From Micrococcaceae bacterium Sec5.7 (GTDB taxonomy: Bacteria > Actinomycetota > Actinomycetes > Actinomycetales > Micrococcaceae), in the NCBI GenBank assembly GCA_039636785.1, contig CP144169.1, positions 3,224,001 to 3,288,000 of the forward strand: a stretch of DNA of 64,000 nucleotides, in the 5' to 3' direction. Each line of letters begins with the position of its first letter. Positions within the stretch are counted from its first letter, which is position 1. Below the pieces are notes generated by a model. That model had not been told where the DNA came from and did not search any database. It saw only the letters and a program-made list of their open reading frames with translations. The position numbers and the translations under genes are program-made. Of the stretch, positions 1 through 64,000 are shown in pieces.

Positions 1-1974
1 TGCCGCCGTCGTGACCGGATCCGCTGCTTGGACGGGGGCCGCCGCGAAGGAGGAAACGCCCGAACGGGAATGCGGCGCCGAGTTAAAGACCATAGTGGAA
101 GCTGAGTACGGATCACCGGCGAGTGCCTGCTGGGCTGAGCCGATGATGGAGTTCAGTTCCGTGGCGACAGCTTCGTAGGTCTCCACTGACTCGCGGTGCA
201 CCCAGGCGATGGAAGTGCCCGGCAGGATGTCATGGAACTGCAGCAGCAGGACCTTCTTCCAGATCCGGTCCAGGGCCTCGTAGGGGTACTCAAGACCCGT
301 CCGGATGCTGGCCGTTGCTGCCCAAAGCTCGGCCTCGTAAAGGAGGTGCTCGCTGCGGCGGTTGCCCTGCTTGTTCTTGGCCTGGGACGTGTACGTGGCG
401 CGGTGGTACTCGAGGTAGAGTTCGCCGGACCACACTGGTGGATTCTTGTATTCGTCCTGGGCGCCTTGGAAGAACTCGGCGGGGCTTTCCATGACCACGC
501 GGGGGGATCCCTCGAGGTTCTTGTTGCGCTCAGTGCGTGCCAGCATTTCGCGGGTGGGTCCCCCACCGCCGTCGCCCCAGCCAAACGGGGCCAGCGATCT
601 GGTGGCCGACCCTTTCTCCTGGAAGTTGCGGGCCGCGTGTGTCAGTTCCCGGCCGGACAGATCGGAGTTGTACGTGTCGATTGGAGGGAAGTGCGTGAAG
701 ACCTGGGTGCCGTCAATGCCTTCCCAGTTAAACGTGTGGTGGGGAAACTTGTTGACCGTGTTCCAGGAGATTTTCTGTGTCAGGAACCATTTCGATGCCG
801 AGAGCTTGACCAGCTGAGGCAACGCAGCAGAGTAGCCGAATGAGTCCGGCAGCCAGACTTCCTGCGTTTCAACGCCGAATTCCTCCAGGAAAAATCGTTT
901 ACCGTGGACGAACTGGCGTGCAAGGGCTTCGCTGCCGGGCATGTTGGTATCCGACTCCACCCACATTCCGCCCACCGGGATGAACTGGCCCGACGCCGCG
1001 TGTTCCTTTACCCGGGCGTAGACGTCGGGGCGCTGCTCTTTGAGCCAGGCCAGCTGCTGTGCCTGGGACATGGCGAACTTGAAATCAGGGTGGCTGTCCA
1101 TCAGGTTGACCACATTTGCCGCGGTCCGGGCAACCTTGCGCACGGTCTCGCGCAACGGCCAGAGCCAGGCCGAGTCGATGTGTGCGTGGCCGATAGCCGT
1201 CAGCCGATGGGAGCTGGCAACCGCAGGGCTCCCCAACACCTCTTTGAGCTGCCCGCGGGCGGCCAGGACAGTGGAATGGATGTCCTGCAAGTCGATGGCG
1301 TCCAGCGACGACTCCACTGCCCGCAGGATCTCGAATTTCCTCGGGTCACCCACGGCGAGTTCTGTGCTGAGTTCCCCCAGCGTCTGGAGGTCCTGGCACA
1401 GCTCCCACAGTTCCGTGTCGAAGATGCTGATGTCCGCGCGGGACAGCCGGTACAGCGGTGTGTTCCCGGCCGAGGCCTTCTCGCCAAGTGTGGTGGGACG
1501 GAAACCGTCGGGGCCGAGGACCATGGGGTTGGCTGCCGCCTCAACGTAGACCTCGAATTTTCCGTCGGGGGCTGTGTTGTCGTCCACCGGGATCCACTGG
1601 TTCCGTGGATTGAGGCCCTTGACGACGTTGCCGTCGGGCAAGTAGACGAGCCCTTCCGCGTGGAATCCGGGGCTTTCTTCGCCGAAACCGATGTTGAAAA
1701 CGACTTCGAGATCCATCCCGGCCGGCCGTTCCGGCAGGTCAGCGGTGAGGTGGAACCAGCTGGTGCCCCAGGCCGGTCCCCAAAGCTCGCCGACGTTGGC
1801 AGATTCGTAGCTCTGGGCGAACGCAGTCTGTGGCGACACCGGTTCACCGGCCCCTCCTTCCACGTGCCAGACCTCAATGTCGAGCTGAACGGCGGGAGTG
1901 TGGATTACGTCCTGCAGTCTTTCGGACAGGACGCGCGCCAAGCGGTCTTCAATAAGTTTACGGTCATCGTGCAT
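1..1974 (-). CDS. Alpha-mannosidase, glycoside hydrolase family 38 (5' part; runs off the left edge)
   Basis: Hydrolyses terminal alpha-mannosyl residues, probably in the cytoplasm since no signal peptide is seen. The first 658 codons are present; GH38 enzymes of this type are about 1,000 residues, so the C-terminal beta-sandwich part lies outside. A family N-terminal domain is followed by the GH38 barrel with the metal-binding motif GHAHIDSAWLWP (His265, Asp267) and the nucleophile motif WLPDSFGYS (Asp377). The ATG at 1974 is preceded by GGAG at proper spacing. It follows the GH5 gene by 75 bp on the same strand, so the two are probably co-transcribed and under the LacI-type operator upstream of that gene. 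The family assignment is firm; the linkage cleaved is not readable from sequence. Confidence 0.93.
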   Translation of the reverse strand, partial: MHDDRKLIEDRLARVLSERLQDVIHTPAVQLDIEVWHVEGGAGEPVSPQTAFAQSYESANVGELWGPAWGTSWFHLTADLPERPAGMDLEVVFNIGFGEESPGFHAEGLVYLPDGNVVKGLNPRNQWIPVDDNTAPDGKFEVYVEAAANPMVLGPDGFRPTTLGEKASAGNTPLYRLSRADISIFDTELWELCQDLQTLGELSTELAVGDPRKFEILRAVESSLDAIDLQDIHSTVLAARGQLKEVLGSPAVASSHRLTAIGHAHIDSAWLWPLRETVRKVARTAANVVNLMDSHPDFKFAMSQAQQLAWLKEQRPDVYARVKEHAASGQFIPVGGMWVESDTNMPGSEALARQFVHGKRFFLEEFGVETQEVWLPDSFGYSAALPQLVKLSASKWFLTQKISWNTVNKFPHHTFNWEGIDGTQVFTHFPPIDTYNSDLSGRELTHAARNFQEKGSATRSLAPFGWGDGGGGPTREMLARTERNKNLEGSPRVVMESPAEFFQGAQDEYKNPPVWSGELYLEYHRATYTSQAKNKQGNRRSEHLLYEAELWAATASIRTGLEYPYEALDRIWKKVLLLQFHDILPGTSIAWVHRESVETYEAVATELNSIIGSAQQALAGDPYSASTMVFNSAPHSRSGVSSFAAAPVQAADPVTTAA

Positions 1975-2049
1975 GGGTCAGACTCCGATCAGTCGGTGCG
2001 TACGTGTCATTGGGATTGCGCGTGAAGTGATGAAACCGGGGATCCAGCG

Positions 2050-3333
2050 CTAGCTGAGCATCCCTGCAGGCAGTGGTGCTCCGACTGCGCCGATAGACAG
2101 GACCTCGCTGATGCCCCGTGCGCCAAGGTGCTCGCTGTCCCGCGCTTTTGAGGCGAGAACCACTGTTGGCCGCGCGCCCGTCATGGCCAAGGACATCCAG
2201 GCGTCAAAGAACCGCCCGCCGGGGGCGCATTGCGAACGTCCCGGTGCTTGCTTTTCGTCTCCGACATCCAGCACAAGAGCCGTTGATCGCGGCTGTGCCG
2301 GCATGCCGGGGCGCACCTTGTACCCCTGGGCGAACTCGGACACGGCCACGCCCTGGGGCTTGAGAGTCTGGCCCGAGGTGAGCAGGCCGAGGGTGTACTC
2401 AAGTTCCGGGAAATCCGCCAGGGAACGGTCGACGTCATGCGAGGACCACCAGGTGACACCCCACAGGTTCTGACAATCCAGAGCGTATTCGAGGGTTCGT
2501 CTGGAGAACTCGGCGGCGTCTGAGGAGTGCACGTGCGGGCTCGGCGCCCCGACCTCCTGAAGCCATATAGGCAGGTACGGATCGGTGGACCAACCCCGGG
2601 CGACCTCGATCAGGTACTCAGCAAGGCGGAAACTCTGTTCGCTCATGCCCCCATACAGCTGGGCAGTGTTGTTGAAGATCCAGGAGTGGACAGTTGGCAT
2701 GGATCCGTGGCGCTCTGCCATGCCGGGCCTGAATCCGTGACTCCCGTCGAAGAAGGCGGCGTCGTACTCGGAATGGTGGTGCCAGGCATTCGGTGCCCCG
2801 GCAGCACACGCCGCGAGCATCGTCTCCAGCCAAAGGTCGGCCTGCTCCGGCGTGACACCGCTCTGTTCTGGATGCTGGGCAGAGCTGAACTGGCTGAACT
2901 CATTGCCCAAGCTCATCCCCAGGAAGTTGGGACGGTCGGACAGCGAGGACGCCATCGCAGTCAGGTAGGCTGCCTGTCCTTCGATGATCCGGGCATCCGT
3001 CATGAGGTTTTGCTGATGCCACGTCTGGGTCCAGGCCGGCAGGAAGTCGAAGCTGGACAGGTGCCCCTGAAGGCCGTCCACGGAAACATCCAGCCCGCGG
3101 TCCGCCGCGACGTCCACAAGACTAACCAGATCCTGCAGCGAGCGGCCGCGGATCAGAGTTCTGTTCGGTTGAAAATGGGGCCACAGCGCAAACACCCGGA
3201 TGTGGTCCATTCCCATCCCAGCGATCGCGTCGAGATCCCGTTTCACGAGGTCCAGATCGAAATCCAGCCAATGGTGGAACCACCCACAGGATGGCGTGTA
3301 ATTTACCCCGAACCTTGTCTGTTGATGACTCAT
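2050..3333 (-). CDS. GH5-like glycoside hydrolase (GH5_18-type beta-mannosidase candidate)
   Basis: A 427-residue TIM-barrel hydrolase without signal peptide. The acid/base motif SLGNEFSQF (Glu145) and nucleophile motif IWLQEVGAP (Glu260) are those of clan GH-A. The N-terminus (FGVNYTPSCGWFHHWLDFD) looks to me like the GH5_18 group, whose studied members act on the Man-beta-1,4-GlcNAc unit of the N-glycan core; this is recall, not an alignment. The start is ATG with a weak AGGG upstream. The gene begins the operon that continues into the GH38 mannosidase. A near-perfect LacI-type palindrome lies at 3492-3515 and a half-site at 3348-3360, just before the start. The specificity is inferred mainly from context; the GH-A fold is well supported. 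Confidence 0.8.
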   Translation of the reverse strand: MSHQQTRFGVNYTPSCGWFHHWLDFDLDLVKRDLDAIAGMGMDHIRVFALWPHFQPNRTLIRGRSLQDLVSLVDVAADRGLDVSVDGLQGHLSSFDFLPAWTQTWHQQNLMTDARIIEGQAAYLTAMASSLSDRPNFLGMSLGNEFSQFSSAQHPEQSGVTPEQADLWLETMLAACAAGAPNAWHHHSEYDAAFFDGSHGFRPGMAERHGSMPTVHSWIFNNTAQLYGGMSEQSFRLAEYLIEVARGWSTDPYLPIWLQEVGAPSPHVHSSDAAEFSRRTLEYALDCQNLWGVTWWSSHDVDRSLADFPELEYTLGLLTSGQTLKPQGVAVSEFAQGYKVRPGMPAQPRSTALVLDVGDEKQAPGRSQCAPGGRFFDAWMSLAMTGARPTVVLASKARDSEHLGARGISEVLSIGAVGAPLPAGMLS

Positions 3334-3491
3334 ATACCCTGCTTCGCTTACTAAACCGACTCGTCATGGGGCCAGGCCATCCATGCATCGGGGGACTTTG
3401 GTCCGCGTATCAACCCCAAGCTAATGCGCTCCAGTGGATGGTCCGCCCGCCTAGCTAAGACAATACAGACGACTTCTGCCGTTGCCTAGAG

Positions 3492-3515
3492 TTTTACTAA
3501 TCCGGTTTAGTAAAA
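3492..3515. promoter_or_regulatory. LacI-family operator upstream of the GH5-GH38 operon
   Basis: Inverted repeat with arms TTTTACTAA and TTTAGTAAAA around a TCCGG centre; 22 of 24 positions are symmetric. Its CG centre fits LacI-family binding. It lies between the 3' end of the lacI-like gene and the GH5 gene. A further half-site, TTACTAAACCGAC, is at 3348-3360. Confidence 0.75.
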
Positions 3516-3555
3516 TTAGCAATGTCTCGCCGACATCGCACGCGAAGAGGGTATT

Positions 3556-4605
3556 TCAGGCCTCGGTGGACCTGGCCCGGGCCCACAGGGGCGGTGCCGT
3601 ACTGGAGCGGACCGCCAGGACAGGCGTCGGCAGCTGAAGGCTTTCGACGGTTTCCGGATCGGCAATGGCCCTCAGCAGCGCTTTGGACACCTCGTGTCCA
3701 AATTCGAAGGTGTCACGGGTCAGCGCCGTAATGGATGGATTGGTCAGCTTGGTCAGGACGGAATCGTCGAAGGAAACGATCGAAAGTTCCCGTGGAACGC
3801 TGATGTTCATTTCCATCGCGATGCCAAGGCCAGCCAGAGCCATCACGTCGTTGTCGTAGATGATGGCAGACGGCCGCTCAGGCCGGGAAAGCAACTGCCG
3901 GGTCGCCGCCGCGCCCGCTGCGTCGCTGAAGTCAGTCGGCAAGGATTCAACGCCGGCAAGACTCAATCGTGCCGCGGAATCCGCCAGCGCCCGGATCCGG
4001 CGCTGGGTATGCTGGAAGGTTGGGAGGCCGCAGATATGCCCGATCCTCCGGTGACCGATGGCTGCCAGATAATCAACCACTGACAGCATTGCCGCACGAT
4101 CGTCCACCCAGACACTGGACAGAAGCCCGTGTTCACCGGGCCCCCCGACCACCACTGCCGGCATGGACAGTTCCTCCAGGACAGGGATCCGGAGATCATT
4201 TTCCTGCAGGTCAATGAGGATTACGCCGTCGACCCGGTGCTCATTCCACCACCGGCGATACGTTGCAATCTCAGCTTCCGAATCCTCGACGATCTGCATC
4301 TGCAGTGCGACTCCGGCCGTCGACAGGCCTGCCTGAATGCCCGAGATAAGCATTGAAAAGAAGGGCTCGACACTCAATGTCTTAGCCGGACGCGCAATTA
4401 CTAAACCGGTCACATCTGAGCGGGAACCGCTTAGGGCACGCGCGGCGCTGTGCGGCGACCAGTTCATGTCGGAAGCGACTTTGAGGATGCGGGCACGAGT
4501 TGCATCACTGACCCCGGGGCGCCCGTTGAGCGCAAAGGAAACAGCGCCGCGGGAGACTCCGGCTCGCGCCGCAATGTCTTCGATCCTCAGCCTGGATTTA
4601 GCCAT
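3556..4605 (-). CDS. LacI-family transcriptional regulator
   Basis: A 349-residue repressor: N-terminal helix-turn-helix (LRIEDIAARAGVSRGAVSFA, residues 6-25), hinge helix (PHSAARALSG), then a periplasmic-binding-protein-like sensor domain. The reading frame is open to 4704, but ATG at 4605 is chosen because it is preceded by AAAGGAG at good spacing and gives the usual LacI N-terminus MAKSRLRI. It is divergent from the ABC importer genes and flanked by ACTAA/TTAGT palindromes at 3492-3515 and 4747-4781, so it most likely represses both the mannosidase operon and the importer operon until a mannose-type oligosaccharide binds. A half-site TTACTAAACCGGT (4398-4410) lies inside its own coding sequence. 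Confidence 0.93.
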   Translation of the reverse strand: MAKSRLRIEDIAARAGVSRGAVSFALNGRPGVSDATRARILKVASDMNWSPHSAARALSGSRSDVTGLVIARPAKTLSVEPFFSMLISGIQAGLSTAGVALQMQIVEDSEAEIATYRRWWNEHRVDGVILIDLQENDLRIPVLEELSMPAVVVGGPGEHGLLSSVWVDDRAAMLSVVDYLAAIGHRRIGHICGLPTFQHTQRRIRALADSAARLSLAGVESLPTDFSDAAGAAATRQLLSRPERPSAIIYDNDVMALAGLGIAMEMNISVPRELSIVSFDDSVLTKLTNPSITALTRDTFEFGHEVSKALLRAIADPETVESLQLPTPVLAVRSSTAPPLWARARSTEA

Positions 4606-4746
4606 TTTTGCGCTCCTTTTGCTGCTTGCGTGCCACCCTCCAGAAGCGAAACAGAGGACTGCGCGCCTGAAATCGCCCAAACCAGGAGATGTGACCAACT
4701 TCATGTAAACCTCTTGACAGCCACCCAGTCCGGATGGTTGATTGTC

Positions 4747-4781
4747 ACTACTATATCGGTTTAGTAATCAACCGATATTAC
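4747..4781. promoter_or_regulatory. Double LacI-type operator between lacI and the importer operon
   Basis: Two overlapping palindromes. ACTATATCGGTTTAGT (4750-4765) matches the 3492 operator at most positions. Downstream, AGTAAT and ATTACT flank CAACCGAT. ATATCGGTT and AACCGATAT also form 9-bp arms. The block lies in the divergent promoter region, 40-75 bp before the solute-binding protein gene. A TTGACA hexamer is at 4714-4719. Confidence 0.7.
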
Positions 4782-4821
4782 TCTCCCACCCTTTGGCAAG
4801 ACATCCTGATGAGGAGTATAT

Positions 4822-6090
4822 ATGCGTAAGTATGCCCCCGGACTGGCCGCATTGGCGGCTGCATCCATGGCATTGGCGGGATGCGGTGGCACGAGCCAGG
4901 CAAAGCAGCCTGGCTCAGAGGCCATCGCCGGCGAAGTCAGCCTGCAGACCTGGTCCCTGACCCCCAAGTTCACCGACTATCTCAATGACGTCATCAAGGG
5001 TTTTGAAGCCAAGTATCCCGGCACCAAGGTCAAGCTCGTAGACCAGCCTGGCGACGGCTATTCAGAAAAGGTGCTGACCCAGGCCGGTTCCGGCACCCTG
5101 CCCGATGTCGTGAATCTGCCACCCGACTTCGCTCTGCCCCTCGCCAGGCAGGACATGCTTCTGGATGTGTCCGCGGTGGACGACACTCTCCATGACACAT
5201 ATGTGGCCGGAGGCCTGTCCGCCTTTGAATACAAAGGGCTGAACGGTACGTGGGGCTTCCCTTGGTACTTGAACACGGATGTCAACTACTGGAACACCGG
5301 CAAACTGAACGCCAACGGCCTCGACGGAAAGAACCCGCCGAAGACCACCGATGAGTTGTTTGAACAGGCCAGGATTCTGCACGACAAGTCCGGCGGCCAG
5401 GAATACCTGCTCAGCCGCAAACCCGGCGTCGACGACTTCACACGGGCAGGAATAGCCATCCTTGCCGAAGACGGCAAGAGCGTGGTTTTCAACACCGATG
5501 GGGCCGCGGCCCTGCTGGATAAATACCGCGACGCGTACAAGAACGGCTATATGCCGCCCACCGTGCTCAATAATGACTACCTCGGAAACTCCAAGCTCTT
5601 TACCGAAGGCAAGGTCGCCTGGACCACCGGCGGCGGCAACAGCATCCCCAGCTTCGAAAAGGACAACCCCAGTCTCGAGGGCAAGGTTGTTGCCACTCCG
5701 TCGCTGGATCTGCCGCCCCTGTACGTTCAGGGGCTGGCAGTCAGCAGCAAGAGCAAAAACCGGCCGGCCGCCGTCGCTCTGGCCAAATGGGTGACGAACG
5801 CAGAAAACCAGGGCAAGTTCGCGCACCTCGTTAACATTTTCCCCAGCACAAAGTCATCCGCCAGCGATCCATACTTTTCAATGAGCGACGGTACTCCCGC
5901 CAGCGATGCCAAGGTGCTGGCATTCAAGGGCCTGGAAACGGCCGGCAACCTTCAGCCCTACGAGATCAACGGCGCAATGTCCGACATCCTCAGCCAGCAG
6001 ATCGCCCTGGCCATCAAAGGCGATGTCTCCAGCAAGCAGGCCCTTGACGATGCAGCCGAGAAGATCAACCTGATGCTCTCCCGCGGCTAG
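4822..6090 (+). CDS. ABC sugar transporter, extracellular solute-binding lipoprotein
   Basis: Captures the oligosaccharide outside the membrane and delivers it to the two permeases encoded downstream. It is 422 residues. The signal peptide ends in a lipobox, LAGC (acylated Cys21), and the rest is a family 1 (MalE-like) binding domain; WGFPWYLNTDVNYWN is a typical ligand-cleft segment of that family. A strong GAGGAG precedes the ATG. It is the first gene of the plus-strand operon and lies next to the double LacI-type operator. No ATPase gene accompanies it, so a shared MsiK-type ATPase encoded elsewhere is presumably used. The substrate is inferred from the neighbouring mannosidases and GH18 enzyme. 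Confidence 0.93.
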   Translation: MRKYAPGLAALAAASMALAGCGGTSQAKQPGSEAIAGEVSLQTWSLTPKFTDYLNDVIKGFEAKYPGTKVKLVDQPGDGYSEKVLTQAGSGTLPDVVNLPPDFALPLARQDMLLDVSAVDDTLHDTYVAGGLSAFEYKGLNGTWGFPWYLNTDVNYWNTGKLNANGLDGKNPPKTTDELFEQARILHDKSGGQEYLLSRKPGVDDFTRAGIAILAEDGKSVVFNTDGAAALLDKYRDAYKNGYMPPTVLNNDYLGNSKLFTEGKVAWTTGGGNSIPSFEKDNPSLEGKVVATPSLDLPPLYVQGLAVSSKSKNRPAAVALAKWVTNAENQGKFAHLVNIFPSTKSSASDPYFSMSDGTPASDAKVLAFKGLETAGNLQPYEINGAMSDILSQQIALAIKGDVSSKQALDDAAEKINLMLSRG

Positions 6091-6139
6091 GAATTTCCCT
6101 CCAACCGCTCGCGAAAGGCATCCAGAAAGCTAGGAATCG

Positions 6140-7018
6140 ATGAAGTCCCACCGTTGGTTTACCCCCTGGGCCTTGGTCTTGCCAGCCCTGATCTGGCTGT
6201 TCGTCTTCAGTATCTGGCCAACCCTCAACACCATCCGGCTGTCGTTCACCAACACCAAGCCTCTCGGCGGCGGCGACTTCGTTGGGTTCCGCAATTTTGT
6301 TGATCTTTTCAAGGATGAACAGCTTGGCTACGCATTGCTGAACAGTGCGATTTACATGGTGGTCTGTTTGCCTCTGCTGACCATTGGCCCATTGCTGATC
6401 GCCATCCTGATCCAAAAGAAGCTGCCTGGAATTACGTTTTTCCGCACCGCCTTTTACACACCGGTCATTGCCTCCGCCGTCGTCGTGGGCCTCATGTGGA
6501 CGTGGCTGCTGGACGACAGGGGCCTGATCAACAACATGGCCTCCAGCCTGGGCTTCATTCAGGGCCCGCTTCCCTTTCTGACGGACCGGTGGCTCGTACT
6601 CTTTAGCGCCATCAGCCTCACCGTCTGGAAGGGGCTGGGATATTACATGATCATCTACGTCTCGGCCCTGGGCAATGTCCCCAAGGAACTGCATGAGGCT
6701 GCGGCAGTGGATGGCGCCAGCGTGGTCCGGCGCTTCTTCAACGTCACCCTGCCCAGCCTGCGCAACACGATTGTCCTGGTCAGCATCCTCGTCTCGGTGT
6801 CTGCGCTCAGGGTCTTCTCGGAGCTCTACATCCTTACCGGGTCAAAAGGCGGCCCTGGCGGCCAGGATATGTCCGTGGTCATGCTCATCCAGCAATACGC
6901 CCGGGGGTTCTACGGCGATCTGGGATACGCCTCAGCACTGAGCATCGTGCTGTTCGTCGTCACCATCGTCCCCATGCTGGTGCTTGTCCGGATCAATAGG
7001 AAGGCGAATGACCAGTGA
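6140..7018 (+). CDS. ABC sugar transporter permease, MalF/UgpA type
   Basis: A 292-residue inner-membrane permease with about six transmembrane helices starting at WALVLPALIWLFVFSIW. The EAA loop (ELHEAAAVDGASVVRRFFNV) docks the transporter ATPase. It starts with ATG 49 bp after the binding-protein gene and overlaps the next permease gene by 4 bp, so translation is probably coupled. It forms a heterodimer with the MalG-type partner. The fold and role are secure, the exact sugar is not. Confidence 0.92.
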   Translation: MKSHRWFTPWALVLPALIWLFVFSIWPTLNTIRLSFTNTKPLGGGDFVGFRNFVDLFKDEQLGYALLNSAIYMVVCLPLLTIGPLLIAILIQKKLPGITFFRTAFYTPVIASAVVVGLMWTWLLDDRGLINNMASSLGFIQGPLPFLTDRWLVLFSAISLTVWKGLGYYMIIYVSALGNVPKELHEAAAVDGASVVRRFFNVTLPSLRNTIVLVSILVSVSALRVFSELYILTGSKGGPGGQDMSVVMLIQQYARGFYGDLGYASALSIVLFVVTIVPMLVLVRINRKANDQ

Positions 7019-7935
7019 GCCTACAAAGCCAAACCCGGCCGGTTCCTTCACCCGCAAGGGACGTCCGCGCAGACGCACCCAGACCGAGACGGCGCCGCAG
7101 AAGTTTCAACAGCACCTCCCGGCAGGAGATAGTCCTCCGCTACGTCCTGCTGGTCTTCATTCTGTTTATCTGTGTGGGCCCCTTTCTGTGGGAACTCTCC
7201 ACCTCGCTGAAGGGCGCCGGCGAAGACATATACACCACAACGCCTTCGTTCATACCGGAGCAGCCCACGCTGGATAACTACACCGCCGTTTCCAACGCCA
7301 TTCCCGTCATGGGGTACATCGGCAACTCCCTGACTGTGGCGGCGTTGAGCATCACCGGAAATGTTTTTGGCGCTACCCTTGCCGGGTTCGCCATGGCAAG
7401 GCTGAAGTTCCGGTTCCGGAAGATCGTGATCGGCGCATTCCTCGCTACTCTGGTCCTTCCCGGCGAGGTCACTATCGTGTCGCAGTTCGTGACCATCAAG
7501 GATCTGGGTCTGGCTGACACCCTGCTGGGAGTGGCGCTGCCAGGCATGATCGCCGCGCTGAACGTCCTGCTGATGTACAACGCATTCCGGGCCATCCCGG
7601 AGGAAATTGACCAGGCCGCCGTCATGGATGGCGCCAATGTCTGGCAACGTTTGCGATTCATCGGCCTGCCATCGGTCAAGGGAACGCTCGCCGTGATCAT
7701 CATCTTCACCTTCATCGGGGCGTGGGACGACTTCCTCTGGCCGCTCATCGTCCTGACCGACCCCCAGAACTTCACCCTGACCATAGGTCTGCAGTATCTG
7801 GCCAGCACGTTCAGCACCGACCAGCGGCTCGTTGCAGCAGGCGCCATGATCGCGTTCATCCCCGTCGCCGTCGTTTTTGCATCCCTGCAACGGTGGTTCT
7901 TCAAGGGCGTGGGAGAAGGCGCAGTCAAGGGCTAG
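7015..7935 (+). CDS. ABC sugar transporter permease, MalG/UgpE type
   Basis: A 306-residue permease. A basic, proline-rich N-terminus of about 40 residues precedes the first membrane helix (YVLLVFILFICVGPFLW). The EAA motif is EIDQAAVMDGANVWQRLRFI. The GTG start overlaps the stop of the preceding gene (GTGA), the normal arrangement for a translationally coupled permease pair. It ends 48 bp before the GH18 gene. Confidence 0.92.
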   Translation: MSLQSQTRPVPSPARDVRADAPRPRRRRRSFNSTSRQEIVLRYVLLVFILFICVGPFLWELSTSLKGAGEDIYTTTPSFIPEQPTLDNYTAVSNAIPVMGYIGNSLTVAALSITGNVFGATLAGFAMARLKFRFRKIVIGAFLATLVLPGEVTIVSQFVTIKDLGLADTLLGVALPGMIAALNVLLMYNAFRAIPEEIDQAAVMDGANVWQRLRFIGLPSVKGTLAVIIIFTFIGAWDDFLWPLIVLTDPQNFTLTIGLQYLASTFSTDQRLVAAGAMIAFIPVAVVFASLQRWFFKGVGEGAVKG

Positions 7936-7983
7936 CCCCGTCGCAGACCACAATTCCAACAACACGAAAGACTGGAGTCCCTC

Positions 7984-8919
7984 GTGAAAACAAACCCCAC
8001 TACCCGTTGGCGGCTGGCGGCCGCTGCCGGAGTCCTCGCAATATCCGGTGGCCTCATGATGGCCCCGCCGGCGAGTGCCGTGGAAGACGATCACCGCGTG
8101 GTTGTCTACTACCAGACGCAATACAACAACGGTCAATATGTCTCCCCTAAGCCCCTGACAGACAGGCGCACTGGCGTGACGCACCTGATCGTGGCCGCCA
8201 TCCACGTCAACGGCACCCCAGGGGACATCAAGCTGAACGACGACGCTCCCTCGGATGCCAAGTTCGATCCGATGTGGCAGGACCTTGCCGGGATGAAACG
8301 CAATGGCGTCAAAGTTCTTGGGATGCTCGGCGGGGCCGCCCAGGGCAGCTATCAGCGCCTGGAACCGGAAACATTCGACACCTACTACCCCGCGCTGAAG
8401 GCCATGATCGGCAAGTACGGGTTTGACGGCCTCGACCTGGACGTCGAAGAGAACATGTCCCTCACCGGCATTGAGAACCTGATCGACCATCTCAAACTGG
8501 ACTTCGGCAAGAGCTTCATCATCACTCTGGCTCCCGTTGCTACCGCCCTGGCTGCCGGCGGCAATCTGTCTGGGTTCGACTACGACCAGCTGTACAGGGG
8601 CCGCGCCACTTCCATCAACTGGTTCAACACGCAGTTCTATTGTGGCTGGGGTTCCCTGTCCTCCACCGCCGGATATGAAGCAATCATCGGCCGTGGAGTG
8701 GTGCCTGCCAGCAAAGTTGTGGCTGGCACCTACACCACAACAGAGGGGTGCTCCGGCTACGTTCCCATGCCAACGCTGAAGACGACCATCAAGTCCTTGA
8801 CCCGCATCTATCCGGACTTTGGCGGCGTGGCTTCATGGGAATACTTCAACTCCTTGCCGGGCGGAACAAACGCGCCCTGGGAATGGGCCCGACACGTCAG
8901 CCGCGCCATGAAACCCTGA
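7984..8919 (+). CDS. Secreted GH18 glycosidase, endo-beta-N-acetylglucosaminidase-like
   Basis: A 311-residue exported enzyme. The Sec signal peptide ends near PPASA-VEDD and is followed by a single GH18 barrel. The catalytic DxxDxDxE motif is intact as DGLDLDVEE (catalytic Glu155, assisting Asp153). The segments VVVYYQTQY, GVTHLIVAAIHVN and LGMLGGAAQGSY recall GH18 proteins annotated as Endo-T-like endoglycosidases rather than processive chitinases, and there is no chitin-binding module. The GTG start has GGAG six bases upstream. Lying inside the importer operon and beside three mannosidase-type genes, it most likely cuts the chitobiose core of high-mannose N-glycans outside the cell. A short chitinase remains possible. 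Confidence 0.85.
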   Translation: MKTNPTTRWRLAAAAGVLAISGGLMMAPPASAVEDDHRVVVYYQTQYNNGQYVSPKPLTDRRTGVTHLIVAAIHVNGTPGDIKLNDDAPSDAKFDPMWQDLAGMKRNGVKVLGMLGGAAQGSYQRLEPETFDTYYPALKAMIGKYGFDGLDLDVEENMSLTGIENLIDHLKLDFGKSFIITLAPVATALAAGGNLSGFDYDQLYRGRATSINWFNTQFYCGWGSLSSTAGYEAIIGRGVVPASKVVAGTYTTTEGCSGYVPMPTLKTTIKSLTRIYPDFGGVASWEYFNSLPGGTNAPWEWARHVSRAMKP

Positions 8920-8937
8920 CCATGCTGAAAGCGATAG

Positions 8938-9430
8938 GCAAAACACTCGTGCCAGGCGAACGGAACAGCAGCAACCATCATCGGCGTCGACGTCGGCAGT
9001 TCGAAAACCCGCGGCATCAAATGGTGCGGCGCCGTCGTACAGGCCGTCTCAGTTGCAAGTGCCAGCGTGCAGAACGTCTCCGAGGCTGAGGCGAAGTCCA
9101 ACCCGGCACGTCTGTTCGACGAGTTGGGGGCCGAAGTAGTGGACGAGGTCTACGCCGGCGCCGGCGGGCGTGAACCACGACGGCGACGAGTCCCGTGCGG
9201 GCGGTTGGGGTTTCCTCCTGGGGGATGAGGGAGCGGGCACTGGTTCGGCCGCGAGGGCGGTTCGGCATGGCCTGACCCGCATGAACCTGGACTTTGCCCC
9301 CGATTCGCTCGCCCGGGCATTGCTTCTGCGCTGCTGACTAGCCGATCCGAAGGAGCTGATCGCGAATTTCCACAACGGCACCGGCCGCCGCTATGAACCA
9401 ACCGCTCCTGCAGCATGCCCTTGAGGGCAC
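8938..9430 (+). pseudogene. Remnant of a BadF/BadG-type ATPase, N-acetylglucosamine-kinase-like
   Basis: No intact frame exists, but three family blocks survive in order. TIIGVDVGSSKTRGI (from 8974) is the N-terminal phosphate-binding loop, and VASASVQNVSEAEAKSNPAR follows in the same frame. GWGFLLGDEGAGTGSAARAV (about 9204-9264), in another frame, is the GDEGS-type motif. LADPKELIANFHNGTGRR (about 9337-9392) lies after an in-frame stop in the second frame. There is no start codon, and roughly 50-100 residues appear to be missing before the GDEG block. BadF-type kinases phosphorylate N-acetylglucosamine in several actinobacteria, which fits a gene placed just after an endo-beta-N-acetylglucosaminidase. 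It is certainly non-coding as it stands; the family call comes from motifs only. Confidence 0.68.
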
Positions 9431-9535
9431 ACCCTGCAACTCGCGGTGTGACGGATGTACGGATACTGGAAAATAAACCGGTGCTGGCGTCCGCATGCCG
9501 GCCCGCGCCCACCAGCTACACCGAAAGAGTCCACA

Positions 9536-10858
9536 TTGACGCATAATACCGAGGCTGTCGAAACTACCGAGGCGGAGATCCGGGCGCTTTTGAATGATTG
9601 CGCGGTCAGGATCCGCGCGGTCACCGGCGACGAACGCCTGGCCGAAATGTTCACCCGTTGTATGCGCAACACGATTGAAACCACAGTCCAGCGCGTCACG
9701 GACGGTTCCACGTTCGTCATCACCGGGGACATACCGGCGATGTGGCTGCGCGACTCCTCGGCCCAGATGCGCCCTTTCCTGCCGCTCGTGACCGCTGACG
9801 GCGGCCTCTACGAGACGATCGCCGGGCTGGTGCGGAAACAGTTCGAGTACATCAACCTCGATCCGTACGCGAACGCCTTCAACGGCGAACCCACGGGCGC
9901 ATCCTACGATCCAGGCGACGCCTGCGAGAACCCCTGGATCTGGGAGCGTAAATACGAAGTCGATTCGCTCGCCTTCCCTGTCCAACTGGCCCATCAACTG
10001 TGGCGGCAGAGCGGCCGCACCGGGTTCTTCACGCCGGCTGTGCACGATGCGTTTCGCACGATCGTGACGCAATGGCGCGCCGAGCAGGACCACCGAGCAA
10101 ATTCCCGCTACCGTTTCGAGCGCGACACCCCGTTGGCGAGCGAGACACTGGCCGATGGCGGCCTCGGCTCTCCGGTGGCCATCACTGGTATGACCTGGAG
10201 CGGTTTCCGGCCCAGCGACGACGCCTGCGTGTACGGCTACAACATCCCGGCGAATCACTTCGCGCGCCTGGCCCTGCTGCACATTGCCGAGATCGCAGAG
10301 CTTGTGTACTACGACGCCGAACTGGCAGCCGGGGCGCTCGGCCTTGCCCACGAGATTCTTCGCGGCATTGAGCAGCACGGAACCGTTGACCACGAGACGT
10401 TCGGGCGGATTTTCGCCTACGAAGTCGACGGACTGGGCAACGCCCTGCTGATGGACGACGCCAACATGCCCAGCCTGCTCTCGCTGCCTTTGGCCAGCAC
10501 GCTGACAGCCGACGATCCGATCTACCAAGCGACGCGCCAATTCATCCTGAGCCCGGAAAACCCGTACTTCTACGAAGGCACGGCGGCTTCCGGAATTGGC
10601 AGCCCGCACACGCCGCCAGGTTACGTCTGGCACATTGCGCTTGCAGTGCAGGGCCTGACAGCCGAGAGCAGGGAAGAGCAGTGGCGGATACTCGAAATGC
10701 TCCGCGAAACCGACGGAGGAACCGGCTTCATGCACGAGGGCTTTGATCCCGATGACCCAACCCGCTTCACCCGTCCTTGGTTTTCCTGGGCCAACTCGAT
10801 GTACTGCGCGCTGCTGCTCAGCTACTGCGGCATCACGGAGCCAGCGCCGCCGCGGTAA
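9536..10858 (+). CDS. Exo-alpha-1,6-mannosidase, glycoside hydrolase family 125
   Basis: A 440-residue (alpha/alpha)6-barrel enzyme. GH125 hallmarks are GDIPAMWLRDSSAQMRPFL near the N-terminus, DACENPWIWERKYEVDSLAFP, GMTWSGFRPSDDACVYGYNIP and the C-terminal FTRPWFSWANSMYC. GH125 enzymes remove alpha-1,6-linked mannose, as found in N-glycans and yeast mannan. No signal peptide, so cytoplasmic. The frame is open from an ATG at 9455, but that start has no ribosome-binding site. TTG at 9536 follows GAAAGAG at seven bases and removes an atypical 27-residue extension, so it is preferred. It is the last gene of the importer operon and is followed by a hairpin. Confidence 0.9.
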   Translation: MTHNTEAVETTEAEIRALLNDCAVRIRAVTGDERLAEMFTRCMRNTIETTVQRVTDGSTFVITGDIPAMWLRDSSAQMRPFLPLVTADGGLYETIAGLVRKQFEYINLDPYANAFNGEPTGASYDPGDACENPWIWERKYEVDSLAFPVQLAHQLWRQSGRTGFFTPAVHDAFRTIVTQWRAEQDHRANSRYRFERDTPLASETLADGGLGSPVAITGMTWSGFRPSDDACVYGYNIPANHFARLALLHIAEIAELVYYDAELAAGALGLAHEILRGIEQHGTVDHETFGRIFAYEVDGLGNALLMDDANMPSLLSLPLASTLTADDPIYQATRQFILSPENPYFYEGTAASGIGSPHTPPGYVWHIALAVQGLTAESREEQWRILEMLRETDGGTGFMHEGFDPDDPTRFTRPWFSWANSMYCALLLSYCGITEPAPPR

Positions 10859-10868
10859 TTCCATTGCG

Positions 10869-10917
10869 GGGCCTGCCCTGCGTTCGTGATTGCCCGTAAA
10901 GAACGCACAGCAGGCCC
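10869..10917 (+). terminator. Terminator-like hairpin after the GH125 gene
   Basis: Arms GGGCCTGC-CC-TGCGTTC and GAACGCA-CA-GCAGGCCC pair over 15 bp with one 2-nt internal mismatch and a 15-nt loop. No T tract follows, so the termination role is inferred from its place between the mannosidase operon and aroQ. Confidence 0.55.
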
Positions 10918-10940
10918 TGCAACACGATAGATTTGCAGGC

Positions 10941-11435
10941 ATGACTGAAGTCACCTCCCCTGTCGCCGAATCCCGTGATGCTGATCCCGCTGCCGCAGCA
11001 GGCCGCGGCACCATCCTTGTTGTCAACGGCCCCAATCTGAACCTCCTCGGAACGCGCGAGCCGGAGAAGTACGGCACCTCCACGCTGGCGGACGTTGAGC
11101 AGCTGGCCATGTCGGCCGCCGAAGCCCATGGCTTCACCGTGGACTGCATCCAGTCCAACCACGAGGGCGATCTCCTGGACGCCATACACGCAGCCCGGGG
11201 CACCGCGGTCGGCATTGTCATCAATGCCGGCGCCTTCACTCACACCTCGGTGGCTCTCCGGGATGCGCTGGCCGCCGTGCAGTTGCCCGCTGTGGAAGTC
11301 CACATCACCAACGTGCACCAGCGCGAGGAGTTCCGCCACCATTCCTACCTGTCCGGGGTGTGCACCGCCGTGATCGTGGGCGCGGGCGTCCACGGCTACA
11401 AGCTGGCCATCGACTACCTGGCTGAAGCGCTCTAG
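10941..11435 (+). CDS. aroQ: 3-dehydroquinate dehydratase, type II
   Basis: Catalyses dehydration of 3-dehydroquinate in the shikimate pathway. It is 164 residues, of which about 147 form the usual type II enzyme and about 17 are a flexible N-terminal extension. Signatures: [20 protein letters not shown] with the catalytic Tyr, [29 protein letters not shown] and [20 protein letters not shown]. The frame is open to 10890, but ATG at 10941 avoids reading through the hairpin and gives a plausible N-terminus. The next gene starts 5 bp later. It stands apart from other aro genes here. Confidence 0.95.
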
Positions 11436-11439
11436 GCCC

Positions 11440-12480
11440 ATGGCCGGGGCTGCTTCCGCGGCTGGCAACCAGCCAAGCCGTACAGCGGGGTGGTACCGGC
11501 ACTTTGGGCTTTTTGAAGCCCCGGGATCGTCCGCCTGCTACGCCGAGTGGACGCTGGGCATCTCCGACGATCCCGGGCTGATCGCGCGCATCGATGAATG
11601 GCCGCACGACAAACGGCAGCCCAACCTCATGCTTGCCGCCGCGCGTTTTCTGGGGGCGCAGATCAGCTCATATTCGGAGTTCCGCGGATTCGTGGATGCC
11701 CACTGGGCCGAGATTTCCCGGATTGTGCTTTCGCGCGCCACGCAGACCAACGAGGCCGGACGCTGCGCCACCCTGCTGCCGTCGCTCGCGGCTATCGCCG
11801 CGGCCGAGGGCAAGCCGCTGGCCCTGATCGAGGTGGGCGCCTCCGCCGGACTGGTCCTGTTCCCGGACAAATACAGCTACGAGTTCGACGACGGCACAAC
11901 GGTCACGCGGCTGTCCCCGGACCCGGTGGTTGATCCCGTCCCGGTGCTCCGCTGCACCACAACCGGCCCGGTCCCGATCCCGGACAGGCTCCCGCAGGTG
12001 GTCTGGCGGGCAGGCATCGATCTGAACCCCCTGGACGTCAGCAACCCCGACGACGTCGCGTGGCTTGATGCCCTCACCTGGCCTGAGCAGGACTTTCGGC
12101 GGGACAGGCTGCGCCAGGCGGTCGCCGTCGCACAGCAGGATCCGCCGCTGCTGGTGGCCGGCGATCTCAACGAACACCTGCTGGCCCTGGCCGCCCAGGC
12201 GCCAGCCGATGCGGCACTGGTGGTGTTCCACAGTGCCGTAATGGGCTACCTCAGCGCGGGGGACCGTGCCCGCTTCCGCCTCACGATTGAAAGTCTTGCC
12301 GATAGCCGCGGCTGCCATTGGCTGTCCAACGAGGGCCACATGGTGATCGACCATGAGGACGGCTCCAATGTGGTCCCCGAAATCGACAAGGACCGGATCC
12401 GGGGCAAGTTCCTGCTGCTGCACAACGGAGCGCCGGTGGCTATCACCGGCCCGCACGGCCAGAGCCTGGAGTGGCTATAG
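11440..12480 (+). CDS. DUF2332 family protein
   Basis: A 346-residue protein of unknown function. GWYRHFGLFEAPGSSACYAE and LIEVGASAGLVLFPDKYSYE are the typical N-terminal and central segments of DUF2332. The second resembles a glycine-rich S-adenosylmethionine-binding loop, so a methyltransferase-like fold is possible. No signal peptide or membrane segment is seen. The start lies 5 bp after the aroQ stop, so the two are probably co-transcribed, though no functional link is evident. The family assignment is from memory of the motif; no activity can be stated. Confidence 0.85.
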   Translation: MAGAASAAGNQPSRTAGWYRHFGLFEAPGSSACYAEWTLGISDDPGLIARIDEWPHDKRQPNLMLAAARFLGAQISSYSEFRGFVDAHWAEISRIVLSRATQTNEAGRCATLLPSLAAIAAAEGKPLALIEVGASAGLVLFPDKYSYEFDDGTTVTRLSPDPVVDPVPVLRCTTTGPVPIPDRLPQVVWRAGIDLNPLDVSNPDDVAWLDALTWPEQDFRRDRLRQAVAVAQQDPPLLVAGDLNEHLLALAAQAPADAALVVFHSAVMGYLSAGDRARFRLTIESLADSRGCHWLSNEGHMVIDHEDGSNVVPEIDKDRIRGKFLLLHNGAPVAITGPHGQSLEWL

Positions 12481-12485
12481 ACCTC

Positions 12486-12549
12486 GGTGGCCACGCTTGT
12501 CGAGACACCGGTGGCCGTCCCCGCCCCGGTGGTCGAGCTTGTCGAGACC
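12486..12549. repeat. Two copies of a short intergenic repeat (GGTGGTCGAGCTTGTCGAGA type)
   Basis: One copy at 12528-12549 reads GGTGGTCGAGCTTGTCGAGA then CC; a diverged copy is at 12486-12509. A third degenerate copy in the opposite orientation is at 19675-19696. Short repeats of this kind are frequent between genes in Arthrobacter relatives; no function is known to me. Confidence 0.6.
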
Positions 12550-12566
12550 ACACTGGCCTCCACCAA

Positions 12567-13751
12567 TTACTTTTGGATGCACTGCCCGGAGGATACCGGG
12601 CTGCTGAGTCCGGGTGCCTGTGCCGCCACGGGGTTCAGATCGTCCATGGTGATGGCGAACCCGAGGGAGGCGTCGGAGGTGCTTTTGGCGAAGATGACAC
12701 CGGCTACCAGTCCGTCGGTGGTCAGGAGGGGTCCGCCCGAGTTACCGGGCTGGACGTCACCCGCCAACCGGTAGACGTCCTCCGCCGACGGGTTGTTCCC
12801 ATAGATGTCCGGCACCAGTACCGAGGTGATGTCCTGCACCGTGGCAGGCTTGGACTGGAATGGTCCGCCGTGCGGGTAACCGGCGAAGGCAGCCGGGCTG
12901 CCGGCTGGCAGGTCCGGGCTCAGGGGCAGGGGCTGGGACGGCAATCCGTCTACTGCCAGGACGGCAAGGTCGCGCTTGCTGTCGAAATACACCACGCGGC
13001 CGGGCATCGCGCCGCCGCCCGGAATCTCCACAACGGGCTGCGACACGCCCGCAACAACATGTGCATTGGTGACAACCCGGCCCGGCGACACCACAAAGCC
13101 CGAGCCTGTCTGGTTCTGCCCGCACTGGAACGCGGTGCCGGCGATTTTCAGCACAGACTCAGCAGCCCGGTTGAGCGCCGCGGTGTCTGTACTGGCGTTC
13201 GGAACAGCCACGGGCTGTCCCTGCCCGAGGCCCTCGATCAGGGTTGGAATTCCGTTGCCGATCACCGTGGACCGCAGCTGTGCCATGGTGGTTTTGACCG
13301 GTAGGGGGGTGAGTCCGTCGATAAAACGGATCACCTTGGACTCGGCAAGCTGCTGGGAGACGAACGGGACACCGAGGGAACCGATACTGAACGCCAGCAT
13401 GGACATCACCAGTGCGGACACCACCACATTGACGCCGCCGCCAACAAGCCGGTCCGCGGCCCGCAAGGGCTCGATCCGCACGGCACTGCGGATTTTCTGC
13501 CCGATCATGGTGCCCAGCGCGTGCCCCAGAATCATCAACAGGACGGCGGTGGCCACAATCGCGGTGAGCCTCCACCCGCTGTCCCTAACGAAACCGCTCA
13601 CCAACGGCACGGAAATGAAGGCCGCCACGGCGCCGGCGGCAAGGCCGGCAATGCCACCCAGCGTCACCAGGAAGCCGTTGCGCAGGCCATAGATCAAATA
13701 GGACAGCAGAGTCAGAATCAACGCCAGGTCCAGAACGGTCAAGCCAAACAC
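12567..13751 (-). CDS. marP: MarP-family membrane serine protease (CvpA domain plus trypsin-like domain)
   Basis: A 394-residue protein. An N-terminal CvpA/colicin-V-type domain with four membrane helices (residues 5-130) is followed by a periplasm-facing trypsin-like domain. The triad is visible: His231 in TNAHVVAG, Asp261 in RDLAVLAV and Ser338 in PGNSGGPL. Cys210 and the Cys close to the C-terminus could form the regulatory disulfide known from mycobacterial MarP, where the protease is needed for acid and oxidative stress resistance. The GTG start has GAGGAG six bases upstream. Its 3' end faces the DUF2332 gene. Confidence 0.9.
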   Translation of the reverse strand: MFGLTVLDLALILTLLSYLIYGLRNGFLVTLGGIAGLAAGAVAAFISVPLVSGFVRDSGWRLTAIVATAVLLMILGHALGTMIGQKIRSAVRIEPLRAADRLVGGGVNVVVSALVMSMLAFSIGSLGVPFVSQQLAESKVIRFIDGLTPLPVKTTMAQLRSTVIGNGIPTLIEGLGQGQPVAVPNASTDTAALNRAAESVLKIAGTAFQCGQNQTGSGFVVSPGRVVTNAHVVAGVSQPVVEIPGGGAMPGRVVYFDSKRDLAVLAVDGLPSQPLPLSPDLPAGSPAAFAGYPHGGPFQSKPATVQDITSVLVPDIYGNNPSAEDVYRLAGDVQPGNSGGPLLTTDGLVAGVIFAKSTSDASLGFAITMDDLNPVAAQAPGLSSPVSSGQCIQK

Positions 13752-13990
13752 CGAGGCTCCTCACAAACAGTTGAGCCCCAATTCTAATCGTGAAGACTGA
13801 CAGTATGCCCGGCGGGCATCCGCGGCCCTCTGCACGCCCGATCCGGGCCCAGGGAAGGCAACACAGGACGGTCCGCCGTCCGCCCGGCTGCCATTTCGCG
13901 CGTTTCGGGTGCCAACTACGTCATAGGAGCGCCAAAATTCTGAAACAATGGCTGAAGCGCCACAGCCGACACATTTATTCAGGAGATTTC

Positions 13991-14668
13991 ATGGACATCG
14001 AGGTATTGCGCCGCGCGCCCCTTTTCGCCACGCTCGACGACGAAGCATTCCGTCTGCTGACGGACGAGCTTACCGAGGTGGACCTTTCGCGCGGGGCATC
14101 AGTTTTCCGCGAGGGTGACCAGGGCGACCAGCTCTACTTCATCGTCTCCGGCAAGGTAAAGCTCGGCCGCACCTCCCCGGACGGCCGTGAATCGCTTCTG
14201 GCGATCCTGGGCCCGGGCGAGCTCTTCGGCGAGATGGCACTTTTTGATCCCAGCCCCCGCACGGCAACGGCAACGGCCGTGTCCGAAACGCGTCTGGCCG
14301 GCCTGAAGAACGAAAGCCTGAACGCACTGCTGCGGACCCGCCCAGAGGTTTCCGCCCAGCTGCTGCAGGCACTGGCACGGCGACTTCGCCGCACCAACGA
14401 TTCACTCTCCGACCTCGTGTTCTCGGACGTCCCCGGCCGCGTGGCCAAGGCTCTCCTGGACCTGGCCGACCGCTTCGGCCGCCCGGCAACCGACGGCGTT
14501 CTGGTGGCACACGAGCTCACGCAGGAAGAACTTGCCCAGCTGGTGGGTGCGTCCCGCGAAACCGTCAACAAGGCGCTGGCCGAGTTCGTCCAGCGCGGCT
14601 GGCTCCGCCTGGAGGCACGCGCCGTCGTCATCCTGGATATGCAGCGCCTCCGCCAGCGCTCCCGCTAG
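13991..14668 (+). CDS. Crp/Fnr-family transcriptional regulator (GlxR/Crp-like)
   Basis: A 225-residue regulator. The N-terminal cyclic-nucleotide-binding domain contains GELFGEMALFDPSPRTATA, with the Gly-Glu and Arg of the cAMP pocket. The C-terminal winged helix has TQEELAQLVGASRETVNKAL as recognition segment. The frame is open to 13790, but ATG at 13991 is preceded by AGGAG at six bases and yields the conserved start MDIEVLRRAPLF. In this phylum such proteins are global cAMP-responsive regulators. It is monocistronic, with a long 5' region and a strong hairpin behind it. Confidence 0.93.
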   Translation: MDIEVLRRAPLFATLDDEAFRLLTDELTEVDLSRGASVFREGDQGDQLYFIVSGKVKLGRTSPDGRESLLAILGPGELFGEMALFDPSPRTATATAVSETRLAGLKNESLNALLRTRPEVSAQLLQALARRLRRTNDSLSDLVFSDVPGRVAKALLDLADRFGRPATDGVLVAHELTQEELAQLVGASRETVNKALAEFVQRGWLRLEARAVVILDMQRLRQRSR

Positions 14669-14706
14669 TCCACAAACTCACGACGCGCAAAATTCTCTGC
14701 GCTACG

Positions 14707-14751
14707 CAAAATGGCTGGCGACGCCCGGATTCGGGTGTCGCCAGCCATTTT
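14707..14751. terminator. Bidirectional terminator between the Crp-family and NUDIX genes
   Basis: Long stem: AAAATGGCTGGCGAC and GTCGCCAGCCATTTT pair perfectly, and CCCG/CGGG continue the stem across one mismatch to a 4-nt loop. A and T ends on both sides suit termination of the two convergent genes. Confidence 0.8.
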
Positions 14752-14778
14752 ACGTGTCGCCAGCAAATTTAAGCGTCG

Positions 14779-15690
14779 CTAGCGTTCCCGCTGGGGTTCG
14801 CCGGCCACTGTCTTTGCTGCCTCAACTTCGAGCATGAGCTTGCCGTCTTCCTCGACGAGCTTCGGCTGGTAGACGTGGGCTTTGCGTTTGTAGCTCAGGT
14901 AGGCGATGCAGCCATTCGCAGCCGCCATCTTTTCGAGCATGATCTCAGAGCCCGGCACCAGCAATTGGCCGAGCTTCAGGCCAACGGTGTTCTCCTGGCC
15001 CACTTCGTCGCCCAGCGCCGATGTATCCCGCTCACCAATGACCTTGGTGACGCAGGCCCAGCGCCCCCACACACCCTTGCTGGCCAGGAGCGACGGCTTC
15101 TGGTTCACGGGCACGGTGGCCGCGAAGTAGCGGGTATTGAAACGACGGTGCGCAAAGTCGGGGCTCTGCCAGTTCACCAAGGACTTGAGCAGGTCAGTCC
15201 GCAGGGACATCCCCCGCTTGGCCAGGACGTCAGTGAAAGACTTCTCCTGCGCCGCCACGGCTTCACGTGCCCGCATCCATTCCTGCGTGGACGTGGCCTC
15301 GATGGTGGTGGAGAGGTCCGGTCCGGCCAAAAGCACGCCCGTTTCCTCGAACAGCTCGCGGATCGCGCCCACCACGTGGCGGCGCGCCAGCCCGACGTCG
15401 GCGGTTCCCATTGACTCGGCCCATTGCTGAGGTGAGGGGCCCAGCCAGCCAAGGGCGTCGTCGTCGGACGCTTCCAGTGAACCCCCGGGGAAGGCGAGAA
15501 CACCCAGCGGGGAGGTACCCGGCCGGTAACCGAGCCAGGTCTCCAGGCCGGTGGGCGAATCGCGCAGCAGTACGACGGACGAGGCGAACCGGGCGGCGCG
15601 GGGTGTCCGTTCGCCGTGTTCGAGCCAGCTTTGTGCCGCCCCTTCGAGATCGGGAGGAATAGCAAACAGTCGACGGGCTAACTGAGGCAA
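14779..15690 (-). CDS. NUDIX hydrolase, NUDT19-like
   Basis: A 303-residue diphosphohydrolase of the larger NUDIX type. The box is split: FPGGSLEASDDD, then an insertion of about 25 residues, then RELFEETGVLL, which carries the metal-binding glutamates. Such an insertion is seen in NUDT7/NUDT19-like enzymes, so an acyl-CoA or similar nucleotide substrate is possible but unproven. The start appears to be TTG at 15690 with no clear ribosome-binding site and is uncertain. The RidA-family gene ends 16 bp upstream on the same strand, suggesting co-transcription. Confidence 0.87.
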   Translation of the reverse strand: MPQLARRLFAIPPDLEGAAQSWLEHGERTPRAARFASSVVLLRDSPTGLETWLGYRPGTSPLGVLAFPGGSLEASDDDALGWLGPSPQQWAESMGTADVGLARRHVVGAIRELFEETGVLLAGPDLSTTIEATSTQEWMRAREAVAAQEKSFTDVLAKRGMSLRTDLLKSLVNWQSPDFAHRRFNTRYFAATVPVNQKPSLLASKGVWGRWACVTKVIGERDTSALGDEVGQENTVGLKLGQLLVPGSEIMLEKMAAANGCIAYLSYKRKAHVYQPKLVEEDGKLMLEVEAAKTVAGEPQRER

Positions 15691-15706
15691 GAGTGGTGAC
15701 CGGTCC

Positions 15707-16240
15707 TTAGCTGAATTCAGCGATCAGTTCGACTTCAACGGGAGAGTCGAGGGGCAGGACTGAAACGCCGACGGCGGAGCGGGCGTGCTGGCCCGCGTCG
15801 CCCAGGACCTTGCCCAGCAGCTCCGACGCGCCGTTGACGACACCAGGCTGTCCGGTAAAGGACGGATCCGAGGACACGAAGCCGACTACCTTGACGATCC
15901 TGGTGATGCGGTCCAGGTCCCCGATGACGCTCTTCACAGCAGCCAGCGCATTGACGGCGCAGACCGCGGCGTAGGCCTTGGCCGCTTCCGGCGAAACGGT
16001 GGGCTCATCAGACGCGCCCTCGGTGCCGGCGGAAACCTTGCCCGTAGCTTCGAGTTTGCCGTTAATAAATGGCAGCTGCCCGGAGGTGTAAACGTGGTTG
16101 CCGGAGATGATCGCGGGCACGTAGGCGGCTACGGGGGCGGCCACGTCCGGGAGGGTCAATCCGAGCTCGGCGAGGCGCTGTTCCACCGCGGAAATCGGGG
16201 CTGTTTCGGCGCCGGCGCTGGTTTCTGCAGGAGTGCTCAT
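15707..16240 (-). CDS. RidA/YjgF-family protein
   Basis: A 177-residue protein. Family segments are YVPAIISGNHVYTSGQLPF, VCAVNALAAVKSVIGDLDRI and SELLGKVLGDAGQHARSAVG. In the last, the Arg before SAVG matches the imine-binding arginine of RidA deaminases. These proteins hydrolyse reactive enamine/imine intermediates. It is longer than typical RidA (about 130 residues) because of an extended N-terminus. It begins 2 bp after the DUF4177 gene ends, so DUF4177, RidA and NUDIX form an apparent minus-strand operon. Confidence 0.9.
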   Translation of the reverse strand: MSTPAETSAGAETAPISAVEQRLAELGLTLPDVAAPVAAYVPAIISGNHVYTSGQLPFINGKLEATGKVSAGTEGASDEPTVSPEAAKAYAAVCAVNALAAVKSVIGDLDRITRIVKVVGFVSSDPSFTGQPGVVNGASELLGKVLGDAGQHARSAVGVSVLPLDSPVEVELIAEFS

Positions 16241-16242
16241 GG

Positions 16243-16398
16243 CTACTGCTTCTCCCTCTTGAGGTAGGCAACCAGTCCGTTGCCATCGGGGCCGGTGACT
16301 ACCTGGACGAGCTCCCAGCCGTCCTCACCCCACTGGTCAAGAATCTGCTTCGTGGCGTGAATAATGAGCGGAATCGTTGCGTACTCCCATTTGGTCAT
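16243..16398 (-). CDS. DUF4177 family small protein
   Basis: A 51-residue protein beginning MTKWEYATIPLIIHATKQIL. The pattern KWEYxTIPL...LxxWGxDGWELVQVV is that of DUF4177, widespread and of unknown function. It lacks a signal peptide or membrane helix. The stop lies 2 bp before the RidA-family start, which supports co-transcription. It is divergent from the penicillin-binding protein gene, with only 37 bp between the starts. Confidence 0.85.
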   Translation of the reverse strand: MTKWEYATIPLIIHATKQILDQWGEDGWELVQVVTGPDGNGLVAYLKREKQ

Positions 16399-16435
16399 GA
16401 ACTAAAGCCTAGTCCTTGCCGGTAAACTGAAAAAC

Positions 16436-18715
16436 ATGGTGACTCGTAAGAACCCCATTTTCGACACAGCCACTACCCTCGGAAAGATTCTAGGTTTCCT
16501 TGGTGTGAGCGCTATTTGTGGTGTCCTGGTGGCGGGGCTGCTGGTTCCCGCAGCTGCCGTTTCCGGCAACACAGCCAGCGGCTCCATCGAATTTTTCGAC
16601 ACTCTTCCGGCAGAGCTGAAGGTGGACCCGCCCAGCCAATCCACCAGGATTCTGGCCTCGGACGGCAGTGTCATTGCAAACCTCTTTGCGGAAAACCGCA
16701 CCAAGGTTCCGCTGGATAAGATCTCGCCGTTTATGAAGGACGCCGTGATCTCCATCGAGGACACCAGGTTCTACGAGCACGGCGGCGTTGACACCACGGG
16801 CATCCTGCGCGCCCTGGTGAGCACCGCACGGGGCAACAAACAGGGTGCCTCCACCATCACCCAGCAATACGTCAACAACGTTCTCAATGCTTCCCTCGAG
16901 GCTGAGGGCAACACCCAGGACATCAAGCTCAACGGCGTGAACAAGGGCGTGGGTGACAAGCTCCGCGAAATGAAGCTGGCCATCGCCATGGAGAAGAAGT
17001 TCAACAAAGAGCAGATCCTTGAGGGCTACCTCAACATCGTGTTCTTCAACCGTGACGCCTACGGCATCGAGGCCGCGTCCAAGTTCTTCTTCAGCACCAC
17101 CGCCAAGGACCTCACCCTCCCCCAGGCGGCACTTCTGGCCGGGCTGGTCAACAGCCCCTCGGCTTTCGACCCCATCACCAACCCGGACAACGCCAAGAAG
17201 CGCCGGGACCTGGTGCTGAGCGCCATGCTCACGCAGAAGAAAATCACCCAGGTTCAATACGATGCCGCCGTTGCCACACCCGTGACGCCCAAGGTCACCC
17301 CGGCCCGCCAGGGGTGCGCCTACGCTTCCACCGCGCCGTACTTCTGCGATTACGTGCTGCACTTGTTGCTCAACAACCCGGCCTACGGTGCCGACGCCGC
17401 CGAGCGCGAAAAGAAGGTGTTCCGTGGCGGCCTGACCATCACCACCACCCTGGACCCCAAGGCGCAAAACGCGGCGCAGGCCCAGGTGGATGCCACTGCC
17501 GGAGCCAATCCGGACAAGTGGGGTGCGTCATTGGTCTCCGTGCAGCCGAACTCCGGCAAGATCACCAACATGGCCCAGAACACCAAGTGGTTTGCGGCCA
17601 ACGGCAGGTTTGACAGCAACATCAACTTCAACGTCGACAAGCTCGATAAGAATGGTGGTGACCTGAACGGCCTTGGCGGCGCCCAGCCGGGGTCCACCAT
17701 GAAGCCCTTCACCTTTGCCCAGTGGCTCGATGAGGGCAAGTCGATGAACACCACCATCAACGCGGCCGTGCGCCGCTATCCGCAGGACTTCCCGTGGAGA
17801 AACACCTGCCCCAACCCGACGGAAGGCTGGTATGACGCAACAGTTCCCGAAAGCTTTGACCTGCAGAACTCCGACGAGGGTTACTACCGGCCCATGTCAG
17901 TCCTGTACGGACTCATGAACTCGATCAACACCGCCACCTTCGCCTCGGCGGCCCAGGTTGACCTCTGCGGCATCCAGAAGATCGTCGACGCGGCGGGCAT
18001 CCACGGCGGGCTGCCCGACGTGGACAAGCAGGGGAAGGTCACGGAAGCCAACCCGCAGGTGAAAATGACAAGGCTGGGCAACCTCATCGGTTCCACCCAG
18101 ACGGCGCCCCTGACCATGGCATCGGCGTTCGCCACATTCGCCAACGACGGAAAGTATTGCGAACCCATTGCCATCACCTCGGTGACGGACGAAACGGGGG
18201 CCAAGTTGCCCGCCCAGTCCCCCAGCTGCCGCGACGCGATCAAACCCGAAGTGGCCCGCGGAGTTGCTTATGCAATGCAGGAGGTCCTGAACCAGGGATC
18301 CGGCTCGCTCATCCAGCCGCGTATCTCCACCAAGACGAACTTCCCGATCGCGGCCAAGACGGGCACCAATGACTCCAACGGCTCGACCTGGGTTGTGGGC
18401 TACACATCTGGCCTGGCAACGGCATCCTGGTTCGGCGATCCACTCGGAAACCAGAGCCGCGAGGGCCGGAACCTGACGATCAACGGCCAGTTCTATGCAG
18501 GCATTGACGGCTACATGATCGCAGGGCCTCAGTTCTCCAAGTTCATGGCCCAGATCGCTCCGTCATATGGCACCAACCCCTTCCCGGAACCGCCGTCCAA
18601 CCTGCTGTACGAACCCGTGACGGTCCAGCCGCCGGCGGAGCCAACGCCCTCGGAGCCGTCCAGCCCGCCCTCCAAGGACCCAGGCAACGGCGACAAAAAG
18701 GGCGGAAAAGGGTAG
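16436..18715 (+). CDS. Class A penicillin-binding protein (transglycosylase/transpeptidase)
   Basis: A bifunctional cell-wall synthase of 759 residues, anchored by one N-terminal helix. The GT51 domain shows EDTRFYEHGGVD (catalytic Glu) and GASTITQQYVNN. The transpeptidase domain shows the active-site SxxK as GSTMKPF, SxN as SINTA, and KTGTN. The C-terminus is Pro/Ser/Lys-rich, and no PASTA domain follows. It corresponds to PonA-type enzymes of actinobacteria. A metallophosphoesterase gene follows after 3 bp, a neighbour pair commonly conserved in this phylum. Confidence 0.95.
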   Translation: MVTRKNPIFDTATTLGKILGFLGVSAICGVLVAGLLVPAAAVSGNTASGSIEFFDTLPAELKVDPPSQSTRILASDGSVIANLFAENRTKVPLDKISPFMKDAVISIEDTRFYEHGGVDTTGILRALVSTARGNKQGASTITQQYVNNVLNASLEAEGNTQDIKLNGVNKGVGDKLREMKLAIAMEKKFNKEQILEGYLNIVFFNRDAYGIEAASKFFFSTTAKDLTLPQAALLAGLVNSPSAFDPITNPDNAKKRRDLVLSAMLTQKKITQVQYDAAVATPVTPKVTPARQGCAYASTAPYFCDYVLHLLLNNPAYGADAAEREKKVFRGGLTITTTLDPKAQNAAQAQVDATAGANPDKWGASLVSVQPNSGKITNMAQNTKWFAANGRFDSNINFNVDKLDKNGGDLNGLGGAQPGSTMKPFTFAQWLDEGKSMNTTINAAVRRYPQDFPWRNTCPNPTEGWYDATVPESFDLQNSDEGYYRPMSVLYGLMNSINTATFASAAQVDLCGIQKIVDAAGIHGGLPDVDKQGKVTEANPQVKMTRLGNLIGSTQTAPLTMASAFATFANDGKYCEPIAITSVTDETGAKLPAQSPSCRDAIKPEVARGVAYAMQEVLNQGSGSLIQPRISTKTNFPIAAKTGTNDSNGSTWVVGYTSGLATASWFGDPLGNQSREGRNLTINGQFYAGIDGYMIAGPQFSKFMAQIAPSYGTNPFPEPPSNLLYEPVTVQPPAEPTPSEPSSPPSKDPGNGDKKGGKG

Positions 18716-18718
18716 TCC

Positions 18719-19666
18719 GTGACGGCCTCAACTCCGCTGGCAAGCCGCGTCCGGAACATCGGGCGCGGCTTTGCCGTCACTGCCGCAGCCGGCACCGTGG
18801 CCGGCCTTGCGGCCACTGGCTACGGGCTGTGGGAGAAGAACCAGTTTGTGCTCCGCGAAGAGACGCTGCCCATCCTGCCGGAGGGCCAGAGGCCCTTCCG
18901 GATCCTGCATCTGAGCGACATCCATTTCGTTCCGGGCCAGAACATCAAGGCCGAATGGCTTGCTTCCCTGGCCTCGCTGAAGCCGGATCTTGTGGTGAAC
19001 ACCGGCGACAACCTCAGCCATGCCAAGGCAATCGAGCCGCTGCTTAAGGCCCTGGCCCCGCTGCTGGAATTCCCCGGCGTATTTGTCCCGGGCTCCAACG
19101 ACTACTTCGCGCCCGGGTTCAGGAATCCGGCCTCGTATTTGCTGGGCCCTTCGAAAACCAAACCGGACCGCGTGGAGCTGGACTGGCCGCGGCTGCGTTC
19201 CGGCTTCGGAATGGGCGGCTGGGTGGATCTCACCAACCGCAACCAGTCCCTGGTGCTGAACGGCCTGCGGTTTGACTTCTCAGGAGTGGACGATCCCCAT
19301 CTGCACCGCGAAAGGTATGCCGGCTGGCCCCGGGGCACCAAGGGCCAGGATTCCCAGCCGCACCTGCGCGTGGCCGTCATCCATGCCCCTTACCAGCGCG
19401 TGCTGGACCACTTCACCGAGGACGGCGCGGATCTCCTCCTGGCCGGCCACACCCACGGCGGCCAGCTCTGCATCCCCGGCTACGGCGCCATCATCGCCAA
19501 CTGCGACATCCCCACCTGGCGCGCCAAGGGACTGAACGACTGGGAAAGCAAGGGACGCACGACGCCGGTGAACGTCTCCGGCGGCATCGGCACCTCACGC
19601 TTCGCCCCCATCCGCATCGCCTGCAGGCCCGAGGCCGTGATGCTGACGCTGACGTCCCGCAGCTGA
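18719..19666 (+). CDS. Membrane-anchored metallophosphoesterase
   Basis: A 315-residue calcineurin-like phosphoesterase. After an N-terminal hydrophobic stretch (GRGFAVTAAAGTVAGLAATG) the metal-binding motifs appear in order: LHLSDIHF, VVNTGDN, PGSNDYF (in place of the usual GNHD) and LAGHTHGGQL. The Asn-Asp in place of Asn-His at the third motif is a common variant of the YaeI-like group. The GTG start lies 3 bp after the penicillin-binding protein stop. The substrate is unknown; a role at the envelope is inferred from the neighbour. Confidence 0.9.
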   Translation: MTASTPLASRVRNIGRGFAVTAAAGTVAGLAATGYGLWEKNQFVLREETLPILPEGQRPFRILHLSDIHFVPGQNIKAEWLASLASLKPDLVVNTGDNLSHAKAIEPLLKALAPLLEFPGVFVPGSNDYFAPGFRNPASYLLGPSKTKPDRVELDWPRLRSGFGMGGWVDLTNRNQSLVLNGLRFDFSGVDDPHLHRERYAGWPRGTKGQDSQPHLRVAVIHAPYQRVLDHFTEDGADLLLAGHTHGGQLCIPGYGAIIANCDIPTWRAKGLNDWESKGRTTPVNVSGGIGTSRFAPIRIACRPEAVMLTLTSRS

Positions 19667-19674
19667 ATGCCAGG

Positions 19675-19696
19675 GGTTTCCGCAAGCTCAACCACC
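19675..19696. repeat. Degenerate copy of the short intergenic repeat
   Basis: The reverse complement reads GGTGGTTGAGCTTGCGGAAA then CC, matching the 12528-12549 copy at most positions. Confidence 0.5.
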
Positions 19697-19839
19697 GCGC
19701 TGGGTGCAGGCCCCCATTGCGAAACGGAATAACTGGCCAACTTTCATGCGCCCTCTGATTTCATGTGAAACGTGTCACGCCATGGCATAGGGTAGTTGCT
19801 ACGGGAAACTACATTCGGTTTAGAGCTTGAGAAGCGGGC

Positions 19840-21648
19840 ATGGCCAAGCAGACTTCATTTTTCAGATCAATCAGCCGTCTTTACCCCCATATGAAGCCGA
19901 TCATCCCCCGGCTTTTCATGGGGCTTATCAGTGCGCTGCTGGCAAGCCTCGTGGCGCTCACCATCCCCCAGGTGCTGCGCATCCTGATCAACGATTCGCT
20001 CCAGGCGGGCGGGGCGTCGGACGCTGTGTGGATTGCCGCCGTCGTGATCTTGATTCTCGGCATCGCCGAGGCCGGGCTGGTAGCCCTCCGCAGGTTCTTC
20101 GTCATCAACCCGGCAACCACGGTGGAAACCAGGATGCGGGTTTCGCTCTACGGCCACCTGCAGGACCTCACCGTCTCCTTCCATGACCGCTGGGGTTCCG
20201 GGCAGCTGCTCTCCCGCGCCATGACTGACCTGAACTTCCTGCGTCGCTGGATGGCCTTCGGCGCCATCATGCTGGTGGTCACCACCCTCACCGTGTTGAT
20301 CGGCGTCGCGGTCATGTTCTCCATGAGCTGGCAGCTTGCGCTGATTTTCCTCGCCGCAGCCGTTCCCATCATCATCTACGGCTTCCGCTTCCGGACGCGC
20401 TTCAGCAAGGTGGCCAGGCGCAGCCAGGACCAGGCCGGCGACCTCGCCACCACGGTGGAAGAATCCGTCCACGGCATCCGGGTGCTCAAGGCGTTCGGAC
20501 GCAGCCGCGAGGCCCTGGAGAACTTCAACGAACAGGCCGAGGAACTCCGCCAAACAGAGATCGCCAAGGCCAAACATCTCGCCACCTTCAGCCTGGTGGT
20601 CACCCTCCTCCCCGAGCTGGCTCTCGGTGCCGGGCTGGTGGTGGGAGTGATGCTCGCCGCGAGCGGCCAGCTGAGCATCGGCGCCCTGGTGGCATTCTTC
20701 GCCACCGCGGCAGTGATTGCTGCACCCGTGGAATTCTGCGGCATGCTCCTGGCAATGGCCCTCACCGCCAAAACGGCCGTGGACCGCCACTACGAGGTCA
20801 TGGACTCGGTCAACACCATCACCAGCCCGGACCATCCATCGCGGCCGACAGAGCTCAAGGGCGCCCTCAGCTTCAACAGCGCCACCTTCGCCTTCGAGGA
20901 CGCCCCCGCCAAACCGATCCTCAAGGACATCAGCCTGGACATCCGGCCCGGCGAAACCATGGCGCTCGTGGGCATCACCGGCAGCGGCAAGAGCGCCCTA
21001 CTCCAGCTGGTGCCAAGGCTCTACGAGGTCACCGAAGGCTCCATCAGCATCGACGGCGTGGACCTGCGCGAATTCAGCGTGGAGGAACTGCGCAAAGTGG
21101 TGGGGGTGGCGTTCGAGGACACCACCCTGTTCTCCAGCTCCGTCCGGGACAACGTCCTTCTCGGCGCCGGTGAGCGTACCGATGAAGCACTGGAGGAAGC
21201 GCTCGACGTCGCCCAGGCCCACTTCGCGTACTCCCTGCCGGAAGGCCTGGACACCCTGATCGGCGATGAAGGGCTGAGTCTTTCCGGCGGCCAGCGCCAG
21301 CGCATCGCGCTGGCCCGCGCCATCGCAGCCCGGCCCAAGGTGCTGGTTCTGGACGATCCCCTGTCCGCCCTGGACGTCAACACCGAGGAGCTGGTGGAAA
21401 CACGCCTGCGTGAGGTCCTTGGTGACACCACCACGCTGATCGTCGCCCACCGGCCGTCCACCGTGGCGCTTGCCGACCGGGTGGCGCTGCTTGAGGAGGG
21501 CCGGATCACCGCCGTCGGAACCCATACGGAACTGCTGGCCGAGAACCACCACTACCGCTACGTGATCGCGAGCCTGGACACGGAACCCCGGGACCTGGAC
21601 TCAGAACTATCGGCCCTCGAGGACCAGTCAGAGGAAGTCATCCGATGA
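19840..21648 (+). CDS. ABC exporter subunit A (degenerate ATP site)
   Basis: A 602-residue half-transporter: six membrane helices (about residues 15-310) followed by a nucleotide-binding domain. Walker A is GITGSGKS, the signature is [14 protein letters not shown], and Walker B is [12 protein letters not shown], with Asp where the catalytic Glu normally stands. Together with the next gene this is the pattern of heterodimeric exporters with one consensus and one degenerate ATP site. The stop overlaps the start of subunit B (ATGA). The substrate is not predictable; multidrug or lipid export is typical of the class. Confidence 0.93.
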
Positions 21649-23507
21649 GCACAGCAACCTTCGGCACTGCCAACGAGGACAACGCGCACCTCAGCAAAAG
21701 CGACAGCAAAACCGTACGACGCCGGTCAGTCACCTTGCTGGGGTCGCTGATCCGCCCCGTGCGGCTGCGGTTCTGGCTGACCATCGCCATGGTGGTCCTG
21801 TCGCAGGCCGCCCGCGTGGCCGGGCCGGCGCTGATTGCCTTTGGCATCGACCACGCGCTGCCGGCCCTGCAGGCAGGCGACAATGTCCCGCTGGTGCTGG
21901 CCGGCGTCGCGTACCTTGCCGCTGCAATCGTCACAGCAGGCCTGACGGCCATGTACGTGACGTCCACGGCGAAGCTCAGCCAGGCCATGCTGCTGGATCT
22001 CCGGCTGCGGGTCTTCAGGCACACACAGCGCCTCAGCCTGGAATTCCACGAGAAGTACACGTCCGGCCGCATCATCGCGCGGCAGACCTCGGACCTTGAA
22101 GCACTCCGTGAGCTCCTGGACTCCGGTGTGAGCTCCCTGGCGTCCGGCATGCTGTTCATGGTTTTCACGGCCATCACCGTGTTCGCACTGGACTGGCGCA
22201 GCGGCCTGATGGTGCTTGCTGCCGGCGTTCCGATGTACTTCCTGGCCCGCTGGTACCAGAAGCATTCGCAGATCGCCTTCCGGGAATCGCGTGTGGTCTC
22301 TGCCCGGCTTATTGTCCACTTTGTGGAAACCATGACCGGCATCCGCGCGGTCAAAGCCTTCCGCAAGGAGCGCGAAAACGCCGACGTCTACGGCCAGCTG
22401 TCCGAGGACTACCGCCTGGTGACTGTCCGCTCCATCAACCTCAACGGTATATTCCAGCCCGGACTGGTGCTGATCGGAAACGTCTGCGTGGCCGTGGTGC
22501 TGCTCTTCGGCGGCTTCCGCGTGCTCTCCGGCGAACTTGCCGTGGGTGTGCTGCTGGCGCTGATCCTCTCCACTAAACGGTTCTTCCAGCCCGTGGACCA
22601 GATGGCCATGTTCTACAACTCCTTCCAGAGCGCACAGGCTGCCCTTGAAAAGGTTTCAGGGCTCCTCCAGGAGATCCCCACGGTCCGCCCTCCCAAGAAT
22701 CCGGTGGCTCTCCGCGATGCCCAGGGCGCCATCAATTTCAAGGACGTGGAGTTCGGCTACGGCGACGGGCCCGTGATCATCCCCAAAATGGACCTGCATA
22801 TCCCAGCCGGGCAGACAGTCGCTCTTGTAGGCCAGACCGGCGCGGGCAAATCCACGCTCGCCAAGCTGATCGCCCGCTTCTACGACGTCTCATCCGGTTC
22901 GCTGACTCTGGACGGCGTTGACCTGCGCAACCTCACGACGCCGGACCTGCGCCGGAACGTTGTGATGGTCACCCAGGAGGCGTTCCTGTTCAGTGGTACC
23001 GTGGCGGACAACATCGCACTGGGCCGGCCCGAAGCAACCCGGACGGAGATCGAGGACGCCGCCAGGGCTGTGGGCGCCCACCACTTCATCGCCGAGCTCC
23101 CGGAGGGCTACGACACCGACGTCAACAAGCGCGGCGGCCGCGTTTCCGCCGGTCAGCGACAGCTCATCAGCTTCGCCCGCGCGTTCCTGGCCCGGCCGGC
23201 GGTCCTGATCCTGGACGAAGCAACATCGTCGCTGGACATCCCCTCCGAGCGGCTGGTCCAGAACGGCCTGGCGCGCCTCCTGCGGGGCGCAGGGGACGAC
23301 GGCGGCACTCCCGGCAGTGCCGGTACCCGCAGTGCCGGGCGGACGGCCCTGATCATCGCCCACAGGCTCTCCACTGTGGAGACCGCGGACCGCGTCCTGG
23401 TGGTCCACGACGGACGTGTGGTGGAGGACGGCACGCCTGAAGAACTGATCGGCGGCGGCGGACGCTTCGCGCAGCTGCATGGGGCTTGGAGGGACTCGCT
23501 CGTCTAG
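21645..23507 (+). CDS. ABC exporter subunit B (catalytic ATP site)
   Basis: A 620-residue half-transporter with the same layout. Walker A is GQTGAGKS and Walker B is [12 protein letters not shown] with the catalytic Glu, but the signature is [14 protein letters not shown] instead of LSGGQ. The consensus ATP site is therefore formed by its own Walker motifs and the partner's LSGGQ, while the other site is doubly degenerate. An insert of about 20 Gly/Ala/Thr residues lies between Walker B and the switch His (LIIAHRLST). GAGGAAG precedes the ATG, which overlaps the subunit A stop. Confidence 0.93.
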
Positions 23508-23605
23508 CGATCCGGGCGGGGCAGTCCGGCTGACCGGGCGGGGCAGCGGATTTCGCATCCGGCCCCGCCATCCGCTATTCTTGTAAAGTTGCTTTTGCAG
23601 CGGAT

Positions 23606-23682
23606 CGGGATGTGGCGCAGCTTGGTAGCGCGCGTCGTTCGGGACGACGAGGTCGCAGGTTCAAATCCTGTCATCCCGACCA
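23606..23682 (+). tRNA. tRNA-Pro (anticodon CGG)
   Basis: 77 nt including a genomically encoded CCA. The acceptor arms CGGGATG and CATCCCG pair perfectly. The anticodon stem is CGTCG/CGACG with loop TTCGGGA, so the anticodon CGG is at 23640-23642. The T arm GCAGG-TTCAAAT-CCTGT is normal. Confidence 0.97.
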
Positions 23683-23683
23683 A

Positions 23684-23715
23684 AAAAGAGGGCCTCCCAC
23701 GGGAGGCCCTCTTTT
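23684..23715 (+). terminator. Intrinsic terminator of tRNA-Pro
   Basis: Perfect stem AAAGAGGGCCTCCC / GGGAGGCCCTCTTT with a 2-nt AC turn, ending in TTTT. It begins directly after the CCA end. Confidence 0.9.
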
Positions 23716-23795
23716 GTGTCTCCGGCTTCGGCTGTGGCCGGTTCAGAAGTGCTGATTCGGAAGTTCTGATCACGCATCGGGACAAAGAACTGGCC

Positions 23796-23822
23796 CCGGG
23801 ACATGGTTCGCGCATGTCCCGG
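23796..23822 (-). terminator. Hairpin downstream of the repeat-peptide gene
   Basis: CCGGGACATG and CATGTCCCGG form a perfect 10-bp stem with a 7-nt loop, 71 bp beyond the stop of the minus-strand peptide gene. No clear T run follows. Confidence 0.5.
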
Positions 23823-23892
23823 AGCCTTCGTTCCCTTGCTGGAGGTTTTTGGTCCTGCACCTCAAGAGACCGGTGCGGGCATAACTCGGTTG

Positions 23893-24138
23893 TTACATCG
23901 GGTCCGGCCAGTTGCCGACATTCGTGGTGTATGTCTTGCCGCCCTTGGCGGGGTAGGACATGGGGTCGGGCCAGTTGCCCACGGCATGGGACACCCGCAT
24001 GGGATCCGGCCAGTTACCAACGGCAACAGATGTACCGGCGAGATCGGCGATCGGACCTGCTGACATCACGGCGGGAGCCGCAGCAGAAAATGCCAGTGCC
24101 CCTGCCAGAGCGGCAGCGGAAGCAATCTTCTTCAACAT
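23893..24138 (-). CDS. Exported 81-residue precursor with three VGNWPDPM repeats (candidate signalling peptide)
   Basis: I do not recognise a family. Residues 1-27 form a Sec signal peptide (MLKKIASAAALAGALAFSAA, then APAVMSA). The octapeptide VGNWPDPM then occurs exactly three times, at residues 40-47, 53-60 and 74-81, the last copy being the very C-terminus. Spacers are RVSHA and SYPAKGGKTYTTN. The three DNA copies differ at synonymous positions (AACTGGCCGGATCCC, AACTGGCCCGACCCC, AACTGGCCGGACCCG), so the peptide rather than the DNA is conserved. GAGGAA precedes the ATG, and TTGACA with TACAAT lies upstream. It is divergent from an XRE-TPR regulator. The layout resembles multi-copy pheromone precursors; a secreted structural or antimicrobial peptide is an alternative. 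Confidence 0.8.
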   Translation of the reverse strand: MLKKIASAAALAGALAFSAAAPAVMSAGPIADLAGTSVAVGNWPDPMRVSHAVGNWPDPMSYPAKGGKTYTTNVGNWPDPM

Positions 24139-24178
24139 AAGAGTTCCTCAATACGAGTCGGATTCGTTACAAAGTCAG

Positions 24179-24252
24179 CACTGTCCTTGTTGACATACAT
24201 TGTAAAATGTTTTCCACAGGGACTGTCAAGCATTAAGTACAAAGACTGTCCG
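24179..24252. promoter_or_regulatory. Divergent promoter of the peptide gene and XRE-TPR regulator
   Basis: For the peptide gene (minus strand), TTGACA (24224-24229) and TACAAT (24199-24204) lie 19 bp apart. The palindrome ACATT-GTAA-AATGT (24197-24210) covers that -10. ACTGTC occurs three times in the same orientation (24180, 24222, 24245), and TACAAAG precedes the first and third copies. These are candidate binding sites for the adjacent regulator. Confidence 0.55.
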
Positions 24253-24270
24253 GAATGAGGAGGAAAACCG

Positions 24271-25533
24271 GTGGGGAACGGATTCGGGGAGAAGCTCCGC
24301 GCCGAGCGACTCGAACGTGGGCTGACGCAGGCTGAACTGGGCAGGGACTTGTATTCGCCCAGCTACATTTCCCTGCTGGAAACCGGCCGCCGGGAACCAA
24401 CAGCCGAGGTCATCGAAGAGCTGGCGCGCCGGCTGGAGATGGCACCCAAAGCCCTCGAGGCATGGAGCCAGCCCATCTCCGTCAGCGATGCGGAGTATGT
24501 TCTGGCAGGCCTGTATGCGCGGCAGGCCTGGGATCTGCGGGACTACCCGCTGGCCGCCAGCCATGCCGTAACGGCAGCACGGATCGCGCTGGAGGGAAAG
24601 AACACCAGCGCGTGGTGGAACATGAGCTACATGCAAGCTGAATGCCTCATCAAGCAGGGCGAGTGGCAGGAATGCCGCAAGATCATGCAGCACCTCCTGG
24701 AACACCCCATGGCGGTTGAATCAGCCGGCCTTGGCGTCCGCGCGCGGCAGATGCTCGCCGCAGTCTGCCAGGGGCAGGGCCAGCTGAGCGCCGCCGTCGA
24801 GCATGCGCAGGAAGCGGTGAAGCTGTGCACCCAGCTGCCCCATGGCTCCACACTGATCATCGGCGCGCTCCGCGCCCTGATCGGCGCACTGGCAGAAAGC
24901 GGCCGGCTGGACGAGGCCTGGACCTACTGCGAGGCCATGAACGAGCAGACGGACGAGAACTCAATGTCCCAGCTGGCAGGCGAAGTGGCCTGGGTTATCG
25001 GCAACGTGGCGTTTATGCGGCACGACTACGCCGAAGGCATCAAGTACCACGAGCGGGCGGCCAGGCAACTGTCCCCCGCCAACGACATCGAGCTCTGGGC
25101 CCGCTTTAACAAAGCATCCGCTGCGGTCCGGCTTTCGTCCGGAATTGTGGAGCCGGAGACGCTCGCCTCCATCGAACGCGCCGAACTCGCGCTCTCCATT
25201 GTGGGCGGCAACAAGACCGACGAGCTGGAAGTCGCCTTCATCCGTGCACGCTGGCTCTACCTCACGGGCGACATCGTGGCGGCCGTGCTCAAGCTCCGGG
25301 AAATCCACGCCGAGCGCGCTTCGCTGGCCAAGCACACGGCCGGCGAAGTGTCGCTGCTGCTGGGCAAGTCGCTCAAGGCGGCCGGCGAATCCGAGGAAGC
25401 CCTGGTCCACCTCGAGGACGCCCAAAAGGAATTCAGTGCAGCAGGCGCCTCGGACCGGGTCCAGCAGGCCATGGATGCGGTGCTGGAAATCAAGCTCGCC
25501 CAGCGCCGCGCCGCCGCCGCTGAGGCCAGCTAG
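24271..25533 (+). CDS. XRE-family regulator with TPR domain (RRNPP-like)
   Basis: A 420-residue protein. Residues 4-60 form an XRE helix-turn-helix (LRAERLERGLTQAELGRDLY, then SPSYISLLETGRREPTAEVI). The remainder is a helical TPR-like array, with repeating patterns such as AGLYARQAWDLRDYPLAASH and ALRALIGALAESGRLDEAWT. HTH plus C-terminal TPR is the architecture of PlcR/PrgX/NprR regulators, which bind short re-imported peptides. The GTG start has GGAGG nine bases upstream. It is divergent from the triple-repeat peptide gene with a shared 132-bp promoter. A strong terminator follows. The regulator class is secure; that its ligand is the neighbour's peptide is inference. Confidence 0.9.
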   Translation: MGNGFGEKLRAERLERGLTQAELGRDLYSPSYISLLETGRREPTAEVIEELARRLEMAPKALEAWSQPISVSDAEYVLAGLYARQAWDLRDYPLAASHAVTAARIALEGKNTSAWWNMSYMQAECLIKQGEWQECRKIMQHLLEHPMAVESAGLGVRARQMLAAVCQGQGQLSAAVEHAQEAVKLCTQLPHGSTLIIGALRALIGALAESGRLDEAWTYCEAMNEQTDENSMSQLAGEVAWVIGNVAFMRHDYAEGIKYHERAARQLSPANDIELWARFNKASAAVRLSSGIVEPETLASIERAELALSIVGGNKTDELEVAFIRARWLYLTGDIVAAVLKLREIHAERASLAKHTAGEVSLLLGKSLKAAGESEEALVHLEDAQKEFSAAGASDRVQQAMDAVLEIKLAQRRAAAAEAS

Positions 25534-25563
25534 ACCGGACACGAAACCTGCCGAAACAGAACT

Positions 25564-25590
25564 GCCCCGGCCGAAGCCGGGGCAATTTTT
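25564..25590 (+). terminator. Intrinsic terminator after the XRE-TPR gene
   Basis: GCCCCGGC-CGAA-GCCGGGGC followed by AATTTTTG: a perfect 8-bp GC stem with tetraloop and T run. Confidence 0.92.
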
Positions 25591-25603
25591 GTTGTGAGGC
25601 TGG

Positions 25604-26560
25604 CTAGACGAACGTTTCGCCCGTGAGCTTCTCGTAGGCCTCGACATAGCGGCTCCGGGTACGGCTGATGACATCCCCGGGCAGCACCGGCGGCGGGGTG
25701 CCGGACGCCTTGTCCCAGCCGGACTCGGCCGAGGTCAGCCAGTCGCGGACGTATTGCTTGTCATAGGACGGCTGGGATTGTCCGGGCGCATACGTGCCGG
25801 CATCCCAGAATCGGGAGGAATCCGGGGTCAGGACTTCATCGCCCAGCGTGATGGTACCGGTGACCACGTCGTATCCGAACTCCACCTTGGTGTCGGCCAG
25901 GATGATGCCGCGGCTCCGGGCCACCTCCTCGGCCTTCGTGTAGATCTTCAGGGTCAGCTCGCTCAGACGGGCAGCAATGTCATCGCCCACCATGGCCACA
26001 ACGTCGTTGTAGGTGATGTTCACGTCATGCTCGCCCACCTCTGCCTTGGCCGAGGGCGTGAAGATCGCCCGCTCCAGCCGCGAACCATCCACCAGCCCCT
26101 CGGGCAAGGGGATGCTGCAGACGGTGCCTGACTGCGTGTACTCCACCAGCCCGGAGCCCGTCAGGTAACCGCGGGCGATGCACTCCACCGGGAACATCTC
26201 CAGCTTCTTGCAGATCATGGCCCTGCCCTCAACAGCCTCCGGAACGCCGCCTTCAACCGTGGATGCCAACACGTGGTGCTCAACGTCCAGCTGGTCAAAC
26301 CACCACAGGCTCAGCTGCGTGAGGATGCGCCCCTTGTCCGGGATCTCGCTGGCCAGGACGTGATCGTAGGCGCTGATACGGTCGCTCGCCACCACCAGCA
26401 CGCAGTCCTGTCCGACCATTTCCCGGATGGAATCGTCTGCCGGAACATACAGATCGCGGACCTTCCCCGAGTACACGTGCTCCCAGCCCGGCAGATCCAG
26501 GGTCTCGGTTTCGAGCCCGCCTGCGTTGGTTCCGGAGTTGTTCAGTTCAGCCACTGTCAT
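25604..26560 (-). CDS. purC: Phosphoribosylaminoimidazole-succinocarboxamide synthase
   Basis: Step 7 of purine synthesis: joins aspartate to CAIR using ATP, giving SAICAR. It is 318 residues, the usual length of the actinobacterial form. Recognisable segments: HVYSGKVRDLYVP (ATP-binding loop), VLVVASDRISAYDHVLASEI, MFPVECIARGYLTGSG and ILADTKVEFGYD. ATG overlaps the purD stop by 4 bp, so the two are translationally coupled. Its 3' end faces the XRE-TPR gene across an intrinsic terminator. Confidence 0.97.
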   Translation of the reverse strand: MTVAELNNSGTNAGGLETETLDLPGWEHVYSGKVRDLYVPADDSIREMVGQDCVLVVASDRISAYDHVLASEIPDKGRILTQLSLWWFDQLDVEHHVLASTVEGGVPEAVEGRAMICKKLEMFPVECIARGYLTGSGLVEYTQSGTVCSIPLPEGLVDGSRLERAIFTPSAKAEVGEHDVNITYNDVVAMVGDDIAARLSELTLKIYTKAEEVARSRGIILADTKVEFGYDVVTGTITLGDEVLTPDSSRFWDAGTYAPGQSQPSYDKQYVRDWLTSAESGWDKASGTPPPVLPGDVISRTRSRYVEAYEKLTGETFV

Positions 26561-27888
26561 GCCTTTGCTTTCGGGGCGGCCGCTTTGGCCACAGGCAGCA
26601 CACCGGTGCCGCCTGACGTTACCTTGATCTCGCCGCGGGCGGCCTTGCCGCCAATGTCAGTGCGGAACTGGGAGCCTTCCAGCTGAACCAGCTCCACGCC
26701 GTCGTACGCCTTTTCACGGGCCTCCACGAGGTCCGTGCCCAGCGCGACCACTGCGAGAACGCGGCCACCCGCGGAGACCACCTTGCCGTCGTCGTCGAGC
26801 TTGGTTCCTGCGTGGATCACGTGGACACCGTCCAGCTCGTCAACCTTCTTGAGCCCGCGGATGCGGTCCCCGGTGCGCGGGGTGTCCGGGTAATTCTCGG
26901 ACGCGACGACGACGGCGACAGCGGTCTCCTTCAACCAGCGCAGCTCTTCTGCCTTGTCCAGTTCGCCCTTGGCAGCTGCCAGCAGCAGCGCACCGAGGGG
27001 CGTCTTGAGGCGGGCCAGCACGGCCTGGGTCTCGGGGTCGCCGAAGCGGACGTTGAACTCAATGACGCGGGTGCCGCGCGAAGTCAGGGCGAGGCCCACA
27101 AACAGCACACCCACAAACGGGGTGCCCCGGAGGGCCATCTGCTTGACCGTCGGCTGGGCCACGCGGTCGATGACTTCCTGGACCAGGCCTTCGGGCGCCC
27201 ATTCCAGCGGAGTGTACGCGCCCATGCCGCCGGTATTGGGCCCTTCATCGTTGTCGAAAATGCGTTTGAAATCCTGTGCCGGGGACAGCGCCACCGTGTT
27301 GTGGCCATCGCACAGAACAAAGACGGAGACCTCGGGGCCATCCAGGAATTCCTCGATCACCACGGTTCCGCCGGCGTCGAAGCAGGTCTGAGCGTGAGCC
27401 AGGGCTTCGTCCCGGTTTTTGGTGACCACCACGCCCTTGCCGGCGGCCAGTCCGTCGTCCTTCACCACGTAGGGTGCGCCGAAGGTATCCAGGGCCGCTG
27501 CGGCCTCTTCCGCGTTGCTTGCCACCAGCGCCATGGCGGTGGGCACGCCAGCCTCGGCCATCACCTCCTTGGCGAACGCTTTGGAGGCCTCCAGCTGGGC
27601 CGCGGCCTTGCTTGGGCCGAACACCGGAATTCCGGCATCACGGACAGCATCCGCCACCCCTGCGGCGAGCGGAGCCTCCGGGCCGACAATCACCAGATCC
27701 ACGGTGAGCCTGCTCGCGAGCGCGGCAACTGCGTCCGGATCGTTGCCGTCGATGGCGTGCGTGGGGACCAGCTTGCTGATGCCGGCGTTGCCCGGCGCCG
27801 CATGGACTTCGGAAACGTTGGGATCGGCGAGCAAGGAGCGGACAATGGCGTGTTCGCGGCCTCCGGGGCCAATGACGAGTACCTTCAC
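26557..27888 (-). CDS. purD: Phosphoribosylamine-glycine ligase (GAR synthetase)
   Basis: Step 2 of purine synthesis: ATP-dependent ligation of glycine to phosphoribosylamine. An ATP-grasp enzyme of 443 residues. Segments KVLVIGPGGREHAIVRSLL, YVVKDDGLAAGKGVVVTKN, NTGGMGAYTP and VIEFNVRFGDPETQAVL (metal-binding Glu/Asn) are diagnostic. The frame is open to a TTG at 27897, but GTG at 27888 gives the standard N-terminus MKVLVIGPGG and is preferred. It lies upstream of purC in a two-gene operon and is divergent from the molybdoenzyme gene. Confidence 0.96.
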   Translation of the reverse strand: MKVLVIGPGGREHAIVRSLLADPNVSEVHAAPGNAGISKLVPTHAIDGNDPDAVAALASRLTVDLVIVGPEAPLAAGVADAVRDAGIPVFGPSKAAAQLEASKAFAKEVMAEAGVPTAMALVASNAEEAAAALDTFGAPYVVKDDGLAAGKGVVVTKNRDEALAHAQTCFDAGGTVVIEEFLDGPEVSVFVLCDGHNTVALSPAQDFKRIFDNDEGPNTGGMGAYTPLEWAPEGLVQEVIDRVAQPTVKQMALRGTPFVGVLFVGLALTSRGTRVIEFNVRFGDPETQAVLARLKTPLGALLLAAAKGELDKAEELRWLKETAVAVVVASENYPDTPRTGDRIRGLKKVDELDGVHVIHAGTKLDDDGKVVSAGGRVLAVVALGTDLVEAREKAYDGVELVQLEGSQFRTDIGGKAARGEIKVTSGGTGVLPVAKAAAPKAKA

Positions 27889-28050
27889 AGTCACCAAGGG
27901 TACTTTGTGGACGCTGCTGCCTCCTAAGCTGTGTCCTGCCTGCCTTGCGGCGAGGCTTTGTCCGGGGCGTCCGGGGCACTTAACCGGGGCCTGCGTCCGG
28001 AGAAAGGGCGGCTAATCAATCCGCGGAGCAGCCGGCTACGAATCACCGGC

Positions 28051-29628
28051 ATGAAGAAACTGATGAACTGGCTCAAGGGTCCCGCCGCATTGGCCGCGCT
28101 GGCCGGTGTGGCAGCCGCCGCCGTCGTACTCTCCGTTGCGGAACTGATCGGCGCATTCTTCACCGCGAGGGCAACGCCCTTAATCGCCCTGGGGTCCACC
28201 TTTATTGACTTCACGCCGCCTTGGATGAAGGACTTTGCCATCGCAACGTTCGGCACCAATGACAAGGCCGCGCTGTTTGTCGGCATGGGCCTGACCATTT
28301 TCCTGCTGGCCTGCGTGCTTGGCGTGGTGGCCTACCGCAGGTGGGCGCTGGGTGTGGCCGGCGTGCTGCTGATGGGCGCGGTGATCGTGGCCAGTGTGGT
28401 GACACGTGCCAGTGTGAAGCCGGTTGACGCCATCCCAGCGCTGATCGGCACTGTTGCCGGGCTGGTGGCGCTGCGGCTCCTGATTGCACCGCTGTGGCGG
28501 CTCAGGCCCTTCCCTGACACTCCTGCCGATACCGCTGCCAAAGGCACCGAGCGGCCTGTCACCTCGCGCCGCGCCTTCTTCGCCGCGACCGGCATTGCCG
28601 CGGCAGCTGCTGCCATCGCCGCCACCGGCGGACGCCTCCTGAGCGCCGCACGCAGCAACGTGGCCCGGGCCCGTGGCTCCCTGAAACTTCCCGCGCCCGC
28701 CAAGGCCGCTCCCTCCCTTCCTGCCGGCGTGCAGTCCCCCACGCCGGGCGTGACTCCGTGGCTAACGCCCAACAAGGATTTCTACCGGATCGACACCGCG
28801 CTGAGTGTCCCCGAAATCAACGCCGAGGAATGGGAACTCCGGGTCCATGGGCTGGTGGAGCAGGAAATACGCCTCACCTTCCAGGACCTGCTCGACGCCG
28901 AACTGATCGAGTCCCATGTGTCCCTCACCTGTGTTTCCAACCCGGTGGGCGGAAACCTGGCCGGCAACGCCAAGTGGCTGGGCCTGCCAATCCGCGAAGT
29001 CCTCAAGCGGGCTCGCCCCAAGGACGGCGCGGACATGGTGCTCTCCACTTCGATCGACGGGTTCAGCGCCTCCACTCCCCTGGAGGTCCTGCAGGACCAC
29101 CGGGACGCCATCCTGGCCATCGGCATGAATGACGAGCCACTGCCCCTGGAGCACGGCTACCCGGTCCGCATGGTGGTTCCCGGACTCTACGGCTTTGTCT
29201 CCGCCACTAAATGGGTGGTTGACCTTGAGGTGACCCGCTTCGCTGACAGCAAGGCCTACTGGACCCAGCGCGGCTGGTCCGAACGCGGCCCCATCAAAAC
29301 CATGGCACGTGTGGAAGTGCCGAAGTCCTTCGCGCAGGTTGCCGCCGGACGGGTGGCCATCGGCGGCACGGCCTGGGCCCAGACCCGCGGCATCACCAAG
29401 GTGGAAATCCAGATCGACAACGGCGAATGGGCCGAGGCCGTCCTGTCCGCCGAGGCCTCCGTAATCACCTGGCGGCAGTGGTCATACGACTGGGATGCAA
29501 CCCCCGGCCCGCACTACATCAAGGTCCGTGCCACGGACGGAACCGGCGAGGTCCAGACGGACAAGCGGGCAGATCCCGTCCCGGACGGCGCCTCCGGCTG
29601 GCAGTCGGTTCTGGTGACCGTGCAATAG
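28051..29628 (+). CDS. Molybdopterin-dependent oxidoreductase, sulfite-oxidase fold, membrane-anchored
   Basis: A 525-residue protein. The first 160 residues contain four or five hydrophobic helices, then a Ser/Arg-Arg segment (TSRRAFFAATGIAAAAAAIA) reminiscent of a Tat-type signal within the chain. The catalytic domain has the molybdenum-ligand cysteine in SLTCVSNPVGG (Cys294), GLPIREVLKRARP and HGYPVRMVVPGLYG, followed by a Mo-co dimerisation domain ending at the C-terminus. The ATG at 28051 (MKKLMNWLKG) is preferred over an upstream start. The substrate is unknown. A MobA-like gene at 48.3 kb also serves molybdenum enzymes in this window. Confidence 0.9.
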   Translation: MKKLMNWLKGPAALAALAGVAAAAVVLSVAELIGAFFTARATPLIALGSTFIDFTPPWMKDFAIATFGTNDKAALFVGMGLTIFLLACVLGVVAYRRWALGVAGVLLMGAVIVASVVTRASVKPVDAIPALIGTVAGLVALRLLIAPLWRLRPFPDTPADTAAKGTERPVTSRRAFFAATGIAAAAAAIAATGGRLLSAARSNVARARGSLKLPAPAKAAPSLPAGVQSPTPGVTPWLTPNKDFYRIDTALSVPEINAEEWELRVHGLVEQEIRLTFQDLLDAELIESHVSLTCVSNPVGGNLAGNAKWLGLPIREVLKRARPKDGADMVLSTSIDGFSASTPLEVLQDHRDAILAIGMNDEPLPLEHGYPVRMVVPGLYGFVSATKWVVDLEVTRFADSKAYWTQRGWSERGPIKTMARVEVPKSFAQVAAGRVAIGGTAWAQTRGITKVEIQIDNGEWAEAVLSAEASVITWRQWSYDWDATPGPHYIKVRATDGTGEVQTDKRADPVPDGASGWQSVLVTVQ

Positions 29629-29630
29629 CC

Positions 29631-29693
29631 CGGCACGGCGCAGGTCCACGGCGCAGCGGCACGGCGCAGGTCCACGGCGCAGCGGCACGGCGC
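29631..29693. repeat. 26-bp tandem repeat, 2.4 copies
   Basis: The unit begins CGGCACGGCGCAGGTCCACG and is 26 bp long. It is repeated exactly at 29631-29656 and 29657-29682, with an 11-bp partial third copy. It sits between the molybdoenzyme stop and the asparaginase start. Confidence 0.9.
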
Positions 29694-29728
29694 CGGGGAT
29701 TGCAAGTCCGGCACCATAGACTTGCATC

Positions 29729-30745
29729 ATGCCCCAAAATTCGCATGCCACGTTCACTGTGGAGTCCGCCGTCGAGCTGGCCGTTGTTGAACGCAGCGGA
29801 TTCGTTGAGTCCCGGCACATCGGCTCGGCCGTGGTGCTGGCCGGGGACGGCACAGTGGTCACTGAACTGGGCGACATCACCACGCCCATCTATGCCCGGT
29901 CCACCCTCAAACCGCTCCAGGCTCTCGCATCCATGCAGTCCGGTGTTCCGTTGCGGGGCGCCCAGGTGGCTTTGGCGTGCGGCAGCCATATTGGCTCTCT
30001 GGATCACATGGACATTGTGGAAGGCATGCTCAAGGCTGCCGGGGTTAAGGAAGAACAACTCCAGTGCCCCTCGGCCTGGCCGCAGGATGAAACCGCCCGC
30101 AACTGGCTGATCCGCTCCGAAAAGGGCAAGTCCAAGCTTGCGTTCAACTGCTCCGGCAAGCACGCGGCCTTCCTGTGGGCCTGCACGGAGAACGGCTGGG
30201 ACACTCACAGCTACCTCGAGCCCAACCACCCCCTGCAGCAGCGCATCCGCGCCGTAATCGAGGAATACACCCAGGAGAAGATCGCGCACCTGGGCATCGA
30301 TGGCTGCGGCGCTCCCGTTGCGGCGGTTTCGCTCACCGGCCTGGCCCGCGCCTTTTCGCGGCTGGCCAGGGCTCCCGGGGACAAAAACTCCAACGCCCGC
30401 GCAGCCACCGTCGCCACGTCCATGCTGGATTACCCGTGGGCGGTCCAGGGCCGCGGCGAGGCCAACACCATCGTGATGGACGAGCTGGACGTCATTGCCA
30501 AGATCGGGGCCGAGGGCGTGCTGGCCATGGCCACACCGCAGGGCGCTTCCGTCGCAGTGAAGGTGCTGGACGGCAATCTCCGGGCCACGACGCTGGTGGG
30601 GCTCACGCTGCTGGCTGCCGCCGGCGCCGTTGACATTCCCGGAGTGTCCAGTGTGCTGGAAAAGGTTGTTGAGCCAGTGCTGGGCGGCGGCCGGCAAGTG
30701 GGCAAGATCCGGCTGGGCCACGCGGTTTCGGCCCTGCTGGACTAG
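29729..30745 (+). CDS. L-asparaginase, Rhizobium etli (ReAV) type
   Basis: Hydrolyses asparagine to aspartate and ammonia. It is 338 residues, of the class unrelated to E. coli asparaginases I and II and related to the serine-beta-lactamase/glutaminase fold. Signatures: ARSTLKPLQALA (SxxK-like), ACGSHIGSLDHM, FNCSGKHAAFLW (metal-linked Cys and second SxxK-like lysine) and IDGCGAPVAAVS. No signal peptide, so cytoplasmic. No ribosome-binding site is obvious before the ATG. Glutaminase (40.8 kb) and an AnsP-like permease (36.8 kb) are nearby but not in the same operon. Confidence 0.92.
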   Translation: MPQNSHATFTVESAVELAVVERSGFVESRHIGSAVVLAGDGTVVTELGDITTPIYARSTLKPLQALASMQSGVPLRGAQVALACGSHIGSLDHMDIVEGMLKAAGVKEEQLQCPSAWPQDETARNWLIRSEKGKSKLAFNCSGKHAAFLWACTENGWDTHSYLEPNHPLQQRIRAVIEEYTQEKIAHLGIDGCGAPVAAVSLTGLARAFSRLARAPGDKNSNARAATVATSMLDYPWAVQGRGEANTIVMDELDVIAKIGAEGVLAMATPQGASVAVKVLDGNLRATTLVGLTLLAAAGAVDIPGVSSVLEKVVEPVLGGGRQVGKIRLGHAVSALLD

Positions 30746-30796
30746 AGCCCGGCTGGAGTGGAGCCCTGCTGGGCTAGAGCCCGGCTGGACTGGAGC
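30742..30796. repeat. Direct repeat of 23 bp, two copies
   Basis: CTAGAGCCCGGCTGGAGTGG plus AGC at 30742-30764 recurs at 30774-30796 with one difference. It starts at the asparaginase stop codon. Confidence 0.8.
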
Positions 30797-30831
30797 TAAG
30801 CCGGGCCAGTTGCTGAAAGGAGACGGACAAA

Positions 30832-31212
30832 GTGGCAGTTTCACGGCGCCGTATTGATCTTGACGAGGGCCGGGCAGCGGTGGCGTTGTGGCTGGAAGCC
30901 GCCCCACCGGCGTCGGACGCTTCCGTTCCGCGAACAACCATAGCCACCGCGGTGCGCTTCACACTCGAGGAAGTCACGGCCCGCGCACCCGGCAACTCGG
31001 TGGAGGTGCGCGTTCCGCCTTTCGGCGTCACGCAGTGTGTCGAGGGGCCGCGCCACACACGCGGAACCCCGCCGAACGTCATAGAGTGCGACGCCGCCAC
31101 CTGGCTTGCCATGGTGACCGGCCAGTTGAGCTGGGCGGACGCCGTAGCGGACGGCAAGGTGGCGGCCTCAGGTTTGCGCGCGGACCTCTCCGGGCTGCTC
31201 CCGCTGCAGTAA
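30832..31212 (+). CDS. Sterol carrier family protein
   Basis: A 126-residue small cytoplasmic protein. VRFTLEEVTARAPGNSVEVR, VRVPPFGVTQCVEG and PPNVIECDAATWLAMVTGQL match the bacterial sterol-carrier (SCP2-fold) group of actinobacteria, with a hydrophobic cavity for a lipid-like ligand. The GTG start has AAAGGAG upstream. It lies 86 bp after the asparaginase gene. The role in bacteria is not established. Confidence 0.85.
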   Translation: MAVSRRRIDLDEGRAAVALWLEAAPPASDASVPRTTIATAVRFTLEEVTARAPGNSVEVRVPPFGVTQCVEGPRHTRGTPPNVIECDAATWLAMVTGQLSWADAVADGKVAASGLRADLSGLLPLQ

Positions 31213-31229
31213 CTGTATTAACTGCGGGG

Positions 31230-31877
31230 CTAGCGGACCGCAGCGATGGCCGTGGCTGTGGCCGGGTGACGGACCGAGTTCTGGAGTCTGGTGGACAGCG
31301 CGGCGACTATGGCCAGGACGAAGGCTGCCACCGCGATGAGCAAGGACATAATGGCCACAGTGCCGTAGCCGCTGACACCCGGATCCAGGAACGGGTACGG
31401 GTACCAGCCGACGATGGGGCCGCGGATCAGGCTGTAGACCAGGTACAGCAGCGGGAAGGCCAGCCACAGCAGCGACGTTCTGATGGAGATCTTCGACTTG
31501 GGAAGGTCCACCAGCCAGTCAATGACAATGATGGTTGGCACCGTGTAGTGCAGCACCACATTGATCCAGGGAATCGGCGTGTTGACGTCAATGTCGCTCA
31601 GCAGCAGGCTGTACGTGATGCCGGTGATGGTCATATACACCGTGGCCGCGCCGCGCAGCAGTTCAAGCCATCGTGGGCTCTCGCCCTTCAAGGTGAACCA
31701 GCCGGCCACGCCGAGCGTCACGAAAGCGATGATGTTGGACTCGATGGTGAAATAGCTGAAGTAGTTTCCGGCCTTGCCGCCATTCTGCATCAGATGCAGG
31801 AACTGGAACAGCACGGCTGCAAAACCAAGCAGCGCGAACCACAATCGGAAAAGTGCAAGTCCCCTGTTTGCCGTCAT
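31230..31877 (-). CDS. Pr6Pr-family integral membrane protein
   Basis: A 215-residue protein with six predicted membrane helices. The segments YFSYFTIESNIIAFVTL, LHYTVPTIIVIDWLVD and PYPFLDP are those of the Pr6Pr (FAR-17a/AIG1-like) family, whose animal members hydrolyse fatty acid esters of hydroxy fatty acids. The bacterial function is unknown. The ATG is at 31877. Its 3' end converges with the sterol-carrier gene 18 bp away. Confidence 0.87.
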   Translation of the reverse strand: MTANRGLALFRLWFALLGFAAVLFQFLHLMQNGGKAGNYFSYFTIESNIIAFVTLGVAGWFTLKGESPRWLELLRGAATVYMTITGITYSLLLSDIDVNTPIPWINVVLHYTVPTIIVIDWLVDLPKSKISIRTSLLWLAFPLLYLVYSLIRGPIVGWYPYPFLDPGVSGYGTVAIMSLLIAVAAFVLAIVAALSTRLQNSVRHPATATAIAAVR

Positions 31878-31936
31878 GAGCCGATCCTAGGGCAGGAAGG
31901 CACCGGGCGCGAGCAGCCACGGCGCACAAACAACTG

Positions 31937-32004
31937 CCGTTTCGATGGTTCCCCTTGCACTCGATGTTGGGCCACATCATGTGCGCGGGGAACCATCGAA
32001 ACGG
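31937..32004 (-). terminator. Exceptionally long stem-loop downstream of the dctA remnant
   Basis: Perfect 18-bp arms CCGTTTCGATGGTTCCCC (31937-31954) and GGGGAACCATCGAAACGG (31987-32004). The 32-nt interior continues the stem, with GCAC/GTGC and GATGT/ACATC separated by 2-nt mismatches and a 6-nt loop. It lies 12 bp beyond the dctA stop, so a terminator is likely, but no strong T run follows. Confidence 0.7.
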
Positions 32005-32015
32005 GTGAGGCGGGG

Positions 32016-33580
32016 TTACTCGTGGTTGATGGCCGCCGAGCTGCCCACGGTCTCGTGGCTGCCGGCCGGTACTGGGTCGCTTTGCCGGCGCCTGCTCATC
32101 TCGAACTCCGGGATCTCCTCCGGGGTGGGCCCGCCACGGAACTTGGGTGACGGCGCCTGGCCTTCACTGATCCGTTCGAGCTCCTGGTCCTCGAATTCGT
32201 CTTCCACCCATCATGATGGCGGAATCGTGGTTGGTGATTTCACCGTTGAACGCACGGACCATAACGCTGCGGTCAAAATGGCCTTCCCACTTCGAGACAA
32301 CGAAGGTGGCCACGCAATTGCCGAGCAGGTTCACCACCACGCGCATGGAGTCCATAAGGCGGTCGGCGCCCAGAAGGAGGGCCACACCGGCCACCGGGAA
32401 GATACCGAGCGCCGCAGCGGTGGCGGAGAGCGCCAGGAACGAGGATCCGGGAACACCCGCCATTCCCTTGGATGTCAGCAGCAGGACACCCAGGGCGGCC
32501 AGCTGCTGGCCCAGGTCAAGGTGATGGCCGAAGGCCTGTGCCAGGAACAGCAGCGAGATCGAAAGGTAGATCGCGGCGCCGTCGAGGTTGAAGGAATATC
32601 CGGTGGGAACAACGAGCCCGGTGGTGGCGCGGGAGCAGCCGGCGTTGGTCAGCTTGGTCATGATGCGCGGCATTACGGCCTCAGTGGAGGCGGTGCCGAG
32701 GGCAAGCAGGAACTCTTCGCGGGTGTACTTCAGGAAGTGCCACAGCGGAACCCGGGCGAATCCCCAGGCCACCAGGAACAGCAGCCCAATGAACACAATG
32801 GCCGCGCCGTAGCGGGCGGCAATCAGCACGGCATATGTGCCCAGGGTGTCCAGGCCGTATTGGCCGATAATAAACGCCATGGCTCCGAAGGCACCGATGG
32901 GCGCAACCTTCATGATCCAGGACATGATCTTGAAGATCAGCTCGAGCACGGTTTCCATCAGGCTGATGACCGGCATGCAGCGCTTGCGGCCGATGACAAC
33001 GATCGCCGCACCGAAGAAGACCGAGAAGAAGAGAACCTGAAGCAGGCTGTTGCTGGCGAAGGCTCCGATGACGCTGGTGGGGATGATGTCCAGGATGAAG
33101 GACGCGGCATCCTTGGGTGGCGTGGTGCCGGTCTTGGCTGTGAGCGCTTCCTGGGACAAGGTGCCGGGATCGATGTTGAGGCCGGCACCGGCTGGACCAG
33201 ATTGCCCACGATCAGGCCAAAGACCAGGGCGAACATTGTTGCGCCGGTGAAGTAGAGAAGCGCTTTGACTCCTACCCTCCCGACCGCCTTGACGTCGCCT
33301 ACCGCTGAGATTCCGGTGACAATCACCAGGAAGATCAGCGGCGCAATGATCATTTTAATGAGCTGGATAAAGCCATCGCCAAGCGGCCTCAGCTTTGAAC
33401 CGAGGTCCGGCCAGAAATGTCCGATGAGGACACCTGCCACGACGGCGATCAGGATTTGGAAGAAGAGCGACTTGTACAGTGGCTTCGCAAAAAAGCGAAG
33501 GACGTCGGCCCGGTTGTCTTTTTCGTAGCCCGTTCCTGTTGCAGGATGAGGGTGGGCTGGCTTCCCGGCCCCGGAATCAT
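32016..33580 (-). pseudogene. dctA: C4-dicarboxylate transporter DctA, frameshifted
   Basis: Dicarboxylate/amino-acid:cation symporter (DAACS). The parts lie in different frames: YEKDNRADVLRFFAKPLYKS through LIVGNLVQP (about 33533 to 33190), then SQEALTAKTG through NGEITNHDSAIMM (33159 to about 32212), then EDEFEDQELERISEGQ to the stop at 32016. The first junction, near 33190, is explained by one missing G (CCGGTGCC where CCGGGTGCC restores the frame). The second lies at 32205-32215. No start codon is in frame with the first block; the ATG at 33580 is in another frame. The transport core itself (TGLVVPTGYSFNLDG, SKGMAGVPGSSF) is intact, so recent decay or sequencing error are both possible. 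Confidence 0.85.
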
Positions 33581-33619
33581 TGCTGTCCCCAGCCGTCGAT
33601 GATGCGGGGCGTTGTCACC

Positions 33620-33653
33620 GGGAACGGCACGTGCCGGAGAGACCGCCGTTCCC
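33620..33653 (-). terminator. Terminator-like hairpin after the winged-helix gene
   Basis: GGGAACGGC (33620-33628) and GCCGTTCCC (33645-33653) form a perfect 9-bp stem. It starts 2 bp past the stop of the minus-strand winged-helix gene. Confidence 0.6.
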
Positions 33654-33655
33654 TC

Positions 33656-33886
33656 CTACTCGGAGGCGTCAGATGAAACCCCGACCAGGGTGTAGAAGGG
33701 TGTGGACCTCGCCCTGCTTTCCGGAGGAATATTTGACCGGACCAGGGAGGCCGACTCCAACGCACTCAGGTGGTACTGAGTGGCGCCCTTGGACGCCCTC
33801 AGGGCAGCGCTGATGTCAGAGGTCCTCCGCGGGCCGTGCCCCTCCAGGTAGGCCATGATTCGATCCCGGAGCGGATGGTTAGTCAC
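33656..33886 (-). CDS. Small winged-helix DNA-binding protein
   Basis: A 76-residue protein that is almost only a winged helix: LRDRIMAYLEGHGPRRTSDI, then SAALRASKGATQYHLSALES as helix-turn-helix with recognition helix, and a wing ending in STPFYTLVG. No effector domain is present. The GTG start overlaps the decarboxylase stop (GTGA), so it is translated with that gene and probably regulates it or the neighbouring transporter. The fold is ArsR/MarR-like; no subfamily can be named. Confidence 0.8.
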   Translation of the reverse strand: MTNHPLRDRIMAYLEGHGPRRTSDISAALRASKGATQYHLSALESASLVRSNIPPESRARSTPFYTLVGVSSDASE

Positions 33887-36672
33887 GGTGTACGTCCCTC
33901 CCCATCTGTTGCAGCGGGGTGGGTCTTGTCGACAAACACCCTGTAGCCGCGGTCTTCGTCGAAGCCGTGGATCTCGCGGGTGTCCAGCGCTGCCATGAAT
34001 TCGAGTGTGTGATTGGTGATGACCTGCCCTGGGACGAGGATAGGAAAGCCCGGCGGGTACGGTGTGACGAATCCGGCGGAGATGACCTCCTTGCCGGATT
34101 GGATTTTTTCGGCAAGTTCGTGCGCTGAAACGTACGTGGTCGAACCCGTTTTGTACGTCTCGAAGTAGGCTGCACGGATGTCCCCATCAGCGTTCAACGG
34201 GTTGCGCCGGAAGCGTGCTGCGAACATGCTGAAGTCCGGCAGCGGTGGCGGGCTGCCTACCCCGCCCGTCTGGACAGGCAGCTTGCCCTGTTGACGCGGT
34301 GACCCGCCGCCGTCCTTGAAGGATTCAGCCAGTTTCACAAGGACTTCTATCAGGTACGCGACCGCGCTGCGGGAAGTTCCGATGTTGGTCATAAACAGCA
34401 CAGTATTCCTGGAGGTCTTGTTGACCTGGATGCCGTATTCGTCCATGAGGTAGGTGTGTCTGAACGTGTCGCCGTCGATTCCTGTCCTGCTGATGTCAAG
34501 GGTCAGCCGGCTGGGGTCCACCACGAACTCATCGCGCTGCCACGCCTCATCGAGCGCCGCCAAGCCTTCACGAAGCGGCATCGGCCGGTCCGTCTCCCGG
34601 TACAAGGACGGAACGAGGTCCCGTGAGGTCAGGACACGGAAGTATTTCTTGAGCAGCGGGTGCCGGGCCACGGCCTGGGCAACGCTGGTGGCCAGGTCCG
34701 CCTGTTTCTGGACGAGGCCGAAGCCTTCCAGCTCGACCTGGCGTCGCCCGATGTCCAGGGATGCGAGGATCTGGTAGTTCGGCGACGTCGAGGTGTGCGT
34801 CATGTAGGCCTCGCGGAATGTTTCCTGGTTCCACTCGCTGAAGTCCTGGTCGAAGACGTGGATCATGGATCCCTGGCGCAGCGAGGTCAGGGTCTTGTGC
34901 GTGGACTGGGTGGCGTAAACCCTCAGCCGGGCCTTTGCCGGGTCCGGGATGAGACGGGTCCTCAACCACATGTCGTCGTCGGCAGGTTCACCCGTTTCCG
35001 CATCATGGAGGGTTTCCAGCTGTTGGGCGTGTCTGGCCGCATATGCCGGGTCGCCGAATGACGCTTCCAGTTTCCTGGCTGCTGCCATGGCCGTCCTGCG
35101 CCGGTAGATGGGGTGCGAACGGGCAAAAGCAAACCATGCTTCATCCCAGAGGAAGACCAGATCGGGCTTGATGGCCAGGCATTCCTCCATAACACGCTCA
35201 ACATCGTAGACAATGCCGTCGAAGGTGCAGTTGGTCAGCGTGATCATCTTGACTTCGTCCAGACGCCCGGCCCTCCTGTAGTCCAGCAGCATGCCCTTGA
35301 TGCTGGCCAGCGGGACGGCACCGTAGAAGGCGTACTGATTCAGCGGGTAGGCATCCAGGTACGCGACCTGCGCTCCGGCGAGGACAAACGCATAGTGGTG
35401 TGATTTGTGGCAATTTCGGTCCACGAGGACTACATCCCCCGGGGCGAGGATGGACTGATGGACGATCTTGTTGGCCGTGGATGTCCCGTTCGTGACGAAA
35501 AAGGTTCTTTGCGCCCCAAATGCCCGGGCGGCCAAGTCCTGGGCTCTTTTGATCGATCCGTGCGGGGCCAGCAGCGAGTCCAGCCCGCCCGAGGTTGCGG
35601 AGGTCTCGGCCAGCAGAAGGTTCAGTCCGTAGAAATCGACCATGTCTTTGATCCAGGGCGAGTTGCCGACCGAGCCGCCACGGGAGATCGGCAAGGCATG
35701 GAAGACGCTTGCGGGCCGCCTGCTGTAGTCCTGCAGCGCTGTGAAGAACGGTGTTTCGTACCGCTCCGCGATACCTGACAGGAGTGAAAGGTGAAGGTCA
35801 AGATGGTCATGTCTCCGGAAGATCCTTCTGAACCGTTTCGTCAGTGATCCGGCAAGGTTTTCGATCGATACGCCAGCCACGAGATAGACATCAAGTTCGG
35901 GTCGGAGTCCGGAGATCTCTTCTGCCAGGCTGAGGATTCTGCCGAGCGGGCGCAGACCTGCCAGCTCGCTTCCGACGTGCCCGGCAAGGAACTTTCTCAG
36001 GTCCCTACCCAACGGCTGAGCGCTGTTGACGGTAAATCCTGGCCGGAGGATGCAGGCCTGGATGTCGGGATTCAGCAGGAGGGCCACCAGCGCATCCTCG
36101 TAACTCGGGACCACGTTGATCGCGTACACGAAAGCATCGGACGGCCGGCGTTGACGGTGCATATCCGCTTTCAGCATCTCTGCGTCATGGTCCGTGACGT
36201 CGTCGACAACCAGGACCTCGAACCGTGGCCGACCCGCCGGCCCTTGTGCTCCGTTGGCGTCTTCGTCTTCCGGCTCACGCGGATCCTGGGCGCTACCGGA
36301 CTGATCTGATCCGGAGCCGGCAGCAGGCACGAGGTGAGTGAGACCGGCCACCAGATCCAGCCCTGCCCGATAGTCACCGGCGCGGACATACTCGTGCAAC
36401 CGCGCGACGGTCGCGAGCCCTGGCGCAGCCCAATACAGTTCAATGGCCTGCAAGAGGCCAAGGGTCCGCCGGACCTGAGACTGGAGGCTGTCATAGGACG
36501 GTCCGCCGCGTTTGCTCATGGTCAGCTGTTTCAGCGCGTATCCGAGAAACTCCCAGGCGTCTGCGCGGGAGCGCCAGGCGCGGCTGGGTGTGCCGATTTC
36601 CCGGCTGAGAGGTTGGTAATTCATGTCGATTCCGTTTTCCATCAAGAGTCTTTTGCTGTCCTGACCGGGCAT
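33883..36672 (-). CDS. PLP-dependent Orn/Lys/Arg decarboxylase
   Basis: A 929-residue fold-type I decarboxylase of the bacterial inducible type. An N-terminal wing/response-regulator-like domain (FEVLVVDDVTDHDAEMLKAD) is followed by the PLP domain. TNGTSTANKIVHQSILAPGD, LWDEAWFAFARSHP (Asp contacting the pyridine) and ATQSTHKTLTSLRQGSM (Schiff-base Lys) are intact. The C-terminal domain has YPPGFPILVPGQVI. Which of arginine, lysine or ornithine is used cannot be told. The start is uncertain: in-frame ATGs at 36672, 36642 and 36624, none with a strong ribosome-binding site. With the upstream AnsP-like permease it suggests amino-acid decarboxylation, often used for acid or nitrogen stress. Confidence 0.92.
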   Translation of the reverse strand: MPGQDSKRLLMENGIDMNYQPLSREIGTPSRAWRSRADAWEFLGYALKQLTMSKRGGPSYDSLQSQVRRTLGLLQAIELYWAAPGLATVARLHEYVRAGDYRAGLDLVAGLTHLVPAAGSGSDQSGSAQDPREPEDEDANGAQGPAGRPRFEVLVVDDVTDHDAEMLKADMHRQRRPSDAFVYAINVVPSYEDALVALLLNPDIQACILRPGFTVNSAQPLGRDLRKFLAGHVGSELAGLRPLGRILSLAEEISGLRPELDVYLVAGVSIENLAGSLTKRFRRIFRRHDHLDLHLSLLSGIAERYETPFFTALQDYSRRPASVFHALPISRGGSVGNSPWIKDMVDFYGLNLLLAETSATSGGLDSLLAPHGSIKRAQDLAARAFGAQRTFFVTNGTSTANKIVHQSILAPGDVVLVDRNCHKSHHYAFVLAGAQVAYLDAYPLNQYAFYGAVPLASIKGMLLDYRRAGRLDEVKMITLTNCTFDGIVYDVERVMEECLAIKPDLVFLWDEAWFAFARSHPIYRRRTAMAAARKLEASFGDPAYAARHAQQLETLHDAETGEPADDDMWLRTRLIPDPAKARLRVYATQSTHKTLTSLRQGSMIHVFDQDFSEWNQETFREAYMTHTSTSPNYQILASLDIGRRQVELEGFGLVQKQADLATSVAQAVARHPLLKKYFRVLTSRDLVPSLYRETDRPMPLREGLAALDEAWQRDEFVVDPSRLTLDISRTGIDGDTFRHTYLMDEYGIQVNKTSRNTVLFMTNIGTSRSAVAYLIEVLVKLAESFKDGGGSPRQQGKLPVQTGGVGSPPPLPDFSMFAARFRRNPLNADGDIRAAYFETYKTGSTTYVSAHELAEKIQSGKEVISAGFVTPYPPGFPILVPGQVITNHTLEFMAALDTREIHGFDEDRGYRVFVDKTHPAATDGEGRTP

Positions 36673-36691
36673 GGCCGGGACACAAATCGTG

Positions 36692-36730
36692 GCTCTCGGC
36701 GGCCAGCTGTTTCAGCTGCCCGCCGAGAGC
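36692..36730 (-). terminator. Hairpin between the permease and decarboxylase genes
   Basis: GCTCTCGGCGG and CCGCCGAGAGC pair perfectly (11 bp), and CAGCTG/CAGCTG extends the stem inside. It lies 60 bp after the permease stop; no T run. Confidence 0.6.
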
Positions 36731-36789
36731 GCGCCGGCAGGTTTGTTATCCCTGGCGACGCGACAACGTGTGAACGTTGTTTTACTGTG

Positions 36790-38358
36790 TCACCGTGCGC
36801 GCTGGGGAGTCAGCGCCGGGGCGTTCTGCGATGACCGGGGCTCCCCTGCGTCTGCGCTCAGGGGCTCTGCGGTTTCCAGAATCCGCTTCCGGCAGGCGAA
36901 CCAGCCGAGGATGAGCACGGGGACGAGGATCAGCAGGGATGCCAGGACCCAGCGTCCTGTTTCTGAGAAGCCCATTGTCACCAGGACAAAGGCGAGGAAG
37001 CCGAGAGTGAGGTATGAGGTGTAGGGCGCTCCGAACAGGCGGAAAGAGGGTCGTTCAATCTGGCCGCGCCTGACCCATTTCTGGAGCTTGATGTGGCAGA
37101 GCATGATGGTTGCCCAGCCTCCGATGATTCCAACAGCGGACACTTCGAGCACAATCTCAAACACCTGGGACGGGACAAGGGCGTTCAGTCCGACGCCGAG
37201 AAGAGTGATGACCGCCGTCAGCAGGATCCCGCCATAGGGGACGCCGGATTTACTCATCTTCGCAGTGAACTGCGGTGCTGAACCATTGACCGCCATGGAC
37301 CTCAGAATCCGGCCAGTGGAGTAAAGACCCGCATTCAGGCTCGACAGGGCCGCGGTGAGGACGACAAAATTCATTACCGATGCGGAGATTGCCCCGGCAT
37401 GGGAATCTCCAAGGTGGGAAAAGAACGTGACAAAGGGCGATTCGCCGGATTTGTATGCCGTGAAAGGCAACAGCAGGGACAGCAGCAGTACCGAACCAAT
37501 GTAGAAGACGGCAATCCGGAGGACCACAGTGTTGACAGCCTTGGGCATGACTTTCTCCGGATTGGCCGTTTCACCTGCTGCGGTGCCGACGAGTTCAATG
37601 GCGGCGTAGGCGAAGACGACACCGCTGATTGCCAGAAGAGGTGCCGCGGCACCTGTGGGGAAAGCCCCGCCGTTGTCCAGGATCACGCCCAGCCCAGGGA
37701 CTCCGATGTCGGTTTTCCCGCCGAAGAGAATGAAGCACACGCCAACGATGAGGAAGGCAGCCAAAGCCGTCACCTTGATCAGTGCGAACCAGAACTCCAT
37801 CTCTCCGAAGATCCTGACGGAGACCAGATTCAGTCCCAAGACAACAACAAGAGCGAGCAGAGCGATTAGCCATTGGGGGATGGTCTGGATCGGCGCCCAG
37901 AACTGGCCCCAGAACTTGACGTACAGCGCCACCGCGGTGACGTCCACGATCGAGGTCATGGCCCAGTTCAGGAAATACAGCCAGCCTGCGGTGTAGGCCA
38001 TCTTCTCACCGTAGAACTCCCGGGCGTAGGAAACGAAAGAGCCTGACGACGGGCGGTGAAGGACCAGTTCGCCCAGGGCACGCAGGATCAGGAACGCAAA
38101 GAAGCCGCAGACGGCGTAAACGAGGATCAGCGACGGTCCGGAACCGTTCAGGCGTCCGCCGGCTCCCATAAACAGTCCGGTTCCGATCGCGCCGCCGATA
38201 GCGATCATTTGGATCTGCCGTGGTTTGAGGGTCTTGTGGTATCCCGCTTCTTCTCTCGAAAAATCCTGTACGGAGGCTGATCGGTCTCCCAGAAGCTCCC
38301 TGGTGTTTTCCAGGGCATCGGCGGGGTCAAGCCCTGCGGTTGGGGTTTTGGTGATCAT
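36790..38358 (-). CDS. ansP: APC-family amino acid permease, AnsP-like
   Basis: A 522-residue permease with twelve predicted membrane helices. The N-terminal motif [20 protein letters not shown] and [20 protein letters not shown] with [16 protein letters not shown] resemble L-asparagine permeases of actinobacteria more than GABA or aromatic permeases. The ATG has AGGAAG five bases upstream. It is transcribed toward the decarboxylase gene with a hairpin between them. Substrate asparagine is likely but not certain. Confidence 0.85.
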
Positions 38359-39069
38359 GAACTTCCTAAAATTCGGTTGTGGATGCCCGCCAGGACCTGC
38401 ATAACGGCATCAGCTACGGGCCGAGGAACCCGCGCAGCAGGCCTGAAATGCCTGTCCGCTGGCGGGCACCCTGCCCTGCGGCGACGTGGTACCCGCCATC
38501 CAGCACCCTGTTTCCGTGCTGGTATCCGGACAGCGCGTATGAGACGCTCCGGCAGGCGGTTCGGCCATGGACTATGTCAGGGAATACATCTCCCGGGCGG
38601 GCTCTTGCAGCTATCTGTTAATTTCACAATCCACCGATTACCACGGTGACGAGATCCGGGGGTGCCGGGTTCAGTGTGCCTATCACTCTTTGGGGTCTCC
38701 TTTGACTCCGGTACTTCTCAACGCGTTTGCATGCTCCAAGACTTGTCGACAGTCTGCCCTTGTGGATGACGCCTGGATGGCGCGTCCTGGGTGGCAGAGA
38801 CCCAAAATAACTGTAGATCCCGGCCGGAGAGAATGAACTGTCCAGACAGCCAACTTCACGTGCAGGTGGTTGTGCTCGGATGACAACTTCAGTTCGGCGT
38901 AGGGCGAGTAATGTTCATGGCTATGAGCGCCCTCGCGCCTCACGAACGGGGTCGCGACTTCGCCGGTTCATGGCCACGCGCTGATTTCTGCTCCACCCTG
39001 AAATGCACGATTCCAGGGTCGGATGACCGAGCTCGATATTTTCTATTGTGAGAGGAAGCGAACACGGCG
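38359..39069. other. 711-bp gap between the AnsP-like and PucR-like genes
   Basis: No open frame here has a credible ribosome-binding site and family-like protein. The base composition is less GC-biased by codon position than in genes. It must hold the promoters of the two divergent flanking genes. I see no repeat, tRNA or clear operator. Confidence 0.5.
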
Positions 39070-40670
39070 GTGAGACCTCAGAAAACAGATGAGGGCGTTG
39101 TCGGCACCATGCTCAGCGACATACTTGAAGACCTTGGTGTGGACAACGGTCAGCTTTTGCTCGCTCCCGCCCCGGATAACGAGAACGTCCGCGAAACAGT
39201 CATCGTCGACGCCGAGGACGACGGAAACGTCCAGCATGGAGCGCTCGTTTTGCTCATTGGTTCACGGGGCAGGGCGGCACTGCCGAAAGTTACCAGGCTG
39301 ATACAGGACTTCCCTACTGCTATCGCGATCAAGGGGACCGAAGCCGAGCTGGAAGCCGTTCAAGAACTTCTTCGCCCGACAGGAATCGGCCTCATCGCTG
39401 TTGTACCCAGCATGCGCTGGGACCAGTTTGAGAGCATTGCGAAGGAGCGCATCGGTGAACCATCCACCGCCGCAGACGCATCCACGATCATTCATCGGGA
39501 CCTTTTCACCATCGCCGAGACCACGGCGACGATGTCATCGAGGACACGGCCAACAGGGTTTTGGCATATTCGCCAGCGTCCAATGAAGTGGATGAGCTCC
39601 GCCGGCTCTCGATTTTGGCAAGGCGGGGCCCCGAACGGTACCAGAAGCTGCTGAAGGACTCCGGTGTCTATAAGCATCTGCGAGAGATTGAAGCCCCGAT
39701 TCATATCGAGGCCAACCCGCAGGAGGGCTTGCGTGAGCGAGTCGCAATCGGCATCCACGCGGGTAGCCGGGTTCTCGGTTACATCTGGCTGCAGGAAGGG
39801 ACGGAGCGCCTTGCGTCCAACACGGACAGGATCCTGGTGGGAGCGGCACGCTATGCAGCCACAGAGTTGGTAAGACACCGCAATGAGCAGTCCCAATCGT
39901 TGCGTCGGGACCGTGTCTCGAGCCTGCTCAGCGGTACGGCCCAGATCCACTCCCAGGCTCAGTCTGCGGGGATTGATCCGTCCAAGCCTGCCGCACTTGT
40001 GCTGATATCCAGCGGGGGCCTGGATCAATCGGCTCCCGGTCTGCAGCTGCGCCGGGGCGAGCTGGCCAACTTGGTGTCAATTCATGCAGCAGCATATCGA
40101 CCCGGCTCCGTGGTGGGCGCCACGGGTCTGGACATTGCCATTATTCTGCCGGACCTCGACCCGGTGAAATCGCCGCCGGCCATAAACCGCCTGATCAATG
40201 TCATTGTCCGGGACGCCCGAACGCATCTTAATTTCCAGATCCAGGCGGCCATCGGACCGGTCGTGAGCCGGCTGGACCTCCTGCACACGACCCTTCAGCA
40301 TGTGCGCAGTGTTTTGACGGTTATTGCAGCCACTCCTTCGTTGCATGTGGCCTCCTACAGCGATGTGGAGACCACCGTTCTGACCAATGAATTACTTGAG
40401 CTGCTTGAATCGAAGACACGCCTGCGGCATGAAGGCATCACGCAACTGTGCAGGCAATTCCCCGAATTTGCGACCACTCTGCTGACCTACCTTGACTTTT
40501 TCGGCGACGTAACCCGGTGTGGAGAAGTACTGGGTATCCACCGAAACACAGTCCACTACCGGCTCCGGCGGGCATGCGACGTCGCAGGAATCGACCTTCA
40601 GGACGGGGACCAACGGCTTCTGGCCCATCTACAGATCCGACTCTGGGCGCACTCGCAGGGACGCCAGTAG
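39070..40670 (+). pseudogene. PucR/CdaR-type transcriptional regulator, frameshifted
   Basis: Two frames form one protein of about 530 residues. The N-terminal part (from GTG 39070) carries a PucR-like ligand domain up to RDLFTIAETTA. The second frame continues DDVIEDTANRVLAYSPASNE through a GGDEF-like CdaR domain to the C-terminal PucR helix-turn-helix (CGEVLGIHRNTVHYRLRRAC). The frames change at about 39523-39527, where one base is missing (ACGGCGACGAT). PucR-type regulators respond to purine or amino-acid signals. It directly precedes glutaminase on the same strand, so that gene is its likely target. Inactivation and sequencing error cannot be told apart here. Confidence 0.8.
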
Positions 40671-40793
40671 CCGCCACCTGCACTGACAGCCGAATCTGCA
40701 GTTCCCTCCTGACATTTGCATTTCCTGATCGCCATTGAACAGCGTTGTTCAACAGACGTTGACCGCCATACCAAGAAGCTGAGCCGCCACCCC

Positions 40794-41705
40794 ATGGATA
40801 TCCAAAATCTCCTCGACGACATTGTCGGTTCTGTCCAACCCCTCATCGGACAAGGTGCCGTGGCGGACTATATTCCGAGCCTGGGCTCTGTAAGAAGGGA
40901 TCAATTCGGCATTTCCCTGGCAACAGGCACGGGGGACGTCTATTCATCTGGGGATGCGGACGTACCGTTCTCGATCCAGAGCATTTCCAAGGTCTTCGCT
41001 CTTGCGCTGGTGCTGGCCCGCGACGGTGACAGCATCTGGAAACGTGTATTCCGGGAGCCTTCCGGAAATCCCTTCAATTCACTGGTGCAGTTGGAACAGG
41101 AGGATGGAATTCCCCGTAACCCGTTCATCAACGCCGGCGCCATCGTCGTCACGGACAGGCTCCTGAGCATCTCGGCAAACTCTCCATCAGCTGTCCGCGA
41201 ACTGCTCCGGAAGGAAAGCGGCAACGATTCCATCGATACTGATGCCGAAGTGGCCATTTCCGAGGCCCAGCATGGCCACCGCAACGCCTCGTTGGCACAT
41301 TTTCTGGCCAGCTACGGCAATCTTGAAAATCCTGTGGACTCTGTCCTCGACGCCTACATTAACCAGTGTGCACTGGCCATGAGCTGCACCGATCTGGCCC
41401 TTGCCAGCAGGTTTCTGGCCACCAACGGACTGCGGAGTGACGGTACGCCCCTGTTGTCCCCGCCCCAGACCAAGAGAATCAATGCTGTGATGCTCACGTG
41501 CGGCACCTATGACGCCGCGGGCGAATTCGCTTACCGGGTGGGGCTCCCAGGGAAGAGCGGCGTAGGTGGCGGAATCGTTGCCGTGGTGCCCAACAATTGC
41601 ACCATCTGCGTCTGGAGCCCGGGATTGGGACGTTCCGGCAACTCGCTCGCTGGTGTTGCTGCACTCGACGAATTCACGAGCCGCACAGGCTGGTCCATCT
41701 TCTAG
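40794..41705 (+). CDS. glsA: Glutaminase
   Basis: Hydrolyses glutamine to glutamate and ammonia. It is 303 residues, the standard length of bacterial GlsA. The SxxK catalytic pair is in [10 protein letters not shown] (Ser63, Lys66). [28 protein letters not shown] and [15 protein letters not shown] are family blocks. The frame is open to 40716, but ATG at 40794 fits the family N-terminus ([20 protein letters not shown]). It lies downstream of the PucR-like gene and converges with the SDR gene, the two overlapping at their stops. Confidence 0.96.
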
Positions 41706-42463
41706 CCGCGGCCGATAAAGGGCATGCCGGCGGCCGTCATCACCACAGAACCGACGCTGGCCGAAGCAGGCATTCCTGCCATCAGCAGCACCGCCCGTGC
41801 AGCATCGACCACCGGAAACGTTGGCTCAACGCGCCGGCTGCCGTCGGCCTGGAGCGCGCCGGAACCCGCGCCGATGGTGTCCATCAGCTCCGTGGCCGTG
41901 TTGCCGATATCGATCTGGCCGCACGTGATGCCGAACCCCCGGCCATCCAGCTCGATGCTCTTAGTCAGGCCCGTCATGGCGTGCTTGGTGACCGTGTACG
42001 CCACAGTCCGTGGGCGCGGGGAATGAGCCGCGATGGAACCGTTGTTGATGATCCGGCCGCCCTGCGGTGACTGGGCTTTCATGGCCCGGACCGCGGCGGC
42101 GGCACACAGCATGGATCCCGTCAGATTGACCGCCACCGTGGCGTTCCAGTCCTGGACACTGATCTCATCCACCGAAGCAGCCGGGCCGAACACCCCCGCA
42201 TTATTGAACAGCACGTCCACTCGCCCCCAGCGCTGGAGCGCGGCGGTGAAGAGCCGTTCGACGTCGTCGGACCTGGTTACGTCGCACGGCACCGCAAGCG
42301 CGTCCGGGTGACCGTCCGCTGTTTCGAGCAGCTGCGCTTCGCGGCGGCCGGCAAGCGCCACCCGATATCCGTCCGTGAGCATCAGTCGGGCAACTGCCCG
42401 GCCGATGCCCGAACCGGCTCCGGTGACAACGGCCACCCTTCCGTGCGGTGGGGGTGTGGCCAT
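41702..42463 (-). CDS. Short-chain dehydrogenase/reductase
   Basis: A 253-residue classical SDR. The NAD(P)-binding motif is [13 protein letters not shown] is present (LFNNAGVFG), and the catalytic Ser-Tyr-Lys is in [25 protein letters not shown] after the second strand suggests NADP preference. It is the third gene of an NCS1 permease - racemase - SDR operon; AAGGAG precedes the ATG. The substrate is unknown. Confidence 0.93.
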
Positions 42464-42494
42464 GCGTTACTCCTTGGGGTTCATATGCGGCAGC

Positions 42495-43238
42495 TCAGCT
42501 CGCGGCGGGAACGTCCGCTGCCGCTATCGGCCAGCCTATGACGGTCTTGGGCCTCGGGGTGGCATAGGTCCGCACTTTGGAGGTGGACAACCCCAGCCGG
42601 ACCAGTGATTCTGCGATGGTGACAGCAGCGGCAACGCCGTCAACAACAGGCACGCCGGCACGCAGTCGGATCTGTTCATCGAGCCCGGCCATGCCGCCGC
42701 AGCCCAGCACAATGACCTCGGCCTTGTCGTCCCGGACGGCCAGAAGCGCCTGCTCGATGATGGCCGCGACAGCCCGCTCTGGCTCTTCCTCGAGTTCCAG
42801 GACAGCCATGCCGCTGGCACGGACCGACGCACAGCGCGCGTCCAGTCCCGCCAGCTTCAGCCGGTCCTCGATCAGCGGGACGGCGCGGTCAAGGGTAGTG
42901 ATCACGGAGTACTTATGGCCCAGGAACATGGCGGTGCTCGCGGCTGCCTCGGTGATGTCCACCACCGGAACGTCCAGCAGCTCCTGCAGCCCTTCGCGGC
43001 CGTGCTCGCCGTAACCGGCCTGGATGACTGCATCGAACGGCTCCGGGTAGGACATGACCTTGTCCATTACGGCGATCGCGGCGAGGTAGCTTTCGAAGTT
43101 TCCCTCGCAGGAATCGGCGCCGAAGCGGGGAGTGAGTCCAATGATCTCCGTGCCTGGCGCCGCTACGCTGCGGGCCGAGGCGGCGATGGAATCGGTCATG
43201 GACTGGGTGGTGTTCACATTGGCGACAAGAATGCGCAT
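42495..43238 (-). CDS. Hydantoin/allantoin racemase-family protein (Asp/Glu racemase superfamily), one catalytic Cys missing
   Basis: A 247-residue protein. MRILVANVNTTQSMTDSI and VIVLGCGGMAGLDEQ identify the hydantoin-racemase group. Two-cysteine racemases have a Cys in the first half (ACFGD-like); here that segment reads VIQAGYGEHG, so the first Cys is replaced by Gly, while the second (LGCGG) is kept. One-cysteine members of the superfamily, such as arylmalonate decarboxylase, have a similar Gly/Cys pattern, so racemase activity is doubtful. AAGGAG precedes the ATG. Context, beside an NCS1 permease, points to a ureide or hydantoin. Confidence 0.85.
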   Translation of the reverse strand: MRILVANVNTTQSMTDSIAASARSVAAPGTEIIGLTPRFGADSCEGNFESYLAAIAVMDKVMSYPEPFDAVIQAGYGEHGREGLQELLDVPVVDITEAAASTAMFLGHKYSVITTLDRAVPLIEDRLKLAGLDARCASVRASGMAVLELEEEPERAVAAIIEQALLAVRDDKAEVIVLGCGGMAGLDEQIRLRAGVPVVDGVAAAVTIAESLVRLGLSTSKVRTYATPRPKTVIGWPIAAADVPAAS

Positions 43239-43268
43239 GGTCGTTGACTCCTTTTTGGCCGGGCCGGG

Positions 43269-44837
43269 TCAGTGGGTGCTGGCGATGGCGATGGCCTCGC
43301 CGTCGACGTCGTCGAAGTGCTGCTTGCGGTCCGCGACCACAAAATAGATCACTGCCGCGATGCCGGCTGCGAAGAACCAGGCGAACGGAGCGGCTGCCTC
43401 GAAGGCCGGCACAAAGGCAATGAGCAGCGCGACGGCCGCGGCCGGTATCAGTGCCGTGATCGCCTTGGGATTGACGCCCTTCCTGTAGAAATAAGCCCCG
43501 GACGGATCGTCCGTGTAGAGCTCCGGCACGTTGACCTTGCCGCGGCGAAGCAGCCAGTAATCGGCCATAACGATGCCGAACAGGGGTCCAAGCAGTGCGC
43601 CCAACCCGCCGAGGAAGTACACAATGACGAGCGGGTTGTTGTAGAGGTTCCACGGCAGGATCACCAGGCCGATGGTGCCGCTGACCCAGGCAGCCTTGCG
43701 GAAGTTCAGGTGCTTGGGGAAAAGGTTCGTCAGGGCATAGACGGGGGCGACGAAGTTGGCCATCAGGTTCACGGCGATGGTCAGGATCAACAGTGCCAGG
43801 CAGGCCAGCACCAGGAACAGCGTGTTCGGAATGGTCTGGACAATGTCCGAGGGGCTCTGGATGATCTTGCCGCTGATCTTGAACTGGCCGCCTGCCATGA
43901 CCACAACGATGGCGCCGAAGACGAGCATGTTGATGGGGATGCCCCAGAAGTTGCCGCGGACCACGGACTTCTTGGAAGCCGCTGAGCGGGTGAAGTCGCA
44001 GAAGTTCAGGACGAAGGTTCCGTAGATGGAGACCCACAGGGCGCCGCCGGCAAAGATGGTCCGCCACATGTCGCCGCCCTCAAGGGCATTATTGGATGAC
44101 CACGCAATGGAGCCGCCGGCTTCTGCGAAAATCCAGATGGCGATCGTAGCCATAGTCACCAGAATGATGGGTCCGGCGAATGCCTCGTACTTACGGATCA
44201 TTTCCATGCCGAAGCTGACGATCACCAGCTGGATGATCCACAGCACCACAAACGCTAACCAGCCCAGCGTGGAGAGGCCCAGGATGGAATTGCTGTCCAG
44301 CTCCTTGAGCGAGGGAACCATGGCAACGAGCATCACCCGGAGGACCACCGATGCAAGGTAGGTCTGGATTCCGAACCAGGCCACGGCTACAGCACCGCGA
44401 AGGAGGCTGGCGATCTGGGCGCCGCGGATACCGAAGCTGATACGGCTCATGACCGGGAACGGAACGCCGGTCTTGACACCCATAAAGCCGGAAAAGTTCA
44501 GGAGGGTGAACAACAGCACGGCTCCGATGCCCAGGGCGAGGAGAATCTGCCAGCCTCCCAAGCCAAGGGCGAACAGGCCGATGGCGAAGGCATAGTTACC
44601 GAGGCTGTGGACGTCGTTGGCCCAAAGGGTGAAGATGCTGTAGCCCGTCCACCGGCGCCCTTCACGTTTGGTGGGGGCAAGATCGATGTTGTAGAGGCTT
44701 GGGCTGATGGTGAGGTCTGAGACGGCGGTGGCTGAATCACAAAGTGCGTCCACACCCACAGAAGGATGGGTGGAAGTGCCTGACAGCGTTGTCAGTTCGG
44801 GATCCGTTTCGACGCCGACTGATGAAGTCGTCTGCAT
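43269..44837 (-). CDS. NCS1-family nucleobase/allantoin/hydantoin permease
   Basis: A 522-residue, twelve-helix cation symporter. Family segments are SLYNIDLAPTKREGRRWTGY, SIFTLWANDVHSLGNYAFAI, GIRGAQIASLLRGAVAVAWFGIQTY (residues about 129-153) and GIVMADYWLLRRGKV. The PucI/allantoin type seems closest, with benzyl-hydantoin transporter Mhp1 a more distant relative. The frame is open to 44867, but ATG at 44837 has GGAG six bases upstream. It is the first gene of the operon with the racemase and SDR. Its upstream region carries a palindromic element shared with 60501-60540. Confidence 0.9.
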   Translation of the reverse strand: MQTTSSVGVETDPELTTLSGTSTHPSVGVDALCDSATAVSDLTISPSLYNIDLAPTKREGRRWTGYSIFTLWANDVHSLGNYAFAIGLFALGLGGWQILLALGIGAVLLFTLLNFSGFMGVKTGVPFPVMSRISFGIRGAQIASLLRGAVAVAWFGIQTYLASVVLRVMLVAMVPSLKELDSNSILGLSTLGWLAFVVLWIIQLVIVSFGMEMIRKYEAFAGPIILVTMATIAIWIFAEAGGSIAWSSNNALEGGDMWRTIFAGGALWVSIYGTFVLNFCDFTRSAASKKSVVRGNFWGIPINMLVFGAIVVVMAGGQFKISGKIIQSPSDIVQTIPNTLFLVLACLALLILTIAVNLMANFVAPVYALTNLFPKHLNFRKAAWVSGTIGLVILPWNLYNNPLVIVYFLGGLGALLGPLFGIVMADYWLLRRGKVNVPELYTDDPSGAYFYRKGVNPKAITALIPAAAVALLIAFVPAFEAAAPFAWFFAAGIAAVIYFVVADRKQHFDDVDGEAIAIASTH

Positions 44838-44859
44838 CTGGTTCTCCAGTTCTTGAAGA

Positions 44860-44910
44860 TTCCACAATAGTTTCCGTATCGCGGAATCTAGATTTTGAAT
44901 AGTGGAACTA
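44860..44910 (-). promoter_or_regulatory. Operator/promoter region of the NCS1 permease operon
   Basis: Contains the palindrome TTCCG-TATCG-CGGAA (44872-44886), a second one GGAATCTAGATTTT, and outer arms TTCCAC (44860-44865) and GTGGAA (44902-44907). The 40-bp block 44871-44910 aligns without gaps to 60501-60540 at 26 positions, at nearly the same distance from the downstream start codon. Confidence 0.65.
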
Positions 44911-45119
44911 CTGTATGACCCAGCTCACGTTGCGGTCAAGGGTGCCGGGTTACGGGCAGTCACAATCGATCAATTACTCCCCTGAGGGTGATCGCCTGGA
45001 GGCGGCCGCCTGCCCGTCTTGACGCTCCCCAGCTGGCTAGCTAATCTCGAATGGCAAGAATGTTTTCTCACAATATGAAAACAACTGGCCCATGCATTCA
45101 AAGATGAAACGAGGCTGAC

Positions 45120-47861
45120 GTGGCTGCAGGAGAAGATACCTCCCATATCCTCAGCGGGTTGACTAACCAGCTGCCTGATCGTGATCCGGAAGAGACCGCC
45201 GAGTGGGTTGAGTCCCTGGACACGCTGATCAGGGAACAGGGCACCGAGCGTGCCCAATACATCATGCGCAGTCTCCTGCAGCGTGCGGGCGCCCAGAGCG
45301 TCGGAGTCCCGATGGTCACCACCACGGACTATGTGAACACCATCCCGGCGGACCAGGAAGCCGAATTCCCCGGCAACGAGGAGTTCGAGCGCCGTTACCG
45401 GGCGTATATGCGCTGGAACGCGGCCGTGATGGTGCACCGTTCACAGCGCCCGAACATCGGGGTGGGCGGGCATATTTCCACGTATGCCGGTGCCGCGACC
45501 CTGTATGAGGTCGGTTTCAACCACTTCTTCCGCGGCAAGGACCATGCCGGCGGCGGGGACCAGGTCTTCTTCCAGGGCCACGCTTCCCCCGGCATGTACG
45601 CCCGCGCGTTCATGGAAGGGCGCCTCAGCGAGGAGGACCTGGACGGGTTCCGGCAGGAGAAATCCCGTGAGGGCCATGCGCTGTCCTCGTACCCGCACCC
45701 GCGGCTGATGCCGGAGTTCTGGGAGTTCCCCACCGTCTCCATGGGCATCGGCCCGATGAACGCGATCTACCAGGCGCAGTCCAACCGCTACCTGCACAAC
45801 CGCGGCCTCAAGGACACCGCGGACCAGCAGGTCTGGGCGTTCCTGGGCGACGGCGAAATGGACGAGCCCGAGTCCCGCGGCCTGCTCCAGCTCGCCGCGA
45901 ACGAGAACCTGGACAACCTGAATTTCGTCATCAACTGCAACCTCCAGCGCCTGGACGGACCCGTCCGCGGCAACGGCAAGATCATGCAGGAACTCGAGGC
46001 GTTCTTCCGCGGTGCGGGCTGGAACGTCATCAAGGTCGTCTGGGGCCGGGAATGGGATGAGCTCCTCGCCAAGGACCCCGACGGGTCCCTGGTGCAGATC
46101 ATGAACGAAACCCTCGACGGCGACTACCAGACGTACAAGGCCGAATCCGGCGGGTTCGTCCGCGAACACTTCTTCGGCAAGACCCCGCAGACCAAAGAGA
46201 TGGTCGCGGACCTCTCCGATGACGAGATCTGGCAGCTCAAACGCGGCGGCCACGACTACCGCAAGGTCTACGCCGCGTACAAGGCCGCCACCGAATTCAC
46301 CGGCAAACCCACCGTCATTCTCACCAAAACCGTCAAGGGCTACGGACTCGGACCCCACTTCGAAGGCCGCAACGCCACCCACCAGATGAAAAAACTCACC
46401 CTGGAGGACCTCAAGGACTTCAGGGACCACCTGCGCATCCCTGTCACGGATGAACAGCTCGAGGCAGATCCGTACCAGCCGCCGTACTTCCACCCGGGCA
46501 CGGATGCTCCGGAAATCCAGTACATGATGGAACGCCGCGCCGCACTGGGCGGGGCTGTGCCGGAACGCCGCTCCAACCACGCCCCCATCACCTTGCCCGA
46601 GGCCAAAACCTACGACGTCGCCAAACGCGGGACCGGCAAGCAGCAGGCAGCCACCACCATGGCGTTCGTCCGGCTCCTCAAGGACCTGATGCGGGACAAG
46701 GAGTTCGGCCACCGGATCGTGCCGATCATCCCGGATGAGGCCCGCACCTTCGGGATGGACGCATTCTTCCCCACAGCGAAGATCTACAACCCCAAGGGCC
46801 AGAACTACCTCTCCGTGGACCGGGACCTGGTCCTGGCCTACAAGGAATCCGCGCAGGGCCAGCTCATCCACCCGGGCATCAACGAAGCCGGCGCCGTGGC
46901 AGCCTTCACCGCCGCCGGCACCGCCTACGCCACCCACGGCGTACCGCTCATCCCGGTCTACGTGTTCTACTCCATGTTCGGCTTCCAGCGCACCGGCGAC
47001 GCCTTCTGGGCCGCCGGGGACCAGATGACCCGCGGCTTCATCATCGGCGCCACCGCAGGACGGACCACCCTCACCGGCGAAGGACTCCAGCACGCCGACG
47101 GCCACTCCCCCCTGCTCGCCTCCACGAACCCGGCAGTGGTCACCTACGACCCCGCCTACGGGTACGAAATGGGCCACATCATGCGCGACGGCATCGAACG
47201 CATGTACGGCCCGGACTCCGCGGACCGGAACCTGATGTACTACATCACCGTGTACAACGAGCCCATCAGCCAGCCCGCCGAGCCTGAGGACCTCGACGTC
47301 GAGGGCGTCCTCAAGGGCATCTATCTTCTGGCACCAGCGAAGATCGACGGCCCCCGCACGCAGATCCTGGCGTCCGGTGTCTCGGTTCCCTGGGCCCTGG
47401 AAGCCCAGCGGATCCTGGCCGAGGACTGGGGTGTCTCCGCAGACGTCTGGTCCGTCACGTCCTGGAACGAACTCCGCCGGGACGGCCTCGCCGCGGAAGA
47501 GGAAGCGTTCCTGAACCCCGGGCAGCCCGCCAGGGTCCCGTTTGTGGCCCGGCAGCTGGCGGATTCGGCGGGCCCCATTGTGGCCGTCTCGGACTACATG
47601 AAGGCCGTCCCGGACCAGATCCGCCAGTTCCTGCCGCACCAGTTCGCGTCGCTCGGTGCAGACGGCTTTGGCTTCTCCGACACCCGCGCCGCGGCCCGCC
47701 GCTTCTTCAAGAACGACATCCACTCGATCGTGGTGAAGACGCTGCAGCTGCTCGCCTCGAGAGGAGAGGTGGACGGCGGCGTGCCCTCCTACGCGATGGA
47801 CCGCTACAAGCTCCTGGACGTCAACGCCGGCACCACGGGAGGAGCGGGCGGGGACTCCTAA
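45120..47861 (+). CDS. aceE: Pyruvate dehydrogenase E1 component, homodimeric type
   Basis: Thiamine-diphosphate-dependent decarboxylation of pyruvate for acetyl-CoA synthesis. It is 913 residues, full length. [16 protein letters not shown] followed by [20 protein letters not shown] is the TPP/Mg motif, and [20 protein letters not shown] and [20 protein letters not shown] are typical AceE blocks. The GTG start has GAGG upstream. It stands alone: no E2 or E3 gene adjoins it, as is usual in actinobacteria. A strong hairpin follows. Confidence 0.97.
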
Positions 47862-47885
47862 TCCCGCAGCCAGTTCCAGCGACCG

Positions 47886-47923
47886 CGACGGCGGCCCCCA
47901 CCGAAAGGCAGGGGCCGCCGTCG
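47886..47923 (+). terminator. Terminator hairpin after aceE
   Basis: CGACGGCGGCCCC and GGGGCCGCCGTCG form a perfect 13-bp stem with a 12-nt loop, 25 bp beyond the aceE stop. It is not followed by a T run. Confidence 0.75.
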
Positions 47924-47951
47924 TGCTGTGTGGACCGTGCGGGGACGTGCA

Positions 47952-48152
47952 TCAGGTTGAAGGGAATGGCGTGGACCTGTGGTCTACGACGAGCCCTGTC
48001 GCTGCATTTTCCCGCACCGCGGTAATCCCGGCCACTACCGCCTTGATGTTCGGGAACCGGGGTGACACTGCCACCGTGGTTCCGTCGTCTGCCTTAAGGT
48101 GAAACCGGAACGATCCCGTTCCGTCGCTCAGAACCTCGAATGTACCAGCCAT
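47952..48152 (-). CDS. YegP/DUF1508-family small protein
   Basis: A 66-residue protein. FEVLSDGTGSFRFHLKADDG and SPRFPNIKAVVAGITAVREN match the single-repeat DUF1508 fold. The function is unknown, though the family is widespread. The frame extends to 48179, but ATG at 48152 (MAGTFEVLSD) has AGCAGG upstream and gives the normal length. It converges with aceE and is divergent from the MobA-like gene. Confidence 0.85.
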   Translation of the reverse strand: MAGTFEVLSDGTGSFRFHLKADDGTTVAVSPRFPNIKAVVAGITAVRENAATGLVVDHRSTPFPST

Positions 48153-48321
48153 GGGACCTGCTTTCCGCTGATGGCGCACCTTTGCACCACAGCTGATGAC
48201 CCCCGGTTTCCATCATTTCCATAAGACATTACCGGCCAAACCGACCGCTCAAAAGATCTACCAACCGGTAGCTTGTCCGGCCCGTATGTGACCGGAACCG
48301 GCACGACCTTAAGGTGTGAAC

Positions 48322-48948
48322 ATGACAGTTACCGCTGCCCACGGCAGAGCCAGCGCCGTCCTGCTGGCTGCCGGCGCGGGCACCCGCCTGGGGCTCGGGC
48401 CGAAGGCGCTGCTGCCCTTCCGCAACCGGACGTTGGTGGAGGTACTTGCGGAAGTACTGCTCGACGGCGGCTGCCGCGAGGTGGTGATTGTGCTCGGTGC
48501 GGAAGCGGCCAAGGTCCGCAATACCACCGATCTCCGGCGGTTCGCCGTGGTGGAAAACCCGGATTGGGCCGCGGGTATGGGAGGCTCGTTCAAAATGGGC
48601 ATCGCCGCGGCTGCGCCCGGAGACCACGTCCTGGTGGCGCTCGTGGACCAGCCGGCGCTCACTCCGGAAACCGTGGCCAGGCTCCTGGAGCGTCACAGAC
48701 CCAGCCGTGTCACCGCAGCCGCCTACCGGGACACCAGCGGGAATCTCAAGCGCGGTCACCCGCTCCTGCTGGACGCCACGCTGCGGGCGCAGGCGGCGGA
48801 ATCAGCGTCGGGAGACGCCGGTGCCCGCAGTTTCCTGCAGTCCCACCCCGGGTTGATTGACTTGGTGGACTGCAGTGACCTTACCGCGGGCGAGGACATC
48901 GACACCCCGGACCAACTGCACCTGCTGGAGGACCCCTGTGGATACTGA
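48322..48948 (+). CDS. Molybdenum-cofactor nucleotidyltransferase, MobA/MocA-like
   Basis: A 208-residue NTP transferase. The nucleotide-binding loop is VLLAAGAGTRLGLGPKALLP, the metal site ALVDQPALTPETVARLL, and NPDWAAGMGGSFKMGIAAAA is typical of MocA-type cytidylyltransferases. These load CMP or GMP onto molybdopterin for xanthine-dehydrogenase-type enzymes, and the xanthine dehydrogenase operon starts 0.6 kb further on the opposite strand. ATG at 48322 has AAGG upstream; GTG at 48316 is the alternative. CMP versus GMP use cannot be settled by eye. Confidence 0.87.
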   Translation: MTVTAAHGRASAVLLAAGAGTRLGLGPKALLPFRNRTLVEVLAEVLLDGGCREVVIVLGAEAAKVRNTTDLRRFAVVENPDWAAGMGGSFKMGIAAAAPGDHVLVALVDQPALTPETVARLLERHRPSRVTAAAYRDTSGNLKRGHPLLLDATLRAQAAESASGDAGARSFLQSHPGLIDLVDCSDLTAGEDIDTPDQLHLLEDPCGY

Positions 48949-48956
48949 ACCAGGGC

Positions 48957-49468
48957 GTGCCATCATGGATTGTGACTCGTCGGCTGGTGTACCTCATCGG
49001 AGGGATACTCATGTGCGCAGTGCTGGCGGGTTGCTCAACTCCTGGCGTGTGCCCAGACATTGGCTCGGCCAACTCTGTCAAAGTCAATCTGACAGGGCGG
49101 CCGACAACGTCAGCATCGTGGAGTTGTGCGCTGAGGATGTGTGCTCAGTCCCCTCGCCAAAGCGGGCTCCGTCCGAGCTTCGCACAATAGTTGCATCGAT
49201 CAACCCTGAAGGATTCGCGACGAGCCCCCAGACTTCCAAGGCTGCAGGAATGCCCTATTTCGCTTCCCAAGTCAACGATCGCTCCTGGGTCATCAGCACG
49301 GTTATGGCTTCCCCCACGAGGGTGACCGTGCGCGCACGGTCTGCGGTGGGGCGGGTTCTGGCGGAGCGGGACGTTACTCTCCAATGGATCAGAGTGGGCG
49401 GAAGCCAGCAGTGTGGAGTCCCCTCCGAGGCAGAGCCGGTTGAGCTCAACATACGGCCGACGGGCTAG
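48957..49468 (+). pseudogene. Lipoprotein gene, frameshifted
   Basis: The first frame (GTG 48957) gives a lipoprotein signal peptide with lipobox LAGC (LVYLIGGILMCAVLAGCSTP) and continues to NSVKVNLTG. The protein then resumes in another frame as ADNVSIVELCAEDVCSVPSP and runs to VELNIRPTG at 49468. One missing G in the GGGCGG run near 49098-49104 would join them into a product of about 170 residues. No family is recognised. It begins 8 bp after the MobA-like gene. Either a real inactivation or a sequencing error. Confidence 0.65.
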
Positions 49469-49544
49469 TGTCCCTCGCCCACCTTCTGAATAGTTGTTTG
49501 CCCAGCTACCCTTGGTCCACCGACGAATCGCCAATTATGGCCGC

Positions 49545-52409
49545 TTAGAGGCGCCCGTTTCCGGCCGAAACTGGCAAACCGGCGACGGCGGCGAGCCCGG
49601 CCTCTTTCAGCCCAAGGTAGATCTTGTCCCGTGCGATGGGCAGCTCGGCGAACCTCACACCGGTGGCGTTCCGGATGGCGTTGGCCAGTGCCGGCGCCAC
49701 CGGGTTGAACGGGCTTTCGCTCATCGATTTTGCACCCAGCGGCCCCAATGAGTCTTTCGTTGACGCGAAGTACACCTCGCTGCGCGGAACGTCCGCAAAG
49801 GAGGGGATGTGGTACTGCCGCAGAATGTCCGTAGTGACCCGGCCGGCGTCGTCCACAACAACCTCCTCATACAGCGCGGCACCCAGCGCCTGGGCAATCC
49901 CGCCCTCGATCTGCCCGCGGCACTGCCGCGGATTCACCACCACGCCGGCGTCCGCCGCCTGCACGCTCTGCAGAATCCGCAGCTCCCCCGTGCCGGTGTT
50001 CACGGCGACGCGGAAGCCGTGGACGTTGAACGCGACCGATCGCGGCGTGCCGCCCCAGCGCCCTTCACTGGCGAGTTCGACGCCGGCCTGGCTGGCGGCG
50101 TCGTAAATTTCCGTGAGCGGCACCCGGGTTCCCTCGCAGACCACGGCGTCCTCCTCGAGGACGCAACCGGAGGCCTCCACCTGGTGGATTCCCGCCGCGA
50201 ACCCGCGGATCCGCACCGCAAGGTCCTCGGCCGCCGCCAGCGTAGCTTTGCCGGCCACCACCGTGCCGGCCGAGCCGAAGGCACCGGTGTCATGCTCAAT
50301 CAGGTCTGTGTCGGACTGCCGGACGGCAACACGCCCCGCGGTAGTGGAAAGCGCCGTCGCCGCGAGCTGGGCGTGCACTGTGGTGGTGCCGTTGCCGAAT
50401 TCGGCTGTCCCGACGTCGGCCGCGTACGTGCCGTCCGGCAGGAGCCGGAGCTTCGAATGGGCAAAGTGACCGCGCGGCGGGACGGTGTCGATCATGGAAA
50501 GCGCGGATCCCTCCCCGGCGACCCAGTCCGGACCAAGATCATCCAGCCCGGCGGCGCGGTAGCGTTCACGGCCCCGCTCGAGCGCATCTGCAACGAGCCG
50601 CATGCACTGGTCCAGCCCGTAGCTGCCTTGGAGCACATCCTCCTCAGGCTCCGGGTGCGTGGACAGCATGTCATCGCCCTCGCGCACCATGTTGCGGCGG
50701 CGGAACTCCAGGGGATCCATCCCGATTCCGGTGGCCAGCTCATCGATGGCTGACTCGATGGCAAAGATCATCTGGCTCAGCCCGTAGCCGCGGAAAGCCC
50801 CCGACGGCACCGTGTTGGTATAGACGGCCTGGGCATCCACCTTCTTGTTGGCGCACTTGTACACACCCAGGGATTCGCCGCAGCCATGGAACATCACACC
50901 GGGCGCGTGGTTTCCGTAGGCACCGGTGTTGGTGAGAACGTCCAGCTGCAGCGCGGTCAACCGGCCGTCGCAGCTGGCACCCGCCTTGAGCTGGATGGTG
51001 AACGGATGCCGTGTAGTGCTGGCCGTGAACTGTTCGGTCCGGGTAAACTCCAGCTGCACCGGACGCCGCAGTTTCATCGCGGCAAGCGCCACGATGTCCT
51101 CGGCAAGCACCTCCTGTTTGCCGCCGAAGCCGCCGCCAACCCGGCCTGCCACCACGTGCACCCGGTCCTTGGGCATCCCAAAGACCCGGCATAGCGTCCG
51201 GCGGACCAGGAACGGAACCTGGCTGGACGTGCGGATCTGGAGCCGGCCGTCGTCGTCAATTGAGGCGATGGCCGCATGCGTCTCCAAAGCCACATGCTGC
51301 ACACGCTGGGTGCGGTACGTCTGCTCATGGATGAAGTCGGATTCGGCGAAGCCGGCGGCCACATTGCCCAGCTCGGAATGCAGCTCCGCCACAACGTTCT
51401 GTTCCGGGCGGGCAAGCCGGGCCAAAACGGCATCTTTGTCCCCGTGAAGGGCGGGAGCTCCGGGACGGATGGCGTCCTGCGGAGTGAACACGGCATCCAG
51501 CGCTTCGTACTGAACAACAAGGGCGCGGACGCCGGCTTCCGCTGCGCTCACCGATTCGGCGACGACGGCGGCAACCCGCTGCCCGATGAACCTCACCACA
51601 TCGTCCAGCACCCGGGTATCGTCCGGATCGTCGGTGTAGAGCTCATGCTGGGCAGTGGAAAACAGCTGCGCAGGTGCGTCCTCGTGGGTGAAGACCGCCA
51701 CCACGCCGGGAACCCGCAGAGCAGCCGCCGGATCGATGGCGACCACCCGGGCATGGGCGTGCGGTGAGCGCAGCAGCTTCAGGTGCAGCAGCCCAGTGAG
51801 CTGATCTTCAGGAACATCCAGCGTGTAGCGCGCCTGACCGGTGACAATCGCCCGGCCGGCCGGGGCCGGGACGTCGTCGCCCAGCTGACCCGGCCGCGGT
51901 TCCGGCCGCGGATCGGGCTGCCCGTCGCCGGTGATTCCGGAGCCCGGGCCGGCCGGTGCAGGGTGGCTGGAATCACCCTGCGCTGCGTGCCCGCACACCG
52001 CGTCCTCGATGGCCCGGTAACCGGTGCAGCGGCAGAGATTGCCCTTGAGGTTGCGGGCCAGGTCTTCCTTCTGCGAATCGTCGAAGGTGGCAGCGGTCAT
52101 CAGCATGCCGGCAGTGCAGAAACCGCACTGAAAACCCTGGCGGTCGAGGAACTGCTGCTGCATCGGGTGGAGCGTTCCGCCGTCGGCCAGTCCTTCAACG
52201 GTGGTGACGGCGTGGCCTTCGGCGCGAACCGCCGGGTAGATGCAGCTGTGCACCGGAGTGCCGTCCACGTGCACCGTGCAGGCACCGCAGTCGCCGCCGT
52301 CGCAGCCCTTTTTGACGCCGAAGTTGCCCTGTTCGCGCAGGAACGTGCGCAGGCATTGCCCCGGACGTGGTTTGGCCTCGGTGGTGGTGCCGTTGATGTC
52401 GATGGCCAT
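49545..52409 (-). CDS. Xanthine dehydrogenase, fused [2Fe-2S] and molybdopterin subunits
   Basis: Oxidises hypoxanthine and xanthine to urate. It is 954 residues. Residues 1-155 form two [2Fe-2S] domains ([25 protein letters not shown] and [12 protein letters not shown]). A proline-rich linker leads to the molybdenum domains from about residue 185 ([65 protein letters not shown] with the catalytic Glu region). The FAD domain is a separate gene, whereas many bacteria keep all three apart or fuse FeS with FAD. ATG at 52409 follows AAAGGGG; the frame is open to 52652. Third gene of the operon. Confidence 0.92.
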
Positions 52410-52411
52410 GC

Positions 52412-53356
52412 TCAGGCCCCTTTCTGCGGCGGGAGACCCTGCCATGAAGACCTGTGCTGCTGTGAGGAACCCGGCGGCCAGAAGTCGCCGGAAACGTGTG
52501 ATGGTTCTGTGACTGCGGAGCCGGCCGGGGCACTCAGCTCGGCCCGGATTTCCTCGGCCAGCCGGTACGTCATGTCGCGCCGCCAGGCCGGGAGCCCGTG
52601 GATGTCGTTGTGGTACAGCTCGTCCGGGATGGCAGAGTCCAGCGCCGAGCACAATGCGGGCGTGTCCGGAAGGGACTCAAAGCGCAGCTGCACGGGGCGC
52701 TTTGTTGCCGCGGTGACGGTGAGAGTCAGGGAACCGCCGGCGTCGAGCCTTCCGATCAACAGCACCCCGGACCTGCCCAGATTGCTCAGCGACAGCCGGC
52801 GGAACGCCACCCGTGAAGAAAGGGCCGACGCCGGGAGGCGGACACTGCGCAGCAGCTCACCGGGTGCCAGGGCGTTCTGCCCGTCCCCGGTGATGAAGTC
52901 AGCCACGGGGAGTTCGCGGCTGGCGCCGCCGGGACCCAGTACAGTGGCAACTCCGTCCAATCCGGCGCTGAGGGAAATCATGGGCCCGGCCGGAAGCGAG
53001 GTGCACAGGTTGCCGCCCACTGTGGACATGTTCCAGACCTTGAAGGACGCCACGAAGGAATCGCAGCACGGCCGGATGAGGTCCAGGGCAGGCCAATCGG
53101 CGGCAGCGTGGGCGTCCGGGAGCGCATACAGTTCAGCGACGGTGCAGGTGGCGGCGAGGTCAATCCCCCCGGCGGTCACGGTGATGGAAGGCCAGCCCGC
53201 TGAGCCCAGATCCAGCAGGCGTCTCAGCGGCTCCTTGCCAAAGGCGTAGCTGCCGTAAGAGAACAGGACCGTTCCTCCTGCGAGCCAGGCGTCGCCGTCA
53301 CGCCATTCGGCCGGGTCCGTGGTGGGGACAACGGCCTCAATGGTGTTCATGTCCAT
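52412..53356 (-). CDS. Xanthine dehydrogenase FAD-binding subunit
   Basis: A 314-residue flavoprotein subunit of the CoxM/XdhB type that passes electrons from the iron-sulfur clusters to [20 protein letters not shown] and [20 protein letters not shown] are the two FAD-pyrophosphate loops. [20 protein letters not shown] belongs to the C-terminal domain. AGGAG precedes the ATG, which overlaps the xdhC stop by 10 bp. The next gene starts 2 bp after its stop, so the three genes are tightly coupled. Confidence 0.92.
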
Positions 53357-54675
53357 GCGATCTCCTGATGGGCTGTTTCACCGTGTGCCGTTGCAGCGTG
53401 TTCGGCAGCGCGGTTACGTCCCGTGGAGCGGTGGATGGGCCCGGTTCCGTCCTTCAGTGGCACGCCGGTCCGGACCGGAGTGCCGACGGCGGGGTTGCGG
53501 GCGGCGATCAACTCAGCCGTAATGGAGACAGCAACTTCGGCGGGTGTCACGGCTCCCAGGTCCAGGCCAATCGGGGAATGCAGGCGTGCCAGCTGCTCCG
53601 GCGCAACACCCTCCCCCAGCAGGGCTTCAATCCGCTGGCGGTGGCTGCGCCGGGATCCCACGGCGCCGACGAAGGCGAGCTCCAGGTCCAGGGCCGTTTG
53701 CAGGAGGGGGATGTCGGATTTGGGGTCGTGCGTAAGGACGCACACCACGGACCGGGCATCCAGACGACCGGCCGCGGCTTCGGCGGCCAGGTAGCGGTGC
53801 GGCCAATCGGTGACCACTTCGTCCGCAATGCCAAACCGCGACTGTCCGGCAAAGGCAGGCCGTGCATCGCACATGGTGACGTGGTAGCCCAGCAACTTTG
53901 CGGCGGGAAGTAGCGCAGCGCCGAAGTCGTTCGCGCCGAACACCAGCATGCGGGCCGGTGGAAGCCGGCTTTCCACCAGGAGGGTCAGGGGCTCTGCAGA
54001 CGTCTGCATGGATGACGGGGCTACGGCATCTGGCACACCCATGCCAAAAACCCAGCTGGCGCACGCCTCCACGGGAGCGAGCCGCACCAGGCCCGTCCGC
54101 CCGCCACGCAGCAGCGGTTCCACTTGCGCTGCCGCCGCCAACATTGCCGAAGCATCGTGACGGATGCTGAGCCCCAGCAGGGCAGCCAGTTCGGGCGAAT
54201 GTGCCGCGGAAAAGGCGGCGGGATCGGGGACCACAACGGCGCCTCCGCCGCGGGCGTCCACCCTCCGGATCAGCGCCAGCGCACCACCCGGGGCATGCCC
54301 GGAAAAATGCTGCAGCTCGGCCAGCTTCAAACTGCCAAGCCGCAGGCCGCCTGAACGCGAGTCCAGTGGCTGGATGTGGACTTCCAGCTCCCCTCCGCAG
54401 CTGAGCCCGACGGCGAATGCGTCCTCGGCGCTGTAGCCGAAAGACTCGAGGCGGGAGCCGCCGTCGTTCATGGCTTCCAGCGCGGCCCCCGCCACGGCGC
54501 CCTCAACACAGCCGCCGGACAGACTACCCAGCACCTCGCCGGCCTCGGACACCAGCATGGAGGTGCCCAGCGGACGGGGCACGGAGCCGGTGGCGGAAAC
54601 GATGGTGGCCACGGCGCACCGCTGCCCGGAAGCCGCCGGCGGCCAGTCATTCAGTGAAGGCATCAGGTCTAGCAT
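53347..54675 (-). CDS. xdhC: XdhC/CoxF-family molybdenum-cofactor insertion protein
   Basis: Binds, protects and inserts the sulfurated molybdenum cofactor into xanthine dehydrogenase. It is 442 residues, with the N-terminal XdhC domain (CAVATIVSATGSVPRPLGTS, SLSGGCVEGAVAG, LSCGGELEVHIQP) and C-terminal Rossmann domain (MLVFGANDFGAALLPAAKLL, VLTHDPKSDIPLLQTAL, FVGAVGSRRSHRQR). It ends in a His/Thr-rich tail of about 45 residues. First gene of the operon xdhC - FAD subunit - FeS/Mo subunit. Confidence 0.92.
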   Translation of the reverse strand: MLDLMPSLNDWPPAASGQRCAVATIVSATGSVPRPLGTSMLVSEAGEVLGSLSGGCVEGAVAGAALEAMNDGGSRLESFGYSAEDAFAVGLSCGGELEVHIQPLDSRSGGLRLGSLKLAELQHFSGHAPGGALALIRRVDARGGGAVVVPDPAAFSAAHSPELAALLGLSIRHDASAMLAAAAQVEPLLRGGRTGLVRLAPVEACASWVFGMGVPDAVAPSSMQTSAEPLTLLVESRLPPARMLVFGANDFGAALLPAAKLLGYHVTMCDARPAFAGQSRFGIADEVVTDWPHRYLAAEAAAGRLDARSVVCVLTHDPKSDIPLLQTALDLELAFVGAVGSRRSHRQRIEALLGEGVAPEQLARLHSPIGLDLGAVTPAEVAVSITAELIAARNPAVGTPVRTGVPLKDGTGPIHRSTGRNRAAEHAATAHGETAHQEIAWT

Positions 54676-54855
54676 GGCAACACATCCTTTTCCCGCGTGG
54701 CACAGGCTGCGGTTTCAGGCAGGCAGTCCGGCTGACTCTTCAGCCGGCCTTCCAGCCCGAAGCCGAGTGCGGTCGTGCACATATTCTCGTTCCTAAAGTG
54801 AGCAGTGGGAAGGGCCAGCGGGGTGGCGCCCGCATCATTTGGATTTCAGTGTGGT

Positions 54856-54890
54856 GGACCGGGGCAGGCTTCATCTTCCTGCCCCGGTCC
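54856..54890 (-). terminator. Terminator hairpin of the AzgA operon
   Basis: GGACCGGGGCAGG and CCTGCCCCGGTCC form a perfect 13-bp stem with a 9-nt loop, 126 bp past the permease stop. The rest of 54676-55015 contains the xdhC promoter region; I see no clear operator there. Confidence 0.7.
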
Positions 54891-55015
54891 TAAGCGGAAC
54901 CGGCCCCTGGCCGCCGCCCGCCGTCGTCGGTCTCTCTGATCAGGAAGTGCTGATCAGGAGCCTGCGACGCCGGCGGACGCTATTCGGCGCGGCCAGGGTT
55001 GCGGAACCGCGGTCT

Positions 55016-56551
55016 TTATACGCCCATCAGGGAATTGATGGGTCCCCGGGCGAAGTAGATGATGAATCCAACGGTGACCACCCACATGAGCGGATGGATC
55101 TTCTTCACCTTCCCGGAAGCAGCACCGATGATGGCCCAGGACACAAAGCCGACGCCGATGCCGTTGGCGATCGAATAGGTCAGCGGCATGGTGACAATGG
55201 TCAGGAATGCCGGGAGCGCCACAGCGAACTTGGTGAACTTGATCTCGCGGATCTGTGCCATCATCATGGCGCCAACCACCACCAGTGCGGCGGCCGCCAC
55301 TTCCAGCGGAACCACGCTGGTGAGCGGGGTCAGGAACATTGAACCCAGGAACAGCAGGCCCGTAACCACCGAAGCCAGGCCGGTGCGGGCGCCTTCGCCG
55401 ATGCCGGCCGCGGAGTCGATGTACACCGTGTTGGAGGATCCCGACGTGGCACCGCCCGCAATAGCCCCGAAGCCTTCAACGATGAAGGCCGATTTCAACC
55501 GCGGGAACGTACCGTCCTTGTGCGCCACGCCGGCGCTCTTGGCGAGGCCCGTCATGGTGCCCATGGCGTCGAAGAAGTTAGTGAACACCAGGGTGAACAC
55601 CAGCATGGTTGCGGCCAGTGCGCCGATCCGTCCGAAAGCTCCGAACATATCGAACTGCCCCACCAGGCTCAGATCGGGCGCCGACACCAACTGGCCGGAG
55701 AGCACAGGCGTGTTCAGGTGCCAGCCGCCGGGGTTGGATTCGCTGCCGGGGCCGATGTGCAGTACTGCCTCCACGACCGCGGCCAGCAGCGTGGTGGCCA
55801 CAATGCCGATCAGCAGCCCGCCCTGGATCTTGCGGGCCACGAGGATGCCCATGGCAAGCAGACCCACAATAAACACCAGCGTGGGGATCGAGGTAATGGA
55901 TCCGTCCGTGCCCAGCTGGACCGGCGGACCGCCCTTGGTGGCGCGGACAAAGCCGGAGTCCACAAAGCCGATGAAGGCGATGAACAGGCCGATGCCCACG
56001 GTGATGGCGGCCTTCAGTTCCCGGGGAACGGCCCGGAAGATGGCAGTCCGCGCCCCTGTGGCACCGAAGATGACGATCAGGATGCCGTTGATGACCACCA
56101 GGCCCATGGCTTCTGGCCAGGTGACTTCATGGATGACGGCAACGGCGAGGAAGGAGTTGATACCCAGCCCCGCCGCGAGTCCGAACGGAAGGTTGGCGAT
56201 GAGCCCGAACAGGATGGTCATCACGCCGGCCGTAAGTCCGGTCACGGCGCCCACCTGAGCGGCATTGAGCCAGCCGCCGGCGACGTCCGTGGGGGCTTTG
56301 TCCGCGCTGAAGCCGCCCAGGATCAGCGGATTGAGGATGACGATGTAGGCCATGGTGAAGAACGTGACCAGGCCGCCACGGAATTCGCGGGCCAAGGTGG
56401 AGCCGCGTTGGGTGATCTGGAAGAAGCGGTCCAGGAAGGCGTTGGTTACCGGAGGTTTGGCATTCGGGACCGACCGCTTTCCCCGCTTGATCTGGGGCTC
56501 TCCGCTGTCCGGTCCGACGTGCTGCTCGTCAATGATTGTCATGTCTGCCAC
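55016..56551 (-). CDS. AzgA-type NCS2 purine permease (adenine/guanine/hypoxanthine)
   Basis: A 511-residue membrane protein with twelve or more helices. DRFFQITQRGSTLAREFRGG (residues 42-61), GLVTFFTMAYIVILNP, SGSSNTVYIDSAAGIGEGAR and VRATKGGPPVQLG are typical of the AzgA/GhxP/PbuG group, which take up guanine, hypoxanthine or adenine with protons. It lies 5 bp after the guanine-deaminase-like gene, so uptake and deamination are co-expressed. Transcription ends at the hairpin at 54856-54890. Confidence 0.93.
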   Translation of the reverse strand: MADMTIIDEQHVGPDSGEPQIKRGKRSVPNAKPPVTNAFLDRFFQITQRGSTLAREFRGGLVTFFTMAYIVILNPLILGGFSADKAPTDVAGGWLNAAQVGAVTGLTAGVMTILFGLIANLPFGLAAGLGINSFLAVAVIHEVTWPEAMGLVVINGILIVIFGATGARTAIFRAVPRELKAAITVGIGLFIAFIGFVDSGFVRATKGGPPVQLGTDGSITSIPTLVFIVGLLAMGILVARKIQGGLLIGIVATTLLAAVVEAVLHIGPGSESNPGGWHLNTPVLSGQLVSAPDLSLVGQFDMFGAFGRIGALAATMLVFTLVFTNFFDAMGTMTGLAKSAGVAHKDGTFPRLKSAFIVEGFGAIAGGATSGSSNTVYIDSAAGIGEGARTGLASVVTGLLFLGSMFLTPLTSVVPLEVAAAALVVVGAMMMAQIREIKFTKFAVALPAFLTIVTMPLTYSIANGIGVGFVSWAIIGAASGKVKKIHPLMWVVTVGFIIYFARGPINSLMGV

Positions 56552-56556
56552 CGGCC

Positions 56557-57051
56557 CTAGTAGTCAATCCGGGAGTCGAGCGTGTTCCAGGTGTTGAACG
56601 GTTCCAGCGGTGCGGGCGCCTGGGGATCGCCCAGTTCCAGCTTGGCTACCGGCATCAGGTCAGCCCGGTTGTCGTTTTCGAAGAACTCGTAGAAGACGGC
56701 GTCATCGAAGCCCACTGAGGCGGCGTCGTGGCGGTCTGCGGCGAAAACCACGCGCTCAATGCGGGCCCAGAGTGCGGAGGCCAGGCACATGGGGCATGGC
56801 TCGCAGCTGGTGTAGAGGATGGCTCCACTGAGATCGAACGTACCGAGTTCGCTGCAGGCCCGGCGGATGGCCGTGACCTCTGCGTGTGCGGTGGGATCAT
56901 TCGTGGCGGTGACGCGGTTGACGCCGTCGAAGGTTTGACCGTCGGCAGTGACGATCACGGCGCCGAACGGCCCGCCGCTGTTCAGGACGTTGGCAGTTGC
57001 CAACTGGATGGATCTGGCCAGAAATGCTTCGGCCGTGACGATGGTGCTCAT
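56557..57051 (-). CDS. Nucleoside/guanine deaminase, CDA fold
   Basis: Zinc deaminase of 164 residues. The zinc site is THAEVTAI-like (DPTAHAEVTAIRRACSELGT) with CEPCPMCLASALWARIERVV, and the C-terminal aromatic segment is ASVGFDDAVFYEFF. These match Bacillus GuaD-type guanine deaminases, which turn guanine into xanthine. The ATG has AAGGAAG upstream. It is first gene of the deaminase-AzgA operon and divergent from the amidohydrolase gene, sharing a 390-bp promoter region with several GAAAT/ATTTC half-sites. Confidence 0.88.
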   Translation of the reverse strand: MSTIVTAEAFLARSIQLATANVLNSGGPFGAVIVTADGQTFDGVNRVTATNDPTAHAEVTAIRRACSELGTFDLSGAILYTSCEPCPMCLASALWARIERVVFAADRHDAASVGFDDAVFYEFFENDNRADLMPVAKLELGDPQAPAPLEPFNTWNTLDSRIDY

Positions 57052-57242
57052 TTGCGACTTCCTTTGCTGTGGAAGCCGGTACGCCGTTGCGGGACCAAAA
57101 GAACCAGTTGCGACGGTTACCAGGCTTCAGCATGTTCTGTGAAGGATATGTTGCGCCTGGTAGATAGCTTCCCGTGGCCCGGGTGCCCGCCTTTGGCAAG
57201 ATCGAGACTAGCACCGGGATGTGGCGTGCGCCATAGTTTTCT

Positions 57243-57277
57243 GGAAATTTAATTTCGCGATGTGAAATCTAGGTTTC
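57243..57277. promoter_or_regulatory. Array of GAAAT/ATTTC half-sites in the divergent purine promoter
   Basis: GAAAT-TTA-ATTTC (57244-57256), ATTTC-N7-GAAAT (57252-57268) and GAAATCTAGGTTTC (57264-57277) overlap. The last matches GGAATCTAGATTTT in the 44860-44910 region at 11 of 14 positions. The remainder of 57052-57440 shows nothing further. Confidence 0.55.
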
Positions 57278-57440
57278 AGAATAGTCACATTCCGCGGGCG
57301 TTGACTCTCCGGCCGGGGCGACTTTACGCTGGTGGCGACCCGTCGCTGTGCGGCCGGTCACCTGGATCAGCAGACAGGGCATCACTGAGCTGGAACCTTC
57401 GGCACCGGAAATCTACGGAACCACAGACAAGGAACCAGAC

Positions 57441-58814
57441 ATGGCCCTCACTCATCCGCACCCCTCCGCAACCAGGCTCTGGATCAAAAATCCGCTCGCT
57501 GCCTTCACCGCGAACGGCCTCGATGCCTCCGGCGGCATCGTGGTCAGCGGCGGCAGAATCGTGGAGGTCCTGGCCGCCGGGCAGCAGCCTTCCGAGCCCT
57601 GTGAGGAGGCGTTCGACGCCGGCAATCACGTGCTGCTCCCCGGCCTGATCAACACGCATCACCACTTCTACCAGACGCTCACCCGCGCCTGGGGCCCGGT
57701 GGCCAACGCTCCGCTGTTCCCCTGGCTGCAAAACCTGTACCCGGTCTGGGCGCAGCTGACGCCCCGCGATCTTGAGCTCGCCACCACCGTGGCGCTGGCC
57801 GAACTCCTGCTCTCCGGCTGCACCACGGCCGCGGATCACCACTACCTCTTCCCGGACGGAATGGAAAACGCCGTCGACATCGAGGTGGAGGCGGTCCGCC
57901 GGCTGGGAATGCGCGCAACCCTCACCCGCGGCTCCATGACGTTGGGAGAGGACGACGGCGGCCTCCCGCCGCAGTCAACGGTGCAGGCACCTGAGGTGAT
58001 TCTTGCGGACAGCGAAAGGCTGATCAACGAGTACCACGAGCGTGGCGACGGCGCCCGGATCCAGATCGCGCTGGCGCCGTGCTCGCCCTTTTCCGTAACC
58101 AAGGAGATCATGGCCGAGAGCGCCTTGATGGCCGAGCGTCTGGATGTCCGGCTGCATACCCACCTCGCCGAAACCCTGGAGGAGGAAGATTTTTGCCGCG
58201 AGACGTTCGGGCTGCGCACGGTGGACTACCTGGAGAGCGTGGGCTGGCTGACGGACCGGACCTGGCTGGGCCACGGCATCCATTTCAGCGATGACGAGAT
58301 CGCCCGGCTGGGTGCCGCGGGCACCGCCGTCGCGCATTGCCCCACGTCAAACATGAGGCTGGCATCCGGCACCGCGCGGGTCCTGGAACTGGAGGACGCG
58401 GGTGTTCCCGTGGGGCTGGGAGTTGACGGGTCGGCGTCGAACGACGCCTCCAACATGATTCTCGAGGCGCGGCAGGCGCTGTACCTGCAGCGGCTGCGCT
58501 ACGGGGCGCAGGTCCCGGTGGAGCGGGCGCTGGGGTGGGCTACCCGCGGATCGGCTGCGGTGCTGGGCCGTCCTGATCTTGGCCAGCTGGCACCGGGGAT
58601 GCAGGCGGACCTGGCCTTATTCAAGCTCGATGAGCTGCGGTTCTCCGGCAGCCACGATCCCGTTGCGGCGCTGCTCCTGTGCGCCGCGGACCGGGCCGAC
58701 CGCGTAATGGTGGGCGGCCAGTGGCGTGTGGTGGACGGCCAGATCCCGGGGCTCGACGTTGCCGGGCTCATCGCGGAGCACTCGGCCGCCGCGCGGAAGC
58801 TGATCAGCGGCTAG
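57441..58814 (+). CDS. 8-oxoguanine deaminase (amidohydrolase family)
   Basis: A 457-residue metal-dependent amidohydrolase. The metal ligands are visible: LINTHHHFYQTLTRAWGP (HxH after strand 1), RLHTHLAETLEEEDFC and GHGIHFSDDEI (His ligands), and GLGVDGSASNDASNM (Asp). The combination with LSGCTTAADHHYLFPDG fits the 8-oxoguanine deaminase/ATZ group, forming urate directly from oxidised guanine. ATG at 57441 has AAGGAA upstream; the frame extends to 57348. Placement among urate-forming and urate-degrading genes agrees with this product. Confidence 0.87.
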   Translation: MALTHPHPSATRLWIKNPLAAFTANGLDASGGIVVSGGRIVEVLAAGQQPSEPCEEAFDAGNHVLLPGLINTHHHFYQTLTRAWGPVANAPLFPWLQNLYPVWAQLTPRDLELATTVALAELLLSGCTTAADHHYLFPDGMENAVDIEVEAVRRLGMRATLTRGSMTLGEDDGGLPPQSTVQAPEVILADSERLINEYHERGDGARIQIALAPCSPFSVTKEIMAESALMAERLDVRLHTHLAETLEEEDFCRETFGLRTVDYLESVGWLTDRTWLGHGIHFSDDEIARLGAAGTAVAHCPTSNMRLASGTARVLELEDAGVPVGLGVDGSASNDASNMILEARQALYLQRLRYGAQVPVERALGWATRGSAAVLGRPDLGQLAPGMQADLALFKLDELRFSGSHDPVAALLLCAADRADRVMVGGQWRVVDGQIPGLDVAGLIAEHSAAARKLISG

Positions 58815-58835
58815 ACGATATGAGTGTGGCCCCGG

Positions 58836-60125
58836 CTACTGGTTTCCGGCCAGGGACATCGTGATGAGCACAATATTCAGCCCGACGATCAGGCAGGCAC
58901 TGAGAGTTCCGGCGATTTTGAGTGCCAGCGAATCAACGTGGATGCCCATGACCTTGCGCGAACCCGTGAGGCGGATCAGCGGGATCAACGCAAAGGGGAT
59001 GCCGAAGCTGAGGAGCACCTGGCTCAGGACCAGCGCAAACGTCGGTTCGATCCCGGCACCGAGCACCAGCAGTGCCGGAATCAGGGTGATGACGCGCCGC
59101 AGCACGAGCGGGATCTTGAGATTGAGAAGTCCGCCCATAATGGTGGCTCCGGCGTAGCAGCCCACCGACGTCGAGGCCAGCCCGGATGCCAGCAGGCCAA
59201 TGCCGAACACCACCCCCACCACCGGGCCAAGGGCCGAACTGATGGCGGCGTGGGCGCCGGCGATGGTGTCGGTTCCCTCCACGCCCCGCAGGCTCGAAGC
59301 GGCCAGCAGCAGCATGGAAATGTTGACCAGCCCCGCCACCACGAGGGCGCCGATCACGTCCCACCGGGTGATCCGGATGAGTCTGGTCCGGACCGCTTCG
59401 CTGGGCGAATATCCGTGCCGGTCGCGGGCCAGGGCAGAGTGGAGATAAATGGCGTGGGGCATCACCGTTGCGCCGAGCATGCTGGCGGCAAGCAGCACCG
59501 TATCCACGCCGTCGAATCTCGGAACGAGGCCGCCCAGAACGTCGCCGGGGGCGGGCAGGTTGACCATCAGCCCCGTCACGAAGCCGACGGCGATGACCGC
59601 GAGGAGGATGATGATGGCGTTTTCAAAGGTCCGCTGGCTGCGGCGCGACTGAAGAACCAGCAGCAGCATGGAGGCGATGCCGATAACAAATCCGCCGGCC
59701 AGCAGGGGCAGTCCGAACAGCAGGTTAAGGGCAACGGCGCCACCGATGACCTCGGCCATGTCCGTGGCCGCAGCCACGAGTTCAGCCTGGGCCCAATAGA
59801 GCCGGCGGGGAGTTGTCTTCAGGCTCTTGCCGAGAAACTCCGGCAGGCTCTGGCCGGTGGCCAGCCCGAGTTTGGCCGACTGGTACTGCACCAGGACAGC
59901 CATCAGGTTGGCAACAACCAGTACCCACACCAGCAGGAAGCCATACTGCGAACCGGCTGTCAGATTTGCTGCGACGTTGCCCGGGTCCACATAGGCAATG
60001 GCCGCGACGAAGGCCGGCCCGAGCAAAAAGAAACGTGACATGCGGCGCCCACGCACTGCGCGGGTCTGGACATCCACGGCCACAGCAATCCCCTCGGTAA
60101 TTTTCGGCATCCCTGCCGACGACAC
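58836..60125 (-). CDS. mntH: Nramp-family divalent metal transporter (MntH-like)
   Basis: Proton-coupled uptake of Mn(II) or Fe(II). It is 429 residues with eleven predicted helices. The metal-binding motifs are AYVDPGNVAANL in helix 1 and TVMPHAIYLHSALA in helix 6, both intact. The start is most likely GTG at 60125: TAAAAT lies 8 bp upstream with no ribosome-binding site, a pattern of leaderless mRNA. ATG at 60110 is the alternative. A palindrome with arms GTACAC/GTGTAC covers the -35 region, suggesting MntR/DtxR-type control. It converges with the 8-oxoguanine deaminase gene. Confidence 0.93.
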   Translation of the reverse strand: MSSAGMPKITEGIAVAVDVQTRAVRGRRMSRFFLLGPAFVAAIAYVDPGNVAANLTAGSQYGFLLVWVLVVANLMAVLVQYQSAKLGLATGQSLPEFLGKSLKTTPRRLYWAQAELVAAATDMAEVIGGAVALNLLFGLPLLAGGFVIGIASMLLLVLQSRRSQRTFENAIIILLAVIAVGFVTGLMVNLPAPGDVLGGLVPRFDGVDTVLLAASMLGATVMPHAIYLHSALARDRHGYSPSEAVRTRLIRITRWDVIGALVVAGLVNISMLLLAASSLRGVEGTDTIAGAHAAISSALGPVVGVVFGIGLLASGLASTSVGCYAGATIMGGLLNLKIPLVLRRVITLIPALLVLGAGIEPTFALVLSQVLLSFGIPFALIPLIRLTGSRKVMGIHVDSLALKIAGTLSACLIVGLNIVLITMSLAGNQ

Positions 60126-60142
60126 GTCAGCAGAATTTTACG

Positions 60143-60163
60143 GTACACCGAAATTCAGTGTAC
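60143..60163 (-). promoter_or_regulatory. Probable MntR/DtxR-family operator of mntH
   Basis: A 21-bp palindrome with arms GTACACCGAA and TTCAGTGTAC around a central A; one mismatched pair. It is 4 bp upstream of the TAAAAT (60134-60139) that would be the mntH -10. Confidence 0.65.
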
Positions 60164-60245
60164 AGGCAAGCCTTATTACCGCGTTAGTACATCCGGTCGG
60201 CACATCCGGCCAGGGGAGCCGGCCGGTACATGCGGACAGGGGAGC

Positions 60246-60283
60246 CGCTTACGGGAGACGCTTACGGGAGACGCTTACGAGAG
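60246..60283. repeat. 13-bp tandem repeat, about 2.9 copies
   Basis: The unit CGCTTACGGGAGA is at 60246-60258 and 60259-60271, with a diverged third copy to 60283. The third copy contains the stop codon of the small minus-strand gene. A 20-bp imperfect direct repeat (ACATCCGGCCAGGGGAGCCG and ACATGCGGACAGGGGAGCCG) lies just before it. Confidence 0.75.
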
Positions 60284-60463
60284 CAGCCAGCCCACAACCG
60301 GGAGGCGGTGCATCCAGCGCGAAAACGGGCCGGGGCCATGACCGCGGTCGGCCGGGATATAGAAATCCGGGTCCATCCCGCCGGTGGGGAGGTAGAACTC
60401 CTGGTCTGGTGCGGCGGCTTTGGCCTGCGTGAGCTTTTCGCTCTCCTGCTTCTGCGGGGTCAT
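60275..60463 (-). CDS. Small 62-residue protein, unrecognised, with conserved-type promoter
   Basis: No family recognised. The N-terminal third is charged (MTPQKQESEKLTQAKAAAPD). Two similar motifs follow, EFYLPTGG and DFYIPADRG, then a basic/aromatic, hydrophobic end (FSRWMHRLPVVGWLLS). The gene is credible: GAGGAGG stands six bases before the ATG. A 40-bp element 38 bp upstream matches the one before the NCS1 permease gene in sequence, orientation and distance. This suggests co-regulation with purine/ureide uptake. The C-terminus could attach to a membrane or to a permease. No function is proposed. Confidence 0.6.
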   Translation of the reverse strand: MTPQKQESEKLTQAKAAAPDQEFYLPTGGMDPDFYIPADRGHGPGPFSRWMHRLPVVGWLLS

Positions 60464-60500
60464 CTGATCCTCCTCATCCGGTCTTTCGTGGTTACTCTCG

Positions 60501-60540
60501 TTTTCGTATTACGGAAAGTAAATATTGTTATGTGGAAACT
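60501..60540 (-). promoter_or_regulatory. Operator/promoter of the 62-residue protein gene
   Basis: TTTTCGTATTACGGAA (60501-60516) and GTGGAA (60532-60537) correspond to TTTCCGTATCGCGGAA and GTGGAA before the NCS1 permease gene. Ungapped identity is 26 of 40. Confidence 0.6.
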
Positions 60541-60609
60541 GTAGAACGTGCGGGGTGGCGGCGTCAAGGGCCGGACCGGCGCGGGCGCCCGCGCCTGTCC
60601 CGGGCCGGT

Positions 60610-60633
60610 CACAATCGGAAATTTCAGATTGTG
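60610..60633 (+). promoter_or_regulatory. Palindromic operator upstream of the uricase leader
   Basis: Perfect arms CACAATC and GATTGTG separated by 10 bp containing GAAATTTC. TGTACA (60635-60640) and TACGCT (60658-60663), 17 bp apart, could be the promoter just downstream. The GAAA/TTTC core recalls the half-sites at 57243-57277; the IclR-family protein at the window edge is a candidate binder. Confidence 0.6.
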
Positions 60634-60716
60634 ATGTACACCACGGGATTCCCGCGCTACGCTTTAACTCAATTCGTGGCGCACGTCACGTAACCTGGGA
60701 GCAGCAGGCAGGGTCG

Positions 60717-60753
60717 TAATGAGCTGGCATCAATTGATGTCGGCTCATTTTTT
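60717..60753 (+). terminator. Intrinsic terminator inside the uricase 5' region (possible attenuator)
   Basis: ATGAGC-TGGCATCAATTGATGTCG-GCTCAT folds into a continuous stem of about 14 bp (two G-U pairs) with loop AATT, followed by six T. No plus-strand gene ends upstream (the last one stops at 58814), and uricase starts 93 bp downstream. It would stop transcripts starting near 60665. Confidence 0.75.
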
Positions 60754-60845
60754 GTTGGGTCGACGGTTCACGAAATGCGTGGGAAACACGCACTTAATTT
60801 CACTGTGGGACCTTGGTTCCACATTCCGGAAGTTGGGAACTGACC

Positions 60846-61754
60846 ATGAGCAACAACATCGTCCTCGGCAATAACCAGTACGGCAAAGCCGAAGTCCGCG
60901 TCGTCAAAATCACCAGGGACACCGACCGCCACGAGATCGAAGACCTGAATGTCACCTCGCAGCTGCGCGGTGATTTTTCCGCCGCCCACCTCGAAGGCGA
61001 CAACGCCCATGTGGTGGCCACGGACACCCAGAAGAACACGGTCTACGCCTTCGCACGGGAAGGAATCGGGTCTCCCGAGGCCTTCCTCCTGCGCCTCGGC
61101 GAGCACTTCACGTCCGGCTTTGACTGGGTGACCGGCGGCCGCTGGGAAGCTGAATCCTACAGCTGGGACCGCATCCAGGCCCACGGCAGTGCACACGAGC
61201 ACTCCTTTGTGCGCAACGGCCAGGAAGTCCGCACCGCAGTGGTGGTCCGCGACGGCGCCGCCACCCACGTCATCTCCGGGCTGACAGACCTCACTGTCCT
61301 GAAGTCCACCGAGTCCGGCTTTGTGGGCTACCCGAGGGACAAATACACCACTCTCCCGGAGACCACGGACCGGATCCTCGCCACAGATGTCACGGCCCGC
61401 TGGCGCTTCAACGCCGGCACGGACTTCAGCTCCCTGGACTTCAACAAGAGCTACGACGACGTCAAGGGCCTCCTGCTCGAAGGCTTCACCGAGAACTACT
61501 CCCACGCACTCCAGCAGACCCTGTTCGACATGGGAACCAAGGTCCTCGAAGCACACAGCGAGATCGACGAAATCAAGTTCTCCATGCCCAACAAGCACCA
61601 CTTCCTGGTGGACCTGTCACCGTTCGGCCTCGACAACCCCAACGAGGTCTTCTTCGCCGCGGACCGCCCCTACGGCCTGATCGAGGCCACCGTCCAGCGC
61701 GACGACACCACCCCGGCGGACATCGCCTGGTCCGGCATCGCCGGCTTCTGCTAA
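60846..61754 (+). CDS. pucL: Urate oxidase (factor-independent urate hydroxylase)
   Basis: Converts urate to 5-hydroxyisourate with O2. It is 302 residues in the tandem T-fold. The catalytic Lys is in NQYGKAEVRVVKI (Lys14) and the Thr in VVATDTQKNTVYAFA (Thr59). NVTSQLRGDF, FPRDKYTTL-like GYPRDKYTTLPETTDRILAT and MPNKHHFLVDLSPFGLDNP follow. The C-terminus SGIAGFC matches the A. globiformis-type end. ATG at 60846 is chosen for its family N-terminus. Hydroxyisourate hydrolase and OHCU decarboxylase genes are not adjacent. Confidence 0.96.
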   Translation: MSNNIVLGNNQYGKAEVRVVKITRDTDRHEIEDLNVTSQLRGDFSAAHLEGDNAHVVATDTQKNTVYAFAREGIGSPEAFLLRLGEHFTSGFDWVTGGRWEAESYSWDRIQAHGSAHEHSFVRNGQEVRTAVVVRDGAATHVISGLTDLTVLKSTESGFVGYPRDKYTTLPETTDRILATDVTARWRFNAGTDFSSLDFNKSYDDVKGLLLEGFTENYSHALQQTLFDMGTKVLEAHSEIDEIKFSMPNKHHFLVDLSPFGLDNPNEVFFAADRPYGLIEATVQRDDTTPADIAWSGIAGFC

Positions 61755-61779
61755 ACAACTCCTGATTCGCACGGCGCCG

Positions 61780-61817
61780 CCCGGAGTTTCGGTACGTACC
61801 GTTCCAGAGACTCCGGG
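61780..61817 (+). terminator. Hairpin between uricase and the NCS2 permease
   Basis: CCCGGAGT and ACTCCGGG enclose a 22-nt loop that itself contains the palindrome CGGTACGTACCG. No T run follows, so it may be a partial terminator or an mRNA-stability element. Confidence 0.45.
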
Positions 61818-61855
61818 GTCGGGGGCCAACACATTACGGCCCGCTTCACCACCAA

Positions 61856-61883
61856 ATTGTTAGCCAGACATTGTTAGCCAGAC
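61856..61883. repeat. 14-bp tandem duplication before the NCS2 permease
   Basis: ATTGTTAGCCAGAC occurs twice head to tail (61856-61869, 61870-61883). Just beyond, TCTGCCATGAAC is also present twice (61891-61902, 61911-61922), each copy supplying an ATG. Confidence 0.85.
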
Positions 61884-61896
61884 GAAGGCGTCTGCC

Positions 61897-61920
61897 ATGA
61901 ACCAAGAAAGTCTGCCATGA
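61897..61920 (+). CDS. Seven-codon leader ORF overlapping the NCS2 permease start
   Basis: ATG at 61897 has GAAGG eight bases upstream and encodes MNQESLP. Its TGA overlaps the permease ATG (ATGA). The permease itself has only a weak AAGAAAG in front, so translation may depend on re-initiation after this leader. The duplication of TCTGCCATGAAC explains its origin. No expression evidence is available. Confidence 0.4.
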   Translation: MNQESLP

Positions 61921-63425
61921 ACACTAAGAAGAATTCCCCCACCGCGGGCGCCAAGACCAGCCGCGTGCCGTCCACCCGACCCGAAGACCAGCGCCTCTCC
62001 ATAGGCAGCACCTTCGCGTACGGTTTCCAGCACGTCCTCACCATGTACGGCGGCATCATCGCCCCGCCGCTGATCATCGGCGCCGCTGCCGGTATGTCAT
62101 CCCAGGACATCGGCCTCCTGATCGCGGCCTGCCTCTTTGTGGGCGGTCTGGCCACCATCCTCCAGACGGTTGGCATCCCCTTCTTCGGCTCCAAACTGCC
62201 GCTGGTCCAGGGCGTCTCCTTTGCCGGGGTCTCCACCATGGTGGCAATCGTCCACGGTGGCGGCGGCATCCAGTCGGTCTTCGGCTCGGTGATCGTTGCC
62301 TCGCTGATCGGCCTGGCCATCACCCCGCTCTTTTCCAGGATCATCAGGTTCTTCCCGCCCGTTGTCACCGGCACGGTCATCACCACCATCGGCCTGACGC
62401 TCATGCCGGTGGCTGCCAACTGGGCCATGGGTGGTAACAGCAAGGCACCGAACTACGGCAGCATGGCCAACATCGGACTGGCCGCGGCCACCATGGGGAT
62501 CGTGTTGCTGCTCAGCAAGGTTGGTAACGCTGCCATCTCCCGGCTGTCCATCCTGCTTGCCATGGTGCTGGGCACGGTCATCGCCTTCGTCACCGGAATG
62601 GCGGACTTCTCCAAGGTGGGCCAGGGCGACATCGTGGCCTTCCCCACCCCGTTTGCCTTCGGCCCACCCACGTTCCACATCGCGGCCATCATCTCCATGC
62701 TGATCGTCATCCTGGTGACCCTCACCGAGACCTCCGCGGACATCATCGCGGTGGGCGAAATCGTGGGCACCAAGGTGGATTCGAAGCGGATCGGCGACGG
62801 CCTGCGGGCGGACATGCTCTCCAGCGCCATCTCCCCGCTGTTCAACTCCTTCACCCAGAGCGCCTTCGCCCAGAACGTGGGCCTGGTTGCCATCACCGGC
62901 ATCAAGAGCCGCTTTGTGGTCAGCGCCGGCGGCCTCATTTTGGTGGTTCTGGGTCTGCTGCCGGTCCTTGGCCGGGTGGTCGCAGCGGTTCCCACTCCCG
63001 TCCTGGGAGGTGCCGGCGTCGTACTGTTTGGAACAGTTGCCGCAAGCGGCATCCGGACGCTTTCCAAGGTGGAATACCGGAACAACATGAACCTGATCAT
63101 TGTGGCGGCGTCAATCGGCTTCGGCATGATTCCGATTGCGGCCCCGGCGTTCTACGACCAGTTCCCCTCCTGGTTCGGGACCATTTTCCACTCGGGTATC
63201 AGCTCGGCCGCAGTGATGGCCATCCTGCTGAACCTGCTCTTCAACCACCTCAAGGCGGGCAACTCGGAGAACCAGTCTGTGTTCGTGGCCGGCACCGGGC
63301 GTGTGATCCGCGAGGAGGACATTGCCTGCCTGGCCGACGGCGACCGCTATGAAGGCGGTAAGCTGATCGACTGCGACGGCAAGGAAGTCCCCGTCCAGTC
63401 CGCCAGCAAGGCGGCCGAGCACTAG
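61917..63425 (+). CDS. NCS2-family xanthine/uric acid permease
   Basis: A 502-residue nucleobase:cation symporter with 12-14 helices. FAYGFQHVLTMYGGIIAPPL, PLVQGVSFAGVSTMVAIV and FNSFTQSAFAQNVGLVAITG (the conserved NxxxTxxxQNxGxxxxT motif) place it with the PucK/PucJ/UacT purine transporters rather than uracil permeases. A soluble C-terminal tail of about 45 residues ends in charged sequence. It lies 162 bp after uricase on the same strand, so uptake and oxidation of urate are linked. The ATG overlaps a seven-codon leader ORF. Confidence 0.92.
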   Translation: MNTKKNSPTAGAKTSRVPSTRPEDQRLSIGSTFAYGFQHVLTMYGGIIAPPLIIGAAAGMSSQDIGLLIAACLFVGGLATILQTVGIPFFGSKLPLVQGVSFAGVSTMVAIVHGGGGIQSVFGSVIVASLIGLAITPLFSRIIRFFPPVVTGTVITTIGLTLMPVAANWAMGGNSKAPNYGSMANIGLAAATMGIVLLLSKVGNAAISRLSILLAMVLGTVIAFVTGMADFSKVGQGDIVAFPTPFAFGPPTFHIAAIISMLIVILVTLTETSADIIAVGEIVGTKVDSKRIGDGLRADMLSSAISPLFNSFTQSAFAQNVGLVAITGIKSRFVVSAGGLILVVLGLLPVLGRVVAAVPTPVLGGAGVVLFGTVAASGIRTLSKVEYRNNMNLIIVAASIGFGMIPIAAPAFYDQFPSWFGTIFHSGISSAAVMAILLNLLFNHLKAGNSENQSVFVAGTGRVIREEDIACLADGDRYEGGKLIDCDGKEVPVQSASKAAEH

Positions 63426-63439
63426 CTGCGTAATCCAGA

Positions 63440-63486
63440 TGACAGTTGAGGCCAATGTTCCGGAGCGACATTGGCCTCAGCTGTCA
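63440..63486. terminator. Terminator hairpin after the NCS2 permease
   Basis: TGACAGTTGAGGCCAATG and CATTGGCCTCAGCTGTCA pair over 18 bp with one G-U pair; loop 11 nt. Lies between the convergent permease and IclR-family genes. Confidence 0.8.
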
Positions 63487-63563
63487 CCTCGGCGCTTCCC
63501 CGTGCCACCACGGACAACGTGACATGGGCCCGAGAGTCAGCGCCGAAGTGCAGCCCGAACGAA

Positions 63564-63603
63564 CAGTTGAGGCCCCGAATCCGCAGATTTGGGGCCTCAA
63601 CTG
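63564..63603 (-). terminator. Terminator hairpin of the IclR-family gene
   Basis: CAGTTGAGGCCCC and GGGGCCTCAACTG form a perfect 13-bp stem, extended by AATC/GATT inside. It shares CAGTTGAGGCC with the hairpin at 63440-63486. Confidence 0.75.
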
Positions 63604-63652
63604 CTCGTCGCGCCTAAGCTCGTTCGCGCCTGAGCTTGTTTGCGCTGGGCGA

Positions 63653-64000
63653 TCAGTTCTGGTTGAGCTCGTCCGAAATCGCCTGGGCAGCCTCACGCAG
63701 CAGCGGCACCGCGCGGTCTGCGAAGTGCTGGTCCACGCGGGACACCGGACCGGACACGGAAATGGCCGTGGGCGTGGGCGCGTTCGGGACTGCCATGGCG
63801 AAGCAGCGGACGCCGAGCTCCTGCTCTTCCTCATCAATGGAGTAGCCGCGTTCGCGGATCCGGTTGAGATCCGCAATCAGGGATTCGATGTCCCCGATGC
63901 TCTTGGCAGTGGGGGTGGGCATGCCGCTGCGGGCCACAATCCCGCGGACCACGTCATCATCCAGCTGGGCCAGGATGGCCTTGCCGACGCCGGTGTCGTG
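63653..64000 (-). CDS. IclR-family transcriptional regulator (C-terminal part; runs off the right edge)
   Basis: The last 115 codons are present. From the edge: HDTGVGKAILAQLDDDVVRG, then IVARSGMPTPTAKSIGDIES, RGYSIDEEEQELGVRCFAMA and PTPTAISVSGPVSRVDQHFA. These are the ligand-binding domain of IclR regulators (HxTGxGKA, GYxxDxEExxxGVRCxA). The DNA-binding half is outside. Its place next to uricase and the urate permease suggests an AllR-like regulator of purine or ureide use, and it is the best candidate for binding the GAAAT/ATTTC-type sites listed above. Confidence 0.92.
   Translation of the reverse strand, partial: HDTGVGKAILAQLDDDVVRGIVARSGMPTPTAKSIGDIESLIADLNRIRERGYSIDEEEQELGVRCFAMAVPNAPTPTAISVSGPVSRVDQHFADRAVPLLREAAQAISDELNQN

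Follow-up and report, generated by a model that had tools for sequence, protein, structure and literature searches.

Does a small gene whose product repeats one octapeptide, lying back to back with a gene for an XRE-type HTH protein with TPRs, encode a peptide signal and its receptor? The question is raised by an arrangement in the window, the stretch of 64,000 nucleotides of Micrococcaceae bacterium Sec5.7 that was analysed here. An earlier note on this DNA had described an exported protein of 81 residues with three exact copies of VGNWPDPM, the last one C-terminal and the copies differing only by synonymous changes, divergent from a 420-residue HTH plus TPR gene across a 132-bp gap. The ORF sequences, a codon comparison of the three units and Pfam bore all of this out (Table 1). 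On the comparisons set out below, the locus probably encodes a peptide pheromone and its receptor, which would work like the RRNPP systems of Bacillota.

Table 1. Features of the precursor-receptor locus, in window coordinates
Feature	Position	Strand	Basis
Precursor gene P0001, 81 aa, exported	23893..24138	-	ORF; orthologues at the corresponding position in 25/25 genus genomes and 80/80 named loci
Sec-type signal peptide, residues 1-27	24058..24138	-	Read from sequence; putative cleavage site
VGNWPDPM copy 1	23998..24021	-	Sequence
VGNWPDPM copy 2	23959..23982	-	Sequence
VGNWPDPM copy 3, C-terminal	23896..23919	-	Sequence
Terminator-like hairpin, 14-bp stem, 3' of precursor gene	23792..23826	-	Pattern scan only
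Intergenic promoter region, 132 bp, common to both genes	24139..24270	.	ORF positions, alignment
Conserved operator/promoter-like element TTGACA-N2-CATTGTAAAATG-N14-TGTCAA	24190..24229	.	18-sequence alignment, other genera, class counts
XRE-HTH + TPR regulator P0002, 420 aa, proposed intracellular peptide receptor	24271..25533	+	Pfam, profile, predicted structure
Terminator-like hairpin 3' of receptor gene	25563..25584	+	Pattern scan only

The leader of the precursor, assigned by eye and with a simple hydropathy rule, consists of an MLKK n-region, an Ala-rich core and a VMSA end. The three copies occupy residues 40-47, 53-60 and 74-81, and the stop codon follows directly after the third. The mature part had been described as essentially three copies; the copies are indeed exact, but they are separated by spacers of 5 and 13 residues, and therefore the repeat makes up 24 of about 54 residues after the leader, less than half. 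An open frame antisense to the precursor (23960-24193, plus strand) with a repeated GSGQLP is better explained as a shadow of the repeat than as a gene.

On one side of the locus are a pair of ABC exporter genes and tRNA-Pro, on the other purC and purD, and for this reason it looks more like core genome than like a mobile element. The exporter pair (19840-23507) lies just upstream of tRNA-Pro and the precursor gene in the window and showed no sign of a role in peptide export. A phage origin was rejected, as relatives of the receptor were absent from 50,697 phage records and none was confirmed on viral contigs. Besides the exporter pair, purC and purD, the six neighbours scanned with Pfam comprise a molybdopterin oxidoreductase and an asparaginase, with no tailoring enzyme among them. 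This bears on the possibility that the small gene encodes a toxin, a bacteriocin or a multi-core RiPP precursor, with the XRE-TPR protein as its repressor or immunity-type regulator. An XRE regulator back to back with the gene of a small exported peptide would suit such a system, and RiPPs with repeated cores are also known. Not only is a tailoring enzyme missing from these neighbours, however, the peptide also had no match in PHROGs or NCBIfam and a single sub-cut-off match in Pfam (DUF6635, E 0.0094), and the TPR partners without HTH but with peptide variants of their own, described below, would be left unexplained. We regard this explanation as highly improbable.

Above the Pfam cut-offs, the receptor contains HTH_31 (46.7 bits), HTH_3 (41.9 bits), TPR_12, TPR_14, TPR_2 and TPR_6. 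As it has no leader, it is predicted to be cytoplasmic. The family profile A1 matched 86 PDB sequences, with PlcR as the best match (2qfc, E 2.8e-11, columns 4-205 of 408); the other matches among the 60 listed cover the HTH or the TPRs only. No RRNPP protein, Rap or NprR was present among the 23 PDB matches of profile A5, a TPR-only profile of HTH-less members, which were generic TPR proteins such as TTC29 and LGN (best E 7.5e-6). The PlcR match may therefore rest largely on the HTH.

The receptor was modelled as a TPR superhelix with a mean pLDDT of 78.6. Helical repeats start at residue 71, with pLDDT values of 62-97 in blocks of ten residues, and the HTH part is poor (below 50 at residues 1-14 and 16-69). 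The structural matches listed are TPR superhelices at Z 19-26, among them Rap with peptide (8rte, 4gyo) and NprR (5dbk) at Z 22-22.6. Human LGN scored level with Rap, and thus the structural match indicates the TPR fold and not the function. Foldseek likewise gave generic TPR proteins among the 50 matches listed. PlcR is absent from the VIA structural list, to which we attach no weight either way. In a scan for defence systems (PADLOC), matches to the receptor spanned the HTH only, and an HTH-less paralogue gave one weak match to Csx1 (E 0.002).

The pair is strictly kept in the genus. A receptor with 78-100% identity was found in all 25 genus genomes searched (the source genome and 24 others), each time with a divergent exported precursor. 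In 24 of these precursors, [V/I/T]GNWPDP[M/A/V] occurs two to four times, and the remaining one has a single altered copy with the end SGNWPYPV. Among named relatives on Arthrobacter, Pseudarthrobacter and Paenarthrobacter contigs, sampled as the best 80 of 245, a precursor adjoins the receptor at 80 of 80 loci. The script found 78 of these, five of them with a single GNWP unit, and two that start with MIKK (L243, L248) were seen by eye.

Selection on the repeat was estimated from 233 pairs of units within 81 precursors, anchored on Trp only. With a pS of 0.51 and a pN of 0.020, pN/pS between units of one precursor is 0.04. A lower value of about 0.007 was rejected as biased, the units having been picked by their own sequence. 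Between genomes, which is a different kind of comparison, the codon ratios were 0.20 for the leader and 0.13 for the C-terminal eight codons. By this measure, the Trp-Pro unit is under strong purifying selection.

In one genome, a leaderless ORF with four IGNWPDPM units flanked by Arg (L324; G002:C12:297543-297652) lies on the same contig as the cassette at a distance of about 120 kb. No receptor match adjoins it, and it is possibly an orphan sender.

When the search was extended to the bacterial family, 88 of 197 genomes, from 17 of 32 genera, matched the receptor with an E of 1e-20 or lower. The tandem WPDP pattern was detected in the DNA of 19 of the 197 genomes, all of which are among these 88. 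We collected 157 receptor loci, of which 25 are genus orthologues, 12 are genus paralogues and 120 were taken from the listed matches, with part of the listed genus orthologues left out. We scored as precursor a divergent small ORF at most 700 bp from the receptor with WP near its C-terminus or repeated. The script found such an ORF at 122 of the 157 loci, and the same rule gave 13 in the same-strand upstream direction and 10 and 14 downstream. Reading by eye removed L144 (spurious) and L112 (doubtful, NDWPISYPR near the ORF end) and added L109, L146, L156 and L157, which brought the count to 124 of 157; the control matches had no such curation. In the wider family, the core common to the precursors shrinks to x-W-P-x. 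A single WP motif occurs in 44 of 120 scripted precursors, and in 45 of 120 exactly one residue follows the last WP.

The receptors fall into two architectures, which were separated by ORF length, with eight of the HTH-less rows read from possibly late starts. A precursor accompanies 56 of 56 HTH-less relatives and 67 of 98 HTH-bearing ones, and at the other 31 of the 98 none was found. Three fragments (L064, L124 and L146, with a precursor at L146 only) were set aside, and Pfam detected no HTH family in the 14 HTH-less proteins scanned. In a tree of 112 receptors the two classes cluster, with 10 changes where shuffling gave a mean of 50.9, although a few labels are wrong: L032, HTH-less with an over-long start, was counted as HTH-bearing, L146, a fragment of a broken HTH gene, as HTH-less, and the label of L091 derives from a spurious ORF.

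Peptides at HTH-less loci have motifs such as IGWWPN, APGWWPD (four times), VEYWPN, VGNWPY, VGNWPF, GGLWPY and NNNWPL. The genus paralogues are 38-47% identical to the window receptor over the TPR part, and in 12 of 12 genus genomes with a fetched paralogue both loci have a precursor. Their cores differ, with GNWPDP at one locus and GWWP[NDH], YWWPN, EYWPN or DYWPN at the other. At 8 of the 12 genus paralogues (L031-L042), GATAAT is found no more than 70 bases ahead of the point where the HTH-less match starts, in several of them a few bases before the ATG, and leaderless transcripts could be made there. Genus g38 keeps an HTH-TPR receptor with no precursor found at 9 of 10 loci (L065, L068, L072, L075, L078, L079, L080, L083 and L100); the tenth, L063, has WIWPD twice. 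Receptors without a precursor may be listeners or decayed systems.

An exported repeat protein could also serve the envelope, either structurally or by binding metal, glycan or surfaces, with the XRE-TPR gene merely as its regulator. The precursor is exported, contains repeats and adjoins a regulator, as this explanation would have it. On the other hand, many precursors have just one short motif at or near the C-terminus, some have no leader at all, the motif variants differ between paralogous receptors of one genome, and every TPR paralogue that has no DNA-binding domain still keeps its precursor. An envelope function is therefore considered very unlikely.

Some conserved positions of the receptor might contact a peptide. 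W241, G244, N245, W276, N280, A284 and W328 are invariant in the 119 receptors with a precursor. In 33 receptors without one, conservation drops just slightly, which counts against the cassette: N245 is at 82%, N280 at 79%, W328 at 82% and W241 at 97%, and G244, W276 and A284 remain at 100%. According to the earlier note, homologues of the precursor without the repeat or without the regulator would speak against a signal. Both kinds exist in part, as single-WP precursors and as one genome's extra leaderless precursor. These, together with the missing precursors, fit minimal forms, orphan signals and loss, and we do not take them as a refutation.

The intergenic motif was derived from 18 aligned genus sequences, its TGTCAA part following 14 bp further on in the window, and is recognisable in other genera. 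A loose form was found at 51 of 67 HTH receptors with a precursor (29/29 in the window genus, 22/38 elsewhere), at 0 of 56 HTH-less loci and at 0 of 31 HTH receptors without precursor; the motif was defined from part of the loci later counted, and close relatives inflate the counts. As the two other classes score zero, the element fits a site that the HTH protein would use at the precursor promoter. No second site was found in the source genome with up to 3 mismatches or in a gapped form. A regulon defined by this motif was rejected because of the single copy, which leaves autoregulation as the only target suggested. A scan for sigma-70 promoters found 0, with 0.3 expected.

Export by the Sec route does not explain all precursors. 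Among the minimal or leaderless precursors, the one at L086 is MRNFVSFISGRVNWPF. In genus g46, ORFs of about 20 residues that have no leader and VGDWPD or VGNWPD at the end stand beside an HTH-type receptor. Leaderless loci of this genus are L091, L092, L095, L096, L099, L102, L103 and L146, and no exported precursor is found in their place. Signal and receptor could thus be real while the signal acts inside the producer or leaves it through a dedicated ABC exporter; Sec export would then be one route among several, comparable to the case of leaderless communication peptides. The g46 loci and two loci of family f17, with leaderless precursors of about 20-51 residues that end in VGDWPD, VGNWPD or ARGDWP, speak for this, as does the two-gene ABC exporter just upstream in the window. 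Against it, the window genus and most relatives have a clear Sec-type leader, and the divergent-side gene in g46 resembles KsgA rather than an exporter. As an account of the window locus, we give this proposal very little chance.

Is the cassette confined to this family? In family f17, 7 of 99 genomes had a receptor match. Read by eye, 5 of the 10 loci have a precursor and 5 do not; the motifs are VGGSWPT, three or two times (L175, L279), and a C-terminal SDTWPA (L176), and L277 and L278 are the leaderless ones ending in ARGDWP. Inspection by eye found no WP precursor at weaker receptor matches at the level of the order (L178-L183, E 1e-15 to 1e-22). A class-level sample gave a receptor match in 19 of 345 genomes. 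Outside f1 and f17, an exported WP peptide was found at 5 of 15 loci and not at the other 10. These peptides contain DIEWP twice (L285), DIGWP twice (L287), ALNWPKCC (L289) and TLDWPWI (L291), and the one at L294, encoded on the same strand, ends in SIEWP.

Family f37 is taken by eye to be Streptomycetaceae, since the precursor and the receptor start at L287 resemble named Streptomyces ones. A receptor match was found in 18 of its 121 genomes, and 9 of 19 loci (two of the 19 are L287 and L294) have an exported WP peptide, with none at the other 10. Seven of the peptides are encoded upstream on the same strand and have GWP, DWP or EWP as their last three residues; the other two are divergent and contain repeats; both downstream controls gave 0 of 19. 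The scripted matches L311 and L313 were dropped as spurious. Among the precursors in streptomycete-type genomes are ones that end in -IDWP or -IEWP.

The receptor also matched 42 plasmid records; the 15 matches listed are all from Streptomycetaceae, at 25-28% identity, and a plasmid origin of the locus was likewise rejected. Three of the seven Streptomycetaceae plasmid loci read have a WP peptide. On a plasmid of Streptomyces sp. NBC_01006 (WP_331742133.1), the divergent peptide contains DIGWP three times. On those of Streptomyces sp. NBC_00239 (L273, WP_328973789.1) and S. globisporus C-1027 (SGLP1, L321, WP_158514079.1), it contains VEWP twice, one copy being C-terminal. In both of the latter, an acyl carrier protein gene lies between the peptide and the receptor, and the two genes are divergent from the XRE-TPR gene, an arrangement that may hint at a connection to specialised metabolism. 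An ORF ending in DIGWPKR at L274 was left uncounted.

The closest known counterpart is PlcR-PapR of the Bacillus cereus group, in which PapR is a small exported propeptide adjoining PlcR. Like the receptor described here, PlcR has an XRE HTH followed by TPRs, and it is the best PDB match of the HTH-containing profile. The present system differs in belonging to Actinomycetota, in its divergent genes with a common promoter, in its repeated identical signals and in its Trp-Pro core; the receptor is longer (420 aa, compared to 293 aa for 2qfc), and the HTH-less profile has no match to PlcR. NprR-NprX and Rap-Phr share the TPR superhelix that binds a short peptide, here predicted for the receptor, and Rap has no HTH, like the HTH-less paralogues, but gene orientation and peptide code differ. 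RopB, the receptor of a leaderless communication peptide (LCP), is of the Rgg type. As in genus g46, short leaderless precursors stand there beside an XRE-type receptor; this is a system of Bacillota, and no WP code is described in the portion of the source that we cite (PMC10518010). AimR-AimP of the arbitrium system likewise pairs a TPR receptor with a short exported peptide (excerpt of PMC6458997), but is phage-borne, unlike our locus, which has core-genome-like neighbours and for which no phage relative was found. That some known precursors carry several copies of the signal, as the earlier note stated, holds for Rap105-Phr105, where propeptides have identical internal repeats; copies can be identical or nearly so (excerpt of PMC11343458).

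RRNPP(A) receptors are cytoplasmic, have 5-9 TPRs in a right-handed superhelix and, Rap excepted, an N-terminal XRE HTH, and often control the promoter of their own locus; the signal usually forms the C-terminal end of the propeptide. In its predicted TPR superhelix receptor, N-terminal XRE HTH and adjoining leader-bearing propeptide, the locus resembles these systems. Receptors of this type are placed in Bacillota in the cited parts of PMC10075063, PMC9765709, PMC12700828, PMC10518010 and PMC11343458, and a 2026 review speaks of Gram-positives and Firmicutes, the string 'actinobacteri' appearing nowhere in its text (PMC13220807). Actinobacterial signals are typically small molecules, according to an excerpt of PMC10075063. 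They also act between cells in this phylum, but those treated in the cited section of PMC4748050, gamma-butyrolactones and cyclic or modified peptides, are not linear gene-encoded peptides read by a cytoplasmic HTH-TPR receptor; for some genera, the same section names TPR among the domains that predicted components of quorum sensing contain. In the open-licence PMC literature, preprints excepted, no RRNPP-like system of actinobacteria came up, nor any relevant paper with the motif strings of the Trp-Pro peptides, in agreement with the earlier statement that no described actinobacterial system with the VGNWPDPM repeat is known. The cassette would work like RRNPP systems and may share descent with the family of Bacillota.

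The proposal of a peptide-signalling cassette made in the earlier note is strongly supported, at the level of sequence, by the conserved pairing, the paralogue-specific peptides, the purifying selection and the promoter-region motif. Against it stand the 31 HTH-bearing relatives and most receptor-like loci outside the family, where no precursor was found, as well as the lineages with leaderless precursors. In the mechanism that we propose, the small gene would encode a Sec-exported pre-propeptide, from which extracellular proteolysis would set free several short, identical peptides with GNWPDPM at their centre. These would be taken back up, probably via an oligopeptide permease (the source genome has five SBP_bac_5 proteins), and would lodge in the concave groove of the HTH-TPR protein. 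Acting at the common promoter, this protein would form an autoregulatory loop, as suggested by the motif that accompanies HTH and precursor, and it may have further targets beyond the cassette. The Trp-Pro core is common to the family, and specificity would come from the residues around it, which vary by receptor lineage. The HTH-less paralogues that have precursors of their own would be switched by peptide and act through contact with other proteins, in the manner of Rap.

More broadly, we see about even chances that these loci represent an actinobacterial peptide language spanning several orders. It would consist of signals with a Trp-Pro core and one old TPR receptor family with and without DNA-binding domain, in which one conserved pocket reads Trp-Pro and the flanking residues are the private code of a lineage. 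Many genomes would have parallel channels and orphan listeners, with occasional orphan senders, and the streptomycete channel, beside biosynthetic genes at some loci, could gate antibiotic production. If true, this widespread gene-encoded peptide code would make signalling directly testable in Arthrobacter from soil and in streptomycetes that produce antibiotics, with synthetic peptides as cheap probes, and the family would provide a second large test set for the co-divergence of TPR receptors and peptide codes.
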